64,000 nt of DNA from Fusobacterium sp. JB019 (GTDB lineage Bacteria; Fusobacteriota; Fusobacteriia; Fusobacteriales; Fusobacteriaceae): NCBI GenBank assembly GCA_030673965.1, contig JAUTCN010000008.1, positions 62,001 through 126,000 of the forward strand, given 5' to 3'. Under the pieces are notes generated by a model. That model made no database searches, was not told the DNA's origin, and worked only from the letters and a program-made list of their open reading frames with translations. This document shows positions 1 to 64,000 of this stretch, piece after piece. The position numbers and the translations under genes were made by a program. The stretch's first letter is position 1. Every line of letters begins with the position of its first letter.

Positions 1-18
1 TGAAGGGTAGGAAAATAA

Positions 19-672
19 ATGAAAAATGAATATTTTTATGAAGTATATGATAAATATAAGAAAATAAGACCTAGTATAGAAAAAAGACTTGGAGAATATA
101 GAGAGATTTGGGAAAAAGGAAGCAATGAAGATATTCATGCAGAATTATGTTTTTGTATATTAACTCCTCAATCAAAGGCTAAGAATGCTTGGAAAGCAAT
201 AACTAATATGAGGGAAGAAGGAGTATTATTTACAGCTCCTGCAGAAAAGTTAAGTGAATATTTAAATATAGTTAGATTTAAAAATAATAAAGCAAGATAT
301 TTAGTTGAACTAAGAGAGAAAATGACTGATGAAAATGGAAATATAATAACTAGAGATTTTTTTGATAGTATTCATACAGTTGAAGAAAAAAGAGAATGGA
401 TAGTTAAAAATATAAAAGGAATGGCATATAAGGAAGCAGGACATTTTTTAAGAAACATAGGTTTTGGTGAAAATTTAGCAATATTAGATAGACATATTCT
501 TAAAAATATAGTTAAACTTGGAATCATTGAAGAAGTGCCAAGGACTTTAACAAAGAGATTGTATTTAGAAATAGAAGATAAAATGAGAGATTTTTGTAAA
601 GAAGTAGAAATACCAATGGATCATATAGATCTTTTTTTATGGTATTTAGAAGCTGGGGAGATATTTAAATAA
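19..672 (+). CDS. ogg: N-glycosylase/DNA lyase, Ogg2-like 8-oxoguanine glycosylase
   Basis: A 217-residue helix-hairpin-helix DNA repair enzyme expected to excise 8-oxoguanine and nick the abasic strand. The hairpin and catalytic lysine are seen at GMAYKEA (134-140, Lys138) and the catalytic aspartate at LAILDRHI (Asp157); this Lys/Asp pair is characteristic of the Ogg family. Length matches the archaeal/bacterial Ogg2 group and no iron-sulphur cluster follows, which argues against endonuclease III. The start is preceded by an AGGGTAGG Shine-Dalgarno. It sits just upstream of the miaB promoter, so it probably ends a transcript that begins outside the window. Confidence 0.87.
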   Translation: MKNEYFYEVYDKYKKIRPSIEKRLGEYREIWEKGSNEDIHAELCFCILTPQSKAKNAWKAITNMREEGVLFTAPAEKLSEYLNIVRFKNNKARYLVELREKMTDENGNIITRDFFDSIHTVEEKREWIVKNIKGMAYKEAGHFLRNIGFGENLAILDRHILKNIVKLGIIEEVPRTLTKRLYLEIEDKMRDFCKEVEIPMDHIDLFLWYLEAGEIFK

Positions 673-680
673 GCTTTTAT

Positions 681-709
681 TTGAAAAATACTAGCTACCG
701 TGATATAAT
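681..709 (+). promoter_or_regulatory. Sigma-70 promoter for the miaB-rho unit
   Basis: TTGAAA at 681-686 and a perfect TATAAT at 704-709 are separated by 17 bases. It lies in the only gap upstream of miaB, so it probably drives miaB and perhaps rho and the peptidase gene. Confidence 0.7.
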
Positions 710-745
710 TTTTAAGATAAATTACGTATAAATAATGGAGGAAAA

Positions 746-2095
746 ATGTCAAGAAATGCAACTGTAATTACTTATGGATGCCAAATGAATGTAAATGAAA
801 GCGCAAAAATAAGAAAAATAATGGAAGATATAGGTTATAATATAACTGAAAATATAAATGAAAGTGATGTAGTTTTTCTAAACACATGTACAGTTAGAGA
901 AGGAGCTGCAACACAAATATATGGAAAATTAGGAGAGTTAAAACAAGCTAGAGATGCAAGAGGAACTAAAATAATAATAACTGGATGTTTTGCTCAAGAA
1001 CAAGGAAGAAAATTATTACAAAAATTCCCTTATATTGATATTATAATGGGAAATCAAAATATTACAAAAATACCTGAAGCTATAGAAAAAATAGAAAAAG
1101 CTCAAAAACTTAAAGAAGCAGGTAAATTAAGAGATAAGAAGTTAAAACATGTTGTTTTAACTGGATATGATGATGAATTACCTCCTAGAATAGATGCTGA
1201 TTTTGATAATGATATAACTGCTTCAATGACAATTGGTTATGGATGTAATAATTTCTGTACATATTGTATTGTTCCATATGTTAGAGGAAGAGAAAAATAT
1301 ATTCCAATGGAACAACTAATTAATCAAGCAAAGGAATATGTAAAAAAAGGTTATAAAGAAATAATGTTACTTGCTCAAAATGTAAATTCATATGGGAAAG
1401 GTCTTTCAGAAAATGAAACTTTTGCTAATTTACTTCAAGGCTTAGCAGATATAGAAGGAGATTTTCTTATTAGATTTATTTCTCCTCACCCAAGAGACTT
1501 TACTGATGATGTAATTGATGTAATTGCAAAAAATCCTAAGATTGCAAGAAGTGTTCACGCACCATTACAATCAGGGTCAACTAAGGTTTTAAAGGATATG
1601 AATAGAGGTTACACTAAGGAACAATATCTTGCTTTAGTAAAAAAATTAAAAGATAGAATACCTGATGTTGCAATAACGACAGATATAATTGTTGGATTCC
1701 CTGGAGAAACAGATGAAGAATTTGAAGATACTTTAGATGTAGTTAGACAAGCTAAATATGATACAGCATTTATGTTTATGTATTCCATCAGAACAGGAAC
1801 AAAGGCAGCAGAGATGGAAGGACAAATAGAAGATAAAGTGAAAAAAGAAAGATTACAAAAATTAATTGCTTTACAAACAGAAATTTCAGGAGAAACAAGT
1901 CAAGGATATCAAGGGAAAATTGAAAGAGTTTTAGTTGAGGGACCAAGTAGAAAAAATAAAGAAATGCTTTCTAGTAGAACTTCATCAAATAAAGTAGTTT
2001 TATTTAAAGGAGATTCTTCTTTAAGAGGAAAATTTGTAAATGTTAAGATTAACGAATGCAGAACATGGACTCTTTACGGAGAAATAATAGATTAA
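746..2095 (+). CDS. miaB: tRNA-2-methylthio-N6-dimethylallyladenosine synthase MiaB
   Basis: Radical SAM methylthiotransferase that adds the 2-methylthio group to i6A37 in tRNAs reading UNN codons. The N-terminal UPF0004 domain carries three cluster cysteines (Cys12, Cys48, Cys81). The radical SAM motif is Cys167-x3-Cys171-x2-Cys174 in [19 protein letters not shown], and a TRAM-like RNA-binding tail ends the protein. At 449 residues it has the normal length. The motif context and the NTCTVREGA segment favour MiaB over MtaB or RimO. It is followed 25 bases later by rho. Confidence 0.95.
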
Positions 2096-2120
2096 TTATA
2101 AAATTAGAAAGGAGAATAGA

Positions 2121-3362
2121 TTGGACCTAGAAAAGTTTTTGTTGAAGGAATTAATAGAAATATGTAAACAGTTAGGCATATATGATTCTTCCATAAAGAA
2201 AAAAAATGAATTAACAAAAGTATTAAAAGAACATATGGAAAAAAATTCTAATTATGTTATTGCTGAAGGAAAATTAGATGTAATGACAGATGGATATGGA
2301 TTTTTAAGAGAAACTTCTGTTGGAAAAGATATATATGTTTCAAGTTCTCAAATAAGAAAATTTAAAATGAGAACAGGGGATCAAATAACTGGAGAAGTAA
2401 GAAAACCTATTGGGGATGAGAAAAACTATGCTCTAAGAAAGGTTTTATTTGTAGATGGAAGATTTACAAAAGAAGCAGAGTCTAGAGTTCCTTTTGAAGA
2501 ATTAACTCCTTCTTATCCTACTGAAAAATTAAAATTAGAAACAAGTAGAAAAAATATTTCAGGAAGGATAATAGATATAATAGCTCCCATAGGAAAGGGA
2601 CAAAGAGGTCTTATCGTAGCTCCTCCAAAGGCAGGGAAAACTGTATTAATAAGTAATATTGCAAACTCATTAATAGAAAATCATAAGGGTATTGAAGTAA
2701 TAATATTACTTATTGATGAAAGACCAGAAGAAGTTACAGATATAAAAGAAAATGTTTTAGGAGCAAAGGTTTATGCTTCAACCTTCGATGAAGATCCTAA
2801 AAACCATATAAAAGTAACAGAGGAAATATTAGAACAAGCTAAAAGAAAAGTTGAAAATGGAAAAGATGTAGTAATTCTTATGGATTCTTTAACAAGACTA
2901 GCTAGAGCTTATAATATAGTAATTCCTTCTAGTGGAAAATTAATATCTGGGGGAATAGATCCAAGTGCTCTTTATTATCCTAAAAATTTCTTTGGAGCAG
3001 CTAGAAATATAAGAAAAGGCGGTAGTTTAACAATTATAGCTACAGCTCTTATAGATACAGGAAGTAAAATGGACGACATAATTTACGAGGAATTTAAGGG
3101 AACTGGAAATATGGAAATCCATTTGGATAGAAGCTTATCTCAATTAAGAATTTATCCTGCCATTGACATTCAAAAATCAGGAACTAGAAAAGAAGAATTA
3201 TTAATAGATGCAAATAAGTTGCCAGTTATATGGAAATTTAGAAGATATTTATCTAGTTTAGATAAGAATTCAGCAGCTAAATATTTAATTAATCAAATAA
3301 AATTAAGTGAAACAAATGAAGAATTAATAAAAAGATATAAAAATATGGAGGAAAGGTCTTGA
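2121..3362 (+). CDS. rho: Transcription termination factor Rho
   Basis: Hexameric RNA helicase that terminates transcription. The N-terminal SAP-like helices are followed by a cold-shock-type RNA-binding domain (DGYGFLRE, about residues 55-65) and a RecA-type ATPase with Walker A PPKAGKT and Walker [17 protein letters not shown]. At 413 residues it lacks the long basic insertion seen in some phyla. It starts with TTG behind GAAAGGAG. Its stop overlaps the start of the next gene by four bases (TTGA), so the two are probably translationally coupled. Confidence 0.96.
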
Positions 3363-4369
3363 GTGTATATTTAAACGAATACGAAAATAAAAGCGGCAAA
3401 CTAAAAAATAAAGACGTTAAGATCCTTGTTTTATTAACTGTAGTAATTAGTTTAGTTATAGGGTTAGTAATGCTTAGACCTTTTAGTAAAGAAGTTGTAA
3501 ATTTGGATAAATTTGCAGATTATTATACTACTGATGAAGCTTTAGAAGATGGATATTTATTATTGAAAAGCAATTATTATTCAAATAAAATTGTTTATAA
3601 TATTAAAGATCGTAAAATAGAAATTCCAGAAGTTAGTGATAAAGACAAGTTCCAAATGCCTGTAAAGAAAATATATAAGGTTGTTTCAGGGGATACATTA
3701 AGTGGCATTGCTGTAAATCAAGGTATTGCTTTGTCAGTACTTAGAAATAATAATCCTGGAGTAACAAGTAATTTAAGAGTAGGTCAAGAAATAATTATTC
3801 CTTCTATAAATGGAATTTATTATAAAGTTAAAAAGGGAGATTCTCTATATAAGATAGCTTATAAGTTTAGAGTTGAACTAGCTGACATCAAACTATATAA
3901 CGAATTAGATAAAGAAGAATTATCAATAGGGCAAGAATTATTTTTAAAAGATCCTGATACAGATGTGTTAAATAATATTAATTCATTATTTAAAATGCCA
4001 GTTAGATATACAGGAATATCAAGTCCTTTTGGAAATAGATTTCATCCTGTTTTAAAAAGATATATTTTACATGCTGGAGTAGATTTAAGAGCAAGATATG
4101 TTCCTGTAAGAGCAGCAAGAAGTGGAACAGTTATCTATGCTGGTTATTCTAGAGGTTATGGAAAATTAATAAAAATAAGACATGCAGACGGATATGAAAC
4201 AAGATATGCTCATTTAAATAAGATTTACGTTAAAAGAGGAACTAGGGTGAGAATTGGGCAGAATATTGCTCAAAGTGGTATGACAGGAAGAGTTACAGGG
4301 CCACATCTACATTTTGAAATTAGAAAAAATGGAAAACCTTTAAATCCTATGAGATATTTAGAAAGATAA
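3359..4369 (+). CDS. LysM / M23 murein peptidase
   Basis: Envelope protein of 336 residues with one N-terminal membrane helix (about 21-40), two LysM peptidoglycan-binding repeats ([13 protein letters not shown] and [13 protein letters not shown]) and a C-terminal M23/LytM domain. The M23 zinc ligands are seen in [17 protein letters not shown] and [10 protein letters not shown], so the peptidase is probably active rather than a degenerate EnvC/NlpD activator. It presumably cleaves peptide cross-links during growth or division. Translation starts at a TTG overlapping the rho stop codon, with GGAGGAAAG placed inside rho. Confidence 0.88.
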
Positions 4370-4385
4370 AATATTATTATAAAAT

Positions 4386-4420
4386 TTTAGAGGGAAGAGA
4401 TTCCCTCTAAATTTATATAT
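4386..4420 (+). terminator. Terminator after the M23 peptidase gene
   Basis: Ten-base-pair stem TTTAGAGGGA / TCCCTCTAAA with a six-base loop, followed by an A/T-rich, only partly U-rich tail. The stem is perfect but the tail is not a clean U-run. Confidence 0.55.
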
Positions 4421-4453
4421 TTTTATAAATTATTAATTATATTGGAGGAAATT

Positions 4454-5470
4454 GTGGAAATCAGAGCTTTCTTAGAAAAAAAAGATGTAAAAATTAGTGT
4501 GGAAAGATACCTTATAAAAGCTATGAGTAATATGGCTATGGGACTTTTTGCATCACTTCTTGTAGGGACGATACTAAAAACTGTAGGACTTAAATTTGGA
4601 ATAGAATATTTAGTTAAAGATGTTGCACCAATGGCTATGCAGATGACAGGAGCTGCAATTGGTGTTGCAGTAGCTTATGGACTTAACGCTCCACCTCTTG
4701 TTTTATTTGCTTCAACTATAACAGGAGCTAGTGGAAATGCTCTAGGTGGTCCAGCTTGTGCTTTTATTGCAACAATTGTTGGAGTAGAAATTGGTAAATT
4801 AATCTCTAAGGAAACAAAAATAGATGTAATATTAACTCCTGCTTTTACAATAATTTCAGGAATGCTAATTGGAACTGCAATAGGACCAATAATTTCAAAA
4901 GTTATGTGGACATTTGGAGAGGTTATTATGCGAGCTACTGAATTACAACCATTTTATATGGGTATTTTTGTTTCAGTTTTAGTTGGAATAGCTTTGACTT
5001 TACCAATCAGTAGTGCAGCAATTTGTATGATGCTTAGTTTAGGAGGGATAGCTGCAGGAGCAGCAACTGTTGGATGTTGTTCTCAAATGATAGGATTTGC
5101 AGTAATAAGTTTTAGAGAAAATGGTTGGGGAGGATTTTTTGCTCAAGGGCTAGGAACTTCCATGCTTCAAATGAGTAATATTATAAAAAACTGGAAGATA
5201 TGGATTCCATCAATTTTAACTTCAGCTATACTTGGACCAGTAGCTACAATTGTTTTTAAAATGGAAAACAGTCCTTTGGGAGCTGGGATGGGGACAAGTG
5301 GTCTAGTAGGTCAGGTTACAACAGTTTCAGTTATGGATAAGGGACCGTCAATATATGTAATAATTTTATTTTTACATTTTATATTGCCAGGTGTAATATC
5401 ATTAATTATAGCTGAATTTATGAGAAAGAAAAATTGGATAAAAGAGGGAGATTTAAGATTACATCTATAA
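4454..5470 (+). CDS. PTS EIIC-type membrane protein (PTS_EIIC_2 family), orphan
   Basis: Polytopic membrane protein of about 338 residues with eight or nine hydrophobic segments and conserved Gly-rich stretches such as [10 protein letters not shown]-like and [10 protein letters not shown]. It resembles the PTS_EIIC_2 group annotated as sugar-PTS subunit IIC, but no EIIA or EIIB gene is adjacent, so the substrate and even PTS coupling are unknown. The open frame extends back to a TTG at 4442, but that codon overlaps the GGAGGA ribosome site; GTG at 4454 is the more likely start. It is followed closely by ispG. Confidence 0.7.
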
Positions 5471-5486
5471 ATTTAAGGAGATAAAA

Positions 5487-6527
5487 ATGAAAAAGACAAA
5501 GGAAATTAAGATAGGAAATATTTTAGTTGGGGGAGACAATCCTGTTATTATACAGTCAATGACAAATATCAAAACAAGTGATGCTGAAGGGACTATAAAA
5601 CAAATTTTAGAATTAGAACAAGAAGGTTGCGAATTAGTGAGGGTTACAGTGAATAATGAAGAGGCAGCAAGAGCAATAAAAGAAATAAAAAAAAGAATAA
5701 ATATTCCTTTAGTTGCAGATATTCATTTTGATTATAGATTAGCTATTATGGCAATAGAAAATGGTATAGATAAATTAAGAATCAATCCTGGAAATATAGG
5801 TAGCGATGAAAAAATTAAATTAGTTGTAGAAAAGGCTAAAGAAAATAATATTCCTATTAGAATAGGAGTTAATAGTGGTTCTGTTGAAAAGAAAATTTTA
5901 GAAAAATACGGGGAAGTAACAGCAGATGGTATGGTTGAAAGTGCAATGTATCATGTAGGACTTTTAGAAAAATTTGGTTTTAAGGATATAATTATTTCAA
6001 TAAAAGCAAGTAATGTAAAAATGATGGTAGATGCATATAGAAAAATTAGTGATTTAGTTGACTATCCATTACATTTAGGAGTTACAGAAGCAGGAACAGC
6101 TTTCCAAGGAACAATAAAATCTGCAATAGGAATTGGAAGCCTATTAGTTGCTGGAATAGGAGATACTATTAGAGTTTCTTTAACAGAAAATCCAGTGGAA
6201 GAAATAAAGGTTGCTAAAGAAATATTAAAAGTTTTAGGTTTAAGAAAGGGTGTTGAAATAGTTTCATGCCCAACTTGTGGAAGAACAGAAATAGATTTAA
6301 TATCTTTAGCAAAAAAAGTAGAAAAAGAATTTAAAGATTTAAATGAAAATATAAAAATAGCAGTTATGGGTTGTGTAGTTAATGGACCTGGTGAAGCAAA
6401 AGAAGCTGATTTTGGAGTGGCTGGTGGAAAAGGTGAAGGAATTATTTTTAAAAAAGGAGTCATTATCAAAAAGGTTAAAGAAGAAGACATTATAACAGAA
6501 TTGAAAAGAATAATTGAAAAAAAATAA
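5487..6527 (+). CDS. ispG: 4-hydroxy-3-methylbut-2-en-1-yl diphosphate synthase IspG (GcpE)
   Basis: Iron-sulphur enzyme of the non-mevalonate isoprenoid pathway that converts MEcPP to HMBPP. A TIM-barrel N-terminal part is followed by the cluster domain with Cys261-x2-Cys264 in [12 protein letters not shown] and Cys296 in [11 protein letters not shown], the same spacing as the E. coli enzyme. It has 346 residues, the short bacterial form without the plant/Chlamydia insert. The start has AAGGAG ten bases upstream. It lies 16 bases behind the EIIC-like gene, which may only reflect shared transcription. Confidence 0.95.
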
Positions 6528-6536
6528 TAAAAAATT

Positions 6537-6563
6537 AACTTTTTTGCAATATTCTATGTCAAA
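6537..6563 (+). promoter_or_regulatory. Candidate ECF-sigma autoregulatory promoter
   Basis: AACTT at 6537-6541, a 16-base spacer, then GTCAAA at 6558-6563. This resembles the AAC / GTC layout of ECF-sigma promoters and lies 36 bases upstream of the ECF sigma gene, consistent with autoregulation. No sigma-70 promoter is as good in this gap. Confidence 0.5.
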
Positions 6564-6598
6564 TAAGTATGAAAAAATAAAATCAGGGGAGAAAAGAA

Positions 6599-7048
6599 AT
6601 GGATTTTGATCAAATATATGATGAGTATTTCGATCGTGTTTATTACAAAATCCTCAGTTCAGTTAAAAATCCAGAAGATGCGGAAGATTTAGCCCAAGAA
6701 GTCTTTATAAGCGTATACAAAAATTTACATAAGTTCCGGGCAGATAGTAAAGTTTATACCTGGATATATAGAATTGCAATAAATAAAACTTATGATTTCT
6801 TTAGGAAAAAGAAAATAAATTTGGAGTTGAATGAGGAGATACTAAACATTGAAGAATCTGTAGATCTTAATGGATCTATGATTGTGGAAGAAAATCTAAA
6901 AAAATTAGATAAAAGAGAACAAGAAGTTGTTATTCTTAAAGATGTTTATGGATACAAGCTTAGGGAAATAGCACAATTAAAAGGTAGAAATATATCAACA
7001 ATAAAATCAATATATTATAAAGCGTTAAAAAATTTAGAGGAGGATTAA
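6599..7048 (+). CDS. ECF-family RNA polymerase sigma factor
   Basis: A 149-residue sigma-70 family protein with only regions 2 and 4. Region 2 is seen in DAEDLAQEVFISVYKNLHKF and the following SKVYTWIYRIAIN. Region 4 is the helix-turn-helix with KDVYGYKLREIAQLKGRNIS at the C-terminus. It probably directs an envelope-stress or environmental regulon. GGGGAG lies eight bases before the ATG. It is followed with one base of space by a small membrane protein, the usual place of an anti-sigma factor, and then a secreted helical protein. An ECF factor called sigma-E is known in Fusobacterium nucleatum; whether this is its orthologue is inference. Confidence 0.9.
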   Translation: MDFDQIYDEYFDRVYYKILSSVKNPEDAEDLAQEVFISVYKNLHKFRADSKVYTWIYRIAINKTYDFFRKKKINLELNEEILNIEESVDLNGSMIVEENLKKLDKREQEVVILKDVYGYKLREIAQLKGRNISTIKSIYYKALKNLEED

Positions 7049-7049
7049 A

Positions 7050-7358
7050 ATGTCGCCAAAGGAAAGAGTTAGGGTTAATATATATAAACAATTACTAAAA
7101 GAAGAAAAACAAAAAAATAAAAGAAAATCTTATTTGTCAATTTCGGTTTTTGTAATAGGTATTTTTGCAGGTTCTATATATAATTTTGTTCCAAGTAACA
7201 AAATGCCAGGACTTGAGATCAAAACAACTTCTAATAGCGATGGCCATATTTTTCAACAAAATAATTCAATAGATGAATATTTTAATGGAAAATCAATATC
7301 AATGGAAAAAGAAGAGATAAAGGCTGACGAATACTTCTTAATGAACATGCAGGCATAA
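7050..7358 (+). CDS. Probable anti-sigma factor, single-pass membrane protein
   Basis: A 102-residue protein with a basic cytoplasmic N-terminus (about 1-27), one membrane helix (about 28-46) and a polar extracytoplasmic tail. It starts one base after the ECF sigma stop with GAGGAGG inside the sigma gene, so coupled expression is likely. No zinc-binding HxxxCxxC motif is present, so it is not a ZAS-type anti-sigma factor. The anti-sigma role is inferred only from position and topology. Confidence 0.6.
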   Translation: MSPKERVRVNIYKQLLKEEKQKNKRKSYLSISVFVIGIFAGSIYNFVPSNKMPGLEIKTTSNSDGHIFQQNNSIDEYFNGKSISMEKEEIKADEYFLMNMQA

Positions 7359-7373
7359 TGGAGGCAGAAAGAT

Positions 7374-7826
7374 ATGAAAAAAGTTTATTTAATAATATGT
7401 AGTTTAATGATAGGAGCCCTATCTTACGGGTCAGATGCTCCTGTAAAAAATGGAAAAGCTCTAGGATTAATTACAGTGGAAGATTTTGCTAAAGTGGGAG
7501 TTCCTAAGGAAAAAGTAGTTAAGGCAAATGAAATTATAAAAAAATCGAAAAATAGATATGAATATTTATTGCTAGATAAAAAAAGTAAAGAATTAGAGAT
7601 AAATAAATGCATATTAGAAGGTGTAGAAAATAATTGGGATAAAATTGATAAATTAATTGATGAAATTGGGGTCATAGAGGCTAAAATATTAAAGGATAGA
7701 ATAAGAGCTCAGTATGAAGCCCAAGAATGTATAAGTCAAGAACAATATTTAAAAGCAAGAAACATAGCTATAGAAAGAGTAAGACAAGCAAAAATCACAG
7801 AAAATAACAAAACTCAAGCCAAATAA
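7374..7826 (+). CDS. Secreted helical protein, possible CpxP/Spy-like stress sensor
   Basis: A 150-residue protein with a signal peptide (about 1-19, ending near SYGSDA) and a mature part that looks all-helical and strongly charged. Size and arrangement recall periplasmic CpxP/Spy/zinc-resistance helical chaperones, but no LTxxQ motif is seen, so the family match is weak. It is the third gene of the sigma / anti-sigma unit and may feed back on signalling or be the main effector. Two Cys residues occur in the mature part (IEINKCILEG-like region and EAQECIS). Confidence 0.5.
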   Translation: MKKVYLIICSLMIGALSYGSDAPVKNGKALGLITVEDFAKVGVPKEKVVKANEIIKKSKNRYEYLLLDKKSKELEINKCILEGVENNWDKIDKLIDEIGVIEAKILKDRIRAQYEAQECISQEQYLKARNIAIERVRQAKITENNKTQAK

Positions 7827-7852
7827 CATGTAACACGTAATATATAACACAC

Positions 7853-7887
7853 AAAAAAAGAAAGTTGATTTCAACTTTCTTTTTTTA
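7853..7887. terminator. Bidirectional terminator between the ECF unit and htpX
   Basis: Stem GAAAGTTGA / TCAACTTTC (7860-7868 and 7871-7879) flanked by an A-run on the left and a T-run on the right, so it can end transcripts from both strands. Confidence 0.85.
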
Positions 7888-7903
7888 TTTATTTCACTTT
7901 ATA

Positions 7904-8740
7904 TTATTTTCTGGCCATTTCTTCTAATCTAGCAATTCTATCTGAAGTAGCAGGGTGAGTAGAAAATAAGTTAGCCATTTTTTCTCTAGAAGAAAGAGGA
8001 CTTATAATAAACATATTTTCTGTTGCAGGATTAGCTTTCATTGGGTTTGACTGAACACCAATTTCTAATTTTCTAAGAGCTCTAGCAAGAAATAAAGGAT
8101 TTCCACTGATTTTAGCACCATATTGATCTGCTTTGTATTCTCTAGTACGAGAGATAGCCATTTGGACTACCATAGCAGCAATAGGAGCAAAGATAGCAAC
8201 ACCAATTAAAGCAATTGGATTTCCACCATCATCATCATCTCTTCCTCCAAAGATTGCAGCCCATTTTGCCATATTAGCAAGAAAGGCAATTGCTCCAGCA
8301 AAGGTAGCAGCAACAGTTCCAATTAGTATATCTCTATTGTTAACATGTCCAAGTTCATGACCTATAACTCCTGAAAGTTCATCATCATCAAGGATATTAA
8401 GAATACCAGTAGTAACAGCTACAGCTGCATGTTTAGGATTTCTTCCTGTAGCAAAAGCATTTGGTTGAGAAGAATTAATTCTATAAACTTTTGGCATAGG
8501 AAGATTTGCTTTTTTAGTAAGTCCTTGTACCAATTTATAAACATCTGAATTTTCAGAAACAGGTGTAGCTCTATACATTTTTAAAACAATTTTATCACTG
8601 TACCAATAGGAAATAAAGTTTCCAACTCCAGCGAATAGTAAGGCTATAATAGTTCCTTGTCTACCTCCTAGGGCATTACCAATAGCCATTAAAATAAAAG
8701 TCATGACAGCCATTAATAAAAAAGTTTTGATATTTTTCAT
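7904..8740 (-). CDS. htpX: Membrane zinc metalloprotease HtpX
   Basis: M48-family protease of the cytoplasmic membrane that degrades misfolded membrane proteins. Two N-terminal membrane helices (about 5-40) precede the zinc site His128-Glu-x2-His132 in VIGHELGHVNNRD, two more helices follow around 150-200, and the third ligand region is SRTREYKADQYGA. At 278 residues it is the usual length. AAGGAGG lies four bases before the ATG. Its position beside an ECF unit suggests an envelope-quality-control neighbourhood, though the genes are convergent. Confidence 0.93.
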   Translation of the reverse strand: MKNIKTFLLMAVMTFILMAIGNALGGRQGTIIALLFAGVGNFISYWYSDKIVLKMYRATPVSENSDVYKLVQGLTKKANLPMPKVYRINSSQPNAFATGRNPKHAAVAVTTGILNILDDDELSGVIGHELGHVNNRDILIGTVAATFAGAIAFLANMAKWAAIFGGRDDDDGGNPIALIGVAIFAPIAAMVVQMAISRTREYKADQYGAKISGNPLFLARALRKLEIGVQSNPMKANPATENMFIISPLSSREKMANLFSTHPATSDRIARLEEMARK

Positions 8741-8777
8741 ATTTCCTCCTTGTATTATATAAATAACTTTTTTTAAT

Positions 8778-8806
8778 TTGAATAACCTTTGAAATTTCTG
8801 TATAAT
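8778..8806 (+). promoter_or_regulatory. Sigma-70 promoter for the ppx / histidine kinase unit
   Basis: TTGAAT at 8778-8783 and TATAAT at 8801-8806 with a 17-base spacer, about 65 bases upstream of the ppx start. Confidence 0.65.
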
Positions 8807-8872
8807 AGTCTAGTGATATTATAACATAGTATCCAAAAAATAGAAGGTAATATTTGACGAAAAGGTGGAAAA

Positions 8873-9796
8873 ATGGATAATAAAAATTATATAAAAGCAG
8901 TTATAGATATAGGGACAAATTCATGTAGATTATTTTTAGCTAAGGTAGAAGAAAAAAATAAAAAGATATCTATTTTAGAAAAATTATATAAAGAAACTAG
9001 GATTACAAAATTAGGAAATTTTATAGAAGAAGATTCTTCGATAAACGAAAATGGTATTTTAAAACTAATTGAAATTATAAATTATTATAATGAAAAAATA
9101 AAAAATTATAATTGTGAAAAAATAATTGCCTTTGCAACATCTGCAATAAGAGAAGCGAAAAATAAAAATGAAATACAGAAAAAAATATGCAAAGAAACAG
9201 GAATTAAAATAAATGTAATAACAGGAGCAAAGGAAGGAGAAATGACTTTTCTTGGAACCAGTAAAGAATTTAAAGAAAAAATTATGCTTATGGATATAGG
9301 TGGAGGAAGCACTGAATTTATTTTTGGAGATTCAAATGAAATAGAATATGTAAAAAGTTTTAAATTAGGAGCTGTAAGAGAAACAAGAAAGTATTTTGAA
9401 AATGATAATTATGAAAAAATACAAGAATGTAAAGATGATGTTAGAAGAAGAATAGATGAAATAGAAAAATTTAAAGATAGAGATTTTTTATTCGTTGGAG
9501 TAGCAGGGACTATTACTACAAATGTTAGCGTTTATGAAAAAATGGAAAATTATGATACAAAGAAAGTGCATAAATATAAGCTAACTAGAAAAAATTTAGA
9601 AGATAATTTAAAATTATTTTTAAGTAAACCTTTAGAAGAAAGAAAAAAAATAATAGGACTTCAACCTGAGCGAGGAGAGAATGTTGTAAGTGGAACACTT
9701 ATTATATTAGAAGTTATGTCAATTTTAAATAAAGAAGAAATTATAGCATCTGAGTGTGATGGATTAGAAGGAGCTATGATAAGCTTACATAAATAG
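8873..9796 (+). CDS. Ppx/GppA-family phosphatase (exopolyphosphatase or pppGpp hydrolase)
   Basis: An actin-fold phosphatase of 307 residues acting on polyphosphate or pppGpp. The N-terminal phosphate motif VIDIGTNSCRLFLA and the second glycine loop LMDIGGGSTEFIFG are both intact. It is the short form lacking the C-terminal HD-like domain of E. coli Ppx, so substrate cannot be decided. It lies 11 bases upstream of the hybrid histidine kinase and probably shares its promoter. Confidence 0.88.
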   Translation: MDNKNYIKAVIDIGTNSCRLFLAKVEEKNKKISILEKLYKETRITKLGNFIEEDSSINENGILKLIEIINYYNEKIKNYNCEKIIAFATSAIREAKNKNEIQKKICKETGIKINVITGAKEGEMTFLGTSKEFKEKIMLMDIGGGSTEFIFGDSNEIEYVKSFKLGAVRETRKYFENDNYEKIQECKDDVRRRIDEIEKFKDRDFLFVGVAGTITTNVSVYEKMENYDTKKVHKYKLTRKNLEDNLKLFLSKPLEERKKIIGLQPERGENVVSGTLIILEVMSILNKEEIIASECDGLEGAMISLHK

Positions 9797-9807
9797 TGGA
9801 GGCTAGG

Positions 9808-12096
9808 ATGCTAAAAAAAAGCTTGAAGATATTTAATATAATGATGTTTTTATTTTTATTCACATTATCTTATTCAAATGATTTACCTAAAGAAAAAGTA
9901 TCGGATAAAATTTTGTTTATAAGTTCTTATTCATATGATTGGATTTCTGTTCCTAGACAACTAAAGGGATTTTCAGAAAACATAGATAATTGTGCAGATA
10001 TTCATTATATATTTATGGATACAAAAAAATTTAATTATTCAGATATAAAAAAAGATGTAGATTTTCAGGTAGAAAAGCAATTTAAAAAATTTAATGATTA
10101 TAAAATTATTATAGCAGGGGATGATAATGCTCTAGATTATATTTTGGATAGAAAAAATAAATATTTTAAAGATAAGGGGATAATTTTTTTAGGAATAAAT
10201 AATATTAACAAAGGAATAAAAGCAAGCAAAGATCCTATGGTAACAGGGATTCTTGAAAAGCTTTATTATGAAGAAACAATAGCTTTAGCAAAAAAAACAT
10301 ATCCCAAAGCAACAAGGGTTGTTGCAGTAATAGATGATACTAAGTCGTCAAATGGATCTAAAAATCAACTTATTAAATCTTTAGAAAATTTTAAAGACTT
10401 AAAGATAAACTACATAGAAACATCAAAACTTTCTAGAAAAGAAATAGGGGAAAGATTATCAAGTTTAAATCTAGGGGAAGATATTCTTATTTTTTTAAAT
10501 TTCTTAGAAGATTTAAATGGAAATAGTTATTGTGTTGAAAAAGCATCTAAGTTTATTTCTGAAAACTCTTCTGTACCTGTATTTAGAACAGATACAGGTA
10601 TTAAATTTGGGTTATTAGGTGGGCAAATCATAAATTACGAACAAATGGGAGAAAAAGCCTCAAAAATGGCAAATAAAATCTTACAAGGAGAAAATATAAA
10701 AAATATACAGGTAGAAATTTGTGATCCTAAATTAGTAATAAATTATGAAGTATATAAAAAATATAATTTGAAATTGCCTCATCATATAAGAAAAGAAGTT
10801 AATTTTATAAATAAACCAGAATCATTTTTTAAAAAATACTCAAATTCAATAATATATACTCTTTTATTAATTATAGCTATTTATAGTATTTCTCTAGCTT
10901 TAATTTATTATAATAACTTTAAAAAGCAAAGGAAATTAACTAAAAAAGCTAAATTAAAGGCTGAAGCAAAGGGAAATTTTTTAGCAAGTACTAGTCATGA
11001 AATAAGGACACCAATGAATTCTATAATAGGAGCAACAGAATTAATAAAATTAGAGTTAAAAGAGAGTAAAAATAAAAAAATTAAAGAGTATTTAAATATA
11101 ATTGAAAATTCTTCAGAACTTTTATTAAAATTAATAAATAATGTTTTAGATATTGCGGCAATTGAAAAAAATAAATTTAAATTATCACAAGATGAATTTA
11201 AAGGAGAAGAAATATCAACTTATATAGAAAACATGTATCTATATCAATGTGAAAAAAAAGGTATAAAACTAAATATTAATTATATAAATGTAATTGATGA
11301 AAAGTTAAAAGGGGATATATTTAGGATTAATCAAATTCTTTTAAATTTAGTGGGAAATGCTTATAAATTTACAGAAAAAGGTGGAAGAATAGACTTAATT
11401 ATAAGTGAAGAAAAACTAGATAATAATAAGGTAAAACTTAAACTAATAGTTAAAGATACAGGATGTGGAATGAGTGAAGAATTAAAAAATAGATTATTTA
11501 ATAAATTTGAACAAGAAACATCTAGTACAGTTAGAAAATATGGTGGAAGTGGTTTAGGACTTTCTATAACTAAGAGTATAGTTGAACTTATGAATGGAGA
11601 AATTAAAGTTGAAAGTAAAAAAAATATAGGTACAAGTTTTACAGTTGAGCTTTTCTTAGATATTTCTGAAAACAAACAAGAAAAATTAGACACAAGTTTT
11701 GAGAAGGAGTATAATTTTTCAGGTAAAAAAATACTTCTTGTGGAAGATAATGAAATAAATAAAATGATAATGAAAAAAATATTAGAAAATGTAGGTGTAG
11801 AAGTAAAAACAGCTGAAAATGGTAAAGTTGCTTATGAAGAATTTATAGGTGCAGGGGATAATTATTTTGATTTAATCTTAATGGACTTAAAAATGCCAGA
11901 AACAGATGGTTATGCCGGAACTAAATTAATTAGAAATTCAAACATAGGTTACTCAAAGAAAATAAAGATTTATGCAATGACAGCAGATGCTTTTTCAGAG
12001 ACAATAAAAAAATGTTTTGAAACAGGAATGGATGGGCATATTGCAAAGCCAATAAGTCCTAAAGATTTATATGAATTGTTACAAAATATGTTATAA
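9808..12096 (+). CDS. Hybrid sensor histidine kinase with ABC-substrate-binding sensor domain
   Basis: A 762-residue membrane sensor. A signal/anchor segment (about 1-22) leads to an extracytoplasmic ABC_sub_bind-type domain (about 30-320), then a membrane helix (about 345-370), HisKA with His397 in SHEIRTPMNSIIGATE, a HATPase_c domain (N box near ILLNLVGNAYKF, GTG box GGSGLGLSITKSIVE) and a C-terminal receiver with Asp693 in LILMDLKMPETDGY. No response regulator with a DNA-binding domain is adjacent, so the output partner is unknown. The frame is open from GTG 9796, but GGAGG at 9798-9802 makes ATG 9808 the start. It directly precedes the selenium genes; a link is not shown. Confidence 0.88.
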   Translation: MLKKSLKIFNIMMFLFLFTLSYSNDLPKEKVSDKILFISSYSYDWISVPRQLKGFSENIDNCADIHYIFMDTKKFNYSDIKKDVDFQVEKQFKKFNDYKIIIAGDDNALDYILDRKNKYFKDKGIIFLGINNINKGIKASKDPMVTGILEKLYYEETIALAKKTYPKATRVVAVIDDTKSSNGSKNQLIKSLENFKDLKINYIETSKLSRKEIGERLSSLNLGEDILIFLNFLEDLNGNSYCVEKASKFISENSSVPVFRTDTGIKFGLLGGQIINYEQMGEKASKMANKILQGENIKNIQVEICDPKLVINYEVYKKYNLKLPHHIRKEVNFINKPESFFKKYSNSIIYTLLLIIAIYSISLALIYYNNFKKQRKLTKKAKLKAEAKGNFLASTSHEIRTPMNSIIGATELIKLELKESKNKKIKEYLNIIENSSELLLKLINNVLDIAAIEKNKFKLSQDEFKGEEISTYIENMYLYQCEKKGIKLNINYINVIDEKLKGDIFRINQILLNLVGNAYKFTEKGGRIDLIISEEKLDNNKVKLKLIVKDTGCGMSEELKNRLFNKFEQETSSTVRKYGGSGLGLSITKSIVELMNGEIKVESKKNIGTSFTVELFLDISENKQEKLDTSFEKEYNFSGKKILLVEDNEINKMIMKKILENVGVEVKTAENGKVAYEEFIGAGDNYFDLILMDLKMPETDGYAGTKLIRNSNIGYSKKIKIYAMTADAFSETIKKCFETGMDGHIAKPISPKDLYELLQNML

Positions 12097-12132
12097 TGAT
12101 ATATATATACTTAAAATACAAGGGGGATATAC

Positions 12133-13158
12133 ATGAAGTTTTTATTAAATAGATGCTCAATAGGAGGCTGATCAAGTAAGATAGGGCCAGAGGTTCTTTC
12201 TAAAGCATTAAAAAATATCCCAGTTAAAGAAGATAAAAATTTAATTGTAGGATATGAAAAGTCTGATGATGCATCAGTTTACAAAATAAATGAAGAAACA
12301 GCGATTATTCAAACTTTAGATTTTTTTACTCCAATGGTAGAAGATCCTTATGTTTTTGGACAAATTGCAGCAGCTAATTCTTTAAGTGATGTTTATGCTA
12401 TGGGTGGTAAACCAGTAACAGCAATGAATATTGTTTGCTATCCTGAAAAAGAGGATATAAAAGGATTGGAAGAAATAATGAAAGGTGGAGCAGAAAAGGT
12501 TTTTGAAGCAGGAGCAGTCCTAAGTGGTGGGCACTCTATTCATGATCAAGAAGCAAAGTATGGTCTTTCTGTTACAGGAATTTGTAATCCTGATAAAATT
12601 TTAAAAAATTATGGTTCTCAAACTGGTGATGTACTTATATTGACAAAGCCACTTGGAACAGGAATAATAACAACAGCTTCTAAGATAGGGGAAGCAACTG
12701 ATAAGCAGATGAAAGAAGTCATAAAGAATATGACAACTTTGAATAAATATGCATCAGAAATAATAACTAAATATCCAGTAACAGCTTGTACAGATATAAC
12801 AGGTTTTGGTTTTTTAGGACATCTCTATGAAATGGCTGAAGCTTCTGAAAAAACATTTATAATAGAAAGTGAATTAATTCCATATTTAGATGGAGCAAAG
12901 GAATTTGCTAGTGAATTTTTTATCACAAGTAGTGGTCAAAAAAATAGAAAACATTTAGAAGGGAAAGCCAAGCTTGATAATATTCCATTTTGGTTAGAAG
13001 AAGTATTATTTGATCCTCAGACTTCAGGAGGATTGTTATTTTCTGTATCACCTTCTTACTTAAAAGAAATTATGGAAGAATTATCAGCTTTAGAAATAAA
13101 ATCATCTGTTGTGGGAACTGTTGAAGATGCTGGAGTAAATAATATAATAGTGAGGTAA
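12133..13158 (+). CDS. selD: Selenide, water dikinase SelD, selenocysteine-containing
   Basis: Makes selenophosphate from selenide and ATP, the donor for selenocysteine tRNA. The gene is 341 codons from ATG 12133 (AGGGGG upstream) with an in-frame TGA at codon 13 (12169-12171). The encoded N-terminus is then CSIGG-Sec-SSK, matching the catalytic GG(C/U)xxK motif of SelD, so Sec13 replaces the active-site cysteine and Lys16 is the partner. Reading from ATG 12334 alone would lose the catalytic loop. The remainder has the AIRS fold with DITGFGFLGHL and FDPQTSGGLLF. selA follows after four bases. Confidence 0.95.
12169..12171 (+). other. selD: In-frame UGA selenocysteine codon of selD (Sec13)
   Basis: TGA between GGA GGC and TCA AGT AAG, exactly at the catalytic position of the SelD family. 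The frame is open on both sides and selA, selB and selD are in one operon. I could not confirm a downstream SECIS hairpin by eye. Confidence 0.9.
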
Positions 13159-13162
13159 ATGT

Positions 13163-14551
13163 ATGAATAAAGATTTACTAAAAAAATTACCAAAGGTAGA
13201 TTACTTACAAAATATTAATTTATTAGACTCTTCAAAAAAAAGCATATCTGAATATGTTTTTTTGCAGTGTATAAAAGAAACAATAGAAAAATTTAGACAA
13301 GATATTTTAAGTGAAAAAATATCAAGTTTTGAAGAATATGAAGTGATAGAGGAAATAAAATTTAGAATAGAAAAACATAAAGCTAAAGGAATAAGAAAAG
13401 TTATAAATGGAACAGGAACAATAATCCACACAAACTTAGGAAGAAGCATATATTCAAAAGAAATTGGTAAAAAAATATATGATGTCTTAACATCTTATAA
13501 TAATTTAGAATATGATATAGAAACTGGAAGCAGAGGAAGTAGATATTCTAATTTAGAAAAATTAATAATAAAAGTAACAGGGGCCCAAGGGGCCCTTGTT
13601 GTGAATAATAATGCTGCAGCTGTTCTTCTTTGTTTAAATGAATTTGCCAGTAATAAAGAAGTTATAGTTTCAAGGGGAGAACTAGTTGAAATAGGTGGAT
13701 CCTTTAGAATTCCTAAGATAATGGAATTTTCAGGGGCAAAATTAGTTGAAGTTGGTTCAACTAATAAAACTTATATAGAAGATTATTTAGAAAAAATAAA
13801 TGAGAAAACAAGGGTTTTAATGAAGGTTCATACTTCTAACTATAAGATACAAGGATTTACTCATGAAATAACAAAAGAAGAGATTGCAAATTTAGCAAAG
13901 GAAAAGAATATAATTTCTATGGAAGATTTAGGAAGCGGTAATTTTATAAACTTTTCTAAATATGATGTGACAAAGGAACCGACAGTTTATGAAAGTATTA
14001 GCTCTGGAATGGATCTAATTACATTTAGCGGAGATAAACTTTTTGGTGGTTGCCAAGCAGGGATAATATTAGGGAAAAAAGAATATATAGATAGACTTAA
14101 AAAAAATCAATATCTTAGAACTATAAGAGTTGATAAACTTACAATAGGAATATTAGAATCTGTATTTGAAATCTATTTAAATGAAAAGGAAAGTGTTAAA
14201 AGTATTCCAACATTAAAAATGATCACAGAAAAAAAAGAAGAGGTTTTAAATAGAGGAAAGCTAATGAGTGAGAATTTATCTAAATATGGAATTTCTCATA
14301 AAATTATAGAAACTAAGGGGAATATTGGGGGAGGTTCAATGCCTCAAGAGGAAATAGATAGTTTTGGAATAGAATTTTATGGAGCTAAGGCTAATTTCTT
14401 AGAAAAAATATTTAGAAAAAATAAACTTTCAATTATTGGAATTATTAGAAATGATAAGTTTATATTGGATTTAAAAACAATAGGTGAAGAGGATATAGAA
14501 TATATTTGTAAAAATATTTTTGAGATTTATAAAAGGGAAGGACTAATATGA
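13163..14551 (+). CDS. selA: L-seryl-tRNA(Sec) selenium transferase SelA
   Basis: PLP enzyme that converts seryl-tRNA(Sec) to selenocysteinyl-tRNA(Sec) with selenophosphate. At 462 residues it has full length. Recognisable parts are the N-terminal tRNA-binding helices, INGTGTIIHTNLGRSIYSKE, ALVVNNNAAAVLL, and the PLP lysine Lys292 in SGDKLFGGCQAGII. The gene overlaps selB by four bases (ATGA), which supports coupled translation. This is the bacterial route; no SepSecS or PSTK is seen. Confidence 0.95.
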   Translation: MNKDLLKKLPKVDYLQNINLLDSSKKSISEYVFLQCIKETIEKFRQDILSEKISSFEEYEVIEEIKFRIEKHKAKGIRKVINGTGTIIHTNLGRSIYSKEIGKKIYDVLTSYNNLEYDIETGSRGSRYSNLEKLIIKVTGAQGALVVNNNAAAVLLCLNEFASNKEVIVSRGELVEIGGSFRIPKIMEFSGAKLVEVGSTNKTYIEDYLEKINEKTRVLMKVHTSNYKIQGFTHEITKEEIANLAKEKNIISMEDLGSGNFINFSKYDVTKEPTVYESISSGMDLITFSGDKLFGGCQAGIILGKKEYIDRLKKNQYLRTIRVDKLTIGILESVFEIYLNEKESVKSIPTLKMITEKKEEVLNRGKLMSENLSKYGISHKIIETKGNIGGGSMPQEEIDSFGIEFYGAKANFLEKIFRKNKLSIIGIIRNDKFILDLKTIGEEDIEYICKNIFEIYKREGLI

Positions 14552-16296
14552 AAAATATAATAATAGGAACTTCAGGACATATAGATCACGGGAAAACTAC
14601 CTTGATAAAAAATATCACAGGGATAGATACAGATAGACTTCCAGAGGAAAAAAAAAGAGGAATGACAATAGATATAGGTTTTTCTTTTTTAGAAGAAGAG
14701 GGAAGAAAAATTGGAATTATTGATGTGCCAGGTCATGAAAAATTTATAAAAAATATGGTGGCAGGAGCATCAGGAATTAATTACTTAATATTAGTTATAG
14801 CTTTAGATGATGGGATTATGCCTCAAACTAGAGAACATTTTAATATTTCTAAATTGCTAGGAGTAAAAAAAGGAATAATAGTTTTAACAAAAAGAGATTT
14901 GGTTTCAAAGGATAGGGTTGAAGAAGTAAAAAAAGAAATACATGAAGAATTTAAAAATTCTTTTTTAGAAAATGCTAAAATATTTGAAACTTCTTTAAAT
15001 GATAAAAAATCCTATGAAGATGTAAGAAAGTATTTAATAAAAGATACTTTAGATTTATCAATAAACTATGAAGATGAAGAAAAATTTAAAATGTATATAG
15101 ATAGAAGCTTTTCTGTAAAAGGGTTTGGAACTGTTGTAACAGGAAGTATATATTCAGGTGAAGTAAAGATAGATGATGTATTAAATTTATATCCTGAAAA
15201 ATTACAAGTGAAGGTAAAGGGGATAGAAACTCATGCTTATAAAGTTAAAAAATTAGAATCAGGGAATAGATGTGCTTTAAATATTAGCAATATAAATGCT
15301 AAAGATATTAAGCGAGGAAATTTATTAACAACTTTTTCTAATTTAAAACCTTCTAATAGAATAGATGTGTTTTTTATTTTACTTAAGAATAAGAAAATAA
15401 AGAACAATCAAAGAATTAAACTTTATGTTGGAACAAATGAAGTTATAGGAAGGATTAGTTTTTTTAAGGATAAGGATTTTGCTCAAATAAAACTAGAAAA
15501 AGAAGTCTATTTTTTAGAAAAAGATATTGGAATAATTAGAAATTTTTCCCCTGAGGATACCTTAGGAGGAATTAAGATAATTAATTTATTTGGTGAAAAA
15601 ACAAAGAAAGACAATATAGAATATATTGATAAATTAAAGCATAAACTTTTAATGAAAAAAGAAGAGAAAATAATATTAAATGAAAATAAGAATATATATA
15701 TATTGGAAAAAGATTTAGATTTAAGACTAGAAAAATTAATTGAATTTTTTAAAGAATCTTATGAAAAAAACAATTTACTTAGAGGAATTTCTAAAATCGA
15801 AATTAAAAATAAATTTTTCTTTGAATTTGGGATTCTAGAATTTAATAAAATTTTATCAAATGAAAAATTCACAGCAAAGTTTCAAGTTAATTTAAATGAA
15901 ATAAAATTAAATAATCATAAAGTGAAACTTAATAAATTACAAAAACAAATTAAAGAAAAAATATTTAAAATATATAAAGAAGCTAAATTTTCTCCAGAAA
16001 AATATGATATAATGATGAGAAAATTTATAGAAAAAGAAGAATTTAAAAGAGTTCATAAATATATGTTTGAAGAAAATATGCTTGTTATTTTAGATTCAAC
16101 TACATTCATATTAAAAGGATTTTTTAAAGAAGCTGAAAAATTAATAAAGAATTATATAGAAAAAAATGGTAAAATAGAGCTTAAAGAATGTAGAGAATTA
16201 TTAGAGACAGATAGGGAAAATGCAATATTAATTTTAGAAAAATTAGATAAGCTAAAAATAACAATTAGAGAAAATAATTTAAGATACATAAAATAG
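14548..16296 (+). CDS. selB: Selenocysteine-specific elongation factor SelB
   Basis: GTPase that brings Sec-tRNA to UGA codons carrying a SECIS element. The G domain opens with GTSGHIDHGKTTLIK and contains DVPGHEKF and the LTKRDLV guanine-specificity motif. EF-Tu-like domains II and III follow, then a long C-terminal winged-helix region (from about residue 370) that binds the SECIS RNA. It has 582 residues, slightly shorter than E. coli SelB. The Lys- and Glu-rich C-terminus has typical local codon use. A shared transcript with selDA and yedF is likely. Confidence 0.95.
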   Translation: MKNIIIGTSGHIDHGKTTLIKNITGIDTDRLPEEKKRGMTIDIGFSFLEEEGRKIGIIDVPGHEKFIKNMVAGASGINYLILVIALDDGIMPQTREHFNISKLLGVKKGIIVLTKRDLVSKDRVEEVKKEIHEEFKNSFLENAKIFETSLNDKKSYEDVRKYLIKDTLDLSINYEDEEKFKMYIDRSFSVKGFGTVVTGSIYSGEVKIDDVLNLYPEKLQVKVKGIETHAYKVKKLESGNRCALNISNINAKDIKRGNLLTTFSNLKPSNRIDVFFILLKNKKIKNNQRIKLYVGTNEVIGRISFFKDKDFAQIKLEKEVYFLEKDIGIIRNFSPEDTLGGIKIINLFGEKTKKDNIEYIDKLKHKLLMKKEEKIILNENKNIYILEKDLDLRLEKLIEFFKESYEKNNLLRGISKIEIKNKFFFEFGILEFNKILSNEKFTAKFQVNLNEIKLNNHKVKLNKLQKQIKEKIFKIYKEAKFSPEKYDIMMRKFIEKEEFKRVHKYMFEENMLVILDSTTFILKGFFKEAEKLIKNYIEKNGKIELKECRELLETDRENAILILEKLDKLKITIRENNLRYIK

Positions 16297-16306
16297 GAGA
16301 GATAAC

Positions 16307-16885
16307 ATGAAAAAAAAAGTAAATGCAATAGGTCAAGTTTGTCCAATGCCAGTAATAATGACTAAAAAAGCTTTAAAAGAAATGTTAACAGGAGAATTAG
16401 AAGTATTAGTAGATAATGAAATTGCAAAGGATAATGTTGAAAAAATGGCAAAGGAAATGGGCCATACTTATGTGGATTTCAAAGAAGAAGAAAATTTTAA
16501 AATTGTAATAACAAAATTAGAAGAAGAAAAGAAAGAAGAAAAGAAAGAAGAAAAAATTGTTGTTGTTCTAGCTTCTGATATAATGGGAGAAGGGGATAAA
16601 GAGTTAGGAGATGTTTTAATTAAAGGATTTATTTATTCTTTAACTGAAATGGAAATTCTTCCAAAAACAATATTAATGTATAATAAAGGTGTAATGTTAT
16701 CAACAATTAATGATAATACAGTTGAAGATTTAAAAAAATTAGAAGCTATGGGAGTTGAAATTTTATCTTGTGGAACATGTGTTAATTATTATGGGGTTCA
16801 AGATAAACTAAAAGTTGGAAGTTTAACAAACATGTATACTATAGTAGAAAGACAAATGAAGGCAACTAAAATACTTAGAGTATAG
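16307..16885 (+). CDS. yedF: Selenium metabolism protein YedF (TusA-like plus DsrE-like domains)
   Basis: Two-domain protein of 192 residues. Residues 1-70 are a TusA/SirA-type domain with the sulphur/selenium-carrier motif CPMP (Cys12). After a Lys/Glu linker, residues about 85-192 form a DsrE-like domain with ILSCGTCVNYYG. YedF is repeatedly found with selD/selA and is thought to handle reactive selenium or sulphur; exact chemistry is not established. Its place directly behind selB supports the selenium assignment over a tRNA-thiolation role. Confidence 0.88.
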   Translation: MKKKVNAIGQVCPMPVIMTKKALKEMLTGELEVLVDNEIAKDNVEKMAKEMGHTYVDFKEEENFKIVITKLEEEKKEEKKEEKIVVVLASDIMGEGDKELGDVLIKGFIYSLTEMEILPKTILMYNKGVMLSTINDNTVEDLKKLEAMGVEILSCGTCVNYYGVQDKLKVGSLTNMYTIVERQMKATKILRV

Positions 16886-16901
16886 GAAAGGAAAGCAAAA
16901 A

Positions 16902-17162
16902 ATGGAAGAAAAGTTTATAATAGCTTCAGCAGATTCTACTCATTTAGTTATGAAGCTAGAAAAATTATTTTTGGATAATGATTTAAAATGTAGAATAATA
17001 CCCTTACCAACAGAAATATCAGCTAACTGTGGTTTAGCTATAAAATTATCTTTAGAAGATAAAAATAAAGTTTTAGAAATATTAAAGGGAAGAGACGAGG
17101 AAATAACGGTTTCTTATGTTGAGAAAAAGGGATTTGAAAAATATATAGAGAAAATTTTATAA
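16902..17162 (+). CDS. DUF3343 protein, putative Se/S carrier
   Basis: An 86-residue protein of the DUF3343 type, commonly encoded next to yedF and selenium genes. The family motif is seen as ISANCGLAIKL with a single conserved cysteine (about Cys49) that could carry selenium or sulphur. GGAAAGGAAAG lies before the start, 16 bases after yedF. Function is inferred from neighbourhood. Confidence 0.75.
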   Translation: MEEKFIIASADSTHLVMKLEKLFLDNDLKCRIIPLPTEISANCGLAIKLSLEDKNKVLEILKGRDEEITVSYVEKKGFEKYIEKIL

Positions 17163-17177
17163 ATTAAGGAGATGAAA

Positions 17178-18338
17178 GTGAGAATAAAAAAAAGATTATT
17201 AACAGGGCTATTTTTACTGATGACTACAGTATCTTTTTCAAACACTATAAAAGCAGTATATGATAACAAGATACCAGCTGCTATAAAAACTAATATTAAA
17301 TATAAGGGAAGTGACTTACCAAAACTTTTAGATTATGTTTTTATAAAAACAGTTAGAGGAAATATTAGAAAAAAGCCTCACACAGGTTCTCATGTTATAT
17401 TAAGAGCCCCATTCAATACTAAGTTTAGAGCTTTAGAAAAAATTCAAGTGAGAAAAAGCATTTGGTATAAAGTACAGGTTGGAAATGAAATAGGATATGT
17501 TTCAAGTAAAATAGTTCATTTTAAACAATTTAGATTTGAAAAAATGCTTTCAAAAATAGAAGATTTAGAAACTTTTATAAATGTAAACAAGAAAAAAGGT
17601 TTAAAGTTAGTATCAACTCATTCTTATAAACCTAATCCATATAATAAAGATATGAATAGGGAGAAAGATAAGTATGGAGTATCCTTAGATCAAAATATAA
17701 TCGGGAAATATGAACCTGAAAACTTAACATTACATGTCCCAGATAGATCTATAATGGCAGTTTTAAGTGAAGGTAAAAAATATGCAATGGTTGATATAGA
17801 AGGAATAAAAGAGTCTCCAATAAAAATAGAAAAAAGTTATATAACAACTCGTCCAAATATAGGGAAAGGATTTAAAAAAGCAATTGCAGTTGATTTAAAA
17901 AATCAAAATCTAGGTATTTTTGAAAAAATTAATGGTGAATGGACTTTAATTTCATATATTTACGGGAAAACAGGATTAGAAAGCACATTAGGGTTTGAAA
18001 CTCCTAGAGGTTCTTTTGTTGTTCCAAATGTAAAATATGAAATGGAATATAGGGATAATTTTGGTAGAGATTCAGGAATGGCAAGATATGCAATAAGATT
18101 TAGTGGTGGAGGATATCTTCATGGAACTCCTTTAGAGCATGTTGAAGATAAGAATAAAGACTTTTTCTTAGATGAAAAAGAAAGAGGACTTGGGACATAT
18201 AGAGGAACAAGAAAATGTATAAGAAATACAGAAGAGCATGCAAGATTTTTATTTGACTGGGTATTAGAAGGAACAAAAAGAAATATAAGCTCAAATTATC
18301 AAAGACCAAAGGATAATGTAATGTTTGTTATATTTTAA
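17178..18338 (+). CDS. Secreted L,D-transpeptidase (YkuD) with SH3-like domain
   Basis: Cell-envelope enzyme that probably makes 3-3 peptidoglycan cross-links or anchors proteins to murein. A signal peptide (about 1-22) precedes an SH3-like segment (about 50-115, containing VRGNIRKKP) and a C-terminal YkuD domain with YLHGTPLE and the catalytic cysteine in GTRKCIRN; the usual SHGC is thus spaced as H...C with Thr-Arg-Lys before Cys. The open frame begins at ATG 17172, but that codon abuts AAGGAG; GTG 17178 gives better spacing. It ends with a gap to a short-chain dehydrogenase gene. Confidence 0.82.
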   Translation: MRIKKRLLTGLFLLMTTVSFSNTIKAVYDNKIPAAIKTNIKYKGSDLPKLLDYVFIKTVRGNIRKKPHTGSHVILRAPFNTKFRALEKIQVRKSIWYKVQVGNEIGYVSSKIVHFKQFRFEKMLSKIEDLETFINVNKKKGLKLVSTHSYKPNPYNKDMNREKDKYGVSLDQNIIGKYEPENLTLHVPDRSIMAVLSEGKKYAMVDIEGIKESPIKIEKSYITTRPNIGKGFKKAIAVDLKNQNLGIFEKINGEWTLISYIYGKTGLESTLGFETPRGSFVVPNVKYEMEYRDNFGRDSGMARYAIRFSGGGYLHGTPLEHVEDKNKDFFLDEKERGLGTYRGTRKCIRNTEEHARFLFDWVLEGTKRNISSNYQRPKDNVMFVIF

Positions 18339-18352
18339 ACATAGGAGGTCTT

Positions 18353-19015
18353 ATGAATGTAATTATAACAGGAGTTACTAGAGGAATAGGATATAATATA
18401 GCTTTAGAATTTATTAAAAGAGGTGATAAAGTTATAGGTATTTCTAGGACTGGGAAAGAACTAGAAAAGATAAGGGAAAATTTTCCTTTGAATTTTATTC
18501 CTATTAAGTCAGATATAACAAATGAAGAAGAGATAGATAATATTTATAAAAAATTAAAGGATATGAAAATTTCCCCTGATATTTTAGTTAATAATGCAGG
18601 AGTTGGATATATTTCAAATTTTTGTGACTTATCTTGGGAAAAGAATAAAAGAATGATTTCTTTAAATATAATAGCTTTAACATATATGACTCATAAATTT
18701 TTAGAAGAAATAGAGAATAATGATGGAGCTAAAGGGATAATAAATGTTTCATCAACAGGAGCTTGTCAAAGCGGGGGCCCTTTATTTGCTACTTATTATG
18801 CAAGTAAATCTTATGTTAAGTCATTTTCAAATGGAATTTCAGAAGAATTAAGAGATAAAAATATAAGAGTAATGTGTCTTTTACCAGGTCCAACAAAAAC
18901 TACTTTTAATGGAATGGAAAAAGCAGAAGGTTTTTATATAATGAATGCTTCTAAAGTTGCAAAAATAGCGGTTAAAGATTTTTTTAAGGGAAAAGAAATT
19001 TCTATTCCAGGATGA
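18353..19015 (+). CDS. Short-chain dehydrogenase/reductase, C-terminally truncated by UGA
   Basis: A 220-residue NAD(P)-dependent SDR. It has the cofactor motif TGVTRGIG at the N-terminus, NNAG near residue 83 and the catalytic Tyr-x3-Lys in YYASKSYV. After ...EISIPG the frame meets TGA at 19013-19015 and then stays open for 28 more codons to TAA at 19100-19102, coding for a plausible SDR tail (TNKFLVAIGNIIPRSLELK). Relatives usually have a tryptophan or another residue at this place, so a TGG to TGA change is likely. The Rossmann core is complete and the enzyme may still work. Confidence 0.8.
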   Translation: MNVIITGVTRGIGYNIALEFIKRGDKVIGISRTGKELEKIRENFPLNFIPIKSDITNEEEIDNIYKKLKDMKISPDILVNNAGVGYISNFCDLSWEKNKRMISLNIIALTYMTHKFLEEIENNDGAKGIINVSSTGACQSGGPLFATYYASKSYVKSFSNGISEELRDKNIRVMCLLPGPTKTTFNGMEKAEGFYIMNASKVAKIAVKDFFKGKEISIPG

Positions 19016-19102
19016 ACAAATAAATTCTTAGTTGCTATTGGAAATATTATTCCTAGAAGTTTAGAATTAAAAATTTTAAAAAATATTCAAAATAAAAAAT
19101 AA
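19016..19102 (+). pseudogene. Displaced C-terminal tail of the SDR gene
   Basis: Twenty-eight in-frame codons after the UGA of the SDR gene, ending in TAA, with typical SDR C-terminal character. It is translated only if the UGA is read through. Confidence 0.6.
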
Positions 19103-19122
19103 ATATTTAAAGGAGGAGAAAG

Positions 19123-19677
19123 ATGGTAGTAGGAATTGTAATAATTTTATTAATAGCTTTCATGGCAATGTTTATGGTAGGGATTTACAATAAACTAGTA
19201 AAGGGAAGAAATTTTGTAGAAGAAGCATTTTCCACAATAGATGCATATTTGAAAAAAAGATATGATCTTATTCCAAATCTTGTTTCAACAGTTAAAGGAT
19301 ATAAAGAATATGAAGGTGAAACTTTAGAAAAGGTTATTGCAGCAAGAAATAGATATATGTCTGCTACAACTCCTGAAGAAAAAATAGCAAATGAAAATAT
19401 GATAGCAGGAACTTTAGGGAAATTATTTGCTTTAAAAGAAGCTTATCCTGATTTAAAAGCAAATCAAAATTTTATGAAATTACAAGATGAACTTTCAAAT
19501 ATAGAAACAGATATTTTACAATCTAGAAAATATTATAATGGGACAGTTAGAAATTATAATACTAGTTGTGAAACTTTTCCAAGTGTAATCATAGCTAATA
19601 TGTTTGGTTTTAAAAAATCTCCATTCTTTAAAATAGAAAATGAAGAGGAAAAGAAAAATGTTAAAGTGGAGTTTTAG
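19123..19677 (+). CDS. LemA family membrane protein
   Basis: A 184-residue LemA protein: one N-terminal membrane helix (about 2-20) followed by a long antiparallel helical domain. The conserved LemA segments RYDLIPNLVSTVKGY and the later FKLQDEL-like stretch (NFMKLQDELSNIETDI) are clear. Its biochemical role is unknown. It overlaps the next gene, a DUF2207 protein, by 20 bases; LemA and DUF2207 genes are commonly paired, suggesting a joint envelope function. Confidence 0.9.
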   Translation: MVVGIVIILLIAFMAMFMVGIYNKLVKGRNFVEEAFSTIDAYLKKRYDLIPNLVSTVKGYKEYEGETLEKVIAARNRYMSATTPEEKIANENMIAGTLGKLFALKEAYPDLKANQNFMKLQDELSNIETDILQSRKYYNGTVRNYNTSCETFPSVIIANMFGFKKSPFFKIENEEEKKNVKVEF

Positions 19678-21343
19678 TTTATTTTTTCTTATGGTTAGTT
19701 TAGCCTTTGGAGATGGTGGCTATGTGATTAATAACTATAAGGTGAACTTAAAAGTTAATGAAAAAAATGTATATTCCATTCAAGAGGATATAAAGGTTAA
19801 CTTTTTAGAAAGTAGAAGAGGGATATATAGAGTTATTCCTACAAAATTTAATGGAAGAGAAATTAAATTAACAAATTTAAAGGCAAATGAAAAGGCAACT
19901 TTTAGAGATAAAGGATCTTATGTTTATTTAAGGTTAGGAGATCCTAATATATATTTAACTGGAATAAAAGATTATAAAATTTTATATGATTATGATTTAG
20001 GATGGGATAGAAATTCAAAATATGATGAAGTTTATTATAACTTGATTGGAAATGACTGGGATACAATTATAAAAAGTATGTCATTTAATATTGAATTACC
20101 AAAACCATTTGATCCAGAAAAGATTAATTTTACTTTAGGAAAATTTGGTAGTGTAAATACTTCAGGAGTTGTGTGGACTGTAGATGGTCTTAATATTAAA
20201 GGTTATACAACAAGAGTATTGAATCCTGGTGAAAGTGTTACAATGGCCCTTCCTTTAGAAGAGGGATATTTCAATGTAGGAAATGCTAAAACTAAATATT
20301 ATATGTTGATTTTATTAATGGCATTAGTTTATATAAGTGCTCCTATAATATCTTATATATTCTATAAAAAATATAGTGATAAGGATGAGATTATTGAAAC
20401 AGTTGAATTTTATCCACCAGAAAAAATGAATCCAACAGAAATAGGTTATTATATTGATAATAGAGTTGATTTAAAGGATATTACAAGTTTAATTATCTAC
20501 TGGGCAAGTAAGGGATATTTAATAATAGAGGAAATAGAAAAGAAAAATATGTTTTCAAAATCTTCTTTAAAATTTATTAAATTAAAAGAGATAGAAACAA
20601 AAAATGAATATGAAAAATATTTATTTAACTCTTTATTTACTTATTCAAATGATAATAATGAAGTTAATATTAATGATTTAAGAGATTCTTTTTATACTCA
20701 TATAAATAAAGCGGCTAAAATATTTAAAATTGATTTAGTTATGGATAAAAAAACTGTATATATTCCTAAGATATTAAAATTAGGAGAAAAAGTAAGAGTA
20801 ATATCAATAATTGCAATAGCAGCTGTAACATTATTTTTCTTTAATCAATACGGACAACCAGAAATAGAAAAATCATTTGTTCAAATAATAGCAGTGCTAT
20901 TATCAGCATTAACAACTCTTTATTTTACAGGTAAAATTAGAAAAAGAACGGAGTTTGCAAATGGTATTTTAGGAAGAATTTTAGGATTTAAGAGATTTTT
21001 AACAGTTACAGAAAAAGCTAAATTAGAAGCTTTGATAAAAGAAAATCCAAGTTATTTTTATGATATATTACCATATACAATAGTTTTAGGAGTGAGTGAT
21101 GCTTGGGCTAATAAATTCAATGACCTAGTAACTACTCCACCTAATTGGTATAGATCTAATACAATGGGGGATACTTTTGTATTGTATATGTTTATGTCTA
21201 GTTTGAATCATTCAATGGCAAGAGTAAATCAAGATATGATGTCTTCACCTAAGGCTCCATCGAACTTTGGTGGTGGAATGTCTTCTATGGGAGGAGGTTC
21301 TGCTGGTGGAGGAGCTGGCGGAGGCGGAGGCGGAAGCTGGTAA
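19658..21343 (+). CDS. DUF2207 membrane protein, LemA partner
   Basis: About 561 residues. A signal peptide (LKWSFSLFFLMVSLAFG) leads to an extracytoplasmic DUF2207 domain (about 20-200), a membrane helix near 215-235, a cytoplasmic region, two helices near 390-425, and a C-terminal tail made almost wholly of Gly, Ser and Met that ends GGGGGGSW. Such Gly-rich tails are typical of the family. The open frame starts at ATG 19640, but AGAGGAA lies between that and ATG 19658, which is the better start. Function is unknown. Confidence 0.85.
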   Translation: MLKWSFSLFFLMVSLAFGDGGYVINNYKVNLKVNEKNVYSIQEDIKVNFLESRRGIYRVIPTKFNGREIKLTNLKANEKATFRDKGSYVYLRLGDPNIYLTGIKDYKILYDYDLGWDRNSKYDEVYYNLIGNDWDTIIKSMSFNIELPKPFDPEKINFTLGKFGSVNTSGVVWTVDGLNIKGYTTRVLNPGESVTMALPLEEGYFNVGNAKTKYYMLILLMALVYISAPIISYIFYKKYSDKDEIIETVEFYPPEKMNPTEIGYYIDNRVDLKDITSLIIYWASKGYLIIEEIEKKNMFSKSSLKFIKLKEIETKNEYEKYLFNSLFTYSNDNNEVNINDLRDSFYTHINKAAKIFKIDLVMDKKTVYIPKILKLGEKVRVISIIAIAAVTLFFFNQYGQPEIEKSFVQIIAVLLSALTTLYFTGKIRKRTEFANGILGRILGFKRFLTVTEKAKLEALIKENPSYFYDILPYTIVLGVSDAWANKFNDLVTTPPNWYRSNTMGDTFVLYMFMSSLNHSMARVNQDMMSSPKAPSNFGGGMSSMGGGSAGGGAGGGGGGSW

Positions 21344-21350
21344 AATAAAA

Positions 21351-21383
21351 ACCCTTCAGTTTTAAAACTGAAGGGTTTTTTTA
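21351..21383. terminator. Bidirectional terminator
   Basis: Perfect palindrome ACCCTTCAGTTTTAAAACTGAAGGGT (halves 21351-21363 and 21364-21376) with A-run to the left and T-run to the right; shared by the DUF2207 gene and the minus-strand regulator. Confidence 0.9.
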
Positions 21384-21388
21384 TTTGT

Positions 21389-22111
21389 TTATAATTTTTT
21401 TAGGCGATAAACATTTGTTTTTTTTAGGTCTTTAATTGCTTCTTTTGATATTTTAAGTTTTTCTATTAACTCATTATTTTTCTTTAATGGATAATTAGAA
21501 AGAATACATTTTGTTGAATAAGATTCAAATTGTCCTAATGAAAAACTAGTAATACTTCCTGAAATATTTCCAAAATCAGTGGTTAAATTTCTAAAAAAAT
21601 TTATTATAATTAAATCCATATTATTGATTCTGTTAAAACAAATTATTCTATTTAAATTTCCTTGAGCTATAATTTCTCCAGAAAAGATATAATTTGCTTC
21701 TTTGTAATTTTTAGGATTTTCAACTAACCAAAAAACAGTACATTTTCTTGATTCTTTTTCTATCTCTATTACACATTCAACAAGTCTTGGCTTTTTTTTT
21801 CTGGCATCATAAAAATAATAATATAATAATTCTGTAGTTTCAGAAATTTTTTCAGAATTTTTTTTTTCTAGTGAATTTTCAAATATTTTTTTTTGATTAT
21901 CGTATAAAAAATAAGAAACAGGTATTTTTAAAGCTTCTGAAATATCATATAATGTTCTAATATCTATTGTTATTTCTGAATTTTCATATTTTGAAAGAGT
22001 AGATTTACTTTTAAATATTTTTTTTGAAAAACTTTCAAGAGTATAATTTTTTTTCTTTCTATAAAATTTAATTTTATTACCAATATATTTAGGTATATCT
22101 ATATCGTTCAT
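21389..22111 (-). CDS. XRE-family transcriptional regulator
   Basis: A 240-residue regulator with an N-terminal helix-turn-helix (about 9-63; IGNKIKFYRKKKNYTLESFS and STLSKYENSEITID). The C-terminal two thirds match no domain I can name; they are rich in aromatic and polar residues and may sense a ligand. It is divergent from the YfcC transporter and aminopeptidase genes across a 404-base gap, so it is the obvious candidate regulator of that unit. Confidence 0.82.
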   Translation of the reverse strand: MNDIDIPKYIGNKIKFYRKKKNYTLESFSKKIFKSKSTLSKYENSEITIDIRTLYDISEALKIPVSYFLYDNQKKIFENSLEKKNSEKISETTELLYYYFYDARKKKPRLVECVIEIEKESRKCTVFWLVENPKNYKEANYIFSGEIIAQGNLNRIICFNRINNMDLIIINFFRNLTTDFGNISGSITSFSLGQFESYSTKCILSNYPLKKNNELIEKLKISKEAIKDLKKTNVYRLKKL

Positions 22112-22515
22112 AAGTTATATATCACCCCTTACTTTTCTTACTTTAAAATTATTATACCATAAATAATATTAAAATGGAAAGTCTCATAAAAAGGTAATTA
22201 TTTTTAATAACAATGATAATAATAATTTTTTTTATATGAATTATTTAATTTTACAGATAAAAGTTTCTTTAAAAGAAAATTTTATTTTATTTTTTTCTTA
22301 GAAATATATTTTCTGGAATTTGGAATATTATTACAATTTTAGTATAATAAAAACATATTTAAAACATAAATATTTTCTAGAAAAGGTTTTTATGGGTTGA
22401 CTAATCTCAGAATAGTGTTAAATTTTTAATGTTTATTAAAAATATAGTATTTATAGTTGAAAATTTTTATTAAATATTATATTAATAACTATTCTTTTAT
22501 TTCAAGGAGGAAATT
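22112..22515. other. Intergenic region between XRE regulator and transporter
   Basis: A 404-base, extremely AT-rich gap holding the two divergent promoters. No RNA gene or convincing ORF is seen. A TTGACT at about 22397 and several TATAAT-like boxes exist, but no pair has clear spacing. A long 5' leader for the transporter gene is possible. Confidence 0.5.
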
Positions 22516-23937
22516 ATGATAAATTTGTTTAAAAGAAATAAGAACAAAGAAGGAGAAAAAATAGAAACGGTACATCCTTTTTATTACTTACTTATAATTC
22601 TTATTATAGTTTTAATAGTATCAAATATTATACCAAGTGGACAATACGAACGTTTTATTAAAGATGGACGTACTATTGTTGATCCAACTACTTTTAAATT
22701 TATTGGGAAAACACATGTTGGATTTGTAGATTTTATGCAATCATTTTATTTTGGATTTAAAGCAATAGCTGGTCTTGTAGCATTAATACTTTTTTGTGGT
22801 GGAGCTTTTGGAATTGCAAATGAAATTAATTTATTAGAAAATTTATTAAAAGCAATATATAAAAGAGTTAAACATTTTAATTTTACATTGTTTGTTTATT
22901 TATTGATGCTAATTTTTGGTTTATTTACTTCATTTACAGGTTTTTATGATTTAATTTGTATAGTATTTATTCCTATTGTAGTTCCATTAACTTTAGCCTT
23001 AGGATATGATGTTTTAACTGGAGTTGCAATATTAATGGTCAGTTCATGTATAGGTCATGGAACAGCAATGGCAAGTCCATTTTTTACAGCAATAGCTCAT
23101 ACTATAGCAGAACTTCCTATTTTTTCAGCCCTTTGGTATAGAGGACTTTCTTTTGTGGTATTATTAATACCAGCAACATTATATATAGTGAAATATGCAA
23201 ATGGAGTAAAAAATAATCCAAGTAAATCTTTACTATATGGAATGGATCTTGGATATGAAGCACTAGATGAGGATGTTGAAGTTAAAATGTCTCCAGCACT
23301 TAAAAGAGCAGCAGTTCCATTTGTAGGTTCTTTTATTTTTCTAATCTACGGTTCAGTAAAATTAAATTTTGGATATGCAGATATGACAGGTACATTTGTT
23401 GCAATGGGATTTTTAACCGCTCTTGCATATGGAATGAGTTTAAATGATTATTGTAAATATTTAGCAAAGGGAATGACAGTGATGTTTATTCCAACAATGG
23501 TAATGATATATGCAAGAGCAATATTATATCTGCTAGAACAATCAAATACTATTGATACAATTATTATGTTCTTTGGGAACTTTATTTCTGGAGGATCAGG
23601 TTATTTATCAGCTACAATGATGTTTGTTGTACAGTCTTTAATTAATTTAATAATTCCTTCAGGAAGTGGACAAGCATTAGTAACTATGCCTATGATAATA
23701 CCTTTAGCAGATATGGCTAATATACCAAGACAAGTAGCATGTCTTGCATCACAATTTGGAGATGGATTCTCAAACTTTATCTGGCCTACATGTGGTTCTC
23801 TTTTAGCAATATTAGCAATAGCAAAAGTACCATATACTAAATGGGTAAAGTTCTTTGCGCCATTATTCTTAATAATTACTTTATCAAGTTTTGCTTTAAT
23901 CTGGATTGCAATAGCAATAGGACTAGGTCCTTTCTAA
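22516..23937 (+). CDS. YfcC/DcuC-family transporter (amino acid or dicarboxylate)
   Basis: A polytopic membrane protein of 473 residues with about 12 hydrophobic segments. The N-terminal signature IIPSGQYERFIKDGRTIVDP, the motif FSLINLIIPSGSGQA-like stretch (NLIIPSGSGQALVTMPM) and SQFGDGFSNFIWPT place it in the YfcC / basic amino acid antiporter branch of the DcuC superfamily. Substrate cannot be read from the sequence. The aminopeptidase encoded next suggests peptide or amino acid use. AAGGAGG lies before the ATG. Confidence 0.83.
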   Translation: MINLFKRNKNKEGEKIETVHPFYYLLIILIIVLIVSNIIPSGQYERFIKDGRTIVDPTTFKFIGKTHVGFVDFMQSFYFGFKAIAGLVALILFCGGAFGIANEINLLENLLKAIYKRVKHFNFTLFVYLLMLIFGLFTSFTGFYDLICIVFIPIVVPLTLALGYDVLTGVAILMVSSCIGHGTAMASPFFTAIAHTIAELPIFSALWYRGLSFVVLLIPATLYIVKYANGVKNNPSKSLLYGMDLGYEALDEDVEVKMSPALKRAAVPFVGSFIFLIYGSVKLNFGYADMTGTFVAMGFLTALAYGMSLNDYCKYLAKGMTVMFIPTMVMIYARAILYLLEQSNTIDTIIMFFGNFISGGSGYLSATMMFVVQSLINLIIPSGSGQALVTMPMIIPLADMANIPRQVACLASQFGDGFSNFIWPTCGSLLAILAIAKVPYTKWVKFFAPLFLIITLSSFALIWIAIAIGLGPF

Positions 23938-23973
23938 AAAAATAAGTTTATAATATAAAAAATGGAGGAGAGA

Positions 23974-24972
23974 ATGGATAGTAAGTTAATAGATTTACAG
24001 TCAGTATGCAATAAAATAATTAGCTTTAATCTTGGTGTTAAAAAAGAAGAGGAAGTTTTAATCGTGGCTGATACAGGAACAGATATGAGAATTTCAAATG
24101 CACTTGCAGCATCAGTACAGTCAATAGGAGCTGAATTTACTATAGCTATAATGCCAACTAGAAAAGCTAATAGTAAAAAAGCGTTACGAACAACAAATGC
24201 AATAGCAAAAGCTGCTGAAGCTGTTGACGTTTTAATTACAATTTCGAAGGGGAGTGCTCCAGCGTTTGATAGTAGGCTTGTGGATTTATTATTTAAAGAA
24301 AAAAGTCTTAGAACATGTTATATAAACGGAAGAGAAATTGACACATATTTAAAAGGTGGAGCTTTAGCAGATTATGAAGCGATATATAAAGATGGTCTGA
24401 AATTAAAAGAAGAATGGGATAAAAGAAAAACTTTTGAACTTAAATCAGCTTCAGGTTCATTTATTAAAGGGGAGCTAGGAGAATATCCAACTTTACTTGG
24501 ATGTGGAGTAGCTAGAGAAAAAGGAACAGATATGGCATTTTCAGATGGTGAAGTATCATTAACTCCTAATGATAATAGTGTAAATGGTGTTCTTGTTATT
24601 GATGGACCTATTCAAACTTTAGGTATGCCATCAAAACCAATAAAACTTACAATAAAAAATAGCAGAGTTATATCAGTGGATTCAGGAGATTCTTCAATAG
24701 TGGCAAAATTAAAAAATGTATTTGAGACAGTTGAGAATTCAAATTATATTGCTGAACTTGCAATTGGTTTAAATCCTTGTTGTTTAAAAGAGGGAGATTT
24801 TATTGAAGAAAAAAAAGCATATGGTAATTCACATATGGCTCTTGGTGATAATACTTATTTTGGTGGTGATATTAAAAGTGGAATACACTGGGATGTGATT
24901 ATTAGAAATCCTACTATAACAATGGATGAAATTGAATTTGTTCAAGAGGGAATTGTAACAATTTTAAAATAA
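23974..24972 (+). CDS. M29-type aminopeptidase
   Basis: A 332-residue metallopeptidase-like protein resembling thermophilic aminopeptidases of family M29 and their relatives. Recognisable parts are VLIVADTGTDMRISNA at the N-terminus, TDMAFSDGEVSLTPND with a likely metal-ligand Glu, NGVLVIDGPI, and the C-terminal HMALGDNTYFGG with HWDVII. It probably trims peptides imported or made in the cell. The open frame starts at ATG 23962, but GGAGGAG at 23964-23970 makes ATG 23974 the start. It forms a two-gene unit with the transporter. Confidence 0.78.
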   Translation: MDSKLIDLQSVCNKIISFNLGVKKEEEVLIVADTGTDMRISNALAASVQSIGAEFTIAIMPTRKANSKKALRTTNAIAKAAEAVDVLITISKGSAPAFDSRLVDLLFKEKSLRTCYINGREIDTYLKGGALADYEAIYKDGLKLKEEWDKRKTFELKSASGSFIKGELGEYPTLLGCGVAREKGTDMAFSDGEVSLTPNDNSVNGVLVIDGPIQTLGMPSKPIKLTIKNSRVISVDSGDSSIVAKLKNVFETVENSNYIAELAIGLNPCCLKEGDFIEEKKAYGNSHMALGDNTYFGGDIKSGIHWDVIIRNPTITMDEIEFVQEGIVTILK

Positions 24973-24974
24973 AA

Positions 24975-24998
24975 AAGGCACTTATGTGCCTTTTTTTT
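24975..24998. terminator. Bidirectional terminator
   Basis: Stem AAGGCAC / GTGCCTT with TTAT loop, A-run before and eight T after; placed between the aminopeptidase gene and the converging XRE-cupin gene. Confidence 0.88.
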
Positions 24999-25002
24999 AA
25001 TT

Positions 25003-25560
25003 TTAAAATTCAGGAGGAGTTACAGCAAATATAACAATAGATTTGTCATCGCTTAAATTTATCCATTTATGAGCTTTTGAAGCTGGAATATGGACAGAGT
25101 CTCCTTCTTCCATTATAGCTGAATTATTTTCTATAATTATTTTAACCATTCCTTTTAAAACTAAAGCTATTTCTTCACCCTTATGTTCTTTTGGTTCTAA
25201 AGAAGATTCAGAAAATTTATCGTTAAAAATCATTTTCATTACTTCTAATTCTGTAGGAATTCCAGGAGATATAAGTTCATAATTAACATTTTTAGTAGAA
25301 ATAATTTTTCTATCTTCTTTTTTTAATATCTGAATTTTATTTTCCTCTTCAGTATTTTCTAAAAATAATTTAAAAAGTGGCACTTCTAAAACATCAGCAA
25401 TAGCTTTAATAGTATTCAAAGAAGGGTTAGCATTACCTTTCTCTATTTGACTAAGCATAGAAGAAGATATTCCAGATTTTTCTGCAACATCTTTTAAAAA
25501 TATTTTCTTTTGTTTTCTAATATTTTTAATTGCTAGTCCAACATTAATTTCTTTATTCAT
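25003..25560 (-). CDS. XRE-cupin transcriptional regulator
   Basis: A 185-residue regulator with an N-terminal helix-turn-helix (IRKQKKIFLKDVAEKSGIS, SSMLSQIEKGNANPSLNT) and a C-terminal cupin barrel (KEHKGEEIALVLKGMVKI, GDSVHIPASKAHKWINL) that may bind an amino acid or metabolite. The open frame extends upstream to 25602, but AAAGGAAG lies before ATG 25560. It is divergent from the GntP permease / D-serine ammonia-lyase unit and is the likely controller of it. Confidence 0.85.
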   Translation of the reverse strand: MNKEINVGLAIKNIRKQKKIFLKDVAEKSGISSSMLSQIEKGNANPSLNTIKAIADVLEVPLFKLFLENTEEENKIQILKKEDRKIISTKNVNYELISPGIPTELEVMKMIFNDKFSESSLEPKEHKGEEIALVLKGMVKIIIENNSAIMEEGDSVHIPASKAHKWINLSDDKSIVIFAVTPPEF

Positions 25561-25738
25561 AACTAACTTCCTTTCCTTACTGTTTATATAATAATTATAC
25601 ACTATTTTAAATTAAATTTAAATAAATATATAAATGAATTAAAAAATAAAAATCTGTAAAAATTTAATCATATTAAAGTTTAAAGAAATGTTATTTTTTA
25701 ACTACAGTTAAATAATTTAAAAAAATTTAATTTTATTG

Positions 25739-25767
25739 TTGATTTTTGTGTTCGGATAGGGTATAAT
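25739..25767 (+). promoter_or_regulatory. Sigma-70 promoter for the GntP-dsdA unit
   Basis: TTGATT at 25739-25744 and TATAAT at 25762-25767, spacer 17. It implies a leader of about 165 bases before the permease start. Confidence 0.7.
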
Positions 25768-25775
25768 CAGTTTAT

Positions 25776-25896
25776 AATTAAATTATATTTAATTTTTATG
25801 GAATAATTAACTTCTGATAAATCCCGGGTCATTGGAAGCTAATTAAATTATATTAAAATGAAAATTGAAAAAAGTTTAATGTAATTAAATTAAATC
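25776..25896. repeat. Direct repeats at the dsd promoter, possible operators
   Basis: AATTAAATTATATT occurs at 25776-25789 and again at 25841-25854, with a weaker copy AATTAAATTAAATC at 25883-25896. All lie just downstream of the -10 box, where repressor binding would block transcription. Low sequence complexity limits certainty. Confidence 0.4.
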
Positions 25897-25938
25897 AGAA
25901 TAAATTAATAATTTATAAACTAATACGGAGGTAGTAAA

Positions 25939-27294
25939 ATGAGTTCAACTTTTATAGTTTTAGCAATAGCGTTATCCATATCATTATTAATACTTTTAAC
26001 GGTAAAGGTAAAGTTACATCCATTTTTCGCATTATCAGTAAGTGCTTTTTTCTTTGGAATAGTAACAAAGCATTCTATTCCAGATATAATTAATGCTTAT
26101 TCAAATGGACTAGGTGGTACAATTGCAGGAATAGGTGTGGTAATCGCCATAGGAACAGTTATGGGTGGTTTACTAGAACATAGTGGAGCAGCGGAAACAA
26201 TGGCAGCAACTATTTTGAAAATAACAGGGAAAAAGAATGCAGATATAGGATTAGCAGTAACAGGTTATTTTGTATCTATTCCAGTTTTCTGTGATTCAGC
26301 TTTTGTTTTATTGTCACCTTTAGCAAAAAGAATGAGTAAAGATACTAGACAAAGTATGACAACAATGGCAGTTGCCCTTGCTATGGGATTACATGCAACA
26401 CATATGTTAGTTCCTCCAACTCCAGGACCTCTAGCAGTTGCAGGAATATTAGGAGCTAATTTAGGTTTAGTAATATTATTAGGAATGTTAGTATCTATAC
26501 CAGTAACAGCTATATCTATAATAGCTGGAAGAATTTTAGGAAAAAAATATTATTTCTTACCTGAATTAGAAGATGAAATTTCTGAAGAAGAAAATAAAGA
26601 TGTTAAACGTCCATCAGCTTTAATGAGTTTTTTACCAATATTATTACCAATATTCTTAATGTTATTAAGAACTGTTGCAACATTCAAAGGAGCTCCTTTA
26701 GGAAATGGAATGTTATTTAATATTGTAGATGCTTTAGGACAAACAATAGTAGCTTTATTTATTGGGTTAATAATTTCATACTTTACATATAGATCTGTTT
26801 ATCCAAATGATAAAGAAGTTTGGACTTTTGAAGGAATATTTGGAGAATCTTTAAAAACAGCAGGGCAAATAGTTTTAATAGTAGGTGCAGGTGGAGCATT
26901 TGCAACTGTTTTAAAATTAGCTAATCTTCAAGAAATAGTTATGCAAGTTTTCTCAGGATTAAGTATAGGAATTATTGTACCATTTATTATTGGAGCTATA
27001 TTTAGAACAGCAATTGGTTCAGGAACAGTAGGAATGATCACTGCAGCATCTATGCTATTACCTTTAGTTGATGTATTAGGATTTAATTCTCCAATAGGTC
27101 TTGTTATAGCAATGCTTGCTTGTGCTGCTGGTGGATTTATGATATTCCATGGAAATGATGATTTCTTCTGGGTAGTTACTTCTACTTCAGGAATGAAACC
27201 AGAGATTGCTTATAAGGTATTTCCATTAATAAGTATATTACAATCATTTACAGCATTGATATGTGTTTATATATTAAAAGTGATATTTTTATAA
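25939..27294 (+). CDS. GntP-family permease, probable D-serine transporter
   Basis: Inner-membrane proton symporter of 451 residues with about 12 membrane segments. The GntP signature is seen in SIPVFCDSAFVLLSPL, HATHMLVPPTPGPLAVAG and GNDDFFWVVTSTSGM. Its pairing with D-serine ammonia-lyase suggests that it imports D-serine like DsdX rather than gluconate. Regulation by the divergent XRE-cupin protein is likely. Confidence 0.88.
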   Translation: MSSTFIVLAIALSISLLILLTVKVKLHPFFALSVSAFFFGIVTKHSIPDIINAYSNGLGGTIAGIGVVIAIGTVMGGLLEHSGAAETMAATILKITGKKNADIGLAVTGYFVSIPVFCDSAFVLLSPLAKRMSKDTRQSMTTMAVALAMGLHATHMLVPPTPGPLAVAGILGANLGLVILLGMLVSIPVTAISIIAGRILGKKYYFLPELEDEISEEENKDVKRPSALMSFLPILLPIFLMLLRTVATFKGAPLGNGMLFNIVDALGQTIVALFIGLIISYFTYRSVYPNDKEVWTFEGIFGESLKTAGQIVLIVGAGGAFATVLKLANLQEIVMQVFSGLSIGIIVPFIIGAIFRTAIGSGTVGMITAASMLLPLVDVLGFNSPIGLVIAMLACAAGGFMIFHGNDDFFWVVTSTSGMKPEIAYKVFPLISILQSFTALICVYILKVIFL

Positions 27295-27328
27295 ATAAAA
27301 TAAGTATAAGGTAAAAGGAGAGGACAAA

Positions 27329-28651
27329 ATGAACTTACAAGAATTAATGAAAGATGAAGTAGTTAAAAATATTTCAAATATGGAAGAAGTAACTTGGATA
27401 AATCCTAAAAAAATAGATTATTCAAAATATGAAGAGGCAGGAATTCCTGTTTCAGATGATCAAATAGAGGATGCTAAAAATCGTTTAGAAAGATTTGCAG
27501 CATTTATAAAAAAAGCATTTCCTGAAACAAGTGAAGCTAATGGAATTATAGAATCTCCATTAGAACCAATATTTTCAATGCAAAAAGAATTAGAAGAAAA
27601 ATATGAAGTTGAAATTCCAGGAAAATTATATTTAAAAATGGATAGTCATTTACCTGTGGCAGGATCAATTAAAGCTAGAGGTGGAGTTTATGAAGTATTG
27701 AAACATGCAGAAGATTTAGCTATTGAAGCAGGAATGTTGTCATATGAGGATGATTATTCTATATTAACAGAAGAAAGATTTAAAAAATTCTTCTCAGGTT
27801 ATAAGGTTCAAGTAGGTTCTACGGGAAATTTAGGATTAAGTATAGGAATAACAAGTGCAGCAGTAGGTTTTGAAGTAATAGTACATATGTCTGCTGATGC
27901 AAAGCAATGGAAAAAAGATATGCTAAGATCAAAGGGTGTTACAGTTGTAGAATATGAAGATGATTACGGGAAAGCTGTTGAAGAGGGAAGAAAAAATTCA
28001 GATGCAGATCCATTAAGTTATTTTGTAGATGATGAGAAATCTATAAATTTATTCTTAGGTTATACAGTGGCAGCTTCTAGATTAAAAGGGCAATTAGATG
28101 AAAAGGGAATAGAAATTAATGAGAAAAATCCTTTAATTGTTTATATTCCTTGTGGTGTAGGAGGAGCTCCTGGAGGAGTTGCTTATGGATTAAAAAGAAT
28201 ATTTAAAGAAAACATTCATTGCTTCTTTGTTGAACCAACATTATCTCCATGTATGATACTTGGAATGGTAACAGGATTACATGAAAAAATAAGTGTTTAT
28301 GATGTTGGAATAAAAGGAATTACTCATGCTGATGGATTAGCAGTTGCAAGACCTTCAGGACTTGTAAGTGAATATATGGATCCTGTATTAAGTGGAGTAT
28401 TTACAACTGTAGATGCAAATCTTTATGATTATTTAAGAATTTTAGATAAAACTGAAAATAAAAGAATTGAGCCATCTTCTTGTGCAGCTTTTAAGGGGCC
28501 AATAAATTTATTAAAAGAAGAAACTTCAAGAAAATATATAGAAGAAAATATAGGAACAAATATAGAAAATGCTTATCATATAGCATGGGCAACAGGTGGA
28601 AGAATGGTACCAAAGGAAGATATGGAAAAATTCTTAAAAACTTATTTATAA
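27329..28651 (+). CDS. dsdA: D-serine ammonia-lyase DsdA
   Basis: PLP enzyme that converts D-serine to pyruvate and ammonia, used for detoxification and as a carbon, nitrogen and energy source. It has 440 residues. The PLP lysine is Lys115 in AGSIKARGGVYEV, close to its position in E. coli DsdA, and the phosphate-binding Gly-rich loop is VGSTGNLGLSIG. CGVGGAPGGVAYGL is also typical. It follows the GntP permease by 34 bases with AAGGAGAGG and is closed by a strong terminator. Confidence 0.94.
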   Translation: MNLQELMKDEVVKNISNMEEVTWINPKKIDYSKYEEAGIPVSDDQIEDAKNRLERFAAFIKKAFPETSEANGIIESPLEPIFSMQKELEEKYEVEIPGKLYLKMDSHLPVAGSIKARGGVYEVLKHAEDLAIEAGMLSYEDDYSILTEERFKKFFSGYKVQVGSTGNLGLSIGITSAAVGFEVIVHMSADAKQWKKDMLRSKGVTVVEYEDDYGKAVEEGRKNSDADPLSYFVDDEKSINLFLGYTVAASRLKGQLDEKGIEINEKNPLIVYIPCGVGGAPGGVAYGLKRIFKENIHCFFVEPTLSPCMILGMVTGLHEKISVYDVGIKGITHADGLAVARPSGLVSEYMDPVLSGVFTTVDANLYDYLRILDKTENKRIEPSSCAAFKGPINLLKEETSRKYIEENIGTNIENAYHIAWATGGRMVPKEDMEKFLKTYL

Positions 28652-28660
28652 GGTATAAAA

Positions 28661-28695
28661 AAAGGTGTTAGTACTTTTGTACTAACACCTTTTTC
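28661..28695. terminator. Bidirectional terminator after dsdA
   Basis: Fourteen-base-pair stem AAAGGTGTTAGTAC / GTACTAACACCTTT with a TTTT loop, flanked by A and T runs. Confidence 0.9.
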
Positions 28696-28712
28696 TATAT
28701 TAAGTAAAAATA

Positions 28713-28931
28713 TTATAATCTAATATTTTTAACTATAGTTCCATATGCAAAATCCTTTGCAGGAGTTATAGTTGAAATAGAGTCTACATTTACTAACATT
28801 CTATTATCTTGTTTAGTTTCAACAACTAAAAAGTTAAGTTTGCATTCAATAATCTTAACACTATAATATTTTCTTCCAGCACATACAATATCAAATTTTT
28901 CTGAATTTAATTCTTTTAATAATTCTAACAT
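28713..28931 (-). CDS. Small conserved protein, possible Sm-like barrel
   Basis: A 72-residue protein of unknown function. Alternating hydrophobic residues in FDIVCAGRKYYSVKIIEC, NFLVVETKQ and MLVNVDSISTITPA suggest a five-stranded small barrel resembling Sm-like or DUF2642-type folds; this is pattern inference only. The frame allows ATG 28937, but GGGAGG touches it, so ATG 28931 is preferred. It stands between a terminator and gatB and may be a separate unit. Confidence 0.6.
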   Translation of the reverse strand: MLELLKELNSEKFDIVCAGRKYYSVKIIECKLNFLVVETKQDNRMLVNVDSISTITPAKDFAYGTIVKNIRL

Positions 28932-29024
28932 TGGCATACCTCCCTCGTTTATTTACAAATAAGATTAATTACCTATTAATGTATTATAATTTTAGCTAAA
29001 TTTTACTAAATTTACAAGTAAAAT

Positions 29025-30461
29025 TTAAAGTTTTTTAAGTAAAAGATCAGTAACCATTTTAGGATTAGCTTTACCCTTAGAAAGTTTCATGCATTGTCCC
29101 ATAAGACCTTTTAATACTCTAGGTTTTCTACCTTCATCAGCATTATGATAATCTTCAATTAATTTAGGGTTGTTATTAAGAACTTCCTCTACTAAAGTTT
29201 CAATAGCACCTTCATCAGCAACTTGTGCCATTTTTTCTTCTTTAACTATAGTTTCAGGATCTCTTTCATCCTTAAGTTTAATTTCAAATAATTTTTTAGC
29301 TATTTTAGAAGATATTATATTTTTATCAATTAATTCAATAATTTTTCCTAAATCTTTAGCTGAAATAGGGAAATCATTAATTTCAATATGATTATCTTTT
29401 AGATATTTTAAAACTTCAGTTAATATCCAGTTAGCACTGGTTTTAGCATTATTGCTTTCTTTTACAACTTCTTCAAAATAATTTGCTAATTCAATATCTA
29501 AACAAAGAATATCAGCATCATATTGAGGAAGTTTGTAATCATTTACAAATCTATTTATTTTAGCAACTATATCTTCTGGCATAGTTTCTCTAATTTTTTC
29601 AATCTCTTCATCAGTAACAACTACTTTTAATAAATCAGGTTCAGGGAAATATCTATAGTCCATAGCCTCTTCTTTACTTCTCATAACCTTAGTTATTTGA
29701 GTTTCATCATCCCAAGTTCTAGTTTCTTGATCAATAGATCCTCCATCTTCAATAGTATTTATTTGTCTATTTATTTCATAATCTATTGCTCTAGCAACAG
29801 CTTTAAAAGAGTTTAAATTCTTAACTTCTACTCTAGTTCCAAAAGGTTCTCCCTCATGGTGAACTGAAATATTAGCATCGCATCTTAAAGAACCAAGTTC
29901 CATAGAAACATCACTTATTCCAGTATATTTTAGAGTATTTCTAAGAAGAGTTAAATATTCATAAGCTTCTTCAGAAGATCTCATATCAGGTTCAGAAATT
30001 ATTTCAACAAGAGGCATAGAAGCTCTGTTGAAGTTTATATAAGATTCCTTAACTCCATGTATAGATTTTCCTGCATCTTCTTCTATTTGGATTTTAGTTA
30101 TTCCAATTTGTTTTTCTTTTCCATTTACGTTGATATCAAGATAACCTCTTCCTGCATAAGAATTATCAAATTGAGTTATTTGATAGTTTTTAGGAGTATC
30201 AGGATAGAAATAGTTCTTTCTATCAAAAGTACTTTCATTATTTATTTTACAGTTTAAAGCAAGTCCTGCTTTAATAGCATATTCTAAAACTTTTTTATTA
30301 AGTTTTGGTAAAGCTCCTGGATGTCCTAAACATATAGGACAAGTATGTGTATTAGGTTTGTCAGAATCATAGTCAGTACTACAATTACACCAAACTTTTG
30401 TACCAGTTTTAAGTTGAAGGTGGACTTCAAGTCCAATTACTGATTCCCATTTTTTATTCAT
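29025..30461 (-). CDS. gatB: Asp-tRNA(Asn)/Glu-tRNA(Gln) amidotransferase subunit B
   Basis: Subunit of the GatCAB amidotransferase that binds misacylated tRNA and activates it with ATP. Length 478 residues. Clear family segments are VIGLEVHLQL at the N-terminus, the zinc-type cysteines CNCSTDY and HTCPICLGHPGALP, DRKNYFYPDTPKNYQITQ, and the C-terminal YqeY-like tail. Its start overlaps the gatA stop by one base, so it is coupled with gatA. Confidence 0.97.
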   Translation of the reverse strand: MNKKWESVIGLEVHLQLKTGTKVWCNCSTDYDSDKPNTHTCPICLGHPGALPKLNKKVLEYAIKAGLALNCKINNESTFDRKNYFYPDTPKNYQITQFDNSYAGRGYLDINVNGKEKQIGITKIQIEEDAGKSIHGVKESYINFNRASMPLVEIISEPDMRSSEEAYEYLTLLRNTLKYTGISDVSMELGSLRCDANISVHHEGEPFGTRVEVKNLNSFKAVARAIDYEINRQINTIEDGGSIDQETRTWDDETQITKVMRSKEEAMDYRYFPEPDLLKVVVTDEEIEKIRETMPEDIVAKINRFVNDYKLPQYDADILCLDIELANYFEEVVKESNNAKTSANWILTEVLKYLKDNHIEINDFPISAKDLGKIIELIDKNIISSKIAKKLFEIKLKDERDPETIVKEEKMAQVADEGAIETLVEEVLNNNPKLIEDYHNADEGRKPRVLKGLMGQCMKLSKGKANPKMVTDLLLKKL

Positions 30462-31924
30462 TATTTATCAGCTCCTTCAGGAAGATTAAATTCCCCTCTT
30501 ATTTTTTCAAAAGCATGTCCTGCTGCAATTAAAGTTTCTTCTTCAAAATGTTTTCCTAATAATTGAATACCTACAGGTAAATCATTAGCAATTCCAGCTG
30601 GAATTGATATACCAGGAACTCCTGCAAGGTTAGCAGAAAGAGTGAATATATCTTCTAGATATAATTCTAATGGTGTTTTCACTGCATCAAGAGAAAAAGC
30701 AGTTGAAGGAGCAACAGGTGTGAAGATGATATCAACATTTTCAAATGCTTTATCAAAATCATTTTTAATAAGTGCTCTAACTTTTTGAGCTTTTTTGAAG
30801 TATGCATCGTAGAAACCAGCACTTAAAACATAAGTACCAATCATTATTCTTCTTTTTACTTCTGCTCCAAATCCTTCACTTCTAGATTTAACGTATAAAT
30901 CAATATAATCTTTAGCGTTAGGACTTCTATAACCATATCTTATTCCATCAAATCTAGCAAGATTTGAACTAGCTTCAGCTGGAGCTAGAACATAGTAAGT
31001 AGGTAATGCATATTTAGTATGTGGTAAAGATATATTAACGATTTTAGCTCCTAACGATTTAAATTTTTCTAAAGCTTCATCCATAATTTCTTTTATTTTA
31101 GAATCCATTCCTTCTACAAAATATTCCTTTGGAACCCCAATTGTCATTCCAGAAATATCTTTATTTAAAGATTTTGTATAATCAGGAACTTCTTTTGGAC
31201 TAACTGTAGCATCATAGTCATCATATCCAGCAATAACGTTCATAGTTAAAGCAATATCAGATACATTTTTAGCAAGAGGTCCAATTTGATCTAAAGAAGA
31301 ACCAAAAGCCATTAATCCATATCTAGATACTCTACCATAAGTTGGTTTCATTCCTACAACTCCGCAGAAAGAAGCAGGTTGTCTAATACTTCCTCCAGTA
31401 TCAGAACCAAGGGAAATAAAACATTGTTTAGCTGCAATAGAAGCAGCAGCTCCTCCACTACTTCCACCAGGAACTTTTGAAGTATCCCAAGGATTTTTAG
31501 TTAATTTATGATAAGAAGTTTTAGTACTTCCTCCCATTGCAAATTCATCCATATTAGTTTTACCGATGATGATTGCTCCAGCTTCTTTTAATTTTTTAAC
31601 TACAGTAGCATCATATATTCCTTTATAATTATAAAGAATTTTAGAACAAGATGTAGTTAAATCATTTAAAGAGACCATATTATCTTTAACTGAAACTGGT
31701 ACTCCAGCAAGAATTCCAACTTCCTCTCCATTTGCTATTTTTTCGTCGATTATTTTAGCTTCTTTTAAAGCTGTTTCTTTTCTCAAAGAAATAAAACTTC
31801 CGATTAAATCATCAGTTTTTTCTATTTTTTCATATACAGCAGTTAAAGCTTCCACAGCAGATAATTCTTTATTTGCTATTTTATCTCTAAGCTCTAAAGC
31901 TGTAAAGTTACAAATATTATTCAT
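30461..31924 (-). CDS. gatA: Asp-tRNA(Asn)/Glu-tRNA(Gln) amidotransferase subunit A
   Basis: Amidase subunit that releases ammonia from glutamine. Length 487. The Ser-cisSer-Lys triad is visible in VSVKDN (Lys), GGSSGGAAASIAA and DTGGSIRQPASFCGVVG. GATAKTNMDEFAMGGST-like stretch (IIGKTNMDEFAMGGST) is also typical. It starts 28 bases after gatC with AGGAGG and runs directly into gatB. Presence of GatCAB suggests that glutaminyl- and/or asparaginyl-tRNA is made indirectly in this organism. Confidence 0.97.
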   Translation of the reverse strand: MNNICNFTALELRDKIANKELSAVEALTAVYEKIEKTDDLIGSFISLRKETALKEAKIIDEKIANGEEVGILAGVPVSVKDNMVSLNDLTTSCSKILYNYKGIYDATVVKKLKEAGAIIIGKTNMDEFAMGGSTKTSYHKLTKNPWDTSKVPGGSSGGAAASIAAKQCFISLGSDTGGSIRQPASFCGVVGMKPTYGRVSRYGLMAFGSSLDQIGPLAKNVSDIALTMNVIAGYDDYDATVSPKEVPDYTKSLNKDISGMTIGVPKEYFVEGMDSKIKEIMDEALEKFKSLGAKIVNISLPHTKYALPTYYVLAPAEASSNLARFDGIRYGYRSPNAKDYIDLYVKSRSEGFGAEVKRRIMIGTYVLSAGFYDAYFKKAQKVRALIKNDFDKAFENVDIIFTPVAPSTAFSLDAVKTPLELYLEDIFTLSANLAGVPGISIPAGIANDLPVGIQLLGKHFEEETLIAAGHAFEKIRGEFNLPEGADK

Positions 31925-31952
31925 GAAAAAGTCCTCCTAGATTAAATTTTAA

Positions 31953-32240
31953 TTATCCCATAACTTTAGGTACGATTAACGATCCATCAATAGATTCTGG
32001 AGCGTTAGATAAAGCTTCTTCAACAGAAAGAGATGGTTTTACCTCATCTTCTTTTAAGTTGTTAACATCATCATTTACTTGAGATAATGCTTGTGTTTCA
32101 CTAACATCAACTTCATTTAACATATCAATATAGTTTAATATATCATTAAGTTCTTCTTGATATTTTTCAATTTCTTCAGGACTAAATTCAAGCCTTGCAA
32201 GTTTTGCAACATTTAGTACTTCTTCTTTTGTTAAAGCCAT
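31953..32240 (-). CDS. gatC: Asp-tRNA(Asn)/Glu-tRNA(Gln) amidotransferase subunit C
   Basis: The 95-residue stabilising subunit of GatCAB. The family pattern VLNVAKLARLEFSPEEIEKY at the N-terminus, LNDILNYIDMLNEVDV and the acidic C-terminal part wrapping around GatA are clear. It is first of the gatCAB genes, 22 bases after the pseudouridine synthase gene, with AGGAGG upstream. Confidence 0.95.
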   Translation of the reverse strand: MALTKEEVLNVAKLARLEFSPEEIEKYQEELNDILNYIDMLNEVDVSETQALSQVNDDVNNLKEDEVKPSLSVEEALSNAPESIDGSLIVPKVMG

Positions 32241-32262
32241 TTGTTTCCTCCTAATTTTGATT

Positions 32263-32976
32263 TTAAATAGAATTTAAATAATTTACTTCTTTCTTTTTAA
32301 GTGGTCTAGATTCCCCTGGTTTTAAACGAGGATCTAACTCTAGATTTCCAATAGCTATTCTTTTCAAGAATATAACTTTATGTCCAATATGATCGAACAT
32401 TTTTCTAATTTGTCTGTTTCTTCCTTCTTTTATAGCTACGTTAAGTGTAGTACGAGTAGTTGTTGAAGAGATAACCTTTGCCTTTGCAGGTAAAGTTAAC
32501 TGATCATCAATTAAAATTCCTTTTTTAATTTTATTTAAATCAGACATACGAACACTTCCTAAAACTTCAACATAATAAGTTTTATAAACTTCAGTTCTAG
32601 GATGGATAACTTTATTATAAATTTCTCCATCATTTGTTAAAATGATTAATCCTTCAGTTTCATAGTCAAGTCTTCCTATTGGGAAAATTCTTTCATTTGT
32701 CTTTACTAAGTTAGTGACAAGTTTTCTCCCTCTAGAATCCTTAACAGCAGATAAAACTTTCTGGGGTTTATTTACCATAAAATATAGTTTTTCACTTTTC
32801 TTTTTTCTTATTGAAACTCCGTCAATAAAGATTTTATCTTTATCATCAACTTTTAATCCTGACTGAGCTAATTGTCCGTTTACAGTAATTCTATCTTCAT
32901 CAATCATTCTATCGATTGCTCTTCTAGAATCAATTCCTAAACTAGCTAAATATTTGTTTATTCTCATTTTTTCCAT
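32263..32976 (-). CDS. rRNA pseudouridine synthase, RluB/RsuA family
   Basis: A 237-residue enzyme that isomerises uridine in rRNA. It has an N-terminal S4 RNA-binding domain (RINKYLASLGIDSRRAIDRM) and a catalytic domain with the active-site Asp in IGRLDYETEGLIILTNDG, plus KEGRNRQIRKMFDHIGH. Its pairing with scpB upstream is a common bacterial arrangement and favours RluB (23S rRNA position 2605) over RsuA, but this is not proved. Confidence 0.9.
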   Translation of the reverse strand: MEKMRINKYLASLGIDSRRAIDRMIDEDRITVNGQLAQSGLKVDDKDKIFIDGVSIRKKKSEKLYFMVNKPQKVLSAVKDSRGRKLVTNLVKTNERIFPIGRLDYETEGLIILTNDGEIYNKVIHPRTEVYKTYYVEVLGSVRMSDLNKIKKGILIDDQLTLPAKAKVISSTTTRTTLNVAIKEGRNRQIRKMFDHIGHKVIFLKRIAIGNLELDPRLKPGESRPLKKKEVNYLNSI

Positions 32977-32994
32977 TTTTTATCCTTTTAAAAT

Positions 32995-33543
32995 TTAATT
33001 GTTTAATTCATTTAATTGTTGCTTTATTTCAAAATAATTAGGTAATTCTTCAACAGTATCAATTCCTAAATATTTTAGAAATTTTTCAGTAACCTCGTAA
33101 AGGTTGGGTCTTCCAATACTATCTTTTTTACCGCAAACTCTAACAAACTTTTTAGATTCCATAGTTCCTATGATGCTATCAACTTTAACTCCCCTAATAC
33201 TTTCTATTTCAGATTTAGTAATAGGTTGATTGTAAGCTATTATGGATAAAGTTTCAAGGGATGGAGCAGATAATTTTCTTGGTTTTTTTTCTTGTTCAAA
33301 GAAATTATTTACAATTTCTCCATATTTAGCATTTGAAACAAGATAAATATAATCTCCATTAACTTCTATATTTATTCCAGAATATTTTCTTTCACCTTTT
33401 AATTCATATATGATAGGAATTATTTTATCAATAGAAAGGGAAAAGAATTTACATAAGTCTTTTATTTTTATATCTTCACCACCTATTAATAAAATGGCTT
33501 CAATTTGATTTTTGATTTCATCCAATTGATTTTGATTTTTCAA
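32995..33543 (-). CDS. scpB: Segregation and condensation protein B
   Basis: Kleisin-associated winged-helix subunit of the SMC condensin complex. The 182-residue protein has two winged-helix modules; the diagnostic segment is LETLSIIAYNQPITKSEIES followed by IRGVKVDSIIGTM and GRPNLYEVTEKFLKYLGI. It starts at TTG behind AGGAGG. scpA is not in the window. Confidence 0.93.
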   Translation of the reverse strand: MKNQNQLDEIKNQIEAILLIGGEDIKIKDLCKFFSLSIDKIIPIIYELKGERKYSGINIEVNGDYIYLVSNAKYGEIVNNFFEQEKKPRKLSAPSLETLSIIAYNQPITKSEIESIRGVKVDSIIGTMESKKFVRVCGKKDSIGRPNLYEVTEKFLKYLGIDTVEELPNYFEIKQQLNELNN

Positions 33544-33605
33544 AAATTTTCCTCCTATTAAAATATAAATGTAGAGTTATATAACTCTACATTTATGAAC
33601 TAAAA

Positions 33606-34652
33606 TTAATAATTATTTTCAGTAGACATTAGAACTGGTACATATTTATTGAAATTTTCTAAGAAAATAGATATACCATCAATTACAGAATTTAAAGGAT
33701 TTTCAACAACAGTGACGTTCAATTTTAAAGAATGAGAAAGTTTTTTATCTAGTCCTCTAAGTAAAGCTCCACCACCAGTTAAATAAATTCCAGTTTTTCT
33801 TATATCAGCTGATAATTCAGGTGGAGTTTTTTCAAGTATAAGTTTAATTTCCTCTACTATTAAGTCAGTTGTTTCTTCTAAACAAGAAGAAATTTCACTA
33901 GAAGTAACTTCAATATTTACAGGAAGTCCTGAGATAAGGTTTCTTCCACTGATTTCATAAGTTAATTCTTCTTCTAATTTAATAGCAGCTCCAATTTCTT
34001 TTTTCAAAGTTTCAGCAGTTTTATAACCTATAAGGATATTATGAGCTTTTCTAATATAATCAATTATAAGAGAATCAAATTTATCCCCTGCAACTTTTAA
34101 AGATTTAGTAATAACTATTCCTCCTAGGGAAACAACTCCAATCTCAGAAGTTCCTCCTCCTATATCAACTATTAAGTTTCCTTCTGGTCTAAATACATCT
34201 ATTCCAGCTCCAATAGCAGCTGCCATAGGCTCTTCTATAAGAAATGCTTCTCTAGCTCCAGCTTCTCTACTGATATCTATTACTGCTCTTTTTTCAACTT
34301 GAGTAACTCCTGCAGGAACACAAATTAAAACTCTAGGTGCAGATAATTTTTTTCCATTAGTTACTATTTTGTAAAAAGTTCTTAACATTTTTTCAGTAAC
34401 TTCGTAATCAGCTATAACTCCATTTTTAAGAGGTCTGATAGCTTCTATGTTGGCAGGCGTTCTACCAATCATACTTTTAGCTTCTTCTCCCACAGCAAAA
34501 ACATCTTTTGATTTGCTATTAAAAGCTACTACGGAAGGAGTATTTAATAGTATGCCTTTTTTTCTAACACAGATAAGTGTATTAGAGGTACCTAAGTCTA
34601 TTCCTAAATCTTCAGAAAATAGGCTTAAAAATTTGTTAAATATGTTTTTCAT
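33606..34652 (-). CDS. mreB: Rod-shape-determining actin homologue MreB
   Basis: Cytoskeletal ATPase that guides elongation of the cell wall. It has 348 residues with an N-terminal amphipathic lead, phosphate 1 motif LGIDLGTSNTLICV, phosphate 2 motif LIVDIGGGTSEIGVVSLGG and the adenosine motif IYLTGGGALLRGLDKKL. GTG 34661 overlaps its own GAGGTG site, so ATG 34652 is the likely start. mreC and mreD are not beside it; maf and an unknown membrane protein gene lie upstream. Confidence 0.94.
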   Translation of the reverse strand: MKNIFNKFLSLFSEDLGIDLGTSNTLICVRKKGILLNTPSVVAFNSKSKDVFAVGEEAKSMIGRTPANIEAIRPLKNGVIADYEVTEKMLRTFYKIVTNGKKLSAPRVLICVPAGVTQVEKRAVIDISREAGAREAFLIEEPMAAAIGAGIDVFRPEGNLIVDIGGGTSEIGVVSLGGIVITKSLKVAGDKFDSLIIDYIRKAHNILIGYKTAETLKKEIGAAIKLEEELTYEISGRNLISGLPVNIEVTSSEISSCLEETTDLIVEEIKLILEKTPPELSADIRKTGIYLTGGGALLRGLDKKLSHSLKLNVTVVENPLNSVIDGISIFLENFNKYVPVLMSTENNY

Positions 34653-34667
34653 TAAATTCACCTCAAG

Positions 34668-35246
34668 TTATAATTTTTCTAAACAATCTAAATCTATATT
34701 TAATTTTTTTAAAGACCTTAAAAATTTACCTAAAGGAAATCCCATTACAGAGAAGAAATCTCCTTCAATTTTTTTTACAAACAAAGCTCCCTTTCCTTGT
34801 ATCCCGTAACTTCCAGCTTTATCAAAGGGTTCATTTGTATCAATATACCATTTGATTTCAGCATCGCTAATTTCATTGAAGAAAACTTTTGTGATTTCAG
34901 CATCTGAATAATGTATATTTTTATTAATATTTATTATTGAAAAAGCAGTAATAACTTCATGGGCTTTTCCAGAAAGTTCTCTTAACATGGCATAAACATC
35001 TTCTTCATTCTTAGGTTTTCCAAGAATTTTATTGTTTATACAAACTATTGTATCAGCACTTACAACAAACTCATCTTTATTTTCATTTGCAATTTCATAA
35101 GCTTTTTTATTAGAAATATCTTTGATTTGATCAATGATACTTTCTTTAGAACTAACTTCTTCTATTTCTTTAGTTTTAATTTTTAAATTGAAACCAAAAT
35201 TTTCAAGAATTTCTTTTCTTCTTGGAGATTTTGATGCAAGAATCAT
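34668..35246 (-). CDS. maf: Maf-like nucleotide pyrophosphatase
   Basis: House-cleaning pyrophosphatase for non-canonical or excess (d)NTPs such as dTTP/UTP. At 192 residues it has the full fold with LASKSPRRKEIL at the N-terminus, VVSADTIVCIN with the catalytic Asp, and DKAGSYGIQGKGA. Maf next to mreB is a widespread arrangement. It follows the upstream membrane protein gene by two bases. Confidence 0.93.
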   Translation of the reverse strand: MILASKSPRRKEILENFGFNLKIKTKEIEEVSSKESIIDQIKDISNKKAYEIANENKDEFVVSADTIVCINNKILGKPKNEEDVYAMLRELSGKAHEVITAFSIININKNIHYSDAEITKVFFNEISDAEIKWYIDTNEPFDKAGSYGIQGKGALFVKKIEGDFFSVMGFPLGKFLRSLKKLNIDLDCLEKL

Positions 35247-35248
35247 AA

Positions 35249-35968
35249 TTATTCTCCTTCGTCTTTCTTTTCTTTATTTTCTATATCTATATTTTCTAAA
35301 CTAATTTCTTCTTCAACAATTTCTTCTTCAATAATTTCTTCAATATTTATATTGTCACCATCAATATTATCAATTTCATCTTCTTGAAAAAGAGGTAAAG
35401 TTTTATGTTCAATAGCTTCATCTATTTTTTCTTGAATAGTTAAATCCATAACATGTTGTTTCTTTTCATATTCTTGTAGTTGTTTTTTCTCTAAGGCTTC
35501 CTTTGCTGCGATTTGCTGATCAATTAAAGCTTTTTGTAATTTTAAGGCTTTAATTTTTTTATTCTTAAGATGGAGAAACTTAAAAAATCTAATTATTTCT
35601 TTTCCAACTAGGAAAAAAGAACAGACAAATATTATAACTCCAAGTAAGGTCCATATTAAATGCAATTTAATATTTTCAAATAAATATGTTGCAAAGTAAA
35701 TAACAATAAAACCAAGATTTAAATCTATAAGTCCATATTGTATTATATTAAATTCATTTAAATATCCAGAAAAATATAATTTTAAAAATAAAACTAATAT
35801 TGTTAATGCTATAACAAAAATAGTTCCAAAAAATAATCTAGTTCTATAAAATGTTTTTTTGTTTTTATCCTTTATAAAAATTATAAAAAAATCAGAAATA
35901 AGAACAATTAAAAAAGGTATATAGAATAGACCGAAATATTTAGTTAAATGTTTAACAAAATAACTCAT
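35249..35968 (-). CDS. Unknown membrane protein with coiled coil and acidic tail
   Basis: A 239-residue protein I do not recognise. Four membrane helices (about 12-32, 42-65, 76-95, 103-125) are followed by a basic stretch (HLKNKKIKALKLQ), a coiled coil rich in Lys, Glu and Gln (about 135-175) and a C-terminal tail made mainly of Glu, Asp and Ile. Co-transcription with maf and mreB suggests an envelope or cell-shape role, but this is inference. Confidence 0.65.
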   Translation of the reverse strand: MSYFVKHLTKYFGLFYIPFLIVLISDFFIIFIKDKNKKTFYRTRLFFGTIFVIALTILVLFLKLYFSGYLNEFNIIQYGLIDLNLGFIVIYFATYLFENIKLHLIWTLLGVIIFVCSFFLVGKEIIRFFKFLHLKNKKIKALKLQKALIDQQIAAKEALEKKQLQEYEKKQHVMDLTIQEKIDEAIEHKTLPLFQEDEIDNIDGDNINIEEIIEEEIVEEEISLENIDIENKEKKDEGE

Positions 35969-36073
35969 ATTTACTCCTAAAATTTAAACGATATAAAAAT
36001 CTATCACACACTACATTTTATCATAACAAAACTAAGTTTTCAAGAAATAAAGAAGGTGTTAAGAGAGTAATTG

Positions 36074-36103
36074 TTGACAATTTTGATAAATAAATGGTAT
36101 AAA
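36074..36103 (+). promoter_or_regulatory. Sigma-70 promoter for the rseC-like gene
   Basis: TTGACA at 36074-36079 and TATAAA at 36098-36103, spacer 18. A leader of about 100 bases precedes the CDS. Confidence 0.65.
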
Positions 36104-36213
36104 ATATATATAGACTATAAAATAGAACTAGAATAATTTTATTTACAAAAATTAAGGTATGTTAGAATAATTTTATGTTAATAAATTATAGGGTAAGGAA
36201 AAAGGAGGTTAAT

Positions 36214-36654
36214 ATGGAAAGTAGTGGAAAAGTGGTTGCTATAAACGGAAAGAAAGTTACACTTAGAATGTACAGAGAAAGTACTTGTTCACATTGTTCA
36301 GGATGTGGTGAAGATACAAAGGTAGCTAAAGAATTGGTGCTTGAAGTAGACCAAGATGTTGAAATAGGGGATATTGTAACGTTTCAAATGAAAGATTCTA
36401 AGTTTTTAAAAATAGGATTCTTAGTATATATAGTTCCAATTATAATGATGATTGTAGGATTTAATGTTGGAACAAAATTAGGATATACAGAAAAAGGATC
36501 AGCTGCTTTATCATTTTTATTTTTAGCTATTACATTTGGAGTAATACATTTGATAGATAGATTTTTAGTAAAAGAAAAAGTTCAAATGGAAGTTTTAAAA
36601 GTTGAAAAAGATGATGGGCAAATAGATCAAGATACTTGTGATGTTAAACATTAA
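36214..36654 (+). CDS. RseC/MucC-family redox protein
   Basis: A 146-residue protein of the SoxR-reducing RseC family. The N-terminal part has the cysteine pattern CSHCSGCG (about 22-29), which may hold a metal centre, and two membrane helices follow (about 70-90 and 95-118). Family members work with Rnf-type electron transport or sigma-E control. The open frame begins at 36175, but AAAGGAGG precedes ATG 36214. It overlaps nothing and is followed after 13 bases by a MORN protein gene. Confidence 0.83.
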   Translation: MESSGKVVAINGKKVTLRMYRESTCSHCSGCGEDTKVAKELVLEVDQDVEIGDIVTFQMKDSKFLKIGFLVYIVPIIMMIVGFNVGTKLGYTEKGSAALSFLFLAITFGVIHLIDRFLVKEKVQMEVLKVEKDDGQIDQDTCDVKH

Positions 36655-36667
36655 AAATGGAGGGGCT

Positions 36668-37156
36668 ATGAAAAAAATAGTTGTGCTTATGTTTATAATT
36701 AGTATATTTTCTTATTCTTCAACATTGAATTATAACCAAGTAAAAGATGTAAATGGAATTACAATTAATAGAATTACAAAACGCCCCTTTACAGGAATGG
36801 TAAAAAATAAAAGAGACAGAGAATTTTATAAAAATGGAAAACCTAATGGGAAATGGCTGACATTTTATACTAATGGAAATTTAAAATCTATAGAAAACTG
36901 GAAAGATGGAAAGCTTCATGGAAAATATATATTATATAGTTCAAATGGAGAAAAATATCTAGAAACAGAATATAAAAAAGGTATGGATAATGGAGATTAT
37001 AAAATATTTTATTCTGATGGGAAACTTAGGATAGCGGGAAAACTAAAAAAAGGGAAACCTATTGGTAGCTGGAGAAGTTATAGTATGGAATATTATGATA
37101 TTTTAGAAAGAAATGCCTTATATGCAAGTGGGAAAGAAAATGCAAAGAAAAACTAA
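36668..37156 (+). CDS. Secreted MORN-repeat protein (YwqK-type)
   Basis: A 162-residue exported protein. A signal peptide (MKKIVVLMFIISIFSYSS) is followed by at least four MORN/YwqK-type repeats of about 20-23 residues, each with a form like GK(P/L)xGKWxxFYxNGxxK. Such proteins are abundant in fusobacteria and their function is unsettled; the database label of antitoxin component is not supported by any toxin gene here. ATG 36668 with GGAGGGG upstream is chosen over in-frame codons from 36638. Confidence 0.8.
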   Translation: MKKIVVLMFIISIFSYSSTLNYNQVKDVNGITINRITKRPFTGMVKNKRDREFYKNGKPNGKWLTFYTNGNLKSIENWKDGKLHGKYILYSSNGEKYLETEYKKGMDNGDYKIFYSDGKLRIAGKLKKGKPIGSWRSYSMEYYDILERNALYASGKENAKKN

Positions 37157-37412
37157 AAATTATAAATTTTTTCAAAATAAAAAGTGTGAATATTTTCCTT
37201 GCCACAAAATGAAAAATCCTGAAGGAAATTTTAATTGTCTTTTTTGTTATTGTCCTTTATATTCTTTAGGGGATCAATGCGGAGGAAATTTCAAGTATAA
37301 TTCTAAAGGAATAAAGGACTGTTCTAATTGTATCTTGCCTCATGTGAAAGATATAGGTTATGATCATGTTCAGATTAAAATAAAAGAAGTTATAAATAAA
37401 GTTAAAAAATAG
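37140..37412 (+). CDS. Cysteine-rich small domain protein
   Basis: About 90 residues with a dense cysteine pattern: CEYFPC, CLFCYCPLY, CGGNF and CSNCILPH. This matches the cysteine-rich small domain family (PF04071), presumed to bind metal; function unknown. The start is uncertain: ATG 37140 lies within the last 17 bases of the MORN gene and has only a weak GGGAAAG site; the frame extends to 37113. The 5S rRNA promoter begins right after its stop. Confidence 0.75.
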   Translation: MQRKTKNYKFFQNKKCEYFPCHKMKNPEGNFNCLFCYCPLYSLGDQCGGNFKYNSKGIKDCSNCILPHVKDIGYDHVQIKIKEVINKVKK

Positions 37413-37444
37413 TTGACATTAACTATCAGGTATGGTACTATAAT
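37413..37444 (+). promoter_or_regulatory. Promoter of the orphan 5S rRNA gene
   Basis: TTGACA at 37413-37418 with TACTAT at 37436-37441 (spacer 17) overlapping TATAAT at 37439-37444 (spacer 20). Start of transcription near 37449 would coincide with the mature 5S end. Confidence 0.7.
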
Positions 37445-37448
37445 ATTC

Positions 37449-37566
37449 GCTTAGAGACAACAGCTACAAGGGTACACCCAGCCACATACCGAACCTGGAA
37501 GTTAAGCTTGTAAACGCCGAAAGTACTTAGGGGGCAGCCCTTTGGGAGGATAGGAAGTTTCTAAGC
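37449..37566 (+). rRNA. rrf: 5S ribosomal RNA, isolated copy
   Basis: About 118 bases. The terminal stem pairs GCTTAGA with TCTAAGC, and the conserved blocks GGTACACCCA, CCGAACCTGGAAGTTAAGC, AAACGCCGAAAGTACTT and GGGAGGATAGGAAG are all in order. No 16S, 23S or tRNA gene is next to it: protein genes flank on both sides, with its own promoter and terminator. The ends are set by the stem and could shift by a few bases. Confidence 0.93.
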
Positions 37567-37605
37567 TTTTATATTTTTAGACTAATTAAATAACTATATA
37601 TAACA

Positions 37606-37638
37606 AATACCACAAATTTCTTTGTGGTATTTTTTTTT
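37606..37638 (+). terminator. Terminator after 5S rRNA
   Basis: Stem AATACCACAAA / TTTGTGGTATT with TTTC loop, followed by a T-run. Confidence 0.88.
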
Positions 37639-37695
37639 ATAAAAATTTAGTATAATGAGATTGTATATAAAATAATTTAAGAGGACGTGGATAAT

Positions 37696-40353
37696 ATGGA
37701 AATAAAATATTTTCAATATCAGGATAACTTTTTAAAAAAATTAAAGTCAGATGAAAGAACAATTATGGTTTTTAGTGATTATTCATTAAAAAATACATAT
37801 ATGAAAAATAGAGAAAAGAATATATTGAAGCCAGAGGGAAGATTATTAACTTTGGATGAATTTAATAAATTTATTTTTAAAACAAATAAAATGCTTTTAA
37901 CAGATGCTAAAAGACCTCTTACTTTTTATAAAGTTTTAGATAAAGAAATAAAAAAAGAATTAAATATAAATAATTATTATGACATTATAGATTTAGCAGA
38001 TTTATTTTTTAAATATTATAAAGAAAAAAATCTTAGTTTAACTGAGGATATAGTAAATCTTCAAAAATGGCAAGGGGATTATATTAATAGATTTGATAGA
38101 ATAAAATATAAATATGATGAATTTTTAGAAGAAAATAATTATTTACCAAGTGACTGGTTAGAAAATTATGATAATTTTAATGATGATTTTTTAAAGTTCT
38201 ATAATAATATTATATTTGTAGATATATTTGATTTTTCAAATTTGCATAAAAGAATAATAAGAGAAATAGAAGAAAAAATAAATATAGAATTATATTTACA
38301 ATGTAATAAAGAAGATTATAATGAAGAGCTATTGAAATTAGAAAAAGTTTCATTAAAGGGGATAAAAAATATTCAAGTTCAAGTTTATGAAACTAATGAA
38401 GATTTAGAAGAGATGTTGAACTTAATATATTTACACAAGGAAGGTGAAAATCCCTTTGATATTTTTTCTCCAAATCCTGAAATGAATAATTTTCATAAAA
38501 TATTACCTAAATATTTCAAATCACAAAAGTTAAAGGTTCTAGATGATACTAAACTTTATAGATTTATGGATAAGCAATGTGATTTATTAAACTCAGTTGA
38601 ATATAAAAAAGAAAAGGGGATAAATGTAGAATTTTTAGTCCAGTGTCTAAATGATGAAACATTTTGTGAAATTTATAATATTGATAAAAATATTTTAAAA
38701 TATTATAAATTGTTAATTGAAAATGAATATAGATACTTAAATCCAAATACTATAGAAGAAGATAATATAGGATGGATAATAAAAAAATATAATTTTGAAA
38801 GAGAAGAGGTGGAAGCTTTTAGAGAAGGTTTTAATAAAATTTATAATGATCTAAGAAATCTTTCAAATTATACAAGTATAGATGAATTTTATAATTATCT
38901 AAAGGAAATTGGCCTAGATAAATTTGAAGAAATGAATTATAAGGATTTCATAGATAAATTTTATGAAGTTTTAGGAAATATAAAATCAAGTGAAAGACTT
39001 TGTGGCCCACTTGGTTTTAAAAGCTTATTTAAAGAAAATATTGGAGCTTCAATTTATAAATTATTAATAAAATATTTAGAAGGAATAGAAATAAGAGAAG
39101 TTGATAGGGAAAAATCAGAAAAAACAGTTGGCTTAATAAAAAATATAGAAGATGCAAGATTAAATTATGGTAGAGATAGTTATTTTATAGATATAACAAA
39201 TGATAAATTACCAGGAAATATAAAGGATTCTTTTATTTTTACCCAAAGCCAAAGAGAAGAAAATAATTTTGTAACCCTAGATGAAAAAATAAATATTATA
39301 AAGCAAAGATTTGTTCAAGGGGTATTTAATTCAAGGGAAAGTATTATTTTTACTAAGAAAAATGAAGAAACTGGTTTGGAAAAATCTATGTTTTTAGAAG
39401 AATTAATTTTAGAAAATAATTTAGAGATAGAAAAAAAGAATTTATCAGAAGAAAATATAAATAAAATAATAGAAAAAAGTCTATATGAAAAAAGAAATTT
39501 TAATGTTTTAAGAAGAGAAAATGAAATAGAAAAGGATTTTAAAAATTTAAAGGATAATCAAATATCCCTTGGAGCTTATGATGTAATTATGCTTTCTTCT
39601 TGTGAATATAAGTATTTTTTAAATAAAATTATGAAGCTTGAAAAGGAAGATGAAATTTCTTATGGGACATCTCTTAGGTTACTAGGAACTACAGTTCATA
39701 AAATTTTTGAGCAAGTTGGAATAATAATGAGAGATCAGATAGAAAAGAGAGCTGATTTTAAAGTTCAAGAAAAAATCCTAGATAAATATATTAAAATGGC
39801 AAAGGAATCAGATAAGATGAAGGTTCCAGTTTATGTGGATATTTATTTAAATAAGATAATTTATCCTGCAATAAAAAATAGTATATTTGAATTCTATCGT
39901 TCTTTGGAAAAAAGATTTAAAAATAAAGAGATTAAAAGTTTTTATAGTGAGAAGGAAAAGATTTATAAAAGTGATTATTCAAACTTAAAGGAATATCCTG
40001 AAATTTTAATAAAGGGAAGAATAGATTTAGCCATAGAGACGAATAAAGGAAATACATTAGTTGATTATAAAACTGGTGGAAGACAAGATGGACAGCTTGA
40101 TATTTATTCTATAATAATGTATGGGGCCCTAAAAGAAACAGAAAAAATAATGTACAATGTTTTTAAAATGGAAGAGATAGTTGAAAGAAAAAATATATTC
40201 ACTAAGGAGAGTTTAAATGAACTATTCTTAGAATTTGTAAAAACTAAAAATTATAAGAGAACTCATAAGAAGTCCCTATGTAATAATTGTGATTATGCAA
40301 AAATTTGTAGAAGGGAGGAGAGTTATAAGAATGAAGAAGATATTAAAGGCTAG
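37696..40353 (+). CDS. AddB-like PD-(D/E)XK exonuclease subunit
   Basis: A protein of about 885 residues that looks like the AddB side of an AddAB-type helicase-nuclease for double-strand-break repair. The helicase-like N-terminus is divergent. The C-terminal nuclease has RIDLAIE (Asp777) and LVDYKTGG (Asp790, Lys792). Cysteines in SSCEYKYFL and CNNCDYAKICRRE fit an AddB-type iron-sulphur staple. Start: GTG 37687 is too close to the GAGG site; ATG 37696 is chosen although the gap is long. It overlaps the helicase gene that follows. Confidence 0.82.
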   Translation: MEIKYFQYQDNFLKKLKSDERTIMVFSDYSLKNTYMKNREKNILKPEGRLLTLDEFNKFIFKTNKMLLTDAKRPLTFYKVLDKEIKKELNINNYYDIIDLADLFFKYYKEKNLSLTEDIVNLQKWQGDYINRFDRIKYKYDEFLEENNYLPSDWLENYDNFNDDFLKFYNNIIFVDIFDFSNLHKRIIREIEEKINIELYLQCNKEDYNEELLKLEKVSLKGIKNIQVQVYETNEDLEEMLNLIYLHKEGENPFDIFSPNPEMNNFHKILPKYFKSQKLKVLDDTKLYRFMDKQCDLLNSVEYKKEKGINVEFLVQCLNDETFCEIYNIDKNILKYYKLLIENEYRYLNPNTIEEDNIGWIIKKYNFEREEVEAFREGFNKIYNDLRNLSNYTSIDEFYNYLKEIGLDKFEEMNYKDFIDKFYEVLGNIKSSERLCGPLGFKSLFKENIGASIYKLLIKYLEGIEIREVDREKSEKTVGLIKNIEDARLNYGRDSYFIDITNDKLPGNIKDSFIFTQSQREENNFVTLDEKINIIKQRFVQGVFNSRESIIFTKKNEETGLEKSMFLEELILENNLEIEKKNLSEENINKIIEKSLYEKRNFNVLRRENEIEKDFKNLKDNQISLGAYDVIMLSSCEYKYFLNKIMKLEKEDEISYGTSLRLLGTTVHKIFEQVGIIMRDQIEKRADFKVQEKILDKYIKMAKESDKMKVPVYVDIYLNKIIYPAIKNSIFEFYRSLEKRFKNKEIKSFYSEKEKIYKSDYSNLKEYPEILIKGRIDLAIETNKGNTLVDYKTGGRQDGQLDIYSIIMYGALKETEKIMYNVFKMEEIVERKNIFTKESLNELFLEFVKTKNYKRTHKKSLCNNCDYAKICRREESYKNEEDIKG

Positions 40354-43300
40354 TGCAGGAACAGGAAAAACTTATAGATTGGCACTTGAATATGTTATTT
40401 CTTTAATAAAGGGAGAATCTCAAAATGATATTATAGTTATGACTTTTACAAGAAAGGCAACTTCAGAAATAAAAAAGAGAATAATTGAATTCTTAAAAGA
40501 TCTATATCTAATGAAAGAAGAGGGGATAAACTTAAAAGAATCTATAGAAAATCTATATCCTAATATAAATTTAAAAAAAGAGGAGATAGGAAAAATATAT
40601 AAAGAGGTTATTTTAAATAAAGATAATCTAAAAGTTTATACTATTGATGGATTTAAAAATATTATATTTAAAAATTCCATATCAAAAATGTTAAATATAA
40701 ATTCCTTTGAAATTATAGAGGATTTTGAAAATTATGAAATTTTAAAAAAATGTTTTGAGAAGATAACTTCTAGTGAAAAGAATTTTGGACTTTTCCAGAA
40801 ATTTTTTGAAACAAATTTAGAAAGAAATATAGAAAATCATATAGAAACTCTAGGAAGCATAATAAATCATAGATGGAAATATATTTTAATTGAAAAGAAA
40901 GAAAGATTGCCCTATGAGGTTGAAAATAAAATTACAAAAATAGAAGAAATGCTAGATGTTTTGGAAAAAATTAGAGAATATAAGAAGAAAGAAAATGTTC
41001 CGATAGTAGAGCATGTTAAAAAGCCATATAAGGATTATTTAGATTTAGAAGATGATTTTGATAAGGAAAAGTTTATTTTAAATAATTGGAAAAATATATT
41101 AGATGACAAATATATTTTTGATGGAAGAAAGATAAGAGCTGGGAAAGATGAGTATGTTTTAGAATTATTTGAAGAAGAAATGGAAATAATGGATAGCTTG
41201 AAAACTGAAGTTTCTAAAAGAATATATAATTCTAAGGTAATATCATATGAAAGGGAAATGTTATCGTTTTTAGATTATATCTATATGATATATGATGAGA
41301 TAAAATTTAAGGAACATAAGTTTACTCATAGTGATATAACAAACTATACTCTTAAATATATTGGAGATAGCAAGCTTAATTTACTTGAAGGAAATAAAAT
41401 AACAGATTATATGAGGGAGATTCTTGAAAGTAACGCAAGTACAGTATTCATAGATGAGTTTCAAGATACTAGTGTAGTTCAATGGAAGATTTTAAATCCA
41501 TTTATTGAAAGTGCTAAAAATATAATCTGTGTTGGGGATGAAAAGCAAAGTATATATGGATGGAGAGATGGAGATAAGGATCTTTTCATGAGTTTACCAG
41601 ATATTTTAAATTCCCAGGTTGAAAACTTAGATACTTGCTATAGAAGTGAAGAGAGAATAATAGATTTTACAAATAATTTCTTTAAAAATTATTCTGAAAA
41701 TTTAACTGAAATAAACTGGGATTTTTTAGAAGTTAAAGGAAACAAAAAAGAAAATGAAGGTTTTGTAGGAGTTTATACTAGGGGAGATAATAAGGATGAA
41801 GAGTTTTCCTATGAACAAATTATAAAGCTCCTTAAAGAAAATTATAATGAAAATTATAGGGGAGTAGGAATTTTAGCTAGAAATAATAAAATTTTAAATA
41901 AAATGGCATTTCTTCTTTCAGAAAATAAGATTCCATATTTTTTAGAGACTAGACTTAGTATATTTGAATCAAGGGTTGTTTCTCCTATTTTAACTTTATT
42001 TAAATATTTTGTAACAGAGAATATTTTTTATTTAGTTGAATTTTTAAGGGATGATCTTATATTTATAGGTGATGATTCTTTAAAAGAATTACTTTTAAAT
42101 ATTGAAGATTTAGAAGATTTTAATTTTAAAAATGAAGAAGAGAAAAAAGTATATGAAAAAATAATTAAATATAAAAAATTATATGATGAAAATGAATTTA
42201 TATTATCTGAAGTTATAGAAAAAATAATAAAGGAATTTGCAATTGTTGATAAATATAATAGCGAAAGTGATATTAAAAATCTTTATAAATTTACAGAAAA
42301 ATGTAAAAGTTTTGCTTTTATAGAGGAATTATTAGAAGAAGTTAGAGAAAATAATGATTCTAGTGAATATAGGCAGGAATCTACTAAAGAATATAATGGT
42401 GTAGCTCTCATGACTATTCATAAATCTAAGGGTCTTGAATTTGATACAGTTTTTTATATTCATAAGGAAACAAATAGTTTTCCAAATAGAGGTTTTCAAT
42501 TTAATATAAAAATAAGCAAAGATTATAAAAAAGTTGAAGATTATTTAATAACAGAAAGTACTTATGAAAAGATTTTTAATTATTTAGAAGATCAGTTTGA
42601 TTATTTAAGTGATAAAAAAAGAAAAGAAAATGAAGAAGAGGTTAATAATGTCTATGTTGCTTTAACAAGACCTAAGAAAAATTTATTTATAGTTGTAGAT
42701 AGGACTAGTAAAACAAGTGTTTTTCAAAAGGTTCTAAATGAAAGTTATTTAAAAAATCAACTAATTTATAATATGGGAGAAGTTTTATTAACTAAAGAAG
42801 AATCAAAGGAAGAGGGAAGTAATAAAATTTTAGAAATGGATATTGATTTTAGTCAGTTATCATATGATCAAGAGAAGATGGATGAGAATATAGAAAAAAT
42901 AAAAAATGATAGGGAAAATTTTAGTATTGATAGGGAAGAAAAGAAAATTTTAGGAACAGTTGTCCATTATTTTTTTGAAAATATTAAATATGCTTCTGAT
43001 AATGAAATAATAAGAGCTAGAGAAAAGACTATTTCAAAATATGGAGCTTTATATGAAGAGAATTTTTTAGAAAAGTTATTTTCTAGAAAGTTTGTAGAAA
43101 AAAATATAAGGGAAAATAGTGAAATCTTTTCAAAATCTTGGGATTTAGTTTATAATGAATATCCTATTTACTCAGAAGAAGAAAAAAGTCTGTATAGAAT
43201 TGATAGACTAATGATAAAAAAAGCAACTTCTAATGAAATGGGAAAGGTATCCATAGTAGATTATAAAACAGGGGGACATGAGGAAGAACAGATTGAAAAT

Positions 43301-43399
43301 TATGAAAAATTAATTTCAGAATCTTTGGAAAAATTAGGAGTTTTGCAAGATTATAATATAGAAAAGATATATTTAGAAATTAAGATTGAAAATATTTAG
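40331..43399 (+). CDS. AddA-like UvrD/REP helicase-nuclease subunit
   Basis: A superfamily 1A helicase of about 1022 residues fused to a nuclease. Walker A is ASAGTGKT (residues 7-14), followed by MTFTRKATSEIKKRI, Walker B FIDEFQDTS, GDEKQSIYGWRDGD (motif III region), and LMTIHKSKGLEFDTVF. The C-terminal RecB-type nuclease has RIDRLMI and VDYKTGG (Asp977, Lys979). With the AddB-like partner it should process DNA ends for recombination. ATG 40331 with GGGAGGAG upstream is used; the frame itself opens at 40289 inside the partner gene. Confidence 0.88.
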   Translation: MKKILKASAGTGKTYRLALEYVISLIKGESQNDIIVMTFTRKATSEIKKRIIEFLKDLYLMKEEGINLKESIENLYPNINLKKEEIGKIYKEVILNKDNLKVYTIDGFKNIIFKNSISKMLNINSFEIIEDFENYEILKKCFEKITSSEKNFGLFQKFFETNLERNIENHIETLGSIINHRWKYILIEKKERLPYEVENKITKIEEMLDVLEKIREYKKKENVPIVEHVKKPYKDYLDLEDDFDKEKFILNNWKNILDDKYIFDGRKIRAGKDEYVLELFEEEMEIMDSLKTEVSKRIYNSKVISYEREMLSFLDYIYMIYDEIKFKEHKFTHSDITNYTLKYIGDSKLNLLEGNKITDYMREILESNASTVFIDEFQDTSVVQWKILNPFIESAKNIICVGDEKQSIYGWRDGDKDLFMSLPDILNSQVENLDTCYRSEERIIDFTNNFFKNYSENLTEINWDFLEVKGNKKENEGFVGVYTRGDNKDEEFSYEQIIKLLKENYNENYRGVGILARNNKILNKMAFLLSENKIPYFLETRLSIFESRVVSPILTLFKYFVTENIFYLVEFLRDDLIFIGDDSLKELLLNIEDLEDFNFKNEEEKKVYEKIIKYKKLYDENEFILSEVIEKIIKEFAIVDKYNSESDIKNLYKFTEKCKSFAFIEELLEEVRENNDSSEYRQESTKEYNGVALMTIHKSKGLEFDTVFYIHKETNSFPNRGFQFNIKISKDYKKVEDYLITESTYEKIFNYLEDQFDYLSDKKRKENEEEVNNVYVALTRPKKNLFIVVDRTSKTSVFQKVLNESYLKNQLIYNMGEVLLTKEESKEEGSNKILEMDIDFSQLSYDQEKMDENIEKIKNDRENFSIDREEKKILGTVVHYFFENIKYASDNEIIRAREKTISKYGALYEENFLEKLFSRKFVEKNIRENSEIFSKSWDLVYNEYPIYSEEEKSLYRIDRLMIKKATSNEMGKVSIVDYKTGGHEEEQIENYEKLISESLEKLGVLQDYNIEKIYLEIKIENI

Positions 43400-43408
43400 G
43401 AGGAAGGT

Positions 43409-44839
43409 ATGGAAAAAATATTAGAACTAGAATTTATTCAAAATTATGCCATGGCTATTTCTTCCATATTGGAAGCTGATGTAACTATTATAGATAAGAA
43501 TTTAAAAAGAGTAGCAGGAACAGGGGAATATAAAGAAAAGTTAGGGGAAAAGATACCTGATGATTCTCTTTTTGGAGAGATTATCTTAAAGGGATATGAA
43601 AATAATATAGGGAATTGTTTAGAAGAAGAGTCTTGCTTAAAATGCGAGAAGAGGAATTATTGTAAAGAACTTGCTAATATAGCAGAACCTATTTATTTAA
43701 ATGATGAAATAATAGGAGTTATAGGAATAATAGCCTTTGATAAGGATCAAAAAAAATGTCTCTTAGAAAAAAGAGCTTCATTAGAAGAATTTTTAAAGTA
43801 TATGAGTTTACTTCTTGAAAGTAAAATCCAACTTGCTATGGAAAAAAATAAATTAGAAGATCAGATAAAAGAGGTAATAAATTCTCAAAGTAATAAATTT
43901 AAAAGAAATAAATATATAGGGAGAAATAAAAAAATTATTGAGATTTTAAACTTATGTGATAAGATTGCAAACTCAACTTCCACAATAGTTATAACAGGAG
44001 AGAGTGGAACAGGAAAGGATTTGTTAGCAAAATATATTCATTCAGTAAGTGATAGAAAGGATGAATTAATGATATCTATAAATTGCGGGGCTATACCTGA
44101 AAATCTTGTAGAAAGTGAACTTTTTGGATATGAAGAGGGAGCTTTTACAGGGGCTAAAAAGAAAGGGCATATTGGTAAATTTGAATTAGCTAATAAAAGT
44201 ACTTTGTTTTTAGATGAAATAGGAGATATGCCGCTGCATGTTCAAAAGAAATTATTGAGAGTTTTGCAAGAACAAAAAATAGAAAGAATTGGAGGTAAAG
44301 ATTCGATTCCCATAGATGTTAGAGTTATTTGTGCAACTAATAAGAACTTAGAAGAAATGGTAAAGGAAAAAACTTTTAGAGAAGATCTTTATTATAGAAT
44401 TAATGTTATTCCAATAGAGATTCCTGCTTTAAGAAATAGAAAAGATGATATTATGAATTTTATAAACTATTTTATAAAAATTTATAATAAAAAATTAAAG
44501 AAAAATATTTTAGGAGTCACAAGGGAAGCTGAAAAAATGTTGGTAGCTTATGATTGGCCTGGAAATGTGAGAGAACTTAAAAATATAATAGAATATATAG
44601 GGAATATATTAGAAGGAAGTTATATTGATGTTAAGGATTTACCTAGACAAATAAGCAAAAATAATGGAATAAATATATTAAACAAAAATTTATCCCAAAT
44701 AATTGGGGAATATGAAAAAAATGTTCTAGAAGAATTAATGAAGGATATAAAAACAGTTGAAGAAAAGGACGTTCTAGCTAAAAAGCTAGGGATAAGTAGA
44801 GCTACCTTGTACAGAAAATTATTATCTTATGGATTATAA
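43409..44839 (+). CDS. Sigma-54-dependent activator with Cys-cluster sensor domain
   Basis: A 476-residue enhancer-binding protein. An N-terminal sensory domain (about 1-140) has cysteines at 70, 76, 79 and 85 (C-x5-C-x2-C-x5-C), then a coiled coil, the AAA+ domain with Walker A GESGTGKD (197-204), the sigma-54 contact loop GAFTGA (244-249) and LFLDEIGDMP, and a Fis-type helix-turn-helix at the end (KKLGISRATLYRKL). No phosphoacceptor receiver is present. The adjacent sigma-54 promoter and repeated sites point to the cysteine-desulfidase-type gene as target. Confidence 0.92.
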   Translation: MEKILELEFIQNYAMAISSILEADVTIIDKNLKRVAGTGEYKEKLGEKIPDDSLFGEIILKGYENNIGNCLEEESCLKCEKRNYCKELANIAEPIYLNDEIIGVIGIIAFDKDQKKCLLEKRASLEEFLKYMSLLLESKIQLAMEKNKLEDQIKEVINSQSNKFKRNKYIGRNKKIIEILNLCDKIANSTSTIVITGESGTGKDLLAKYIHSVSDRKDELMISINCGAIPENLVESELFGYEEGAFTGAKKKGHIGKFELANKSTLFLDEIGDMPLHVQKKLLRVLQEQKIERIGGKDSIPIDVRVICATNKNLEEMVKEKTFREDLYYRINVIPIEIPALRNRKDDIMNFINYFIKIYNKKLKKNILGVTREAEKMLVAYDWPGNVRELKNIIEYIGNILEGSYIDVKDLPRQISKNNGINILNKNLSQIIGEYEKNVLEELMKDIKTVEEKDVLAKKLGISRATLYRKLLSYGL

Positions 44840-44845
44840 AATGAA

Positions 44846-44938
44846 TTATCAAAAATGAGAAAGGTTTATCAAAAATGATAAACCTTTCTTTTTAATTGTT
44901 TAGGAGATGATTGCAGAATGAATTATCAAAAATGAGAA
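44846..44938. promoter_or_regulatory. Three upstream activator sites, TTATCAAAAATGAKAA
   Basis: Copies at 44846-44861, 44866-44881 and 44923-44938. Each is an imperfect palindrome TTATCA-AAAA-TGA(G/T)AA; the middle one is perfectly symmetrical. They lie about 60-150 bases upstream of the -24/-12 promoter, the usual position of enhancer sites for sigma-54 activators. Confidence 0.75.
44859..44893 (+). terminator. Terminator of the sigma-54 activator gene, overlapping an enhancer site
   Basis: Thirteen-base-pair perfect stem GAAAGGTTTATCA / TGATAAACCTTTC with AAAA loop and a T-run. The middle activator site forms its upper part. Confidence 0.82.
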
Positions 44939-44991
44939 ATTTAAGAGAAGGGAAAATAAATAGAAAGCAGAAAAAATAAGGAGTTATGAGT

Positions 44992-45007
44992 TGGCATAAA
45001 AATTGCT
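44992..45007 (+). promoter_or_regulatory. Sigma-54 (-24/-12) promoter
   Basis: TGGCAT-N5-TTGCT (44992-44997 and 45003-45007) fits the TGGCAC-N5-TTGCW consensus with the invariant GG and GC at correct spacing. It lies 42 bases before the start of the desulfidase-family gene. Confidence 0.82.
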
Positions 45008-45048
45008 TATTATATATTTGTTAAATAAATTAAAAAAGAGGTGAAGTT

Positions 45049-46335
45049 ATGAATAAATATACAGATCTTATAAAATTAGTTAAATCTGAAATGAAACCTA
45101 GTATGGGATGTACAGAACCAGTTGCTATAGGATTAGCAGTTTCCAACACATGCAGATATTTAGAAAAACCAGCTACTAAGTTAAAATTAAAGATAAGTTC
45201 AAATATTTTTAAGAATGCTTTTTGCGTAAAATTACCTAATACAGAAGAAGCAGGAATAAAATTAGCTTCAGCCTTAGGTTATTTATTAACTAAAGAAGAC
45301 AATGATATGGAAATTTTTAAAAACATAACTAATGATTTAGTTTTAGAAGCTAAAGAATTATTGAAAAAGGGATTTGTTGAGACTGAAGCTGTTCAAGATA
45401 GCAGATTTTATATAGAAGTTTTAGCAATTAATGATAATGAAGAAATTAGAACAATAACTTTAGATAAACACGATAATTTAGTTAAAGTTGAAAAAAATGG
45501 AGAAACTATTTTAAATAAATTAGAAGAAAAAAAAGAAAATGAAAATAAAATAAAAGAAGAAAAATTAGATATTTCTAAATTTACAGTTAAAGAATTAGTT
45601 GAGATAGCTGAAAATATAGATATTAAAGAATTAGAATTCTTAAAAGAATGTATTGATATGAACTTAGCAGCTTCTGAGGAAGGGCTTAGAAAAGATTACG
45701 GAATGCATATAGGAAGAACAATGAAAAGATTAATAGAAGAAAAAACATTATCTAATGACTTAGTAAACTATGTTAAAATGACAGTCTCTTCAGCAAGTGA
45801 TATGAGAATGGGAGGAGGACCATTATCTGCAATGACAGTTGCAGGAAGTGGAAATCAAGGTTTTCAAACAACGTTACCTATAATAGCAGCATCTAAATAT
45901 TTAAAATTATCTCACGATAAAAGCTTAAGAGCTTTATTTATGAGTATATTAATTATGCTTAGAATGAAATGTAAATTAGGTAGATTATCTCCAATATGTG
46001 GAGCAATGCTAGGGGGAACAGCAGCTTCAGCAGGAATTGCTTGGATTTTAGGAGGTAAAATAGAAGAAATATCAGGGGCTATGCAAAATATGTTTGCCAA
46101 TGTTTCAGGAATGATGTGTGATGGTGCAAAAGATGGTTGTGCAGTAAAATTATGCACTTGTTCTGGAGAATCAGTATTGTCAGCAAAATATTCTATGGCA
46201 GGGGTAAGAGCTTGCAAAACAGATGGTATAGTTAGTGAAAAATTAGAAGATACAATAGATAATATAGCAAGACTTTCAAATGAAGGAATGAAAGAAATAG
46301 ATATGAATGTAATAGACATCTTATCTAAAAAATAA
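45049..46335 (+). CDS. L-cysteine desulfidase / L-serine dehydratase-like protein (UPF0597, CyuA-type)
   Basis: A 428-residue member of the UPF0597 family. Family members are cysteine desulfidases (CyuA/YhaM type) that release sulphide, ammonia and pyruvate, using an iron-sulphur cluster. Likely cluster residues are Cys21 in SMGCTEPVAIGLA and the cysteines in MMCDGAKDGCAVKLCTCSGE; RMGGGPLSAMTVAGSGNQG is also typical. The gene sits behind a sigma-54 promoter with enhancer sites and a dedicated activator, and ends at a strong terminator. Serine as substrate cannot be excluded. Confidence 0.87.
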   Translation: MNKYTDLIKLVKSEMKPSMGCTEPVAIGLAVSNTCRYLEKPATKLKLKISSNIFKNAFCVKLPNTEEAGIKLASALGYLLTKEDNDMEIFKNITNDLVLEAKELLKKGFVETEAVQDSRFYIEVLAINDNEEIRTITLDKHDNLVKVEKNGETILNKLEEKKENENKIKEEKLDISKFTVKELVEIAENIDIKELEFLKECIDMNLAASEEGLRKDYGMHIGRTMKRLIEEKTLSNDLVNYVKMTVSSASDMRMGGGPLSAMTVAGSGNQGFQTTLPIIAASKYLKLSHDKSLRALFMSILIMLRMKCKLGRLSPICGAMLGGTAASAGIAWILGGKIEEISGAMQNMFANVSGMMCDGAKDGCAVKLCTCSGESVLSAKYSMAGVRACKTDGIVSEKLEDTIDNIARLSNEGMKEIDMNVIDILSKK

Positions 46336-46375
46336 ATAAGAAATAATCTTAATTTTTAAATAATATACAACTCAC

Positions 46376-46406
46376 AAAAAAGCAGGAATATAAATTCCTG
46401 CTTTTT
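46376..46406. terminator. Bidirectional terminator
   Basis: AGCAGGAAT / ATTCCTGCT stem with ATAA loop, A-run before and T-run after; between the desulfidase-type gene and the converging nitroreductase gene. Confidence 0.9.
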
Positions 46407-46418
46407 AAATAATTTAAA

Positions 46419-46991
46419 TTATTTATTAAATATAAGATCTTTTACACAAAGCTTTGGTACGTACATATGATGATTTTCTTCATCACGATAGTATTTAGTT
46501 TCTTTGTGTATAGCGTTGAAGATAGATGATTTCTCAGCAGGCTCCCCTAGAGCAATCATAATCTCACAGCTATAATTTTCAGGAATATTTAAAAGTTGTT
46601 GTATTTTATCCTTGTTAAATGATGCTAGAATACATCCACCTAAATTCATTTCAGTTGCAGTTAACAAAATATTTTGAGAAGCAATACCCATATCAAAATA
46701 ATTATAGTTATAATTTAAGTTTTTTTTGTTTGGTAGACATAATACAATATAAGCTCGAGGACATTCCTTTTCAGAAGGATTCCATTTTATTCCTCCAGCC
46801 CATGCAATATTTGGAAATATTTCATCACATAGATTTTTTTCCCAAACAAGAGCATATCTTATGTTTTGACCGTTTCTAGCACTAGCTGCAAGTCTAGCGT
46901 TTTCAATCATTTTTAATAATTCTTCCTTATAGACACTTCTACTTGTAAAAGATCTATATGAACGATTTTTTAAAAATATATTTTTATCCAT
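46419..46991 (-). CDS. Nitroreductase-family FMN oxidoreductase
   Basis: A 190-residue flavoprotein of the nitroreductase superfamily. The N-terminal FMN-contact motif KNRSYRSFTS, AARLAASARNGQN-like stretch (ENARLAASARNGQNIRYALV), the mid-domain MGIASQNILLTATEMNLGGC and IMIALGEPAE are present. Substrate is not predictable. The start follows GGGAGG. It is a single gene convergent with the cysteine gene. Confidence 0.88.
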   Translation of the reverse strand: MDKNIFLKNRSYRSFTSRSVYKEELLKMIENARLAASARNGQNIRYALVWEKNLCDEIFPNIAWAGGIKWNPSEKECPRAYIVLCLPNKKNLNYNYNYFDMGIASQNILLTATEMNLGGCILASFNKDKIQQLLNIPENYSCEIMIALGEPAEKSSIFNAIHKETKYYRDEENHHMYVPKLCVKDLIFNK

Positions 46992-47133
46992 AATTTAAAC
47001 CTCCCAGTGATAATAAACCCGTATTAAACCCTAATTAGATAATAGATGAAAAATAAATAAAAGTCAATTTTAAATTTTAAGTTATAGACAAAAATAGAAT
47101 AATAAGATATGATTATATTAAGAGGTGAGAAGT

Positions 47134-47754
47134 ATGAAACAAACTTTAGAAGAATATTTAAATGCAATAAGTCATTATGTGGGAGCTGGTTTATCAGTTA
47201 TTGCTTTAGTTTTAATGATTATCAAATCTTCTAAAACTTTAGAAGCAGGTTATATCTTAGGTTGTGTAATTTTTGGATTGGCATTAATATTTTTATATTC
47301 AATGTCAGGAACATATCATATTTTAAAAAAAGGAAAGGCTAAAAATATATTTAGAGTCTTAGACCATGTGGCAATTTATGTGTTGATTTCAGCATCTTAT
47401 ACGCCTTATATTTTTACTGTTTTACATGGTAAAACTAGATGGATTGTTTTTTGTGCTCAGTGGGGTCTTACTTTATTTGGGATTATTTTTAAAATGTTTT
47501 TCACAGGAAGATTTAAAGCCGTTTCTACTTTAATTTATTTATTTATGGGATGGATGGTAATGTTTGTATTTAAGGATATAAAATTATCTTTAAGTACTAT
47601 GTCTTTAGACTTTTTAATTACCGGTGGTATAATTTATTCAGTAGGTGCATTGTTTTATATGATGAAAAATTTAAAATTTAGTCATTGTATATGGCATATG
47701 TTTGTAATAGGTGGAAGTTTATTTAATTTTTTATCTATTTATTATATAGTTTAG
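47134..47754 (+). CDS. Hemolysin III / YqfA-family membrane protein
   Basis: A 206-residue seven-helix membrane protein of the hemolysin III (PAQR-related) family. Characteristic parts are EEYLNAISHYVGAGLSVIAL, FLYSMSGTYHIL, RVLDHVAIYVLISASYTPY and the C-terminal HCIWHMFVIGG; the conserved His, Asp and Ser residues suggest a metal site. Haemolysis is not implied for most members. GTG 47125 is in frame, but AGAGGTG precedes ATG 47134. Confidence 0.88.
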   Translation: MKQTLEEYLNAISHYVGAGLSVIALVLMIIKSSKTLEAGYILGCVIFGLALIFLYSMSGTYHILKKGKAKNIFRVLDHVAIYVLISASYTPYIFTVLHGKTRWIVFCAQWGLTLFGIIFKMFFTGRFKAVSTLIYLFMGWMVMFVFKDIKLSLSTMSLDFLITGGIIYSVGALFYMMKNLKFSHCIWHMFVIGGSLFNFLSIYYIV

Positions 47755-47762
47755 GAGAAAAG

Positions 47763-47909
47763 ATGAATTTTTATATAAAAATGATAATTAAAATGTTAGA
47801 AAGAAGCATGACAGGTCAAGATTCAGAAGTTTTGGAAAAATTGAAAAAAGGGATAGATTTGTCAATAAAGGATAAGGAAGAACTAGAAGAAATAATAGAT
47901 AGTTTATAA
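47763..47909 (+). CDS. Small 48-residue protein of unknown function
   Basis: An open frame of 48 codons starting ATG behind TAGGAG, seven bases after the hemolysin III stop and 23 before the acyl-ligase start. The product is MNFYIKMIIKMLERSM... with a hydrophobic-basic N-terminus and a charged helical C-terminus (KKGIDLSIKDKEELEEIID). No family recognised. Good ribosome site and clean position between two genes support that it is real. Confidence 0.55.
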   Translation: MNFYIKMIIKMLERSMTGQDSEVLEKLKKGIDLSIKDKEELEEIIDSL

Positions 47910-47932
47910 CTATTAAAATTATGGAGGAAACT

Positions 47933-50461
47933 ATGGAATTTGTAAAGGATTTTAACAAAGAAGCGATAATTTATAAGGAGAGGACCTATTCTTATAAAGA
48001 AGTGATAAGAGCAGCGAAATATTTTTCATCAATATTAAAGGTTAATAAAGGTGATAGAGTAGTAAATTTTATAGAAAATAGACCGGAATTTATATTTAAT
48101 TTTTTTGGAGCTTGGGATGCAAAGGTAACTCCAGTAAATGTAGATGCTTCTTATGATGAAGAAGAATTAGAATATGTTTTATCAGATTGTGAGCCTAAAT
48201 ATATTTTAACGTCAACAAAAAATTATGAAACAGCTAAAGAAGCTGTTAAACTTTCAGGGAAAAAAATTGAAGTTATAAATACACAAGAGATAGAAATTCC
48301 TGAAGATTTTAAAGTAGATGAGTATTCAATAAAATCTCCTAATCCAGAAGATATAGGAGTTTTACTATATACATCAGGAACAACAGGGAAACCAAAGGGA
48401 GTAATGTTAACTTTTGATAATTTAATGTCAAATGTAGATGCAATAACAGAGATAAAAATGGCAACTCCACAAGATAGGATACTGGCATTATTACCTTACC
48501 ATCATGTATTGCCTCTTTCGATAAATTTACTTATGGCAATTCATATAGGAACATTAATTGTTTTATTAGATGATCTTTCAGCAAGTTCAATAACAGGAGC
48601 GTTAAAAAAGCATAAAATTACTATAGTTGTAGGAGTTCCTAGACTTTGGGAAATGATACACAAAGGAGTAATGGGTAAAATAAAAAGCAATAATTTTGCT
48701 AGTAAATTATTTAAATTATGTGGGAAAATAAATAATGATAAATTTAGCAAGTTAGTTTTCAAAAAAGTTCATGAGGCCTTTGGAGGGCATATAAGATTTT
48801 TTGTTTCAGGAGGAGCAAAAATTAATCCTGAGATATTAAATGATTTCAATACTTTAGGAATAAAAGTTTTAGAAGGTTATGGATTAACAGAAACATCTCC
48901 TATTATAGCTTTTAATAGGGAAGATGATATTAAAAATGGTACTGTTGGAACTTTAATTCCAGGAGTTAGAGTAAAAATAGAAAAAGATGGTGAGCTTGTA
49001 GTAAAGGGTAGAAATGTAATGAAAGGTTACTATAATAAACCTGAAGCAACAGCTGCTGCAATAGATGAAGATGGATGGTTCCATACAGGAGATTTAGCTA
49101 AAATAGAAGATGGATATATTTCTATCATAGGAAGAAAAAAAGAAATGATAGTTCTATCTAATGGTAAGAATATAAATCCTATAGATATTGAAAATGAAAT
49201 ATTAAAAGGAACAGACATAGTTCAAGATATAGCAATTGTTGAGCATAATAATCATTTACTAGCTTTAGTTTATCCTGATTTTAAAATTGTAAACGAAAGA
49301 AAAATAACTAATATTACAGAAACTTTAAAATGGGAGATTGTGGATAGCTATAATGTTACAGCTCCTAAATATAGAAAAATATTAGAAATAAAAATTGTAA
49401 AAGAAGAATTACCTAAAACAAAGTTAGGAAAGCTTAGAAGATTTATGCTTAAAGATTTAATAGTAGATGATGAGACAAAAGAAACAAGAGAGGCTAAGGC
49501 TAAAAAGAAAGAAAAAGCTAGAAAAGAAGATAAAGAATATAGTACTGTTGAGTTTAAAGCTCTTTATGAATATATTAAAAAAGAACATGGAGAAGAAATA
49601 ACTCCAGATTCTCATATAGAAATAGATTTAGGATTAGACTCTTTAGATATTGTTGAAATGAATGCTTTTATTGAAAAAACTTTTGGATTTGAAATTAATG
49701 AAGAAGAAGTTGGAACAGTTAAAGCTATTAGAGATATTTGTGAATATATTAGAAAAAACAGTAATTTTTATCACCAAGAAGATGTGGATTGGAAGGAAAT
49801 TCTTTTAAAAGAAGATATAAAATATGATTTACCAAAAAGCTTTATGGTTACTATAACAAGAATAGTTCTTACTCCTGTATTTGCTTTTTATTTAAGACTT
49901 AAAAAGAAGGGATTAGACAAAATAAGTAAAGATAGAAGAATATATATATGTAATCACGAAAGTTTTATAGATGCCTTTGCAGTAGGGAGAATGTTCGAAT
50001 CTTCTCAAGCTAAAAACACTTACTTTTTTGCCATAAAAAAACATTTTGAAAAACCAATAATGAAATACATGGCAGATCATGGAAATATTGTTTTAGTAGA
50101 TATTAATAAAAATTTAAAAGAAAGTTTACAGATTGCAGCAAAAGTTTTAAAATCCAATAAAAGTTTAGTCATTTTTCCAGAAGGAGCAAGAACAAGAGAC
50201 GGAGAACTACAGAACTTTAAAAAGTTCTTTGCTATTCTTTCAAAGGAGTTAAATATTCCTGTAACAGTATTAGGTATAACAGGAGCTTATGAGGCAATGC
50301 CATATGGATCTAAGTTCTTTAAATCAGGAGACCTAGAATTAGAGGTTTTGGGAGATATTTATCCTGAAAAATTATCTGTTGAAGATATAGTCAAAGAGTC
50401 CAAAAATATGATTTTTAATTGGAAAAATAGTCAGAAAACCCTTAAAACAAAAAAGAATTAA
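47933..50461 (+). CDS. AMP-dependent acyl ligase / acyl carrier / PlsC acyltransferase fusion
   Basis: A trifunctional 842-residue lipid enzyme. Residues 1 to about 520 are an acyl-CoA/acyl-ACP synthetase with LLYTSGTTGKPKGVML, GYGLTETSPI and FHTGDLAKIEDGY. A carrier domain follows with the phosphopantetheine serine Ser570 in DLGLDSLDIVEM. The C-terminal acyltransferase has NHESFID (674-680) and FPEGARTRDGE. This suggests that a fatty acid is activated, loaded onto the built-in carrier and passed to a (lyso)phospholipid, related in logic to E. coli Aas but with other domain order. ATG 47933 is used because GGAGG overlaps the earlier ATG 47921. Confidence 0.9.
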   Translation: MEFVKDFNKEAIIYKERTYSYKEVIRAAKYFSSILKVNKGDRVVNFIENRPEFIFNFFGAWDAKVTPVNVDASYDEEELEYVLSDCEPKYILTSTKNYETAKEAVKLSGKKIEVINTQEIEIPEDFKVDEYSIKSPNPEDIGVLLYTSGTTGKPKGVMLTFDNLMSNVDAITEIKMATPQDRILALLPYHHVLPLSINLLMAIHIGTLIVLLDDLSASSITGALKKHKITIVVGVPRLWEMIHKGVMGKIKSNNFASKLFKLCGKINNDKFSKLVFKKVHEAFGGHIRFFVSGGAKINPEILNDFNTLGIKVLEGYGLTETSPIIAFNREDDIKNGTVGTLIPGVRVKIEKDGELVVKGRNVMKGYYNKPEATAAAIDEDGWFHTGDLAKIEDGYISIIGRKKEMIVLSNGKNINPIDIENEILKGTDIVQDIAIVEHNNHLLALVYPDFKIVNERKITNITETLKWEIVDSYNVTAPKYRKILEIKIVKEELPKTKLGKLRRFMLKDLIVDDETKETREAKAKKKEKARKEDKEYSTVEFKALYEYIKKEHGEEITPDSHIEIDLGLDSLDIVEMNAFIEKTFGFEINEEEVGTVKAIRDICEYIRKNSNFYHQEDVDWKEILLKEDIKYDLPKSFMVTITRIVLTPVFAFYLRLKKKGLDKISKDRRIYICNHESFIDAFAVGRMFESSQAKNTYFFAIKKHFEKPIMKYMADHGNIVLVDINKNLKESLQIAAKVLKSNKSLVIFPEGARTRDGELQNFKKFFAILSKELNIPVTVLGITGAYEAMPYGSKFFKSGDLELEVLGDIYPEKLSVEDIVKESKNMIFNWKNSQKTLKTKKN

Positions 50462-50462
50462 G

Positions 50463-50491
50463 TTGACAAAACAGGTATTATAAGTTATAAT
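50463..50491 (+). promoter_or_regulatory. Promoter of the first cold-shock gene
   Basis: TTGACA at 50463-50468 and TATAAT at 50486-50491, spacer 17. Confidence 0.85.
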
Positions 50492-50501
50492 TATCTTGAA
50501 T

Positions 50502-50609
50502 TAGATTAAAAGAAATTTAGCTTTGTGAAATGGGGTATCGAAATAAGTACTTAAGTTTCAAAACTAGTCTTTATCTATTCATTAAAAAGTATTTTATGGA
50601 GGTATCACA
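50502..50609 (+). promoter_or_regulatory. Conserved cold-shock 5' leader, copy 1
   Basis: A 108-base untranslated leader nearly identical to that at 50955-51063. The shared core includes TTAGCTTTGTG, GGTATCGAAATAAGTACTTA and AAAACTAGTCTTTATCTATT, then TGGAGGTATCACA at the ribosome site. Conservation outside the coding region suggests an RNA control element such as a cold-responsive leader. Confidence 0.65.
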
Positions 50610-50810
50610 ATGAACAAAGGAACAGTTAAATGGTTTAACGCAGAAAAAGGGTTTGGATTCATCACATCTGAAGAAGGAAATGACTTATTCGTACATTTCT
50701 CTGAAATCAAAAAAGAAGGATTCAAAACTTTAGAAGAAGGTCAATCAGTTACTTTTGATGTAAAAGAAGGACAAAAAGGACCTCAAGCAGCTAACGTAGA
50801 AATCGCGTAG
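50610..50810 (+). CDS. Cold-shock protein, CspA family (copy 1)
   Basis: A 66-residue OB-fold RNA chaperone with RNP1 KGFGFI and RNP2 DLFVHF. It differs from the second copy at two residues only (Asn/Lys in EEGNDLF and Ser/Glu in EGQSVTF). Its GC content is higher than that of neighbours, as in many highly expressed genes. It has its own promoter, leader and terminator. Expected to melt RNA structure in cold or growth transitions. Confidence 0.96.
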
Positions 50811-50836
50811 TTCTTGTAAAAAAAAAAGTAATTTTC

Positions 50837-50865
50837 ATCCCACTCGTAAGAGTGGGATTTTTTTT
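50837..50865 (+). terminator. Terminator of cold-shock gene copy 1
   Basis: ATCCCACTC / GAGTGGGAT stem with GTAA loop and eight T. Confidence 0.92.
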
Positions 50866-50915
50866 ACTTTAAATTAGAATTAAAAGAAATTTATGATTAA
50901 TAAAAAATATTTAAG

Positions 50916-50944
50916 TTGACAAAAGTATCAATATAGGTTATACT
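50916..50944 (+). promoter_or_regulatory. Promoter of the second cold-shock gene
   Basis: TTGACA at 50916-50921 and TATACT at 50939-50944, spacer 17. Confidence 0.8.
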
Positions 50945-50954
50945 TGTCTAGAAG

Positions 50955-51063
50955 TAGATTAAAAGAAACTTAGCTTTGTGGAATGAGGTATCGAAATAAG
51001 TACTTAAGTTCAAAACTAGTCTTTATCTATTAAATTAAAAAAGTATTTTATGGAGGTATCACA
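50955..51063 (+). promoter_or_regulatory. Conserved cold-shock 5' leader, copy 2
   Basis: A 109-base leader that matches copy 1 almost base for base, with a few substitutions and small indels in its second half. Confidence 0.65.
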
Positions 51064-51264
51064 ATGAACAAAGGAACAGTTAAATGGTTTAACGCAGAAA
51101 AAGGGTTTGGATTCATCACATCTGAAGAAGGGAAAGATTTATTCGTACATTTCTCTGAAATCAAAAAAGAAGGATTCAAAACTTTAGAAGAAGGTCAAGA
51201 AGTAACTTTTGATGTAAAAGAAGGACAAAAAGGACCTCAAGCAGCTAACGTAGAAATCGCGTAG
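51064..51264 (+). CDS. Cold-shock protein, CspA family (copy 2)
   Basis: A 66-residue paralogue of the gene 250 bases upstream. RNP1 KGFGFI and RNP2 DLFVHF are identical. Promoter, leader and terminator are duplicated too, so the whole transcription unit was copied in tandem. The two proteins probably have overlapping function; differing -10 boxes may give different expression. Confidence 0.96.
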
Positions 51265-51287
51265 TTCTTGTAAAAAAAAGAATTTTA

Positions 51288-51315
51288 ATCCCGCTCATAA
51301 GAGTGGGATTTTTTT
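51288..51315 (+). terminator. Terminator of cold-shock gene copy 2
   Basis: ATCCCGCTC / GAGTGGGAT stem (one G-T pair) with ATAA loop and a T-run. Confidence 0.9.
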
Positions 51316-51450
51316 ATGTTTTTTTGTATATGTAGATGTTCTATAAAATGGAACAAAAAAAAATAGAAGCCCTTTTTTTTAAAGGGAAAGATTAGATTGG
51401 AAGGAACAAAAAAATAGAAAAACTGATTAGTGGAAAAAGAAAAAATAAAT

Positions 51451-51459
51451 TGGTATAAT
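51451..51459 (+). promoter_or_regulatory. Extended -10 promoter for the symporter gene
   Basis: TGGTATAAT (extended -10) with no clear -35 box, 46 bases before the CDS. Confidence 0.5.
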
Positions 51460-51504
51460 TTATTTATAAGGAATCGATTATAAAAAATTATAGTGGAGGG
51501 ATGT

Positions 51505-52743
51505 ATGGATAAATTAAATAAAAAAGGAATATGGGAAGCTTATAGGTTTTCAATTATTTTAATAGGAGCAATACTGATAGGAAGTTTAGTTGGTTTAAAA
51601 ATGGGAGAAGGGGCTAAAGTTTTTAAACCTTTAGGAGATTTATTTATAAATGGAATGTTTACTTTGGTTGTTCCATTAGTTTTAGTAACAATTAGTGGAT
51701 CTATTTCAGCAATGAGTGATATGAAAAGACTTGGTAAAATATTAAAAAGTTTACTATTAATATTTGTTGGAACTGGAGCTATTGCAGCAGTTTTAGTTTT
51801 AATTGTTGTCCATGTTTTCCCACCAGCAAAGGGAGTAGTTTTAAATATGCCTCAAGCAACAACTTTAAAGCCTTTTTCAACAGGTAGTCAAATTGTATCA
51901 GCTTTAACTGTTACAGATTTTCCCCAGTTAATATCAAGAAAAAACATGTTACCTTTAATAATATTTGCAATAATATTTGGTATGTGTGTTAACGCAATTG
52001 GAGAAAAGGGGAAAATAGTTGCAAAGGGATTAGATGCATTATCAGAAGTATTTTTAAAAATGGTAAGTTTATTAATGTATTATGCCCCAATTGGTTTAGG
52101 AGCATATTTTGCAGCATTAATAGGACAATATGGAAAAGATTTGATAGGTTCTTACGCTAGAGCTCTGGCTATTTATTATCCTCTATGTTTTGTATATATG
52201 ATTATATTTTTCCCTATTTACGCTTATATTTCAGGAGGAAAAGAGGGTGTTAAATCTCTTAAACATGTATTTTCTCCAGCTGTTACAGCTGTAGCAACTC
52301 AAAGCAGTATAGCAACTCTTCCAGTAAACTTAGAAGCTTGCGAAAATATAGGAGTACCAAAAGATATAAGAGATATAGTTCTTCCAATAGGAGCAACAGC
52401 TCATATGGATGGGACAGTATTTAGTACTATTTTAAAGATTTCATTCTTGTTTGGAATATTTGAAATACCATTTACAGGAATGGGAACTTATATAAGTGCA
52501 ATTTTACTTGCAATAGCAGGTGGAGTAGTTATGTCAGGAGTTCCTGGAGGAGGATTAATAGGAGAAATGCTAATAGTTACCATGTATGGTTTTCCACCTG
52601 AGGCATTTCCTATAATAGCTACAATAGGTTATTTGGTAGATCCACCAGCAACAATGATTAATGCAAGTGGTGATACAATAGCTTCAATGTTAGTTACAAG
52701 AGCTGTAGAAGGAAAAGATTGGTTGAATAAAAAATTAGGTTAA
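51505..52743 (+). CDS. Dicarboxylate/amino acid:cation symporter (DAACS family)
   Basis: A 412-residue secondary transporter for glutamate, aspartate, C4-dicarboxylates or serine/threonine, driven by sodium or protons. Membrane helices and re-entrant loops are typical of the GltPh fold; AVATQSSIATLPVN corresponds to the Ser-rich hairpin 1, GATAHMDGTVF to the TM7 motif and GVPGGGLIGEM to hairpin 2. The usual NMDGT appears as HMDGT. Substrate cannot be decided. GTG 51493 carries the GGAGG site, so ATG 51505 is the start. Confidence 0.88.
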   Translation: MDKLNKKGIWEAYRFSIILIGAILIGSLVGLKMGEGAKVFKPLGDLFINGMFTLVVPLVLVTISGSISAMSDMKRLGKILKSLLLIFVGTGAIAAVLVLIVVHVFPPAKGVVLNMPQATTLKPFSTGSQIVSALTVTDFPQLISRKNMLPLIIFAIIFGMCVNAIGEKGKIVAKGLDALSEVFLKMVSLLMYYAPIGLGAYFAALIGQYGKDLIGSYARALAIYYPLCFVYMIIFFPIYAYISGGKEGVKSLKHVFSPAVTAVATQSSIATLPVNLEACENIGVPKDIRDIVLPIGATAHMDGTVFSTILKISFLFGIFEIPFTGMGTYISAILLAIAGGVVMSGVPGGGLIGEMLIVTMYGFPPEAFPIIATIGYLVDPPATMINASGDTIASMLVTRAVEGKDWLNKKLG

Positions 52744-52748
52744 TATAC

Positions 52749-52784
52749 AATAACTCTCAAATTATTTTGAGGGTTATTTTTTTT
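52749..52784 (+). terminator. Terminator of the symporter gene
   Basis: AATAACTCTCAAA / TTTGAGGGTTATT stem (with a G-T pair), four-base loop and a T-run. Confidence 0.85.
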
Positions 52785-52870
52785 ATTGTGTTAAAATATA
52801 ACTGAAAATCTTAAAATAATGTGATATTATATAGCTAAGTAAAGAATTAAAATATAGAAAGGAGTTGGCT

Positions 52871-53992
52871 ATGGATAGAGAAATATTATTGAAAAATGTA
52901 AAAAGAGTGGTAATTAAAATAGGAACATCAACATTAACTCATGAGAATGGATATCTAAACATAAATAAAATAGAAAAATTAGTTAGAAACATATCACATA
53001 TTCAAAACTTAGGTTATGAAGTTATTGTTGTAAGTTCAGGAGCAGTTGGAGCAGGAATGGGAAGACTGAATTTGAAAGAAAGACCCAAAACAATTCCTGA
53101 AAAACAAGCAATAGCAGCAGTAGGTCAAGTTGCTTTAATTCATTTATATCAAAAATTATTTTTTGAATATAATAAAAATATAGCTCAACTACTATTAACA
53201 GGGGAAGATTTAGGAGATAGACAAAGATTTTTAAATGCAAGAAATGCATGTTTTGAATTAATTAGTAAAAATATAATACCAATAATAAATGAAAATGATT
53301 CTGTTTTAACAGAGGAAATAAAAATAGGAGATAACGATACATTATCAGCATTAGTATCTAGCTTGATAGATGCTGATTTATTAATAATTTTATCCGATAT
53401 AGATGGACTTTATACAGCAGATCCAAGAAAAGATCCAGAAGCTAAATTAATAAGTACAGTTGAAGAAGTTACTCCAGAAATTAAAGATATGGGTAAGGGA
53501 GCTGGAAGCAGTTTAGGTACTGGAGGAATGGCAACAAAAATAAGAGCAGCAGAAATAACTGTTTCAAAGGGAATTAATATGCTTATTGCAAATGGAGAAA
53601 ATCCTAGCATCATTGTGGATGTGTTAGAAGGAAAAGAAGTAGGAACTTTATTCTTAGCAAATAATAAGACAGAAAATTCTAAAAAGCACTGGATAAAATA
53701 TAATTCGTCTAAGCACGGGAAAATAGTAGTTGATAAAGGGGCTGAGGAAGCTATTAAGGTAGGTAAGAGTTTACTTCCGAAGGGAATTGTTAGAGTTGAA
53801 GGAGACTTTATAAAAGGTGAAGTAATAGCTATATATTCAGTTGATAAAAAAGAAATAGGAAAGGGGATAGTAAATTATTCTTCTTCTGAGATTAATTTGA
53901 TTAAAGGTCGGCACAGTAAAGATATAGAAAAAATATTGAAATACCAAGAATATTCAGAAGTAATACATAGTAATAACATAAGCAGAGACTAG
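52871..53992 (+). CDS. proB: Glutamate 5-kinase ProB
   Basis: First enzyme of proline synthesis; phosphorylates L-glutamate. A 373-residue protein with amino acid kinase domain (VVIKIGTSTLTHENG, VVSSGAVGAGM, ENDSVLTEEIKIGDNDTLSA, SSLGTGGMATKIRAAE) and a C-terminal PUA domain (from about 278). Feedback inhibition by proline is usual for the family. It starts at ATG 52871 behind AAAGGAG; TTG 52865 is also in frame. proA follows after eight bases. Confidence 0.96.
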   Translation: MDREILLKNVKRVVIKIGTSTLTHENGYLNINKIEKLVRNISHIQNLGYEVIVVSSGAVGAGMGRLNLKERPKTIPEKQAIAAVGQVALIHLYQKLFFEYNKNIAQLLLTGEDLGDRQRFLNARNACFELISKNIIPIINENDSVLTEEIKIGDNDTLSALVSSLIDADLLIILSDIDGLYTADPRKDPEAKLISTVEEVTPEIKDMGKGAGSSLGTGGMATKIRAAEITVSKGINMLIANGENPSIIVDVLEGKEVGTLFLANNKTENSKKHWIKYNSSKHGKIVVDKGAEEAIKVGKSLLPKGIVRVEGDFIKGEVIAIYSVDKKEIGKGIVNYSSSEINLIKGRHSKDIEKILKYQEYSEVIHSNNISRD

Positions 53993-54000
53993 GAGGGGAA

Positions 54001-55245
54001 ATGGATTATATAAAGGAAATTTGTAAAAATGCAAAACTTGCATCTAGAAAATTAATTAGTTTAAGTGCAAAGGATAAAAATAGAATTTTAAAAGCAATGA
54101 GTGATGCTCTTCTTAATTCATTAGAAGAAATATTATTAGAAAATGAAAAAGATATTTTAAATGGAAAAGCTAAAAATTTATCAGAAGCTTTTTTAGATAG
54201 ACTTAAACTTACAGAAGAAAGAATACAAGGGATATCAGATTCATTATTAAAAATAGCAGATTTTCAAGATCCAATAGGAGAAACTGTTAAGGGATGGAAA
54301 TTAGAAAATGAATTAAAAATAGAGCAAGTAAGGGTTCCAATAGGGGTTATAGCTATGATTTTTGAATCAAGACCTAATGTTACAGTTGATGCAGCAGGTT
54401 TATGTTTAAAGTCAGGAAATGCTATTATCTTAAGAGGTGGAAGTGATGCTATTAATTCTAATAAAGCTTTAGCTAAGGTTATAATAGAAGCTGGAATTAA
54501 AGCTGGAATGCCTAAAGGTGCGGTACAATTAATAGAAAAAACAGACAGAAAATTAGTGGGAGAACTTTTAGGTGAAGTAGAATATATAGATGCAGTTATT
54601 CCTAGAGGTGGAAAGGCTTTAAAAAAAGCTATTAATGAAAGCTCTAAAATACCAGTTATAGAAACAGGAGCAGGAGTTTGTCATTTATATATAGATGAAT
54701 TTGCACAAGATGATATGGCTGTTAAAATATTAATAAATGCTAAAACCCAAAGACCTGGAGTATGTAATGCTATAGAAACATTATTGATTCATGAAAGTAA
54801 ATTGAATTTATTGAAAGAAATAGAAAAAGAATTGAAAGAGAAAAAAGTGGAAATAGTTGCAGATGAAAAGGCAGCAGAATATTTAGAAAATTGTGAATTA
54901 GCCACTGATTTAGATTGGGAAGAAGAATATCTTTCTTTGAAAATTTCAATAAAAACAGTTTCCTCTGTAGAAGAAGCTATAGATCATATTGAAAAGTATA
55001 GTACTAAGCATTCAGAATCTATCATAACAAATTCTAATGAAAATTCAGAAAAGTTTTTAAAAGAAGTGGATTCAGCTTGTGTTTATGTTAATGCTTCTAC
55101 TCGTTTTACTGATGGAGGAGAATTTGGATTTGGAGGAGAAATAGGTATCAGTACTCAAAAATTACATGCTAGAGGACCTATGGGAATAAGAGAATTAACT
55201 ACTGGGAAATATATAATCAGAGGTAATGGGCAAGTAAGAGGTTAA
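54001..55245 (+). CDS. proA: Gamma-glutamyl phosphate reductase ProA
   Basis: Second enzyme of proline synthesis; reduces glutamyl phosphate to the semialdehyde with NADPH. It has 414 residues of the aldehyde dehydrogenase fold. VPIGVIAMIFESRPNVTVDA, SGNAIILRGGSDA and the catalytic cysteine in QRPGVCNAIETLL are clear, and the C-terminus has GFGGEIGISTQKLHARGP. It forms the proBA operon with proB; no terminator is evident before the next promoter. Confidence 0.97.
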   Translation: MDYIKEICKNAKLASRKLISLSAKDKNRILKAMSDALLNSLEEILLENEKDILNGKAKNLSEAFLDRLKLTEERIQGISDSLLKIADFQDPIGETVKGWKLENELKIEQVRVPIGVIAMIFESRPNVTVDAAGLCLKSGNAIILRGGSDAINSNKALAKVIIEAGIKAGMPKGAVQLIEKTDRKLVGELLGEVEYIDAVIPRGGKALKKAINESSKIPVIETGAGVCHLYIDEFAQDDMAVKILINAKTQRPGVCNAIETLLIHESKLNLLKEIEKELKEKKVEIVADEKAAEYLENCELATDLDWEEEYLSLKISIKTVSSVEEAIDHIEKYSTKHSESIITNSNENSEKFLKEVDSACVYVNASTRFTDGGEFGFGGEIGISTQKLHARGPMGIRELTTGKYIIRGNGQVRG

Positions 55246-55264
55246 AATTTCAATAAAAAAATAA

Positions 55265-55293
55265 TTGACATTTTAAATAAAGAATGCTAGAAT
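55265..55293 (+). promoter_or_regulatory. Promoter of the WCWC leader / SNF transporter unit
   Basis: TTGACA at 55265-55270 and TAGAAT at 55288-55293, spacer 17, about 40 bases before the leader peptide. Confidence 0.85.
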
Positions 55294-55332
55294 ACCTCAA
55301 ATAAAAAAATAAAACAAAGGGGGGTGTATCAA

Positions 55333-55404
55333 ATGAAAAAATTAAATAATAATTATCAAAAAAATACATCTCTTGTAAATACATTTTCTTGGTGTTGGTG
55401 CTAA
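55333..55404 (+). CDS. Leader peptide ending Trp-Cys-Trp-Cys
   Basis: A 23-codon open frame with a strong GGGGGG ribosome site. It ends TCT TGG TGT TGG TGC TAA, giving SWCWC at the C-terminus. Rare Trp and Cys codons placed last before the stop, followed by alternative hairpins and a terminator, are the marks of a regulatory leader peptide. It precedes an SNF-family transporter, cysK and cysE, so it probably senses charged Cys and/or Trp tRNA or the free amino acids. Confidence 0.85.
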   Translation: MKKLNNNYQKNTSLVNTFSWCWC

Positions 55405-55408
55405 AAGA

Positions 55409-55485
55409 AGTTTGTAATTGTTTTAATTAAAACAGATACAAACTAATTTTGCGTTGCAAATATCTAGTCAAGAAAGTGTATCTGT
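55409..55485 (+). promoter_or_regulatory. Alternative RNA hairpins of the leader
   Basis: Segment 1 AGTTTGTA (55409-55416) pairs with TACAAACT (55437-55444). The overlapping segment ACAGATACA (55432-55440) pairs perfectly with TGTATCTGT (55477-55485). The two pairings exclude each other. Segment 1 starts four bases after the leader stop codon, where a ribosome stalled on the Trp/Cys codons would cover it. Confidence 0.7.
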
Positions 55486-55517
55486 GTATATATAATTAAT
55501 GTTAAATTGTTAATTAG

Positions 55518-55546
55518 AACCTCAGGTGCAGCCTGAGGTTTTTTTT
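55518..55546 (+). terminator. Terminator (attenuator) between leader peptide and transporter gene
   Basis: Perfect nine-base-pair stem AACCTCAGG / CCTGAGGTT with TGCAG loop, then eight T including the stem end. It lies between the promoter and the first structural gene, and no second promoter is seen after it, so transcription of the unit must pass it. Confidence 0.88.
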
Positions 55547-55593
55547 ATAGAAAAAATTAAAAAAATTAAAAATTAAAAAGTAGGAGGGAAATA

Positions 55594-57102
55594 ATGGAAA
55601 AGAAAAGAGAGTTATGGACAAGTCGATCAGGATTTATTTTTGCAGCTATTGGTGCAGCAGTGGGGCTTGGAAACTTATGGAGATTTCCATTTCAAGCTTA
55701 CAAAAATGGTGGAGGAGCTTTTTTCTTTCCATATATAGTTGCATTATTTTCTTGTGCAATACCTTTAATGATATTAGAATATACTTATGGACGTAGAATT
55801 AGAGGAGGGTCAATAAAAGCTTTTAAAACTATAAGTGCTAAGTATGAATGGATTGGTTGGATGCAAGTGATGGTACCTATAATAGTTATGATGTTTTATT
55901 GTACTATTATATCAGTATCTGTTATCTTTATGGTATGGTCTTTAGGACATGCCTTTGGAATAGTTAATTTCATGGGAGATCCTGGGAAATTAATGGGAAT
56001 GGTAGCAGGTAGTGCAAAGGGTCCCTTTGATTTTGCAAGTGGTATAAGTAAATATTTATTTTCTTTTGTAATTTTAGTATGGATAGCTAATGTGGTTATT
56101 GTAAGAAAGGGAATTTCAAAAGGAATAGAAAAAGTTTCAAAAATATTTACACCTGTATTAATAATAATGATGTTTATGTTTATGATAAATTCACTTAGAT
56201 TAAATGGCGCTATGCTAGGTTTAAAGCAATTATTTACACCAGATTTTTCAAAAATATTAAATCCAAGTATCTGGGTTTCAGCTTATGCTCAAGTTTTTTT
56301 CTCGACAACTTTGGCAGTTGGTGTTATGATAGCTTATGGGTCATACTTAAAAGAAGACTCAGATATTGTAGGAAGTTCTCTTATGACAGTTATGGCAAAT
56401 GCTTCATTTGATATAATTGCAGGAGTGACAGTTTTCTCAACTTTAGGATATTTGGTAACAAATATGGGAGTACAATTTGATTCATTTGGAAGTGGAGCAG
56501 GAATTGCATTTATAGCTTTTCCTATAGCAATAAGCACAATAACTTCAAATGTATTTTTACAAGGAATGCTTGGATTTTTATTCTTTTTCTGTTTATTTAT
56601 AGCAGGACTTTCTTCAAGTATTTCAATGTTAGAAGCTTTTACAACAGCTTCTTTAGATAAATTTAAAATTCCAAGAGAAAGAATAGTAACAATAATTTCA
56701 ATTATTGGATTTTTAGGAAGTGTATGTTTTGCAACATTTGCAGGATTTAATTATATATTAGACATAGTAGATTCACATGTTGGAAATTATGTAATAGCAA
56801 CACTTGGATTAGTTGAAACAATATTAGTTTGTTATGTATATGGAGTTGAAAAAATTAGAGTAGATGCTAATGAACATTCAAATATAAAAGTTGGAAAATA
56901 TTTTAATTTCTTATTAAAGTATGTGACTCCGATAATATTAGGAATAACAGTTGTTTCAAATCTAGGTAAAGAATTTAAAAAATTAGCAGGGTTATTAGTT
57001 GAAAATAAAGAAGCCTTTATGGGAGAAATGGTATTTGGTTGGGGAGTTATATTACTTATGCTTTTAGCTTCAATCTTCTTGTATTTAAAGAAAGAAGATT
57101 AG
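55594..57102 (+). CDS. Sodium:neurotransmitter symporter family (SNF) transporter
   Basis: A 502-residue LeuT-fold sodium symporter with about 12 membrane helices. The helix 1 substrate/sodium motif is GFIFAAIGAAVGLGNLWRFP, followed by YKNGGGAFFFPYI; GIAFIAFPIAIS falls in the helix 6-7 area. Bacterial members import amino acids, including tryptophan (TnaT). Its position behind a leader with two Trp and two Cys codons suggests that the substrate is Trp, Cys or a related amino acid. AGGAGG precedes ATG. Confidence 0.9.
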   Translation: MEKKRELWTSRSGFIFAAIGAAVGLGNLWRFPFQAYKNGGGAFFFPYIVALFSCAIPLMILEYTYGRRIRGGSIKAFKTISAKYEWIGWMQVMVPIIVMMFYCTIISVSVIFMVWSLGHAFGIVNFMGDPGKLMGMVAGSAKGPFDFASGISKYLFSFVILVWIANVVIVRKGISKGIEKVSKIFTPVLIIMMFMFMINSLRLNGAMLGLKQLFTPDFSKILNPSIWVSAYAQVFFSTTLAVGVMIAYGSYLKEDSDIVGSSLMTVMANASFDIIAGVTVFSTLGYLVTNMGVQFDSFGSGAGIAFIAFPIAISTITSNVFLQGMLGFLFFFCLFIAGLSSSISMLEAFTTASLDKFKIPRERIVTIISIIGFLGSVCFATFAGFNYILDIVDSHVGNYVIATLGLVETILVCYVYGVEKIRVDANEHSNIKVGKYFNFLLKYVTPIILGITVVSNLGKEFKKLAGLLVENKEAFMGEMVFGWGVILLMLLASIFLYLKKED

Positions 57103-57161
57103 AAATATCTTATTAGGCTGCATATGAATTAAGACATTTAAAATTTAAAGGAGGAATATAT

Positions 57162-58091
57162 ATGATAGTAAAAAATGTATTAGAATTAATAGGAAAGACA
57201 CCAATTTTAAAATTAAATAATGTTTGTGGTAATTCATACTGCTGTGAGGATATGGCTGATATATATATTAAGTTAGAAGGGAAAAATCCTGGTGGAAGTA
57301 TTAAGGATAGAGTAGCTCTTAATATGATTGAAAAAGCTGAAAAGGAAGGTTTATTAAAAGAAAATGGAACAATAATAGAACCAACAAGTGGAAATACAGG
57401 AATTGGTCTTGTTTATATAGGAAGATTAAAAGGATATAATGTAAAAATAGTTATGCCTGATTCTATGAGTCAAGAAAGAATAAATATTATGAAAGCTTAT
57501 GGTGGGGAAGTTATATTAACTCCAGGAAAATTAGGAATGAAGGGTGCTATTGAAAAGGCAGAAGAACTAACTAAAGAAATAGAAAATAGTTTTATGCCAG
57601 GTCAATTTGATAACCTAGCTAATCCAGAAATTCACTATAATACTACAGCGGAAGAAATAATAGAAGATTTTAATGATTTAGATGCCTTTGTTGCAGGAGT
57701 TGGAACAGGTGGAACAATTGTAGGAAACGGGAAAAAACTAAAAGAAAAATATAAGAATATAAAAATTTACGCAGTGGAACCAAATGAATCTCCTGTTTTA
57801 TCAGGTGGAAAACCAGGACCACATAAAATACAAGGAATAGGGGCAGGATTTATTCCAAAAATAGTTGATTTAGATGTAATAGATCATGTTGTAAAGGTAG
57901 AAAGTGAAGATGCCTTTGAAACTTGTAGAGTGGTAGGTAAAAATGAAGGAATTTTATTTGGTATATCAACAGGTGCTAATATATATGCAGCAATAGAGGT
58001 TGCTAAAAAATTAGGTCCTGGTAAAAAAGTATTAACAGTTTCTCCAGATGGAGGAGAAAAATACTTATCCACAGACTTATATAAATTTTAG
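57162..58091 (+). CDS. cysK: Cysteine synthase CysK
   Basis: O-acetylserine sulfhydrylase, a PLP enzyme joining O-acetylserine and sulphide to cysteine. It has 309 residues; the PLP lysine is Lys48 in [12 protein letters not shown], and [27 protein letters not shown] and QGIGAGFIP are typical of CysK. An extra Cys-rich piece lies near the N-terminus ([16 protein letters not shown]) in place of the usual short loop. It is 59 bases behind the transporter gene and directly followed by cysE. Confidence 0.95.
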
Positions 58092-58100
58092 GAGAAAATA

Positions 58101-58628
58101 ATGTTTAAACAATTGAATTACGATTTAGAAAATATAGTTAAATTAGATCCAGCTGCAAGAAATAAATTAGAAGTATTACTACTATATCCTTGTGTACATA
58201 GCTTAATTGCCCATAGGATAGCTCATTTTCTTTATACAAAGAAAAGATATTTTTTAGCAAGATTTATTTCTCAAGTTTCAAGATTTTTTACAGGTATAGA
58301 AATTCATCCAGGAGCTGTAATAGGAAAAGGATTTTTTATAGATCATGGTATGGGAATAGTTATTGGAGAAACGGCAGTAATAGGTGATAATGTAATGCTA
58401 TACCATCAAGTAACTTTAGGTGGAACTGGAAATGAAAAGGGAGTCAAAAGACATCCAACAGTTGAAGATAACTGTATTATAGGAACAGGAGCAAAGCTTC
58501 TGGGAAATATAACAATAGGAAAAGGAAGCAAAGTAGGAGCCAATTCCGTTGTGTTATCAAGTGTTCCAGAAAATGCTACAGTTGTGGGAATTCCTGGAAA
58601 AGTTAAAAAAATAAACAAAACGAGATAA
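58101..58628 (+). CDS. cysE: Serine O-acetyltransferase CysE
   Basis: Makes O-acetylserine from serine and acetyl-CoA, feeding CysK. It has 175 residues, the short form lacking the long N-terminal helical domain. The left-handed beta-helix hexapeptide repeats are seen as [22 protein letters not shown] and in [20 protein letters not shown]; catalytic His lies in the FIDHGMG region and the second in [10 protein letters not shown]. Feedback inhibition by cysteine is usual. It completes a transport-synthesis unit for cysteine with its own terminator. Confidence 0.95.
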
Positions 58629-58637
58629 AAAATAGCC

Positions 58638-58675
58638 AAAAAGTGGAAATGCGAAATAAACATTTCCACTTTTTT
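58638..58675 (+). terminator. Terminator after cysE
   Basis: AAAAAGTGGAAATG / CATTTCCACTTTTT stem with nine-base loop and T-run. Confidence 0.88.
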
Positions 58676-58745
58676 CAAAAACGGGGTATAATTAAGGGTA
58701 TATACTAGAAATTGATTTAAAACACAATGATAGGAGTTGGTATTT

Positions 58746-58967
58746 ATGATGAAAGACAAGTATGTTGTTAAAGTTTACGGAAAACCAATTATAAAAGATG
58801 GGGAAGAATATAAAAATTGTATTGAATGTTTGTCATCAAATAGTTTAAAGACTATTTGGAAATATGCAAAACAACTTAAAGAAAGTTATCCAGATGAAAA
58901 CATTGTTGTTAAGGAGAGAATTCGAGAAGGTTGGGTAGAAATGCCTGAAGAGAAAATAGAAGAATAA
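58746..58967 (+). CDS. Small conserved protein of unknown function
   Basis: About 73 residues, soluble and charged, with KYVVKVYGKPIIKDGEEYKN at the N-terminus and two cysteines in NCIECLSSN. It may be a small alpha/beta domain. No family named. TTG 58737 is in frame but adjoins TAGGAG; ATG 58746 has better spacing, ATG 58749 is also possible. Confidence 0.6.
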   Translation: MMKDKYVVKVYGKPIIKDGEEYKNCIECLSSNSLKTIWKYAKQLKESYPDENIVVKERIREGWVEMPEEKIEE

Positions 58968-58973
58968 AAAGTC

Positions 58974-59003
58974 AAAGACTAGGGATTTTCCCTAGTCTTT
59001 TTT
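58974..59003. terminator. Bidirectional terminator
   Basis: AAAGACTAGGGA / TCCCTAGTCTTT stem with TTT loop and flanking A and T; between two converging small genes. Its left half recurs at 59322. Confidence 0.88.
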
Positions 59004-59213
59004 ATCAGATGTAATAACTCCATCTTTATATTTAATTTTTATAAATTTATCTTCAGTTAAAGGTACTTTTTGAACAAGAGTTCCTGTAAATAGTTTTTCT
59101 TTATAATATAATTTTGTTCCTTTAAGATGAAGATCAGGATCTCCAACTTTAACCTCTTTACTCATACATGCTGTGAAAGCCAAGGCTACACATAATACTA
59201 GAAATTTTTTCAT
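58992..59213 (-). CDS. Small lipoprotein with YwqK-like motif
   Basis: A 73-residue lipoprotein: signal peptide KKFLVLCVALAFTAC with lipobox FTAC (Cys16). The mature part contains GTKLYYKEKLFTGTLVQ, like one MORN/YwqK-type repeat. Function unknown. Its start is preceded by AAGGAG-type sequence on the minus strand. It overlaps the stem of the terminator at its stop. Confidence 0.72.
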   Translation of the reverse strand: MKKFLVLCVALAFTACMSKEVKVGDPDLHLKGTKLYYKEKLFTGTLVQKVPLTEDKFIKIKYKDGVITSDKKD

Positions 59214-59432
59214 ATTTTCTCCTTTTATTTTTAGTAAGATTAAGTTATATTAAACCTTGTTTAATATAGATTTATACTAGAATCTTATTCTTATTTAAGT
59301 TTATCATGAAGTACAAAAGCTGTCAAAGACTAGGGGATATAAAAAAAATAAAAAAAAGGAAATTCATCATAAGTGTAGAATAATATATCGGTTAATTTTG
59401 CCAAAAATATTAGAAAAGAAGGTAACAGTATT

Positions 59433-61889
59433 ATGTGGAAAAAATATATTATAAAAATAATTACAATTATAGGATCATTTTTATTAGGAGTAGTTTTAAG
59501 AGAAGGACTAAGTTCTAGAATAATTACAGAAAAATTGTTAGAAAAAGATATGATTACAAATATAAATTATATTTATACTTTTGGAATTAAGGAAATTATA
59601 ACAGTATTAGTATTTACAGGATTAGTTTATGTATGCTTTTACATAAAATATATTGAAAGTAAGGTTTCTTTGTCAGAAATAAATAAAACATTTTTTAAAA
59701 TATTGCATATAGAATTACTAATATTTGCATTTACAACAGGAACTTGTCTAGGAAATATTTTAGATAAAGTAACTATACTTTTAATGTTTGGAATAATAGT
59801 TTTAGTTTTAGAAGTCATATTTTCTATAGAAAGATCTTATAAGCTAGAAGCAGAAGAAGATGAAAATAGAAAAGAATTATATAAAAGTAGAGAAGACTTA
59901 TTAGAAAGATTAAAAACTTATTTAAAAAATATGGATGCGGTAGCAATAACAGGAGCATGGGGAATAGGGAAAACAGTTTTTCTTAATGAGTTTTTTTATA
60001 GAGCTGAAAATGGTGACAATGCTGAAAAAAAATATGAAAAAATATATATAGATGTATCTATCTTCACTGAAAATAAAAGAATTATAGAAAAGATAGAAAG
60101 AGATTTAAATAATATATTTGAAAAGTATGGTATTTTAAAGATAAAAGATAAATTATTAACTGGACTTGAAGAAAATAATTCTTGGTGTAAATCAATATTA
60201 AATTTTTTTAAATTAGAAGTAGAAAATAAAAATCAAAATTTAGAAAAAAAAATTAAAGAACTGGAAACTAAAAATAAAAGTATAGTTTTATGCTTAGATA
60301 ATTTTGAAAGAATAAGTGATAAAAATAGAATAATTAGTTTGTTAGCGATAATAGATGAAAGAATACCAAAAGGGATAAAAAGGGTATATTTGTATGATGA
60401 AGAATATATGGAAGAATTATTTTCTGGAGTAAAAAAAGCAAATGAAATATTAGATGAAAGTTTATATTCAAAAGGATTTAAAGAATATTTTAATAAATAT
60501 ATAGAACATTCTTTTAGTATTAAAGATGCAAAAATAGAGGAGATATTAGCTAGAAGTCCAGATTTAAAAAAAGTGATAGATAGAATAACAAGTAGAATAG
60601 ATTCTTTTGAAAAGAAATTAAAGTTTAAAGCAAATTTATTAAAAAATAACCAAAAAGAGAAAGAAGAAAATAGTAAAAATTCTGATGCAAAAATACAAAT
60701 AATAAATAATTTTATTGAAATAAGTTTAAATTTTAAAAAGCTATTGTTGGTTCCAAGGTATTTAGAACAACTAAAAAATTTCATAGGAAAGATAGAAGAA
60801 AAAAATAAAGTTTATGAATTAGAATGGAAAATAATTTCGGATTGTTTTAAAAATGTTTCAGCGAAAAAATTAGAAGAAAATTCATTTAATGATATGGATT
60901 ATGTTATTGATGAAAATAAAATTGATAAAAATATTATATTTTTAAGATATTTATTTTTTACTGAAAATACAGGGAATAATTATGATAGGTTGAAAGTTTA
61001 TAAAAATGAAAAAAAAGATAAATATGAATTAGAAATAGAAAAAATAGAAAAAAATATACAAGGAAGACTAACTGAAGGATTATCTCTTATAAAAGATAGA
61101 TATTCTAACAGTAAAAGAATATATAAATATAATGAATTTTTAGAAAAAGGATTTTCTAATTTAAATGAATATATTATTAATAGTAGTAAAGAATTAAGCT
61201 CTTTGGTATTGGATTATAAAAATGAAATTGATAAAATAGATTACTTTTTTTTAGAAAAAATAGTTTTAGATGAAAATGGTATATATAAAGATGGAGAAAA
61301 AGAAACTTCTGTTATAGATTATAGAGAAACTATAATTAAGTTATATTTAAAGTATAATAAAAATATTCAAATTTTACTTCAATTTATATTATCCATAAAA
61401 GAAAGTGAAGTAGCGTTTGATAATTTAGAAAAAAATTTAAAAGAAAAATTAAAAGTGGATTTTTTAAAAGAAATTATAAAAAAACTTAGAATGAGAGCTG
61501 AAGGTTTAGAAGAAGAATTAAAACAAGTTTATTTAACTGTTGATGAAGTTAAAAATTCATTAATTTTTGCTGAGAAAATTCTAGATTTGCCAGTGGAAGC
61601 TAAAAGTGAAAAAAAGAAAAAAGCAATACCTGAAGAATATTTTGAAAATAAAACAAGAAAGGAACTATTGCTAGGATTAGAAAGTTCTTATGATGAATTA
61701 AACAATGAATTTAAATTAGATTTCGATGGATTGTTAGAAAAAGAGTTTATAATTCTAAATAAAGATAATGCTACAGACTATAGAGAAGAATTGCAAGATA
61801 ATTTAAATAAAGAGGCAGATGAAAATAAAATAGAATTGAAAATTTTTTTATTGATAGAACTTATAAAGCTTGAAAAAGGTATAAAATAA
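59433..61889 (+). CDS. Membrane-anchored P-loop NTPase (KAP/STAND-like)
   Basis: An 818-residue protein. Four membrane helices (about 5-22, 53-72, 89-107, 113-131) precede a P-loop domain with Walker A GAWGIGKT (174-181) and probable Walker B VLCLDNFE (Asp289). The rest is Lys/Glu-rich and largely helical. The GxWGxGKT loop is typical of KAP NTPases and YobI-type relatives. Some KAP proteins act in phage exclusion, so a defence role is plausible but unproved. A second KAP gene follows after 21 bases. Codon use is especially A-rich. Confidence 0.75.
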   Translation: MWKKYIIKIITIIGSFLLGVVLREGLSSRIITEKLLEKDMITNINYIYTFGIKEIITVLVFTGLVYVCFYIKYIESKVSLSEINKTFFKILHIELLIFAFTTGTCLGNILDKVTILLMFGIIVLVLEVIFSIERSYKLEAEEDENRKELYKSREDLLERLKTYLKNMDAVAITGAWGIGKTVFLNEFFYRAENGDNAEKKYEKIYIDVSIFTENKRIIEKIERDLNNIFEKYGILKIKDKLLTGLEENNSWCKSILNFFKLEVENKNQNLEKKIKELETKNKSIVLCLDNFERISDKNRIISLLAIIDERIPKGIKRVYLYDEEYMEELFSGVKKANEILDESLYSKGFKEYFNKYIEHSFSIKDAKIEEILARSPDLKKVIDRITSRIDSFEKKLKFKANLLKNNQKEKEENSKNSDAKIQIINNFIEISLNFKKLLLVPRYLEQLKNFIGKIEEKNKVYELEWKIISDCFKNVSAKKLEENSFNDMDYVIDENKIDKNIIFLRYLFFTENTGNNYDRLKVYKNEKKDKYELEIEKIEKNIQGRLTEGLSLIKDRYSNSKRIYKYNEFLEKGFSNLNEYIINSSKELSSLVLDYKNEIDKIDYFFLEKIVLDENGIYKDGEKETSVIDYRETIIKLYLKYNKNIQILLQFILSIKESEVAFDNLEKNLKEKLKVDFLKEIIKKLRMRAEGLEEELKQVYLTVDEVKNSLIFAEKILDLPVEAKSEKKKKAIPEEYFENKTRKELLLGLESSYDELNNEFKLDFDGLLEKEFIILNKDNATDYREELQDNLNKEADENKIELKIFLLIELIKLEKGIK

Positions 61890-61910
61890 AATTATTAAAG
61901 GAGATGGAAA

Positions 61911-63314
61911 ATGAATACAATAAATAAGAAAGATATAGAAATTTCTCCAGAAAATCCTTTTAAAAATTGTAAATTAGGAAGGGAAAAGATTGCTAGAAGT
62001 TTAACGAAAATAATAAAAAATATTAATGTTGATAATGGATTTGTAATTAGTATAGATTCTCCATGGGGAACAGGGAAGACAACTTTTATAGATATGTGGA
62101 AAGCTTTATTAGAAAAAGATGAAGAAGAAAATATTATTTGTGTTAAGTTTAATGCCTGGGATAATGATTTCTATAATGATCCTTTGATTTCAATTTTAGA
62201 AAATTTAGATGAAGCTATAGATAAAGATATTGAGAAAATAACTAAAAATTTTGCACAAGATAGTTGGGAAAATGTTAAATCAAATTTAAAAACTAAGGGT
62301 AAAGCTTTAATTTGTGATGCTATTAAAGCCAAAACTCATGGATTAATAGATATTTCAGGAGAAGAAAGAGAAGATGATTTATTAAAAAATTATGGTAATT
62401 TAAAAGAAAAAAATGGGAAAATAAAAAAGGGATTAATGGAATTAAAGAAAGAATTTGGAGAAAATAATAAGTTAAGGATCGTATTTTTTATAGATGAATT
62501 AGATAGGTGTAGACCAGATTATGCAATTAAAGTGTTGGAAATAATAAAACATTTTTTTAGAACAGAAGGTTATATTTTTATATTATCGTTAGATAAATCT
62601 CAACTTTCAAAATCTATATCAACTATTTATGGGCAAGGAATGGATTCTGAAGGATACTTAAGAAGATTTATAGATGTTGACTATACTTTGCCAATGCCAT
62701 CAAAAGAAAAATATATAGAAAGTTTATTAGAAAAACATAGTTTAGATAAAAGCACAGTTTTTGTAAGAAGAGTATATGAAATTTTAAATGTAGAAGAAAA
62801 TATTAGTCTAAGAGATATTGAAAAGTTATTTTTTAAATTAAAGATATTTTTATATTCAAAAACAAATATTCCACCAGAAAGAATGAATGTTGAAAAAAAT
62901 TGGATTTTTGATTCAATTTATGCATATTTCTTCGTTTTAAATTTTTTATATTTTGAATTATATAATGATTTATTTTCAGAAAAACCAAAATGTTTTAATC
63001 CTTCATTAACCGCTTCAGGAGCTCCAATTGAAAATAGAGATATTTCAGAATTATTTAGAAAAACATTAAAATGGTTTGAAAATTATGAAAATTATCAAGC
63101 TCCACCTAATACGATAGCGAATAGTTTAATAAAAAAAATTCATAGCATTTTATTTTCAAATGATACTGAAAAGAGTTTAGAAATAAGAAAATATACAAAT
63201 CGTATAACGGGACAAACAATAAATGATCGTTTAGATATTTCTTTATTATTTAATGAAGAAGGAGAATTTATAATTAAAAATGATATTGAAATGATTAATG
63301 GAATAAATGATTAA
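61911..63314 (+). CDS. KAP-family P-loop NTPase
   Basis: A 467-residue KAP NTPase without clear membrane helices at the N-terminus. Walker A is SPWGTGKTT (50-58) and Walker B is FFIDELDRCRPDYAIKVLE (Asp195, Glu196), the KAP hallmark. A hydrophobic segment near 345-362 (YAYFFVLNFLYFELY) might insert in the membrane as in other KAP proteins. It lies 21 bases behind the membrane NTPase gene with AAGGAG, and ends at a terminator. The pair may form a complex; target and trigger are unknown. Confidence 0.85.
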   Translation: MNTINKKDIEISPENPFKNCKLGREKIARSLTKIIKNINVDNGFVISIDSPWGTGKTTFIDMWKALLEKDEEENIICVKFNAWDNDFYNDPLISILENLDEAIDKDIEKITKNFAQDSWENVKSNLKTKGKALICDAIKAKTHGLIDISGEEREDDLLKNYGNLKEKNGKIKKGLMELKKEFGENNKLRIVFFIDELDRCRPDYAIKVLEIIKHFFRTEGYIFILSLDKSQLSKSISTIYGQGMDSEGYLRRFIDVDYTLPMPSKEKYIESLLEKHSLDKSTVFVRRVYEILNVEENISLRDIEKLFFKLKIFLYSKTNIPPERMNVEKNWIFDSIYAYFFVLNFLYFELYNDLFSEKPKCFNPSLTASGAPIENRDISELFRKTLKWFENYENYQAPPNTIANSLIKKIHSILFSNDTEKSLEIRKYTNRITGQTINDRLDISLLFNEEGEFIIKNDIEMINGIND

Positions 63315-63330
63315 TTTTTAAAAGTAATTT

Positions 63331-63360
63331 GAAGAGGGGATGTTTTCCCTCTTCCTTTTT
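63331..63360 (+). terminator. Terminator after the KAP NTPase gene
   Basis: GAAGAGGG / CCCTCTTC stem with eight-base loop and a short T-run. Confidence 0.8.
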
Positions 63361-63512
63361 AGTTTATTTTCAAACTGTCAGAGCTAAAATAAAGGATTTT
63401 ATATTTTCTTGATAGTAAATTAATCACAAAAATTTTAAAAGTTTTAATTTTGAGTGACTAGTAAAGAAATAAAGATATATTTGAGGTGTTTAAAAAGAAA
63501 GGAAGGGCAATT

Positions 63513-64000
63513 ATGAAAAATGATATGAAAATATTATATATAGAGAAGCCTGTCTATGCTTCTAATTCTAAAGAAAATTTAGATAATGAAGCAAAAGTTT
63601 ATAATGAAGAAAATCAAGAAGAAATATACTATATTTATAATTGTATTTATTTTGATTCCTATTCAAATTGTAAATCATTAAATAAAACAATTAGAAAAAA
63701 ATATATGGAAAAATTAGACTATATTCCTCATTCAATGTATTTTATTTTATTAGATGATTTAGAAAAATATGTAAAACTTAAAAATAAAAAAAGAAAGTTT
63801 GATTATACTACAATATGGAAATTTTCTAAATTATTTGATATTTATAGTGATATTTTAACGATAGAAGGAATAGGTGAAGGAATCTATTTTAAAAAAATAA
63901 TAAGAGAGGAAGATTGGAAAAATTTATTAATTCGAGCAGTGAAAGATAATGGAGAATGGTTTGGAGGATTTATTGATTGTATAAAATCAGCAGGTAGTTT
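63513..64000 (+). CDS. Unknown protein, 3' end outside the window
   Basis: An open frame from ATG 63513 (AAAGGAAGGG upstream) that is still open at the last base, giving at least 162 residues. The product is rich in Tyr, Lys and Asn, with no signal peptide or membrane helix; segments include IYYIYNCIYFDSYSNC and WKFSKLFDIYSDILTIEGIG. I recognise no domain. It is separated from the KAP gene by a terminator and 198 bases, so it may be an independent unit. Confidence 0.65.
   Translation, partial: MKNDMKILYIEKPVYASNSKENLDNEAKVYNEENQEEIYYIYNCIYFDSYSNCKSLNKTIRKKYMEKLDYIPHSMYFILLDDLEKYVKLKNKKRKFDYTTIWKFSKLFDIYSDILTIEGIGEGIYFKKIIREEDWKNLLIRAVKDNGEWFGGFIDCIKSAGS

Follow-up and report, generated by a model that had tools for sequence, protein, structure and literature searches.

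The region at 55265-55593, upstream of a transporter-cysK-cysE operon of Fusobacterium sp. JB019, most probably encodes a ribosome-mediated transcription attenuator, a reading to which we assign a probability of about 75% from the sequence, and which would respond to the levels of charged tRNA-Trp and, probably, of charged tRNA-Cys. Coordinates given without a contig refer to the window, i.e., the whole 64,000-nucleotide stretch of DNA analyzed, taken from a genome of 2.27 Mb in 22 contigs, and features lie on the plus strand unless stated otherwise. With charged tRNA-Trp and tRNA-Cys both plentiful, the ribosome would reach the stop codon of a short leader ORF and cover an adjoining RNA segment (segment 1), upon which segment 2 would pair with segment 3 (2:3), the terminator would form, and transcription would stop. 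A ribosome waiting at Trp20 or Cys21 would leave segment 1 free to pair with segment 2 (1:2), and the released segment 3 would then engage the 5′ arm of the terminator (3:4), letting RNA polymerase enter the operon. All parts of this switch can be read in the DNA, together with covariation of 1:2 and 2:3, above-chance 3:4 pairing, and a class-wide match between leader codons and downstream operons.

The leader is preceded by the best sigma-70-type promoter of the region (55265-55293), in which TTGACA (55265-55270) is separated by 17 nt from TAGAAT (55288-55293), with 11 of 12 consensus bases plus the TG of an extended -10 box. The same promoter is found in the orthologous locus of species G002, the only other species, among 61 of the family, to have the same operon. 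Behind it, a G-rich Shine-Dalgarno region, AAGGGGGGTGTA (55317-55328; AGGGAGGATGTAT in G002), leads into the leader ORF at 55333-55404, MKKLNNNYQKNTSLVNTFSWCWC, of 24 codons including the stop (23 sense codons). Its final sense codons, TGG TGT TGG TGC (55390-55401), specify Trp20 (55390-55392), Cys21 (55393-55395), Trp22 (55396-55398), and Cys23 (55399-55401), directly followed by the stop codon (55402-55404); given the frequencies of W (0.7%) and C (1.0%) in neighboring proteins, four consecutive W/C residues would be expected by chance at ~9e-8 per position. With its start, Shine-Dalgarno region, and stop, the short ORF looks translated, and frame, start, and stop are all kept in the orthologue. 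Downstream of the leader, the sequence up to the transporter ATG (55594) has no promoter scoring 10/12 or better. Promoter, 23-codon ORF, and absence of a second promoter thus all agree with a first-pass annotation of this region.

Profile matches also bear out the proposed operon, which comprises an SNF/NSS sodium-dependent transporter homologous to LeuT and MhsT (55594-57102; NF037979, 67.1 bits for a cut-off of 50), cysteine synthase A (cysK, 57162-58091; TIGR01139 above cut-off), and serine O-acetyltransferase (cysE, 58101-58628; NF041874 and TIGR01172 above cut-off), with gaps of 59 nt between transporter and cysK and 9 nt between cysK and cysE. A hairpin with A/T flanks at 58638-58674, usable on both strands, is the probable operon terminator. 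We infer a transporter of Trp/aromatic type, since homologues carry Trp leaders and a paralogue (75–76% identical) adjoins tnaA. At loci L046 and L047 (G000:C22, in the genome of the window, and G002:C39), a second SNF paralogue (75% identical), which has no leader, is neighbored by a tryptophanase gene and two regulator-like genes. No leader was found ahead of the second cysK of the same genome (G000:C14).

Two hairpins and a strong terminator follow the ORF, at the positions given by the first-pass annotation. Segment 1, AGTTTGTA (55409-55416), lies directly behind the stop codon and pairs with TACAAACT (55437-55444) within segment 2, ACAGATACAAACTA (55432-55445). The latter can alternatively pair through 55432-55440 with segment 3, TGTATCTGT (55477-55485), and the two hairpins are mutually exclusive because both use 55437-55440. 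A small inner hairpin, TTTGC-GTT-GCAAA (55448-55460), folds within 2:3. The intrinsic terminator, AACCTCAGG-TGCAG-CCTGAGGTT plus a T tract, spans 55518-55546, made up of 55518-55540 and eight T at 55539-55546. Inside it lies segment 4, CAGGTGCA (55523-55530), to which segment 3 can pair as UGUAUCUG (55477-55484) with CAGGUGCA (55523-55530), i.e., 8 bp including two G-U pairs, for a duplex energy of -10.1 kcal/mol with flanks. An A+T hairpin, TAATTAA..TTAATTA (55493-55516), folds within the loop enclosed by 3:4 and shortens it; a similar inverted repeat is visible in the G002 orthologue and in a WYWY paralogue. Pairing of the Shine-Dalgarno region (TGTATC, 55325-55330) with segment 2 seemed possible by eye and was dropped, as it was not seen across the class.

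Elements of the same type are widespread in the family. In other species of the genus, further SNF transporters are preceded by plainly related leaders (MKIYNLITRKNISSVDTFWWWSF, MKNYNLINKNNITSVDTFYWWRSF, MKKFYQFNKNINNTSLSHWWSS), and the RNA behind these leaders is conserved (AGTTTGTAATTGTTT...ACAGATACAAACTAATTTTG...TGTATCTGT). Endings among the homologous leaders of the genus are FWWWSF, FYWWRSF, and FSWYWY. A pattern search then recovered the identical RNA type behind leaders rich in His or Pro. Built from 11 sequences, a covariance model spanning segments 1–3 (R1) had matches at E ≤ 1 in 51 of the 61 family genomes, with E-values reaching 1.6e-9 per genome, the best of them among the 11 model-building sequences. 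In the rest of the order, one genome (G080, of another family) matched R1 at E of 0.001 or less, and its leader, MKRFREAMHHHR, precedes the same kind of binding protein (polar-amino-acid ABC) as many His leaders of the family. For comparison, we extracted 91 related elements in Fusobacteriaceae with leader and terminator. By automatic tally, leader codons fit the downstream gene in 85 of these, five were not assignable, their downstream gene being cut off or diverged, and one was a misfit. His leaders precede polar-amino-acid ABC binding proteins (34, including one weaker HYH leader) and hisZ-like genes (8), Pro leaders putP (18), Trp leaders SNF transporters (15) and trpS (1), Met leaders metN (5) and metY/hom (2), and Trp-Tyr leaders DAHP synthase (2). 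NCBIfam profiles identified PutP, TrpS, DAHP synthase, and AsnA above curated cut-offs, while MetN, HisZ, and the binding protein had these as best-matching families below cut-off. Elements found through the Rfam trpB motif (RF04312) add Tyr codons before tyrS, Asn codons (NNNN) before asnA, and a WYFYYF leader before DAHP synthase, the tyrS name and this last gene being assigned by reading the sequence. The leaders thus match their genes across the class, and in the window they offer Trp and Cys codons.

Several loci of this survey are of interest in their own right. L177 (G000:C2:117682-117760) carries a paralogous leader, MKNINKAYLKNISLVNTFSWYWY, and the same RNA element before DAHP synthase, whose coding start is separated from the terminator by ~200 nt in G000 and ~430 nt in G002; the G002 counterpart ends in FSWYWC. 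L235 (G000:C19:2951-3051), with leader MKDYIVLVNNNNGNMSGFELT before asnA, is a probable asparagine attenuator. A proline leader-putP locus occurs twice in the genome in inverted orientation (L213 and L214, G000:C5:30445 and 174382) with 2073/2073 identical bases, from a recent duplication or an assembly artefact. At L249 (G052:C44:12602), a YYYYYR leader and its terminator precede another Tyr-rich ORF, itself upstream of a symporter-like gene; this may be a tandem pair of attenuators. L198 (MFKIKFTWQSWYFED, before an oligopeptide-binding-like protein) showed no codon fit and was set aside as a probable chance match.

Pairing statistics across the class support each helix. The first-pass annotation had proposed covariation as a check, and over 78 distinct sequences both hairpins exceeded their shuffle maxima: 1:2 was paired in 96.8% of cells and showed 53 double-change cells (shuffle mean 19.7, maximum 29), while 2:3 was paired in 82.5% and showed 86 (shuffle mean 42.2, maximum 57), in shuffles that retain the relatedness among sequences. 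When the pairing was offset by 1 to 3 columns, 1:2 fell to 27–57% and 2:3 to 22–48%. We also considered whether the element could be a chance or decayed arrangement, i.e., a functionless ORF plus hairpins of the kind common in A+T-rich DNA such as this region; model E-values, covariation, codon-operon match, and conserved spacing between ORF and RNA all speak against this reading, which we regard as extremely improbable.

For 3:4, the duplex energy averaged -12.3 kcal/mol compared to -5.3 with arms shuffled. Ranked against their own shuffles, 82 of 91 elements were within the best 5%; the window element taken alone sits at the 5% level, so that the weight comes from the class. Throughout the class, the partner of segment 3 is the terminator 5′ arm and loop, and matched changes occur on both sides of the helix (UGCGUCUA/UAGACGCA, UUGUAUCG/CGAUACAA, GUCUGCC/GGUAGAC). 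Here our analysis departs from the first-pass annotation, which had taken 2:3 for an antiterminator without overlap with the terminator stem and had invoked TnaC-like stalling or Rho action. The 91-element comparison points to 2:3 as the helix that permits termination, and to the overlooked helix 55477-55484:55523-55530, which does overlap the terminator, as the true antiterminator, so that neither addition is needed. Predicted from sequence, the pairings show the cascade logic of his-type attenuators with an intrinsic terminator: 3:4 would act as antiterminator, 2:3 would remove it, and 1:2 would restore it, leaving one helix that prevents the terminator.

TnaC exerts Rho-dependent control without an intrinsic terminator in its leader, whereas the window has a strong one. 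By analogy to TnaC, a nascent WCWC peptide together with free Trp or Cys might arrest the ribosome at the stop codon and alter termination, and the position of the putative stalling residues at the extreme C-terminus, as well as the second SNF paralogue beside tnaA, would fit such an arrest. However, leader peptide sequences vary freely over the class, the window leader has no terminal proline in addition to having its intrinsic terminator, and a ribosome held at the stop would, judging from the structures, keep the operon off. We thus consider a TnaC-like arrest improbable, and retain attenuation by stalling at cognate codons.

The latter requires that ribosome position selects the helix, which we evaluated by folding. 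A ribosome at a stop codon covers ~12 nt beyond it (PMC4833913), and the end of the stop codon lies within -4 to +1 nt of the first model position in 83 of 91 elements, so that a ribosome at the stop would cover segment 1. In the window, a ribosome placed at Trp20 or Cys21 yielded 1:2 plus 3:4 for all footprints of 11–17 nt, while a ribosome at the stop, with RNA extending through segment 3, yielded 2:3 for all these footprints. Cys23 behaved like the stop for footprints of 12–17 nt, and Trp22 was borderline. As a stall at Trp20 or Cys21 does not mask segment 1, sensing probably rests on the first Trp and the first Cys, and codons for both amino acids are predicted to occupy effective stalling positions. 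Across the class, a ribosome at the stop, with a 15-nt footprint, gave 2:3 in 90 of 91 elements. A stall at the first cognate codon gave 1:2 at equilibrium in 36 of 90; for the majority of His and Pro elements, the equilibrium favors 2:3 although segment 1 is free. According to these models, 1:2 must win by being made first in elements with a very stable 2:3. For window RNA reaching 55530, the minimum-energy fold contained 3:4 in every case, ribosome at the stop included, and the OFF state would thus depend on 2:3 having formed earlier. Both ON and OFF states therefore rely, in these folding models, on folding order, and we infer both the stalling and its timing.

The two amino acid signals differ in strength. 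Trp sensing by the window leader is very likely from the sequence evidence, and the class as a whole backs the claim of a Trp-linked leader-peptide attenuator. The Cys half of the dual sensor proposed by the first-pass annotation is putative, and we favor it with less assurance: Cys-codon conservation comes from the one orthologue available, and terminal Cys recurs in unrelated leaders of non-Cys genes (HHHHHC, YWWC, WYWC). In G002, transporter, cysK, and cysE are 90%, 81%, and 84% identical to those of the window, and the leader, MKKLNNNYKKNISSENTFSWCWC, retains promoter, ORF, WCWC, and terminator, with a mismatch in segment 3 that weakens both 2:3 and 3:4. All five nucleotide differences within the ORF fall outside WCWC, i.e., 12 nt unchanged versus five changes in the other 60, which is weak evidence for constraint. 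The suggested search for WCWC leaders in other fusobacteria, run over 61 Fusobacteriaceae genomes, yielded this orthologue and no other match with the start and context of a comparable leader; the remaining WCWC-stop matches look like alternative reading frames of longer genes and were rejected.

The Cys codons might alternatively be neutral replacements of Trp or Tyr codons in an otherwise identical switch, with the operon tuned by Trp alone. TGG becomes TGT or TGC by one mutation, so that drift could account for them, the nearest homologues, leaders ahead of SNF transporters, carry Trp codons (WWW, YWW), and terminal Cys also ends non-Cys leaders such as WYWC before the G002 DAHP synthase. 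Conversely, an internal Cys codon is unique to the two leaders before cysK-cysE (0 of 89 others), folding places Cys21 in an effective stalling position, and the operon itself makes cysteine. Leaders of the class otherwise follow the products of their operons, multi-amino-acid cases included: the WYWY paralogue of the same genome and the WYFYYF leader, both before DAHP synthase, suggest co-sensing of several amino acids on the same chassis. We consider a Trp-only attenuator possible yet clearly the less probable option, and a Trp/Cys attenuator the better account of these data. In genus g5 (L024-L029), SNF orthologues of 71–72% identity are preceded by a putative second type of Trp-linked switch. 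Its Trp/Tyr-rich leader, such as MRAQYWWSYIEKLYNNLKNVRYWLWSIDNISLSM, differs from that of the class: GTTATCAATA at the Shine-Dalgarno is the complement of TATTGATAAC, where the ORF ends, and a terminator is present; given this other architecture, these leaders were not merged with the class.

The enterobacterial his attenuator is built from segments A-F, in which a stall favors the antiterminator and termination at the stop codon favors the terminator. It likewise combines a cognate-codon leader ORF, a chain of exclusive helices, and an intrinsic terminator, and from general knowledge of his, 1:2/3:4 versus 2:3/terminator here correspond to B:C/D:E versus C:D/E:F there. Unlike his, the window element has no detectable segment A protector, segment 1 lying directly behind the stop codon, and, since the fold without ribosome is 1:2, a leader that is not translated should escape super-attenuation. 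Nothing exceeded the threshold of the Rfam His_leader model, a His element reaching 34.5 bits for a threshold of 49. The four-segment E. coli trp attenuator similarly has Trp codons in a short leader, exclusive hairpins, and an intrinsic terminator, but the cascade here is longer, and a ribosome at the stop codon masks segment 1 rather than segment 2. T-boxes also couple tRNA charging to an intrinsic terminator; RF00230 had no match in window positions 40000-64000, and seven genomes of the genus held a single T-box, L251 (G000:C2:400391-400662), before a trpE-like gene in the window's own genome. Leader peptides with a comparable His run, outside Proteobacteria and Actinobacteria, were described for hisZ/hisS in bacilli (Firmicutes; Naville and Gautheret 2010, PMC2965389), a study that does not mention fusobacteria.

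The closest published RNA is the orphan trpB motif RF04312 of Firmicutes and Fusobacteria, listed among strong riboswitch candidates, with over 900 published examples mostly before amino-acid-type ABC transporter genes (Narunsky et al. 2024, PMC11109978). In their passage on this motif, the authors assign an antiterminator to the right shoulder of P1 and allow for a classic attenuator, mentioning neither a leader ORF nor segment 1. The likeness to our class extends to a hairpin AGAUAC..GUAUCU whose right shoulder includes an antiterminator, to a terminator, and to amino-acid transporter genes downstream. In a relaxed-E Rfam search, many class elements matched RF04312 at about 35–50 bits for a gathering cut-off of 59, which no match exceeded in any of the 61 family genomes; the window element had no match to it at E of 1 or less, and a gathering-threshold Rfam search of window positions 40000-64000 returned no match to any family. 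These sub-threshold matches and the published proposal would be compatible with 2:3 as an amino-acid aptamer next to an incidental ORF. Yet a short ORF with cognate codons adjoins segment 1 in essentially every element, segments 1 and 2 covary, and no single aptamer would serve the His, Pro, Trp, Tyr, Met, and Asn operons that share this one RNA form, making a ligand-binding riboswitch very improbable here. The leader ORFs and segment 1 in Fusobacteriaceae favor, on sequence grounds, an attenuator over a riboswitch for RF04312-like RNAs.

Taken together, we lean, by a small margin over even odds, towards a joint reading in which Fusobacteriaceae use one conserved RNA chassis whose leader codons are exchanged per operon (His, Pro, Trp, Tyr, Met, Asn, Trp-Tyr, and Trp-Cys), RF04312 is such an attenuator and not a ligand-binding RNA, and the window holds the first Trp/Cys bispecific form. 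Searches of the openly licensed literature returned no fusobacterial attenuators, and no account of this family-wide class as putative leader-peptide attenuators. The finding gives a published orphan riboswitch candidate a mechanism that can be tested. It also suggests that a phylum in which leader-peptide attenuation has hardly been described relies on attenuators for many amino acids, with very few T-boxes in this genus, and that one leader may add up two unrelated amino acid signals, Trp and Cys, for a single operon. Since amino acid uptake and cysteine metabolism matter in fusobacteria, such a switch would bear on the physiology of these bacteria in the host.
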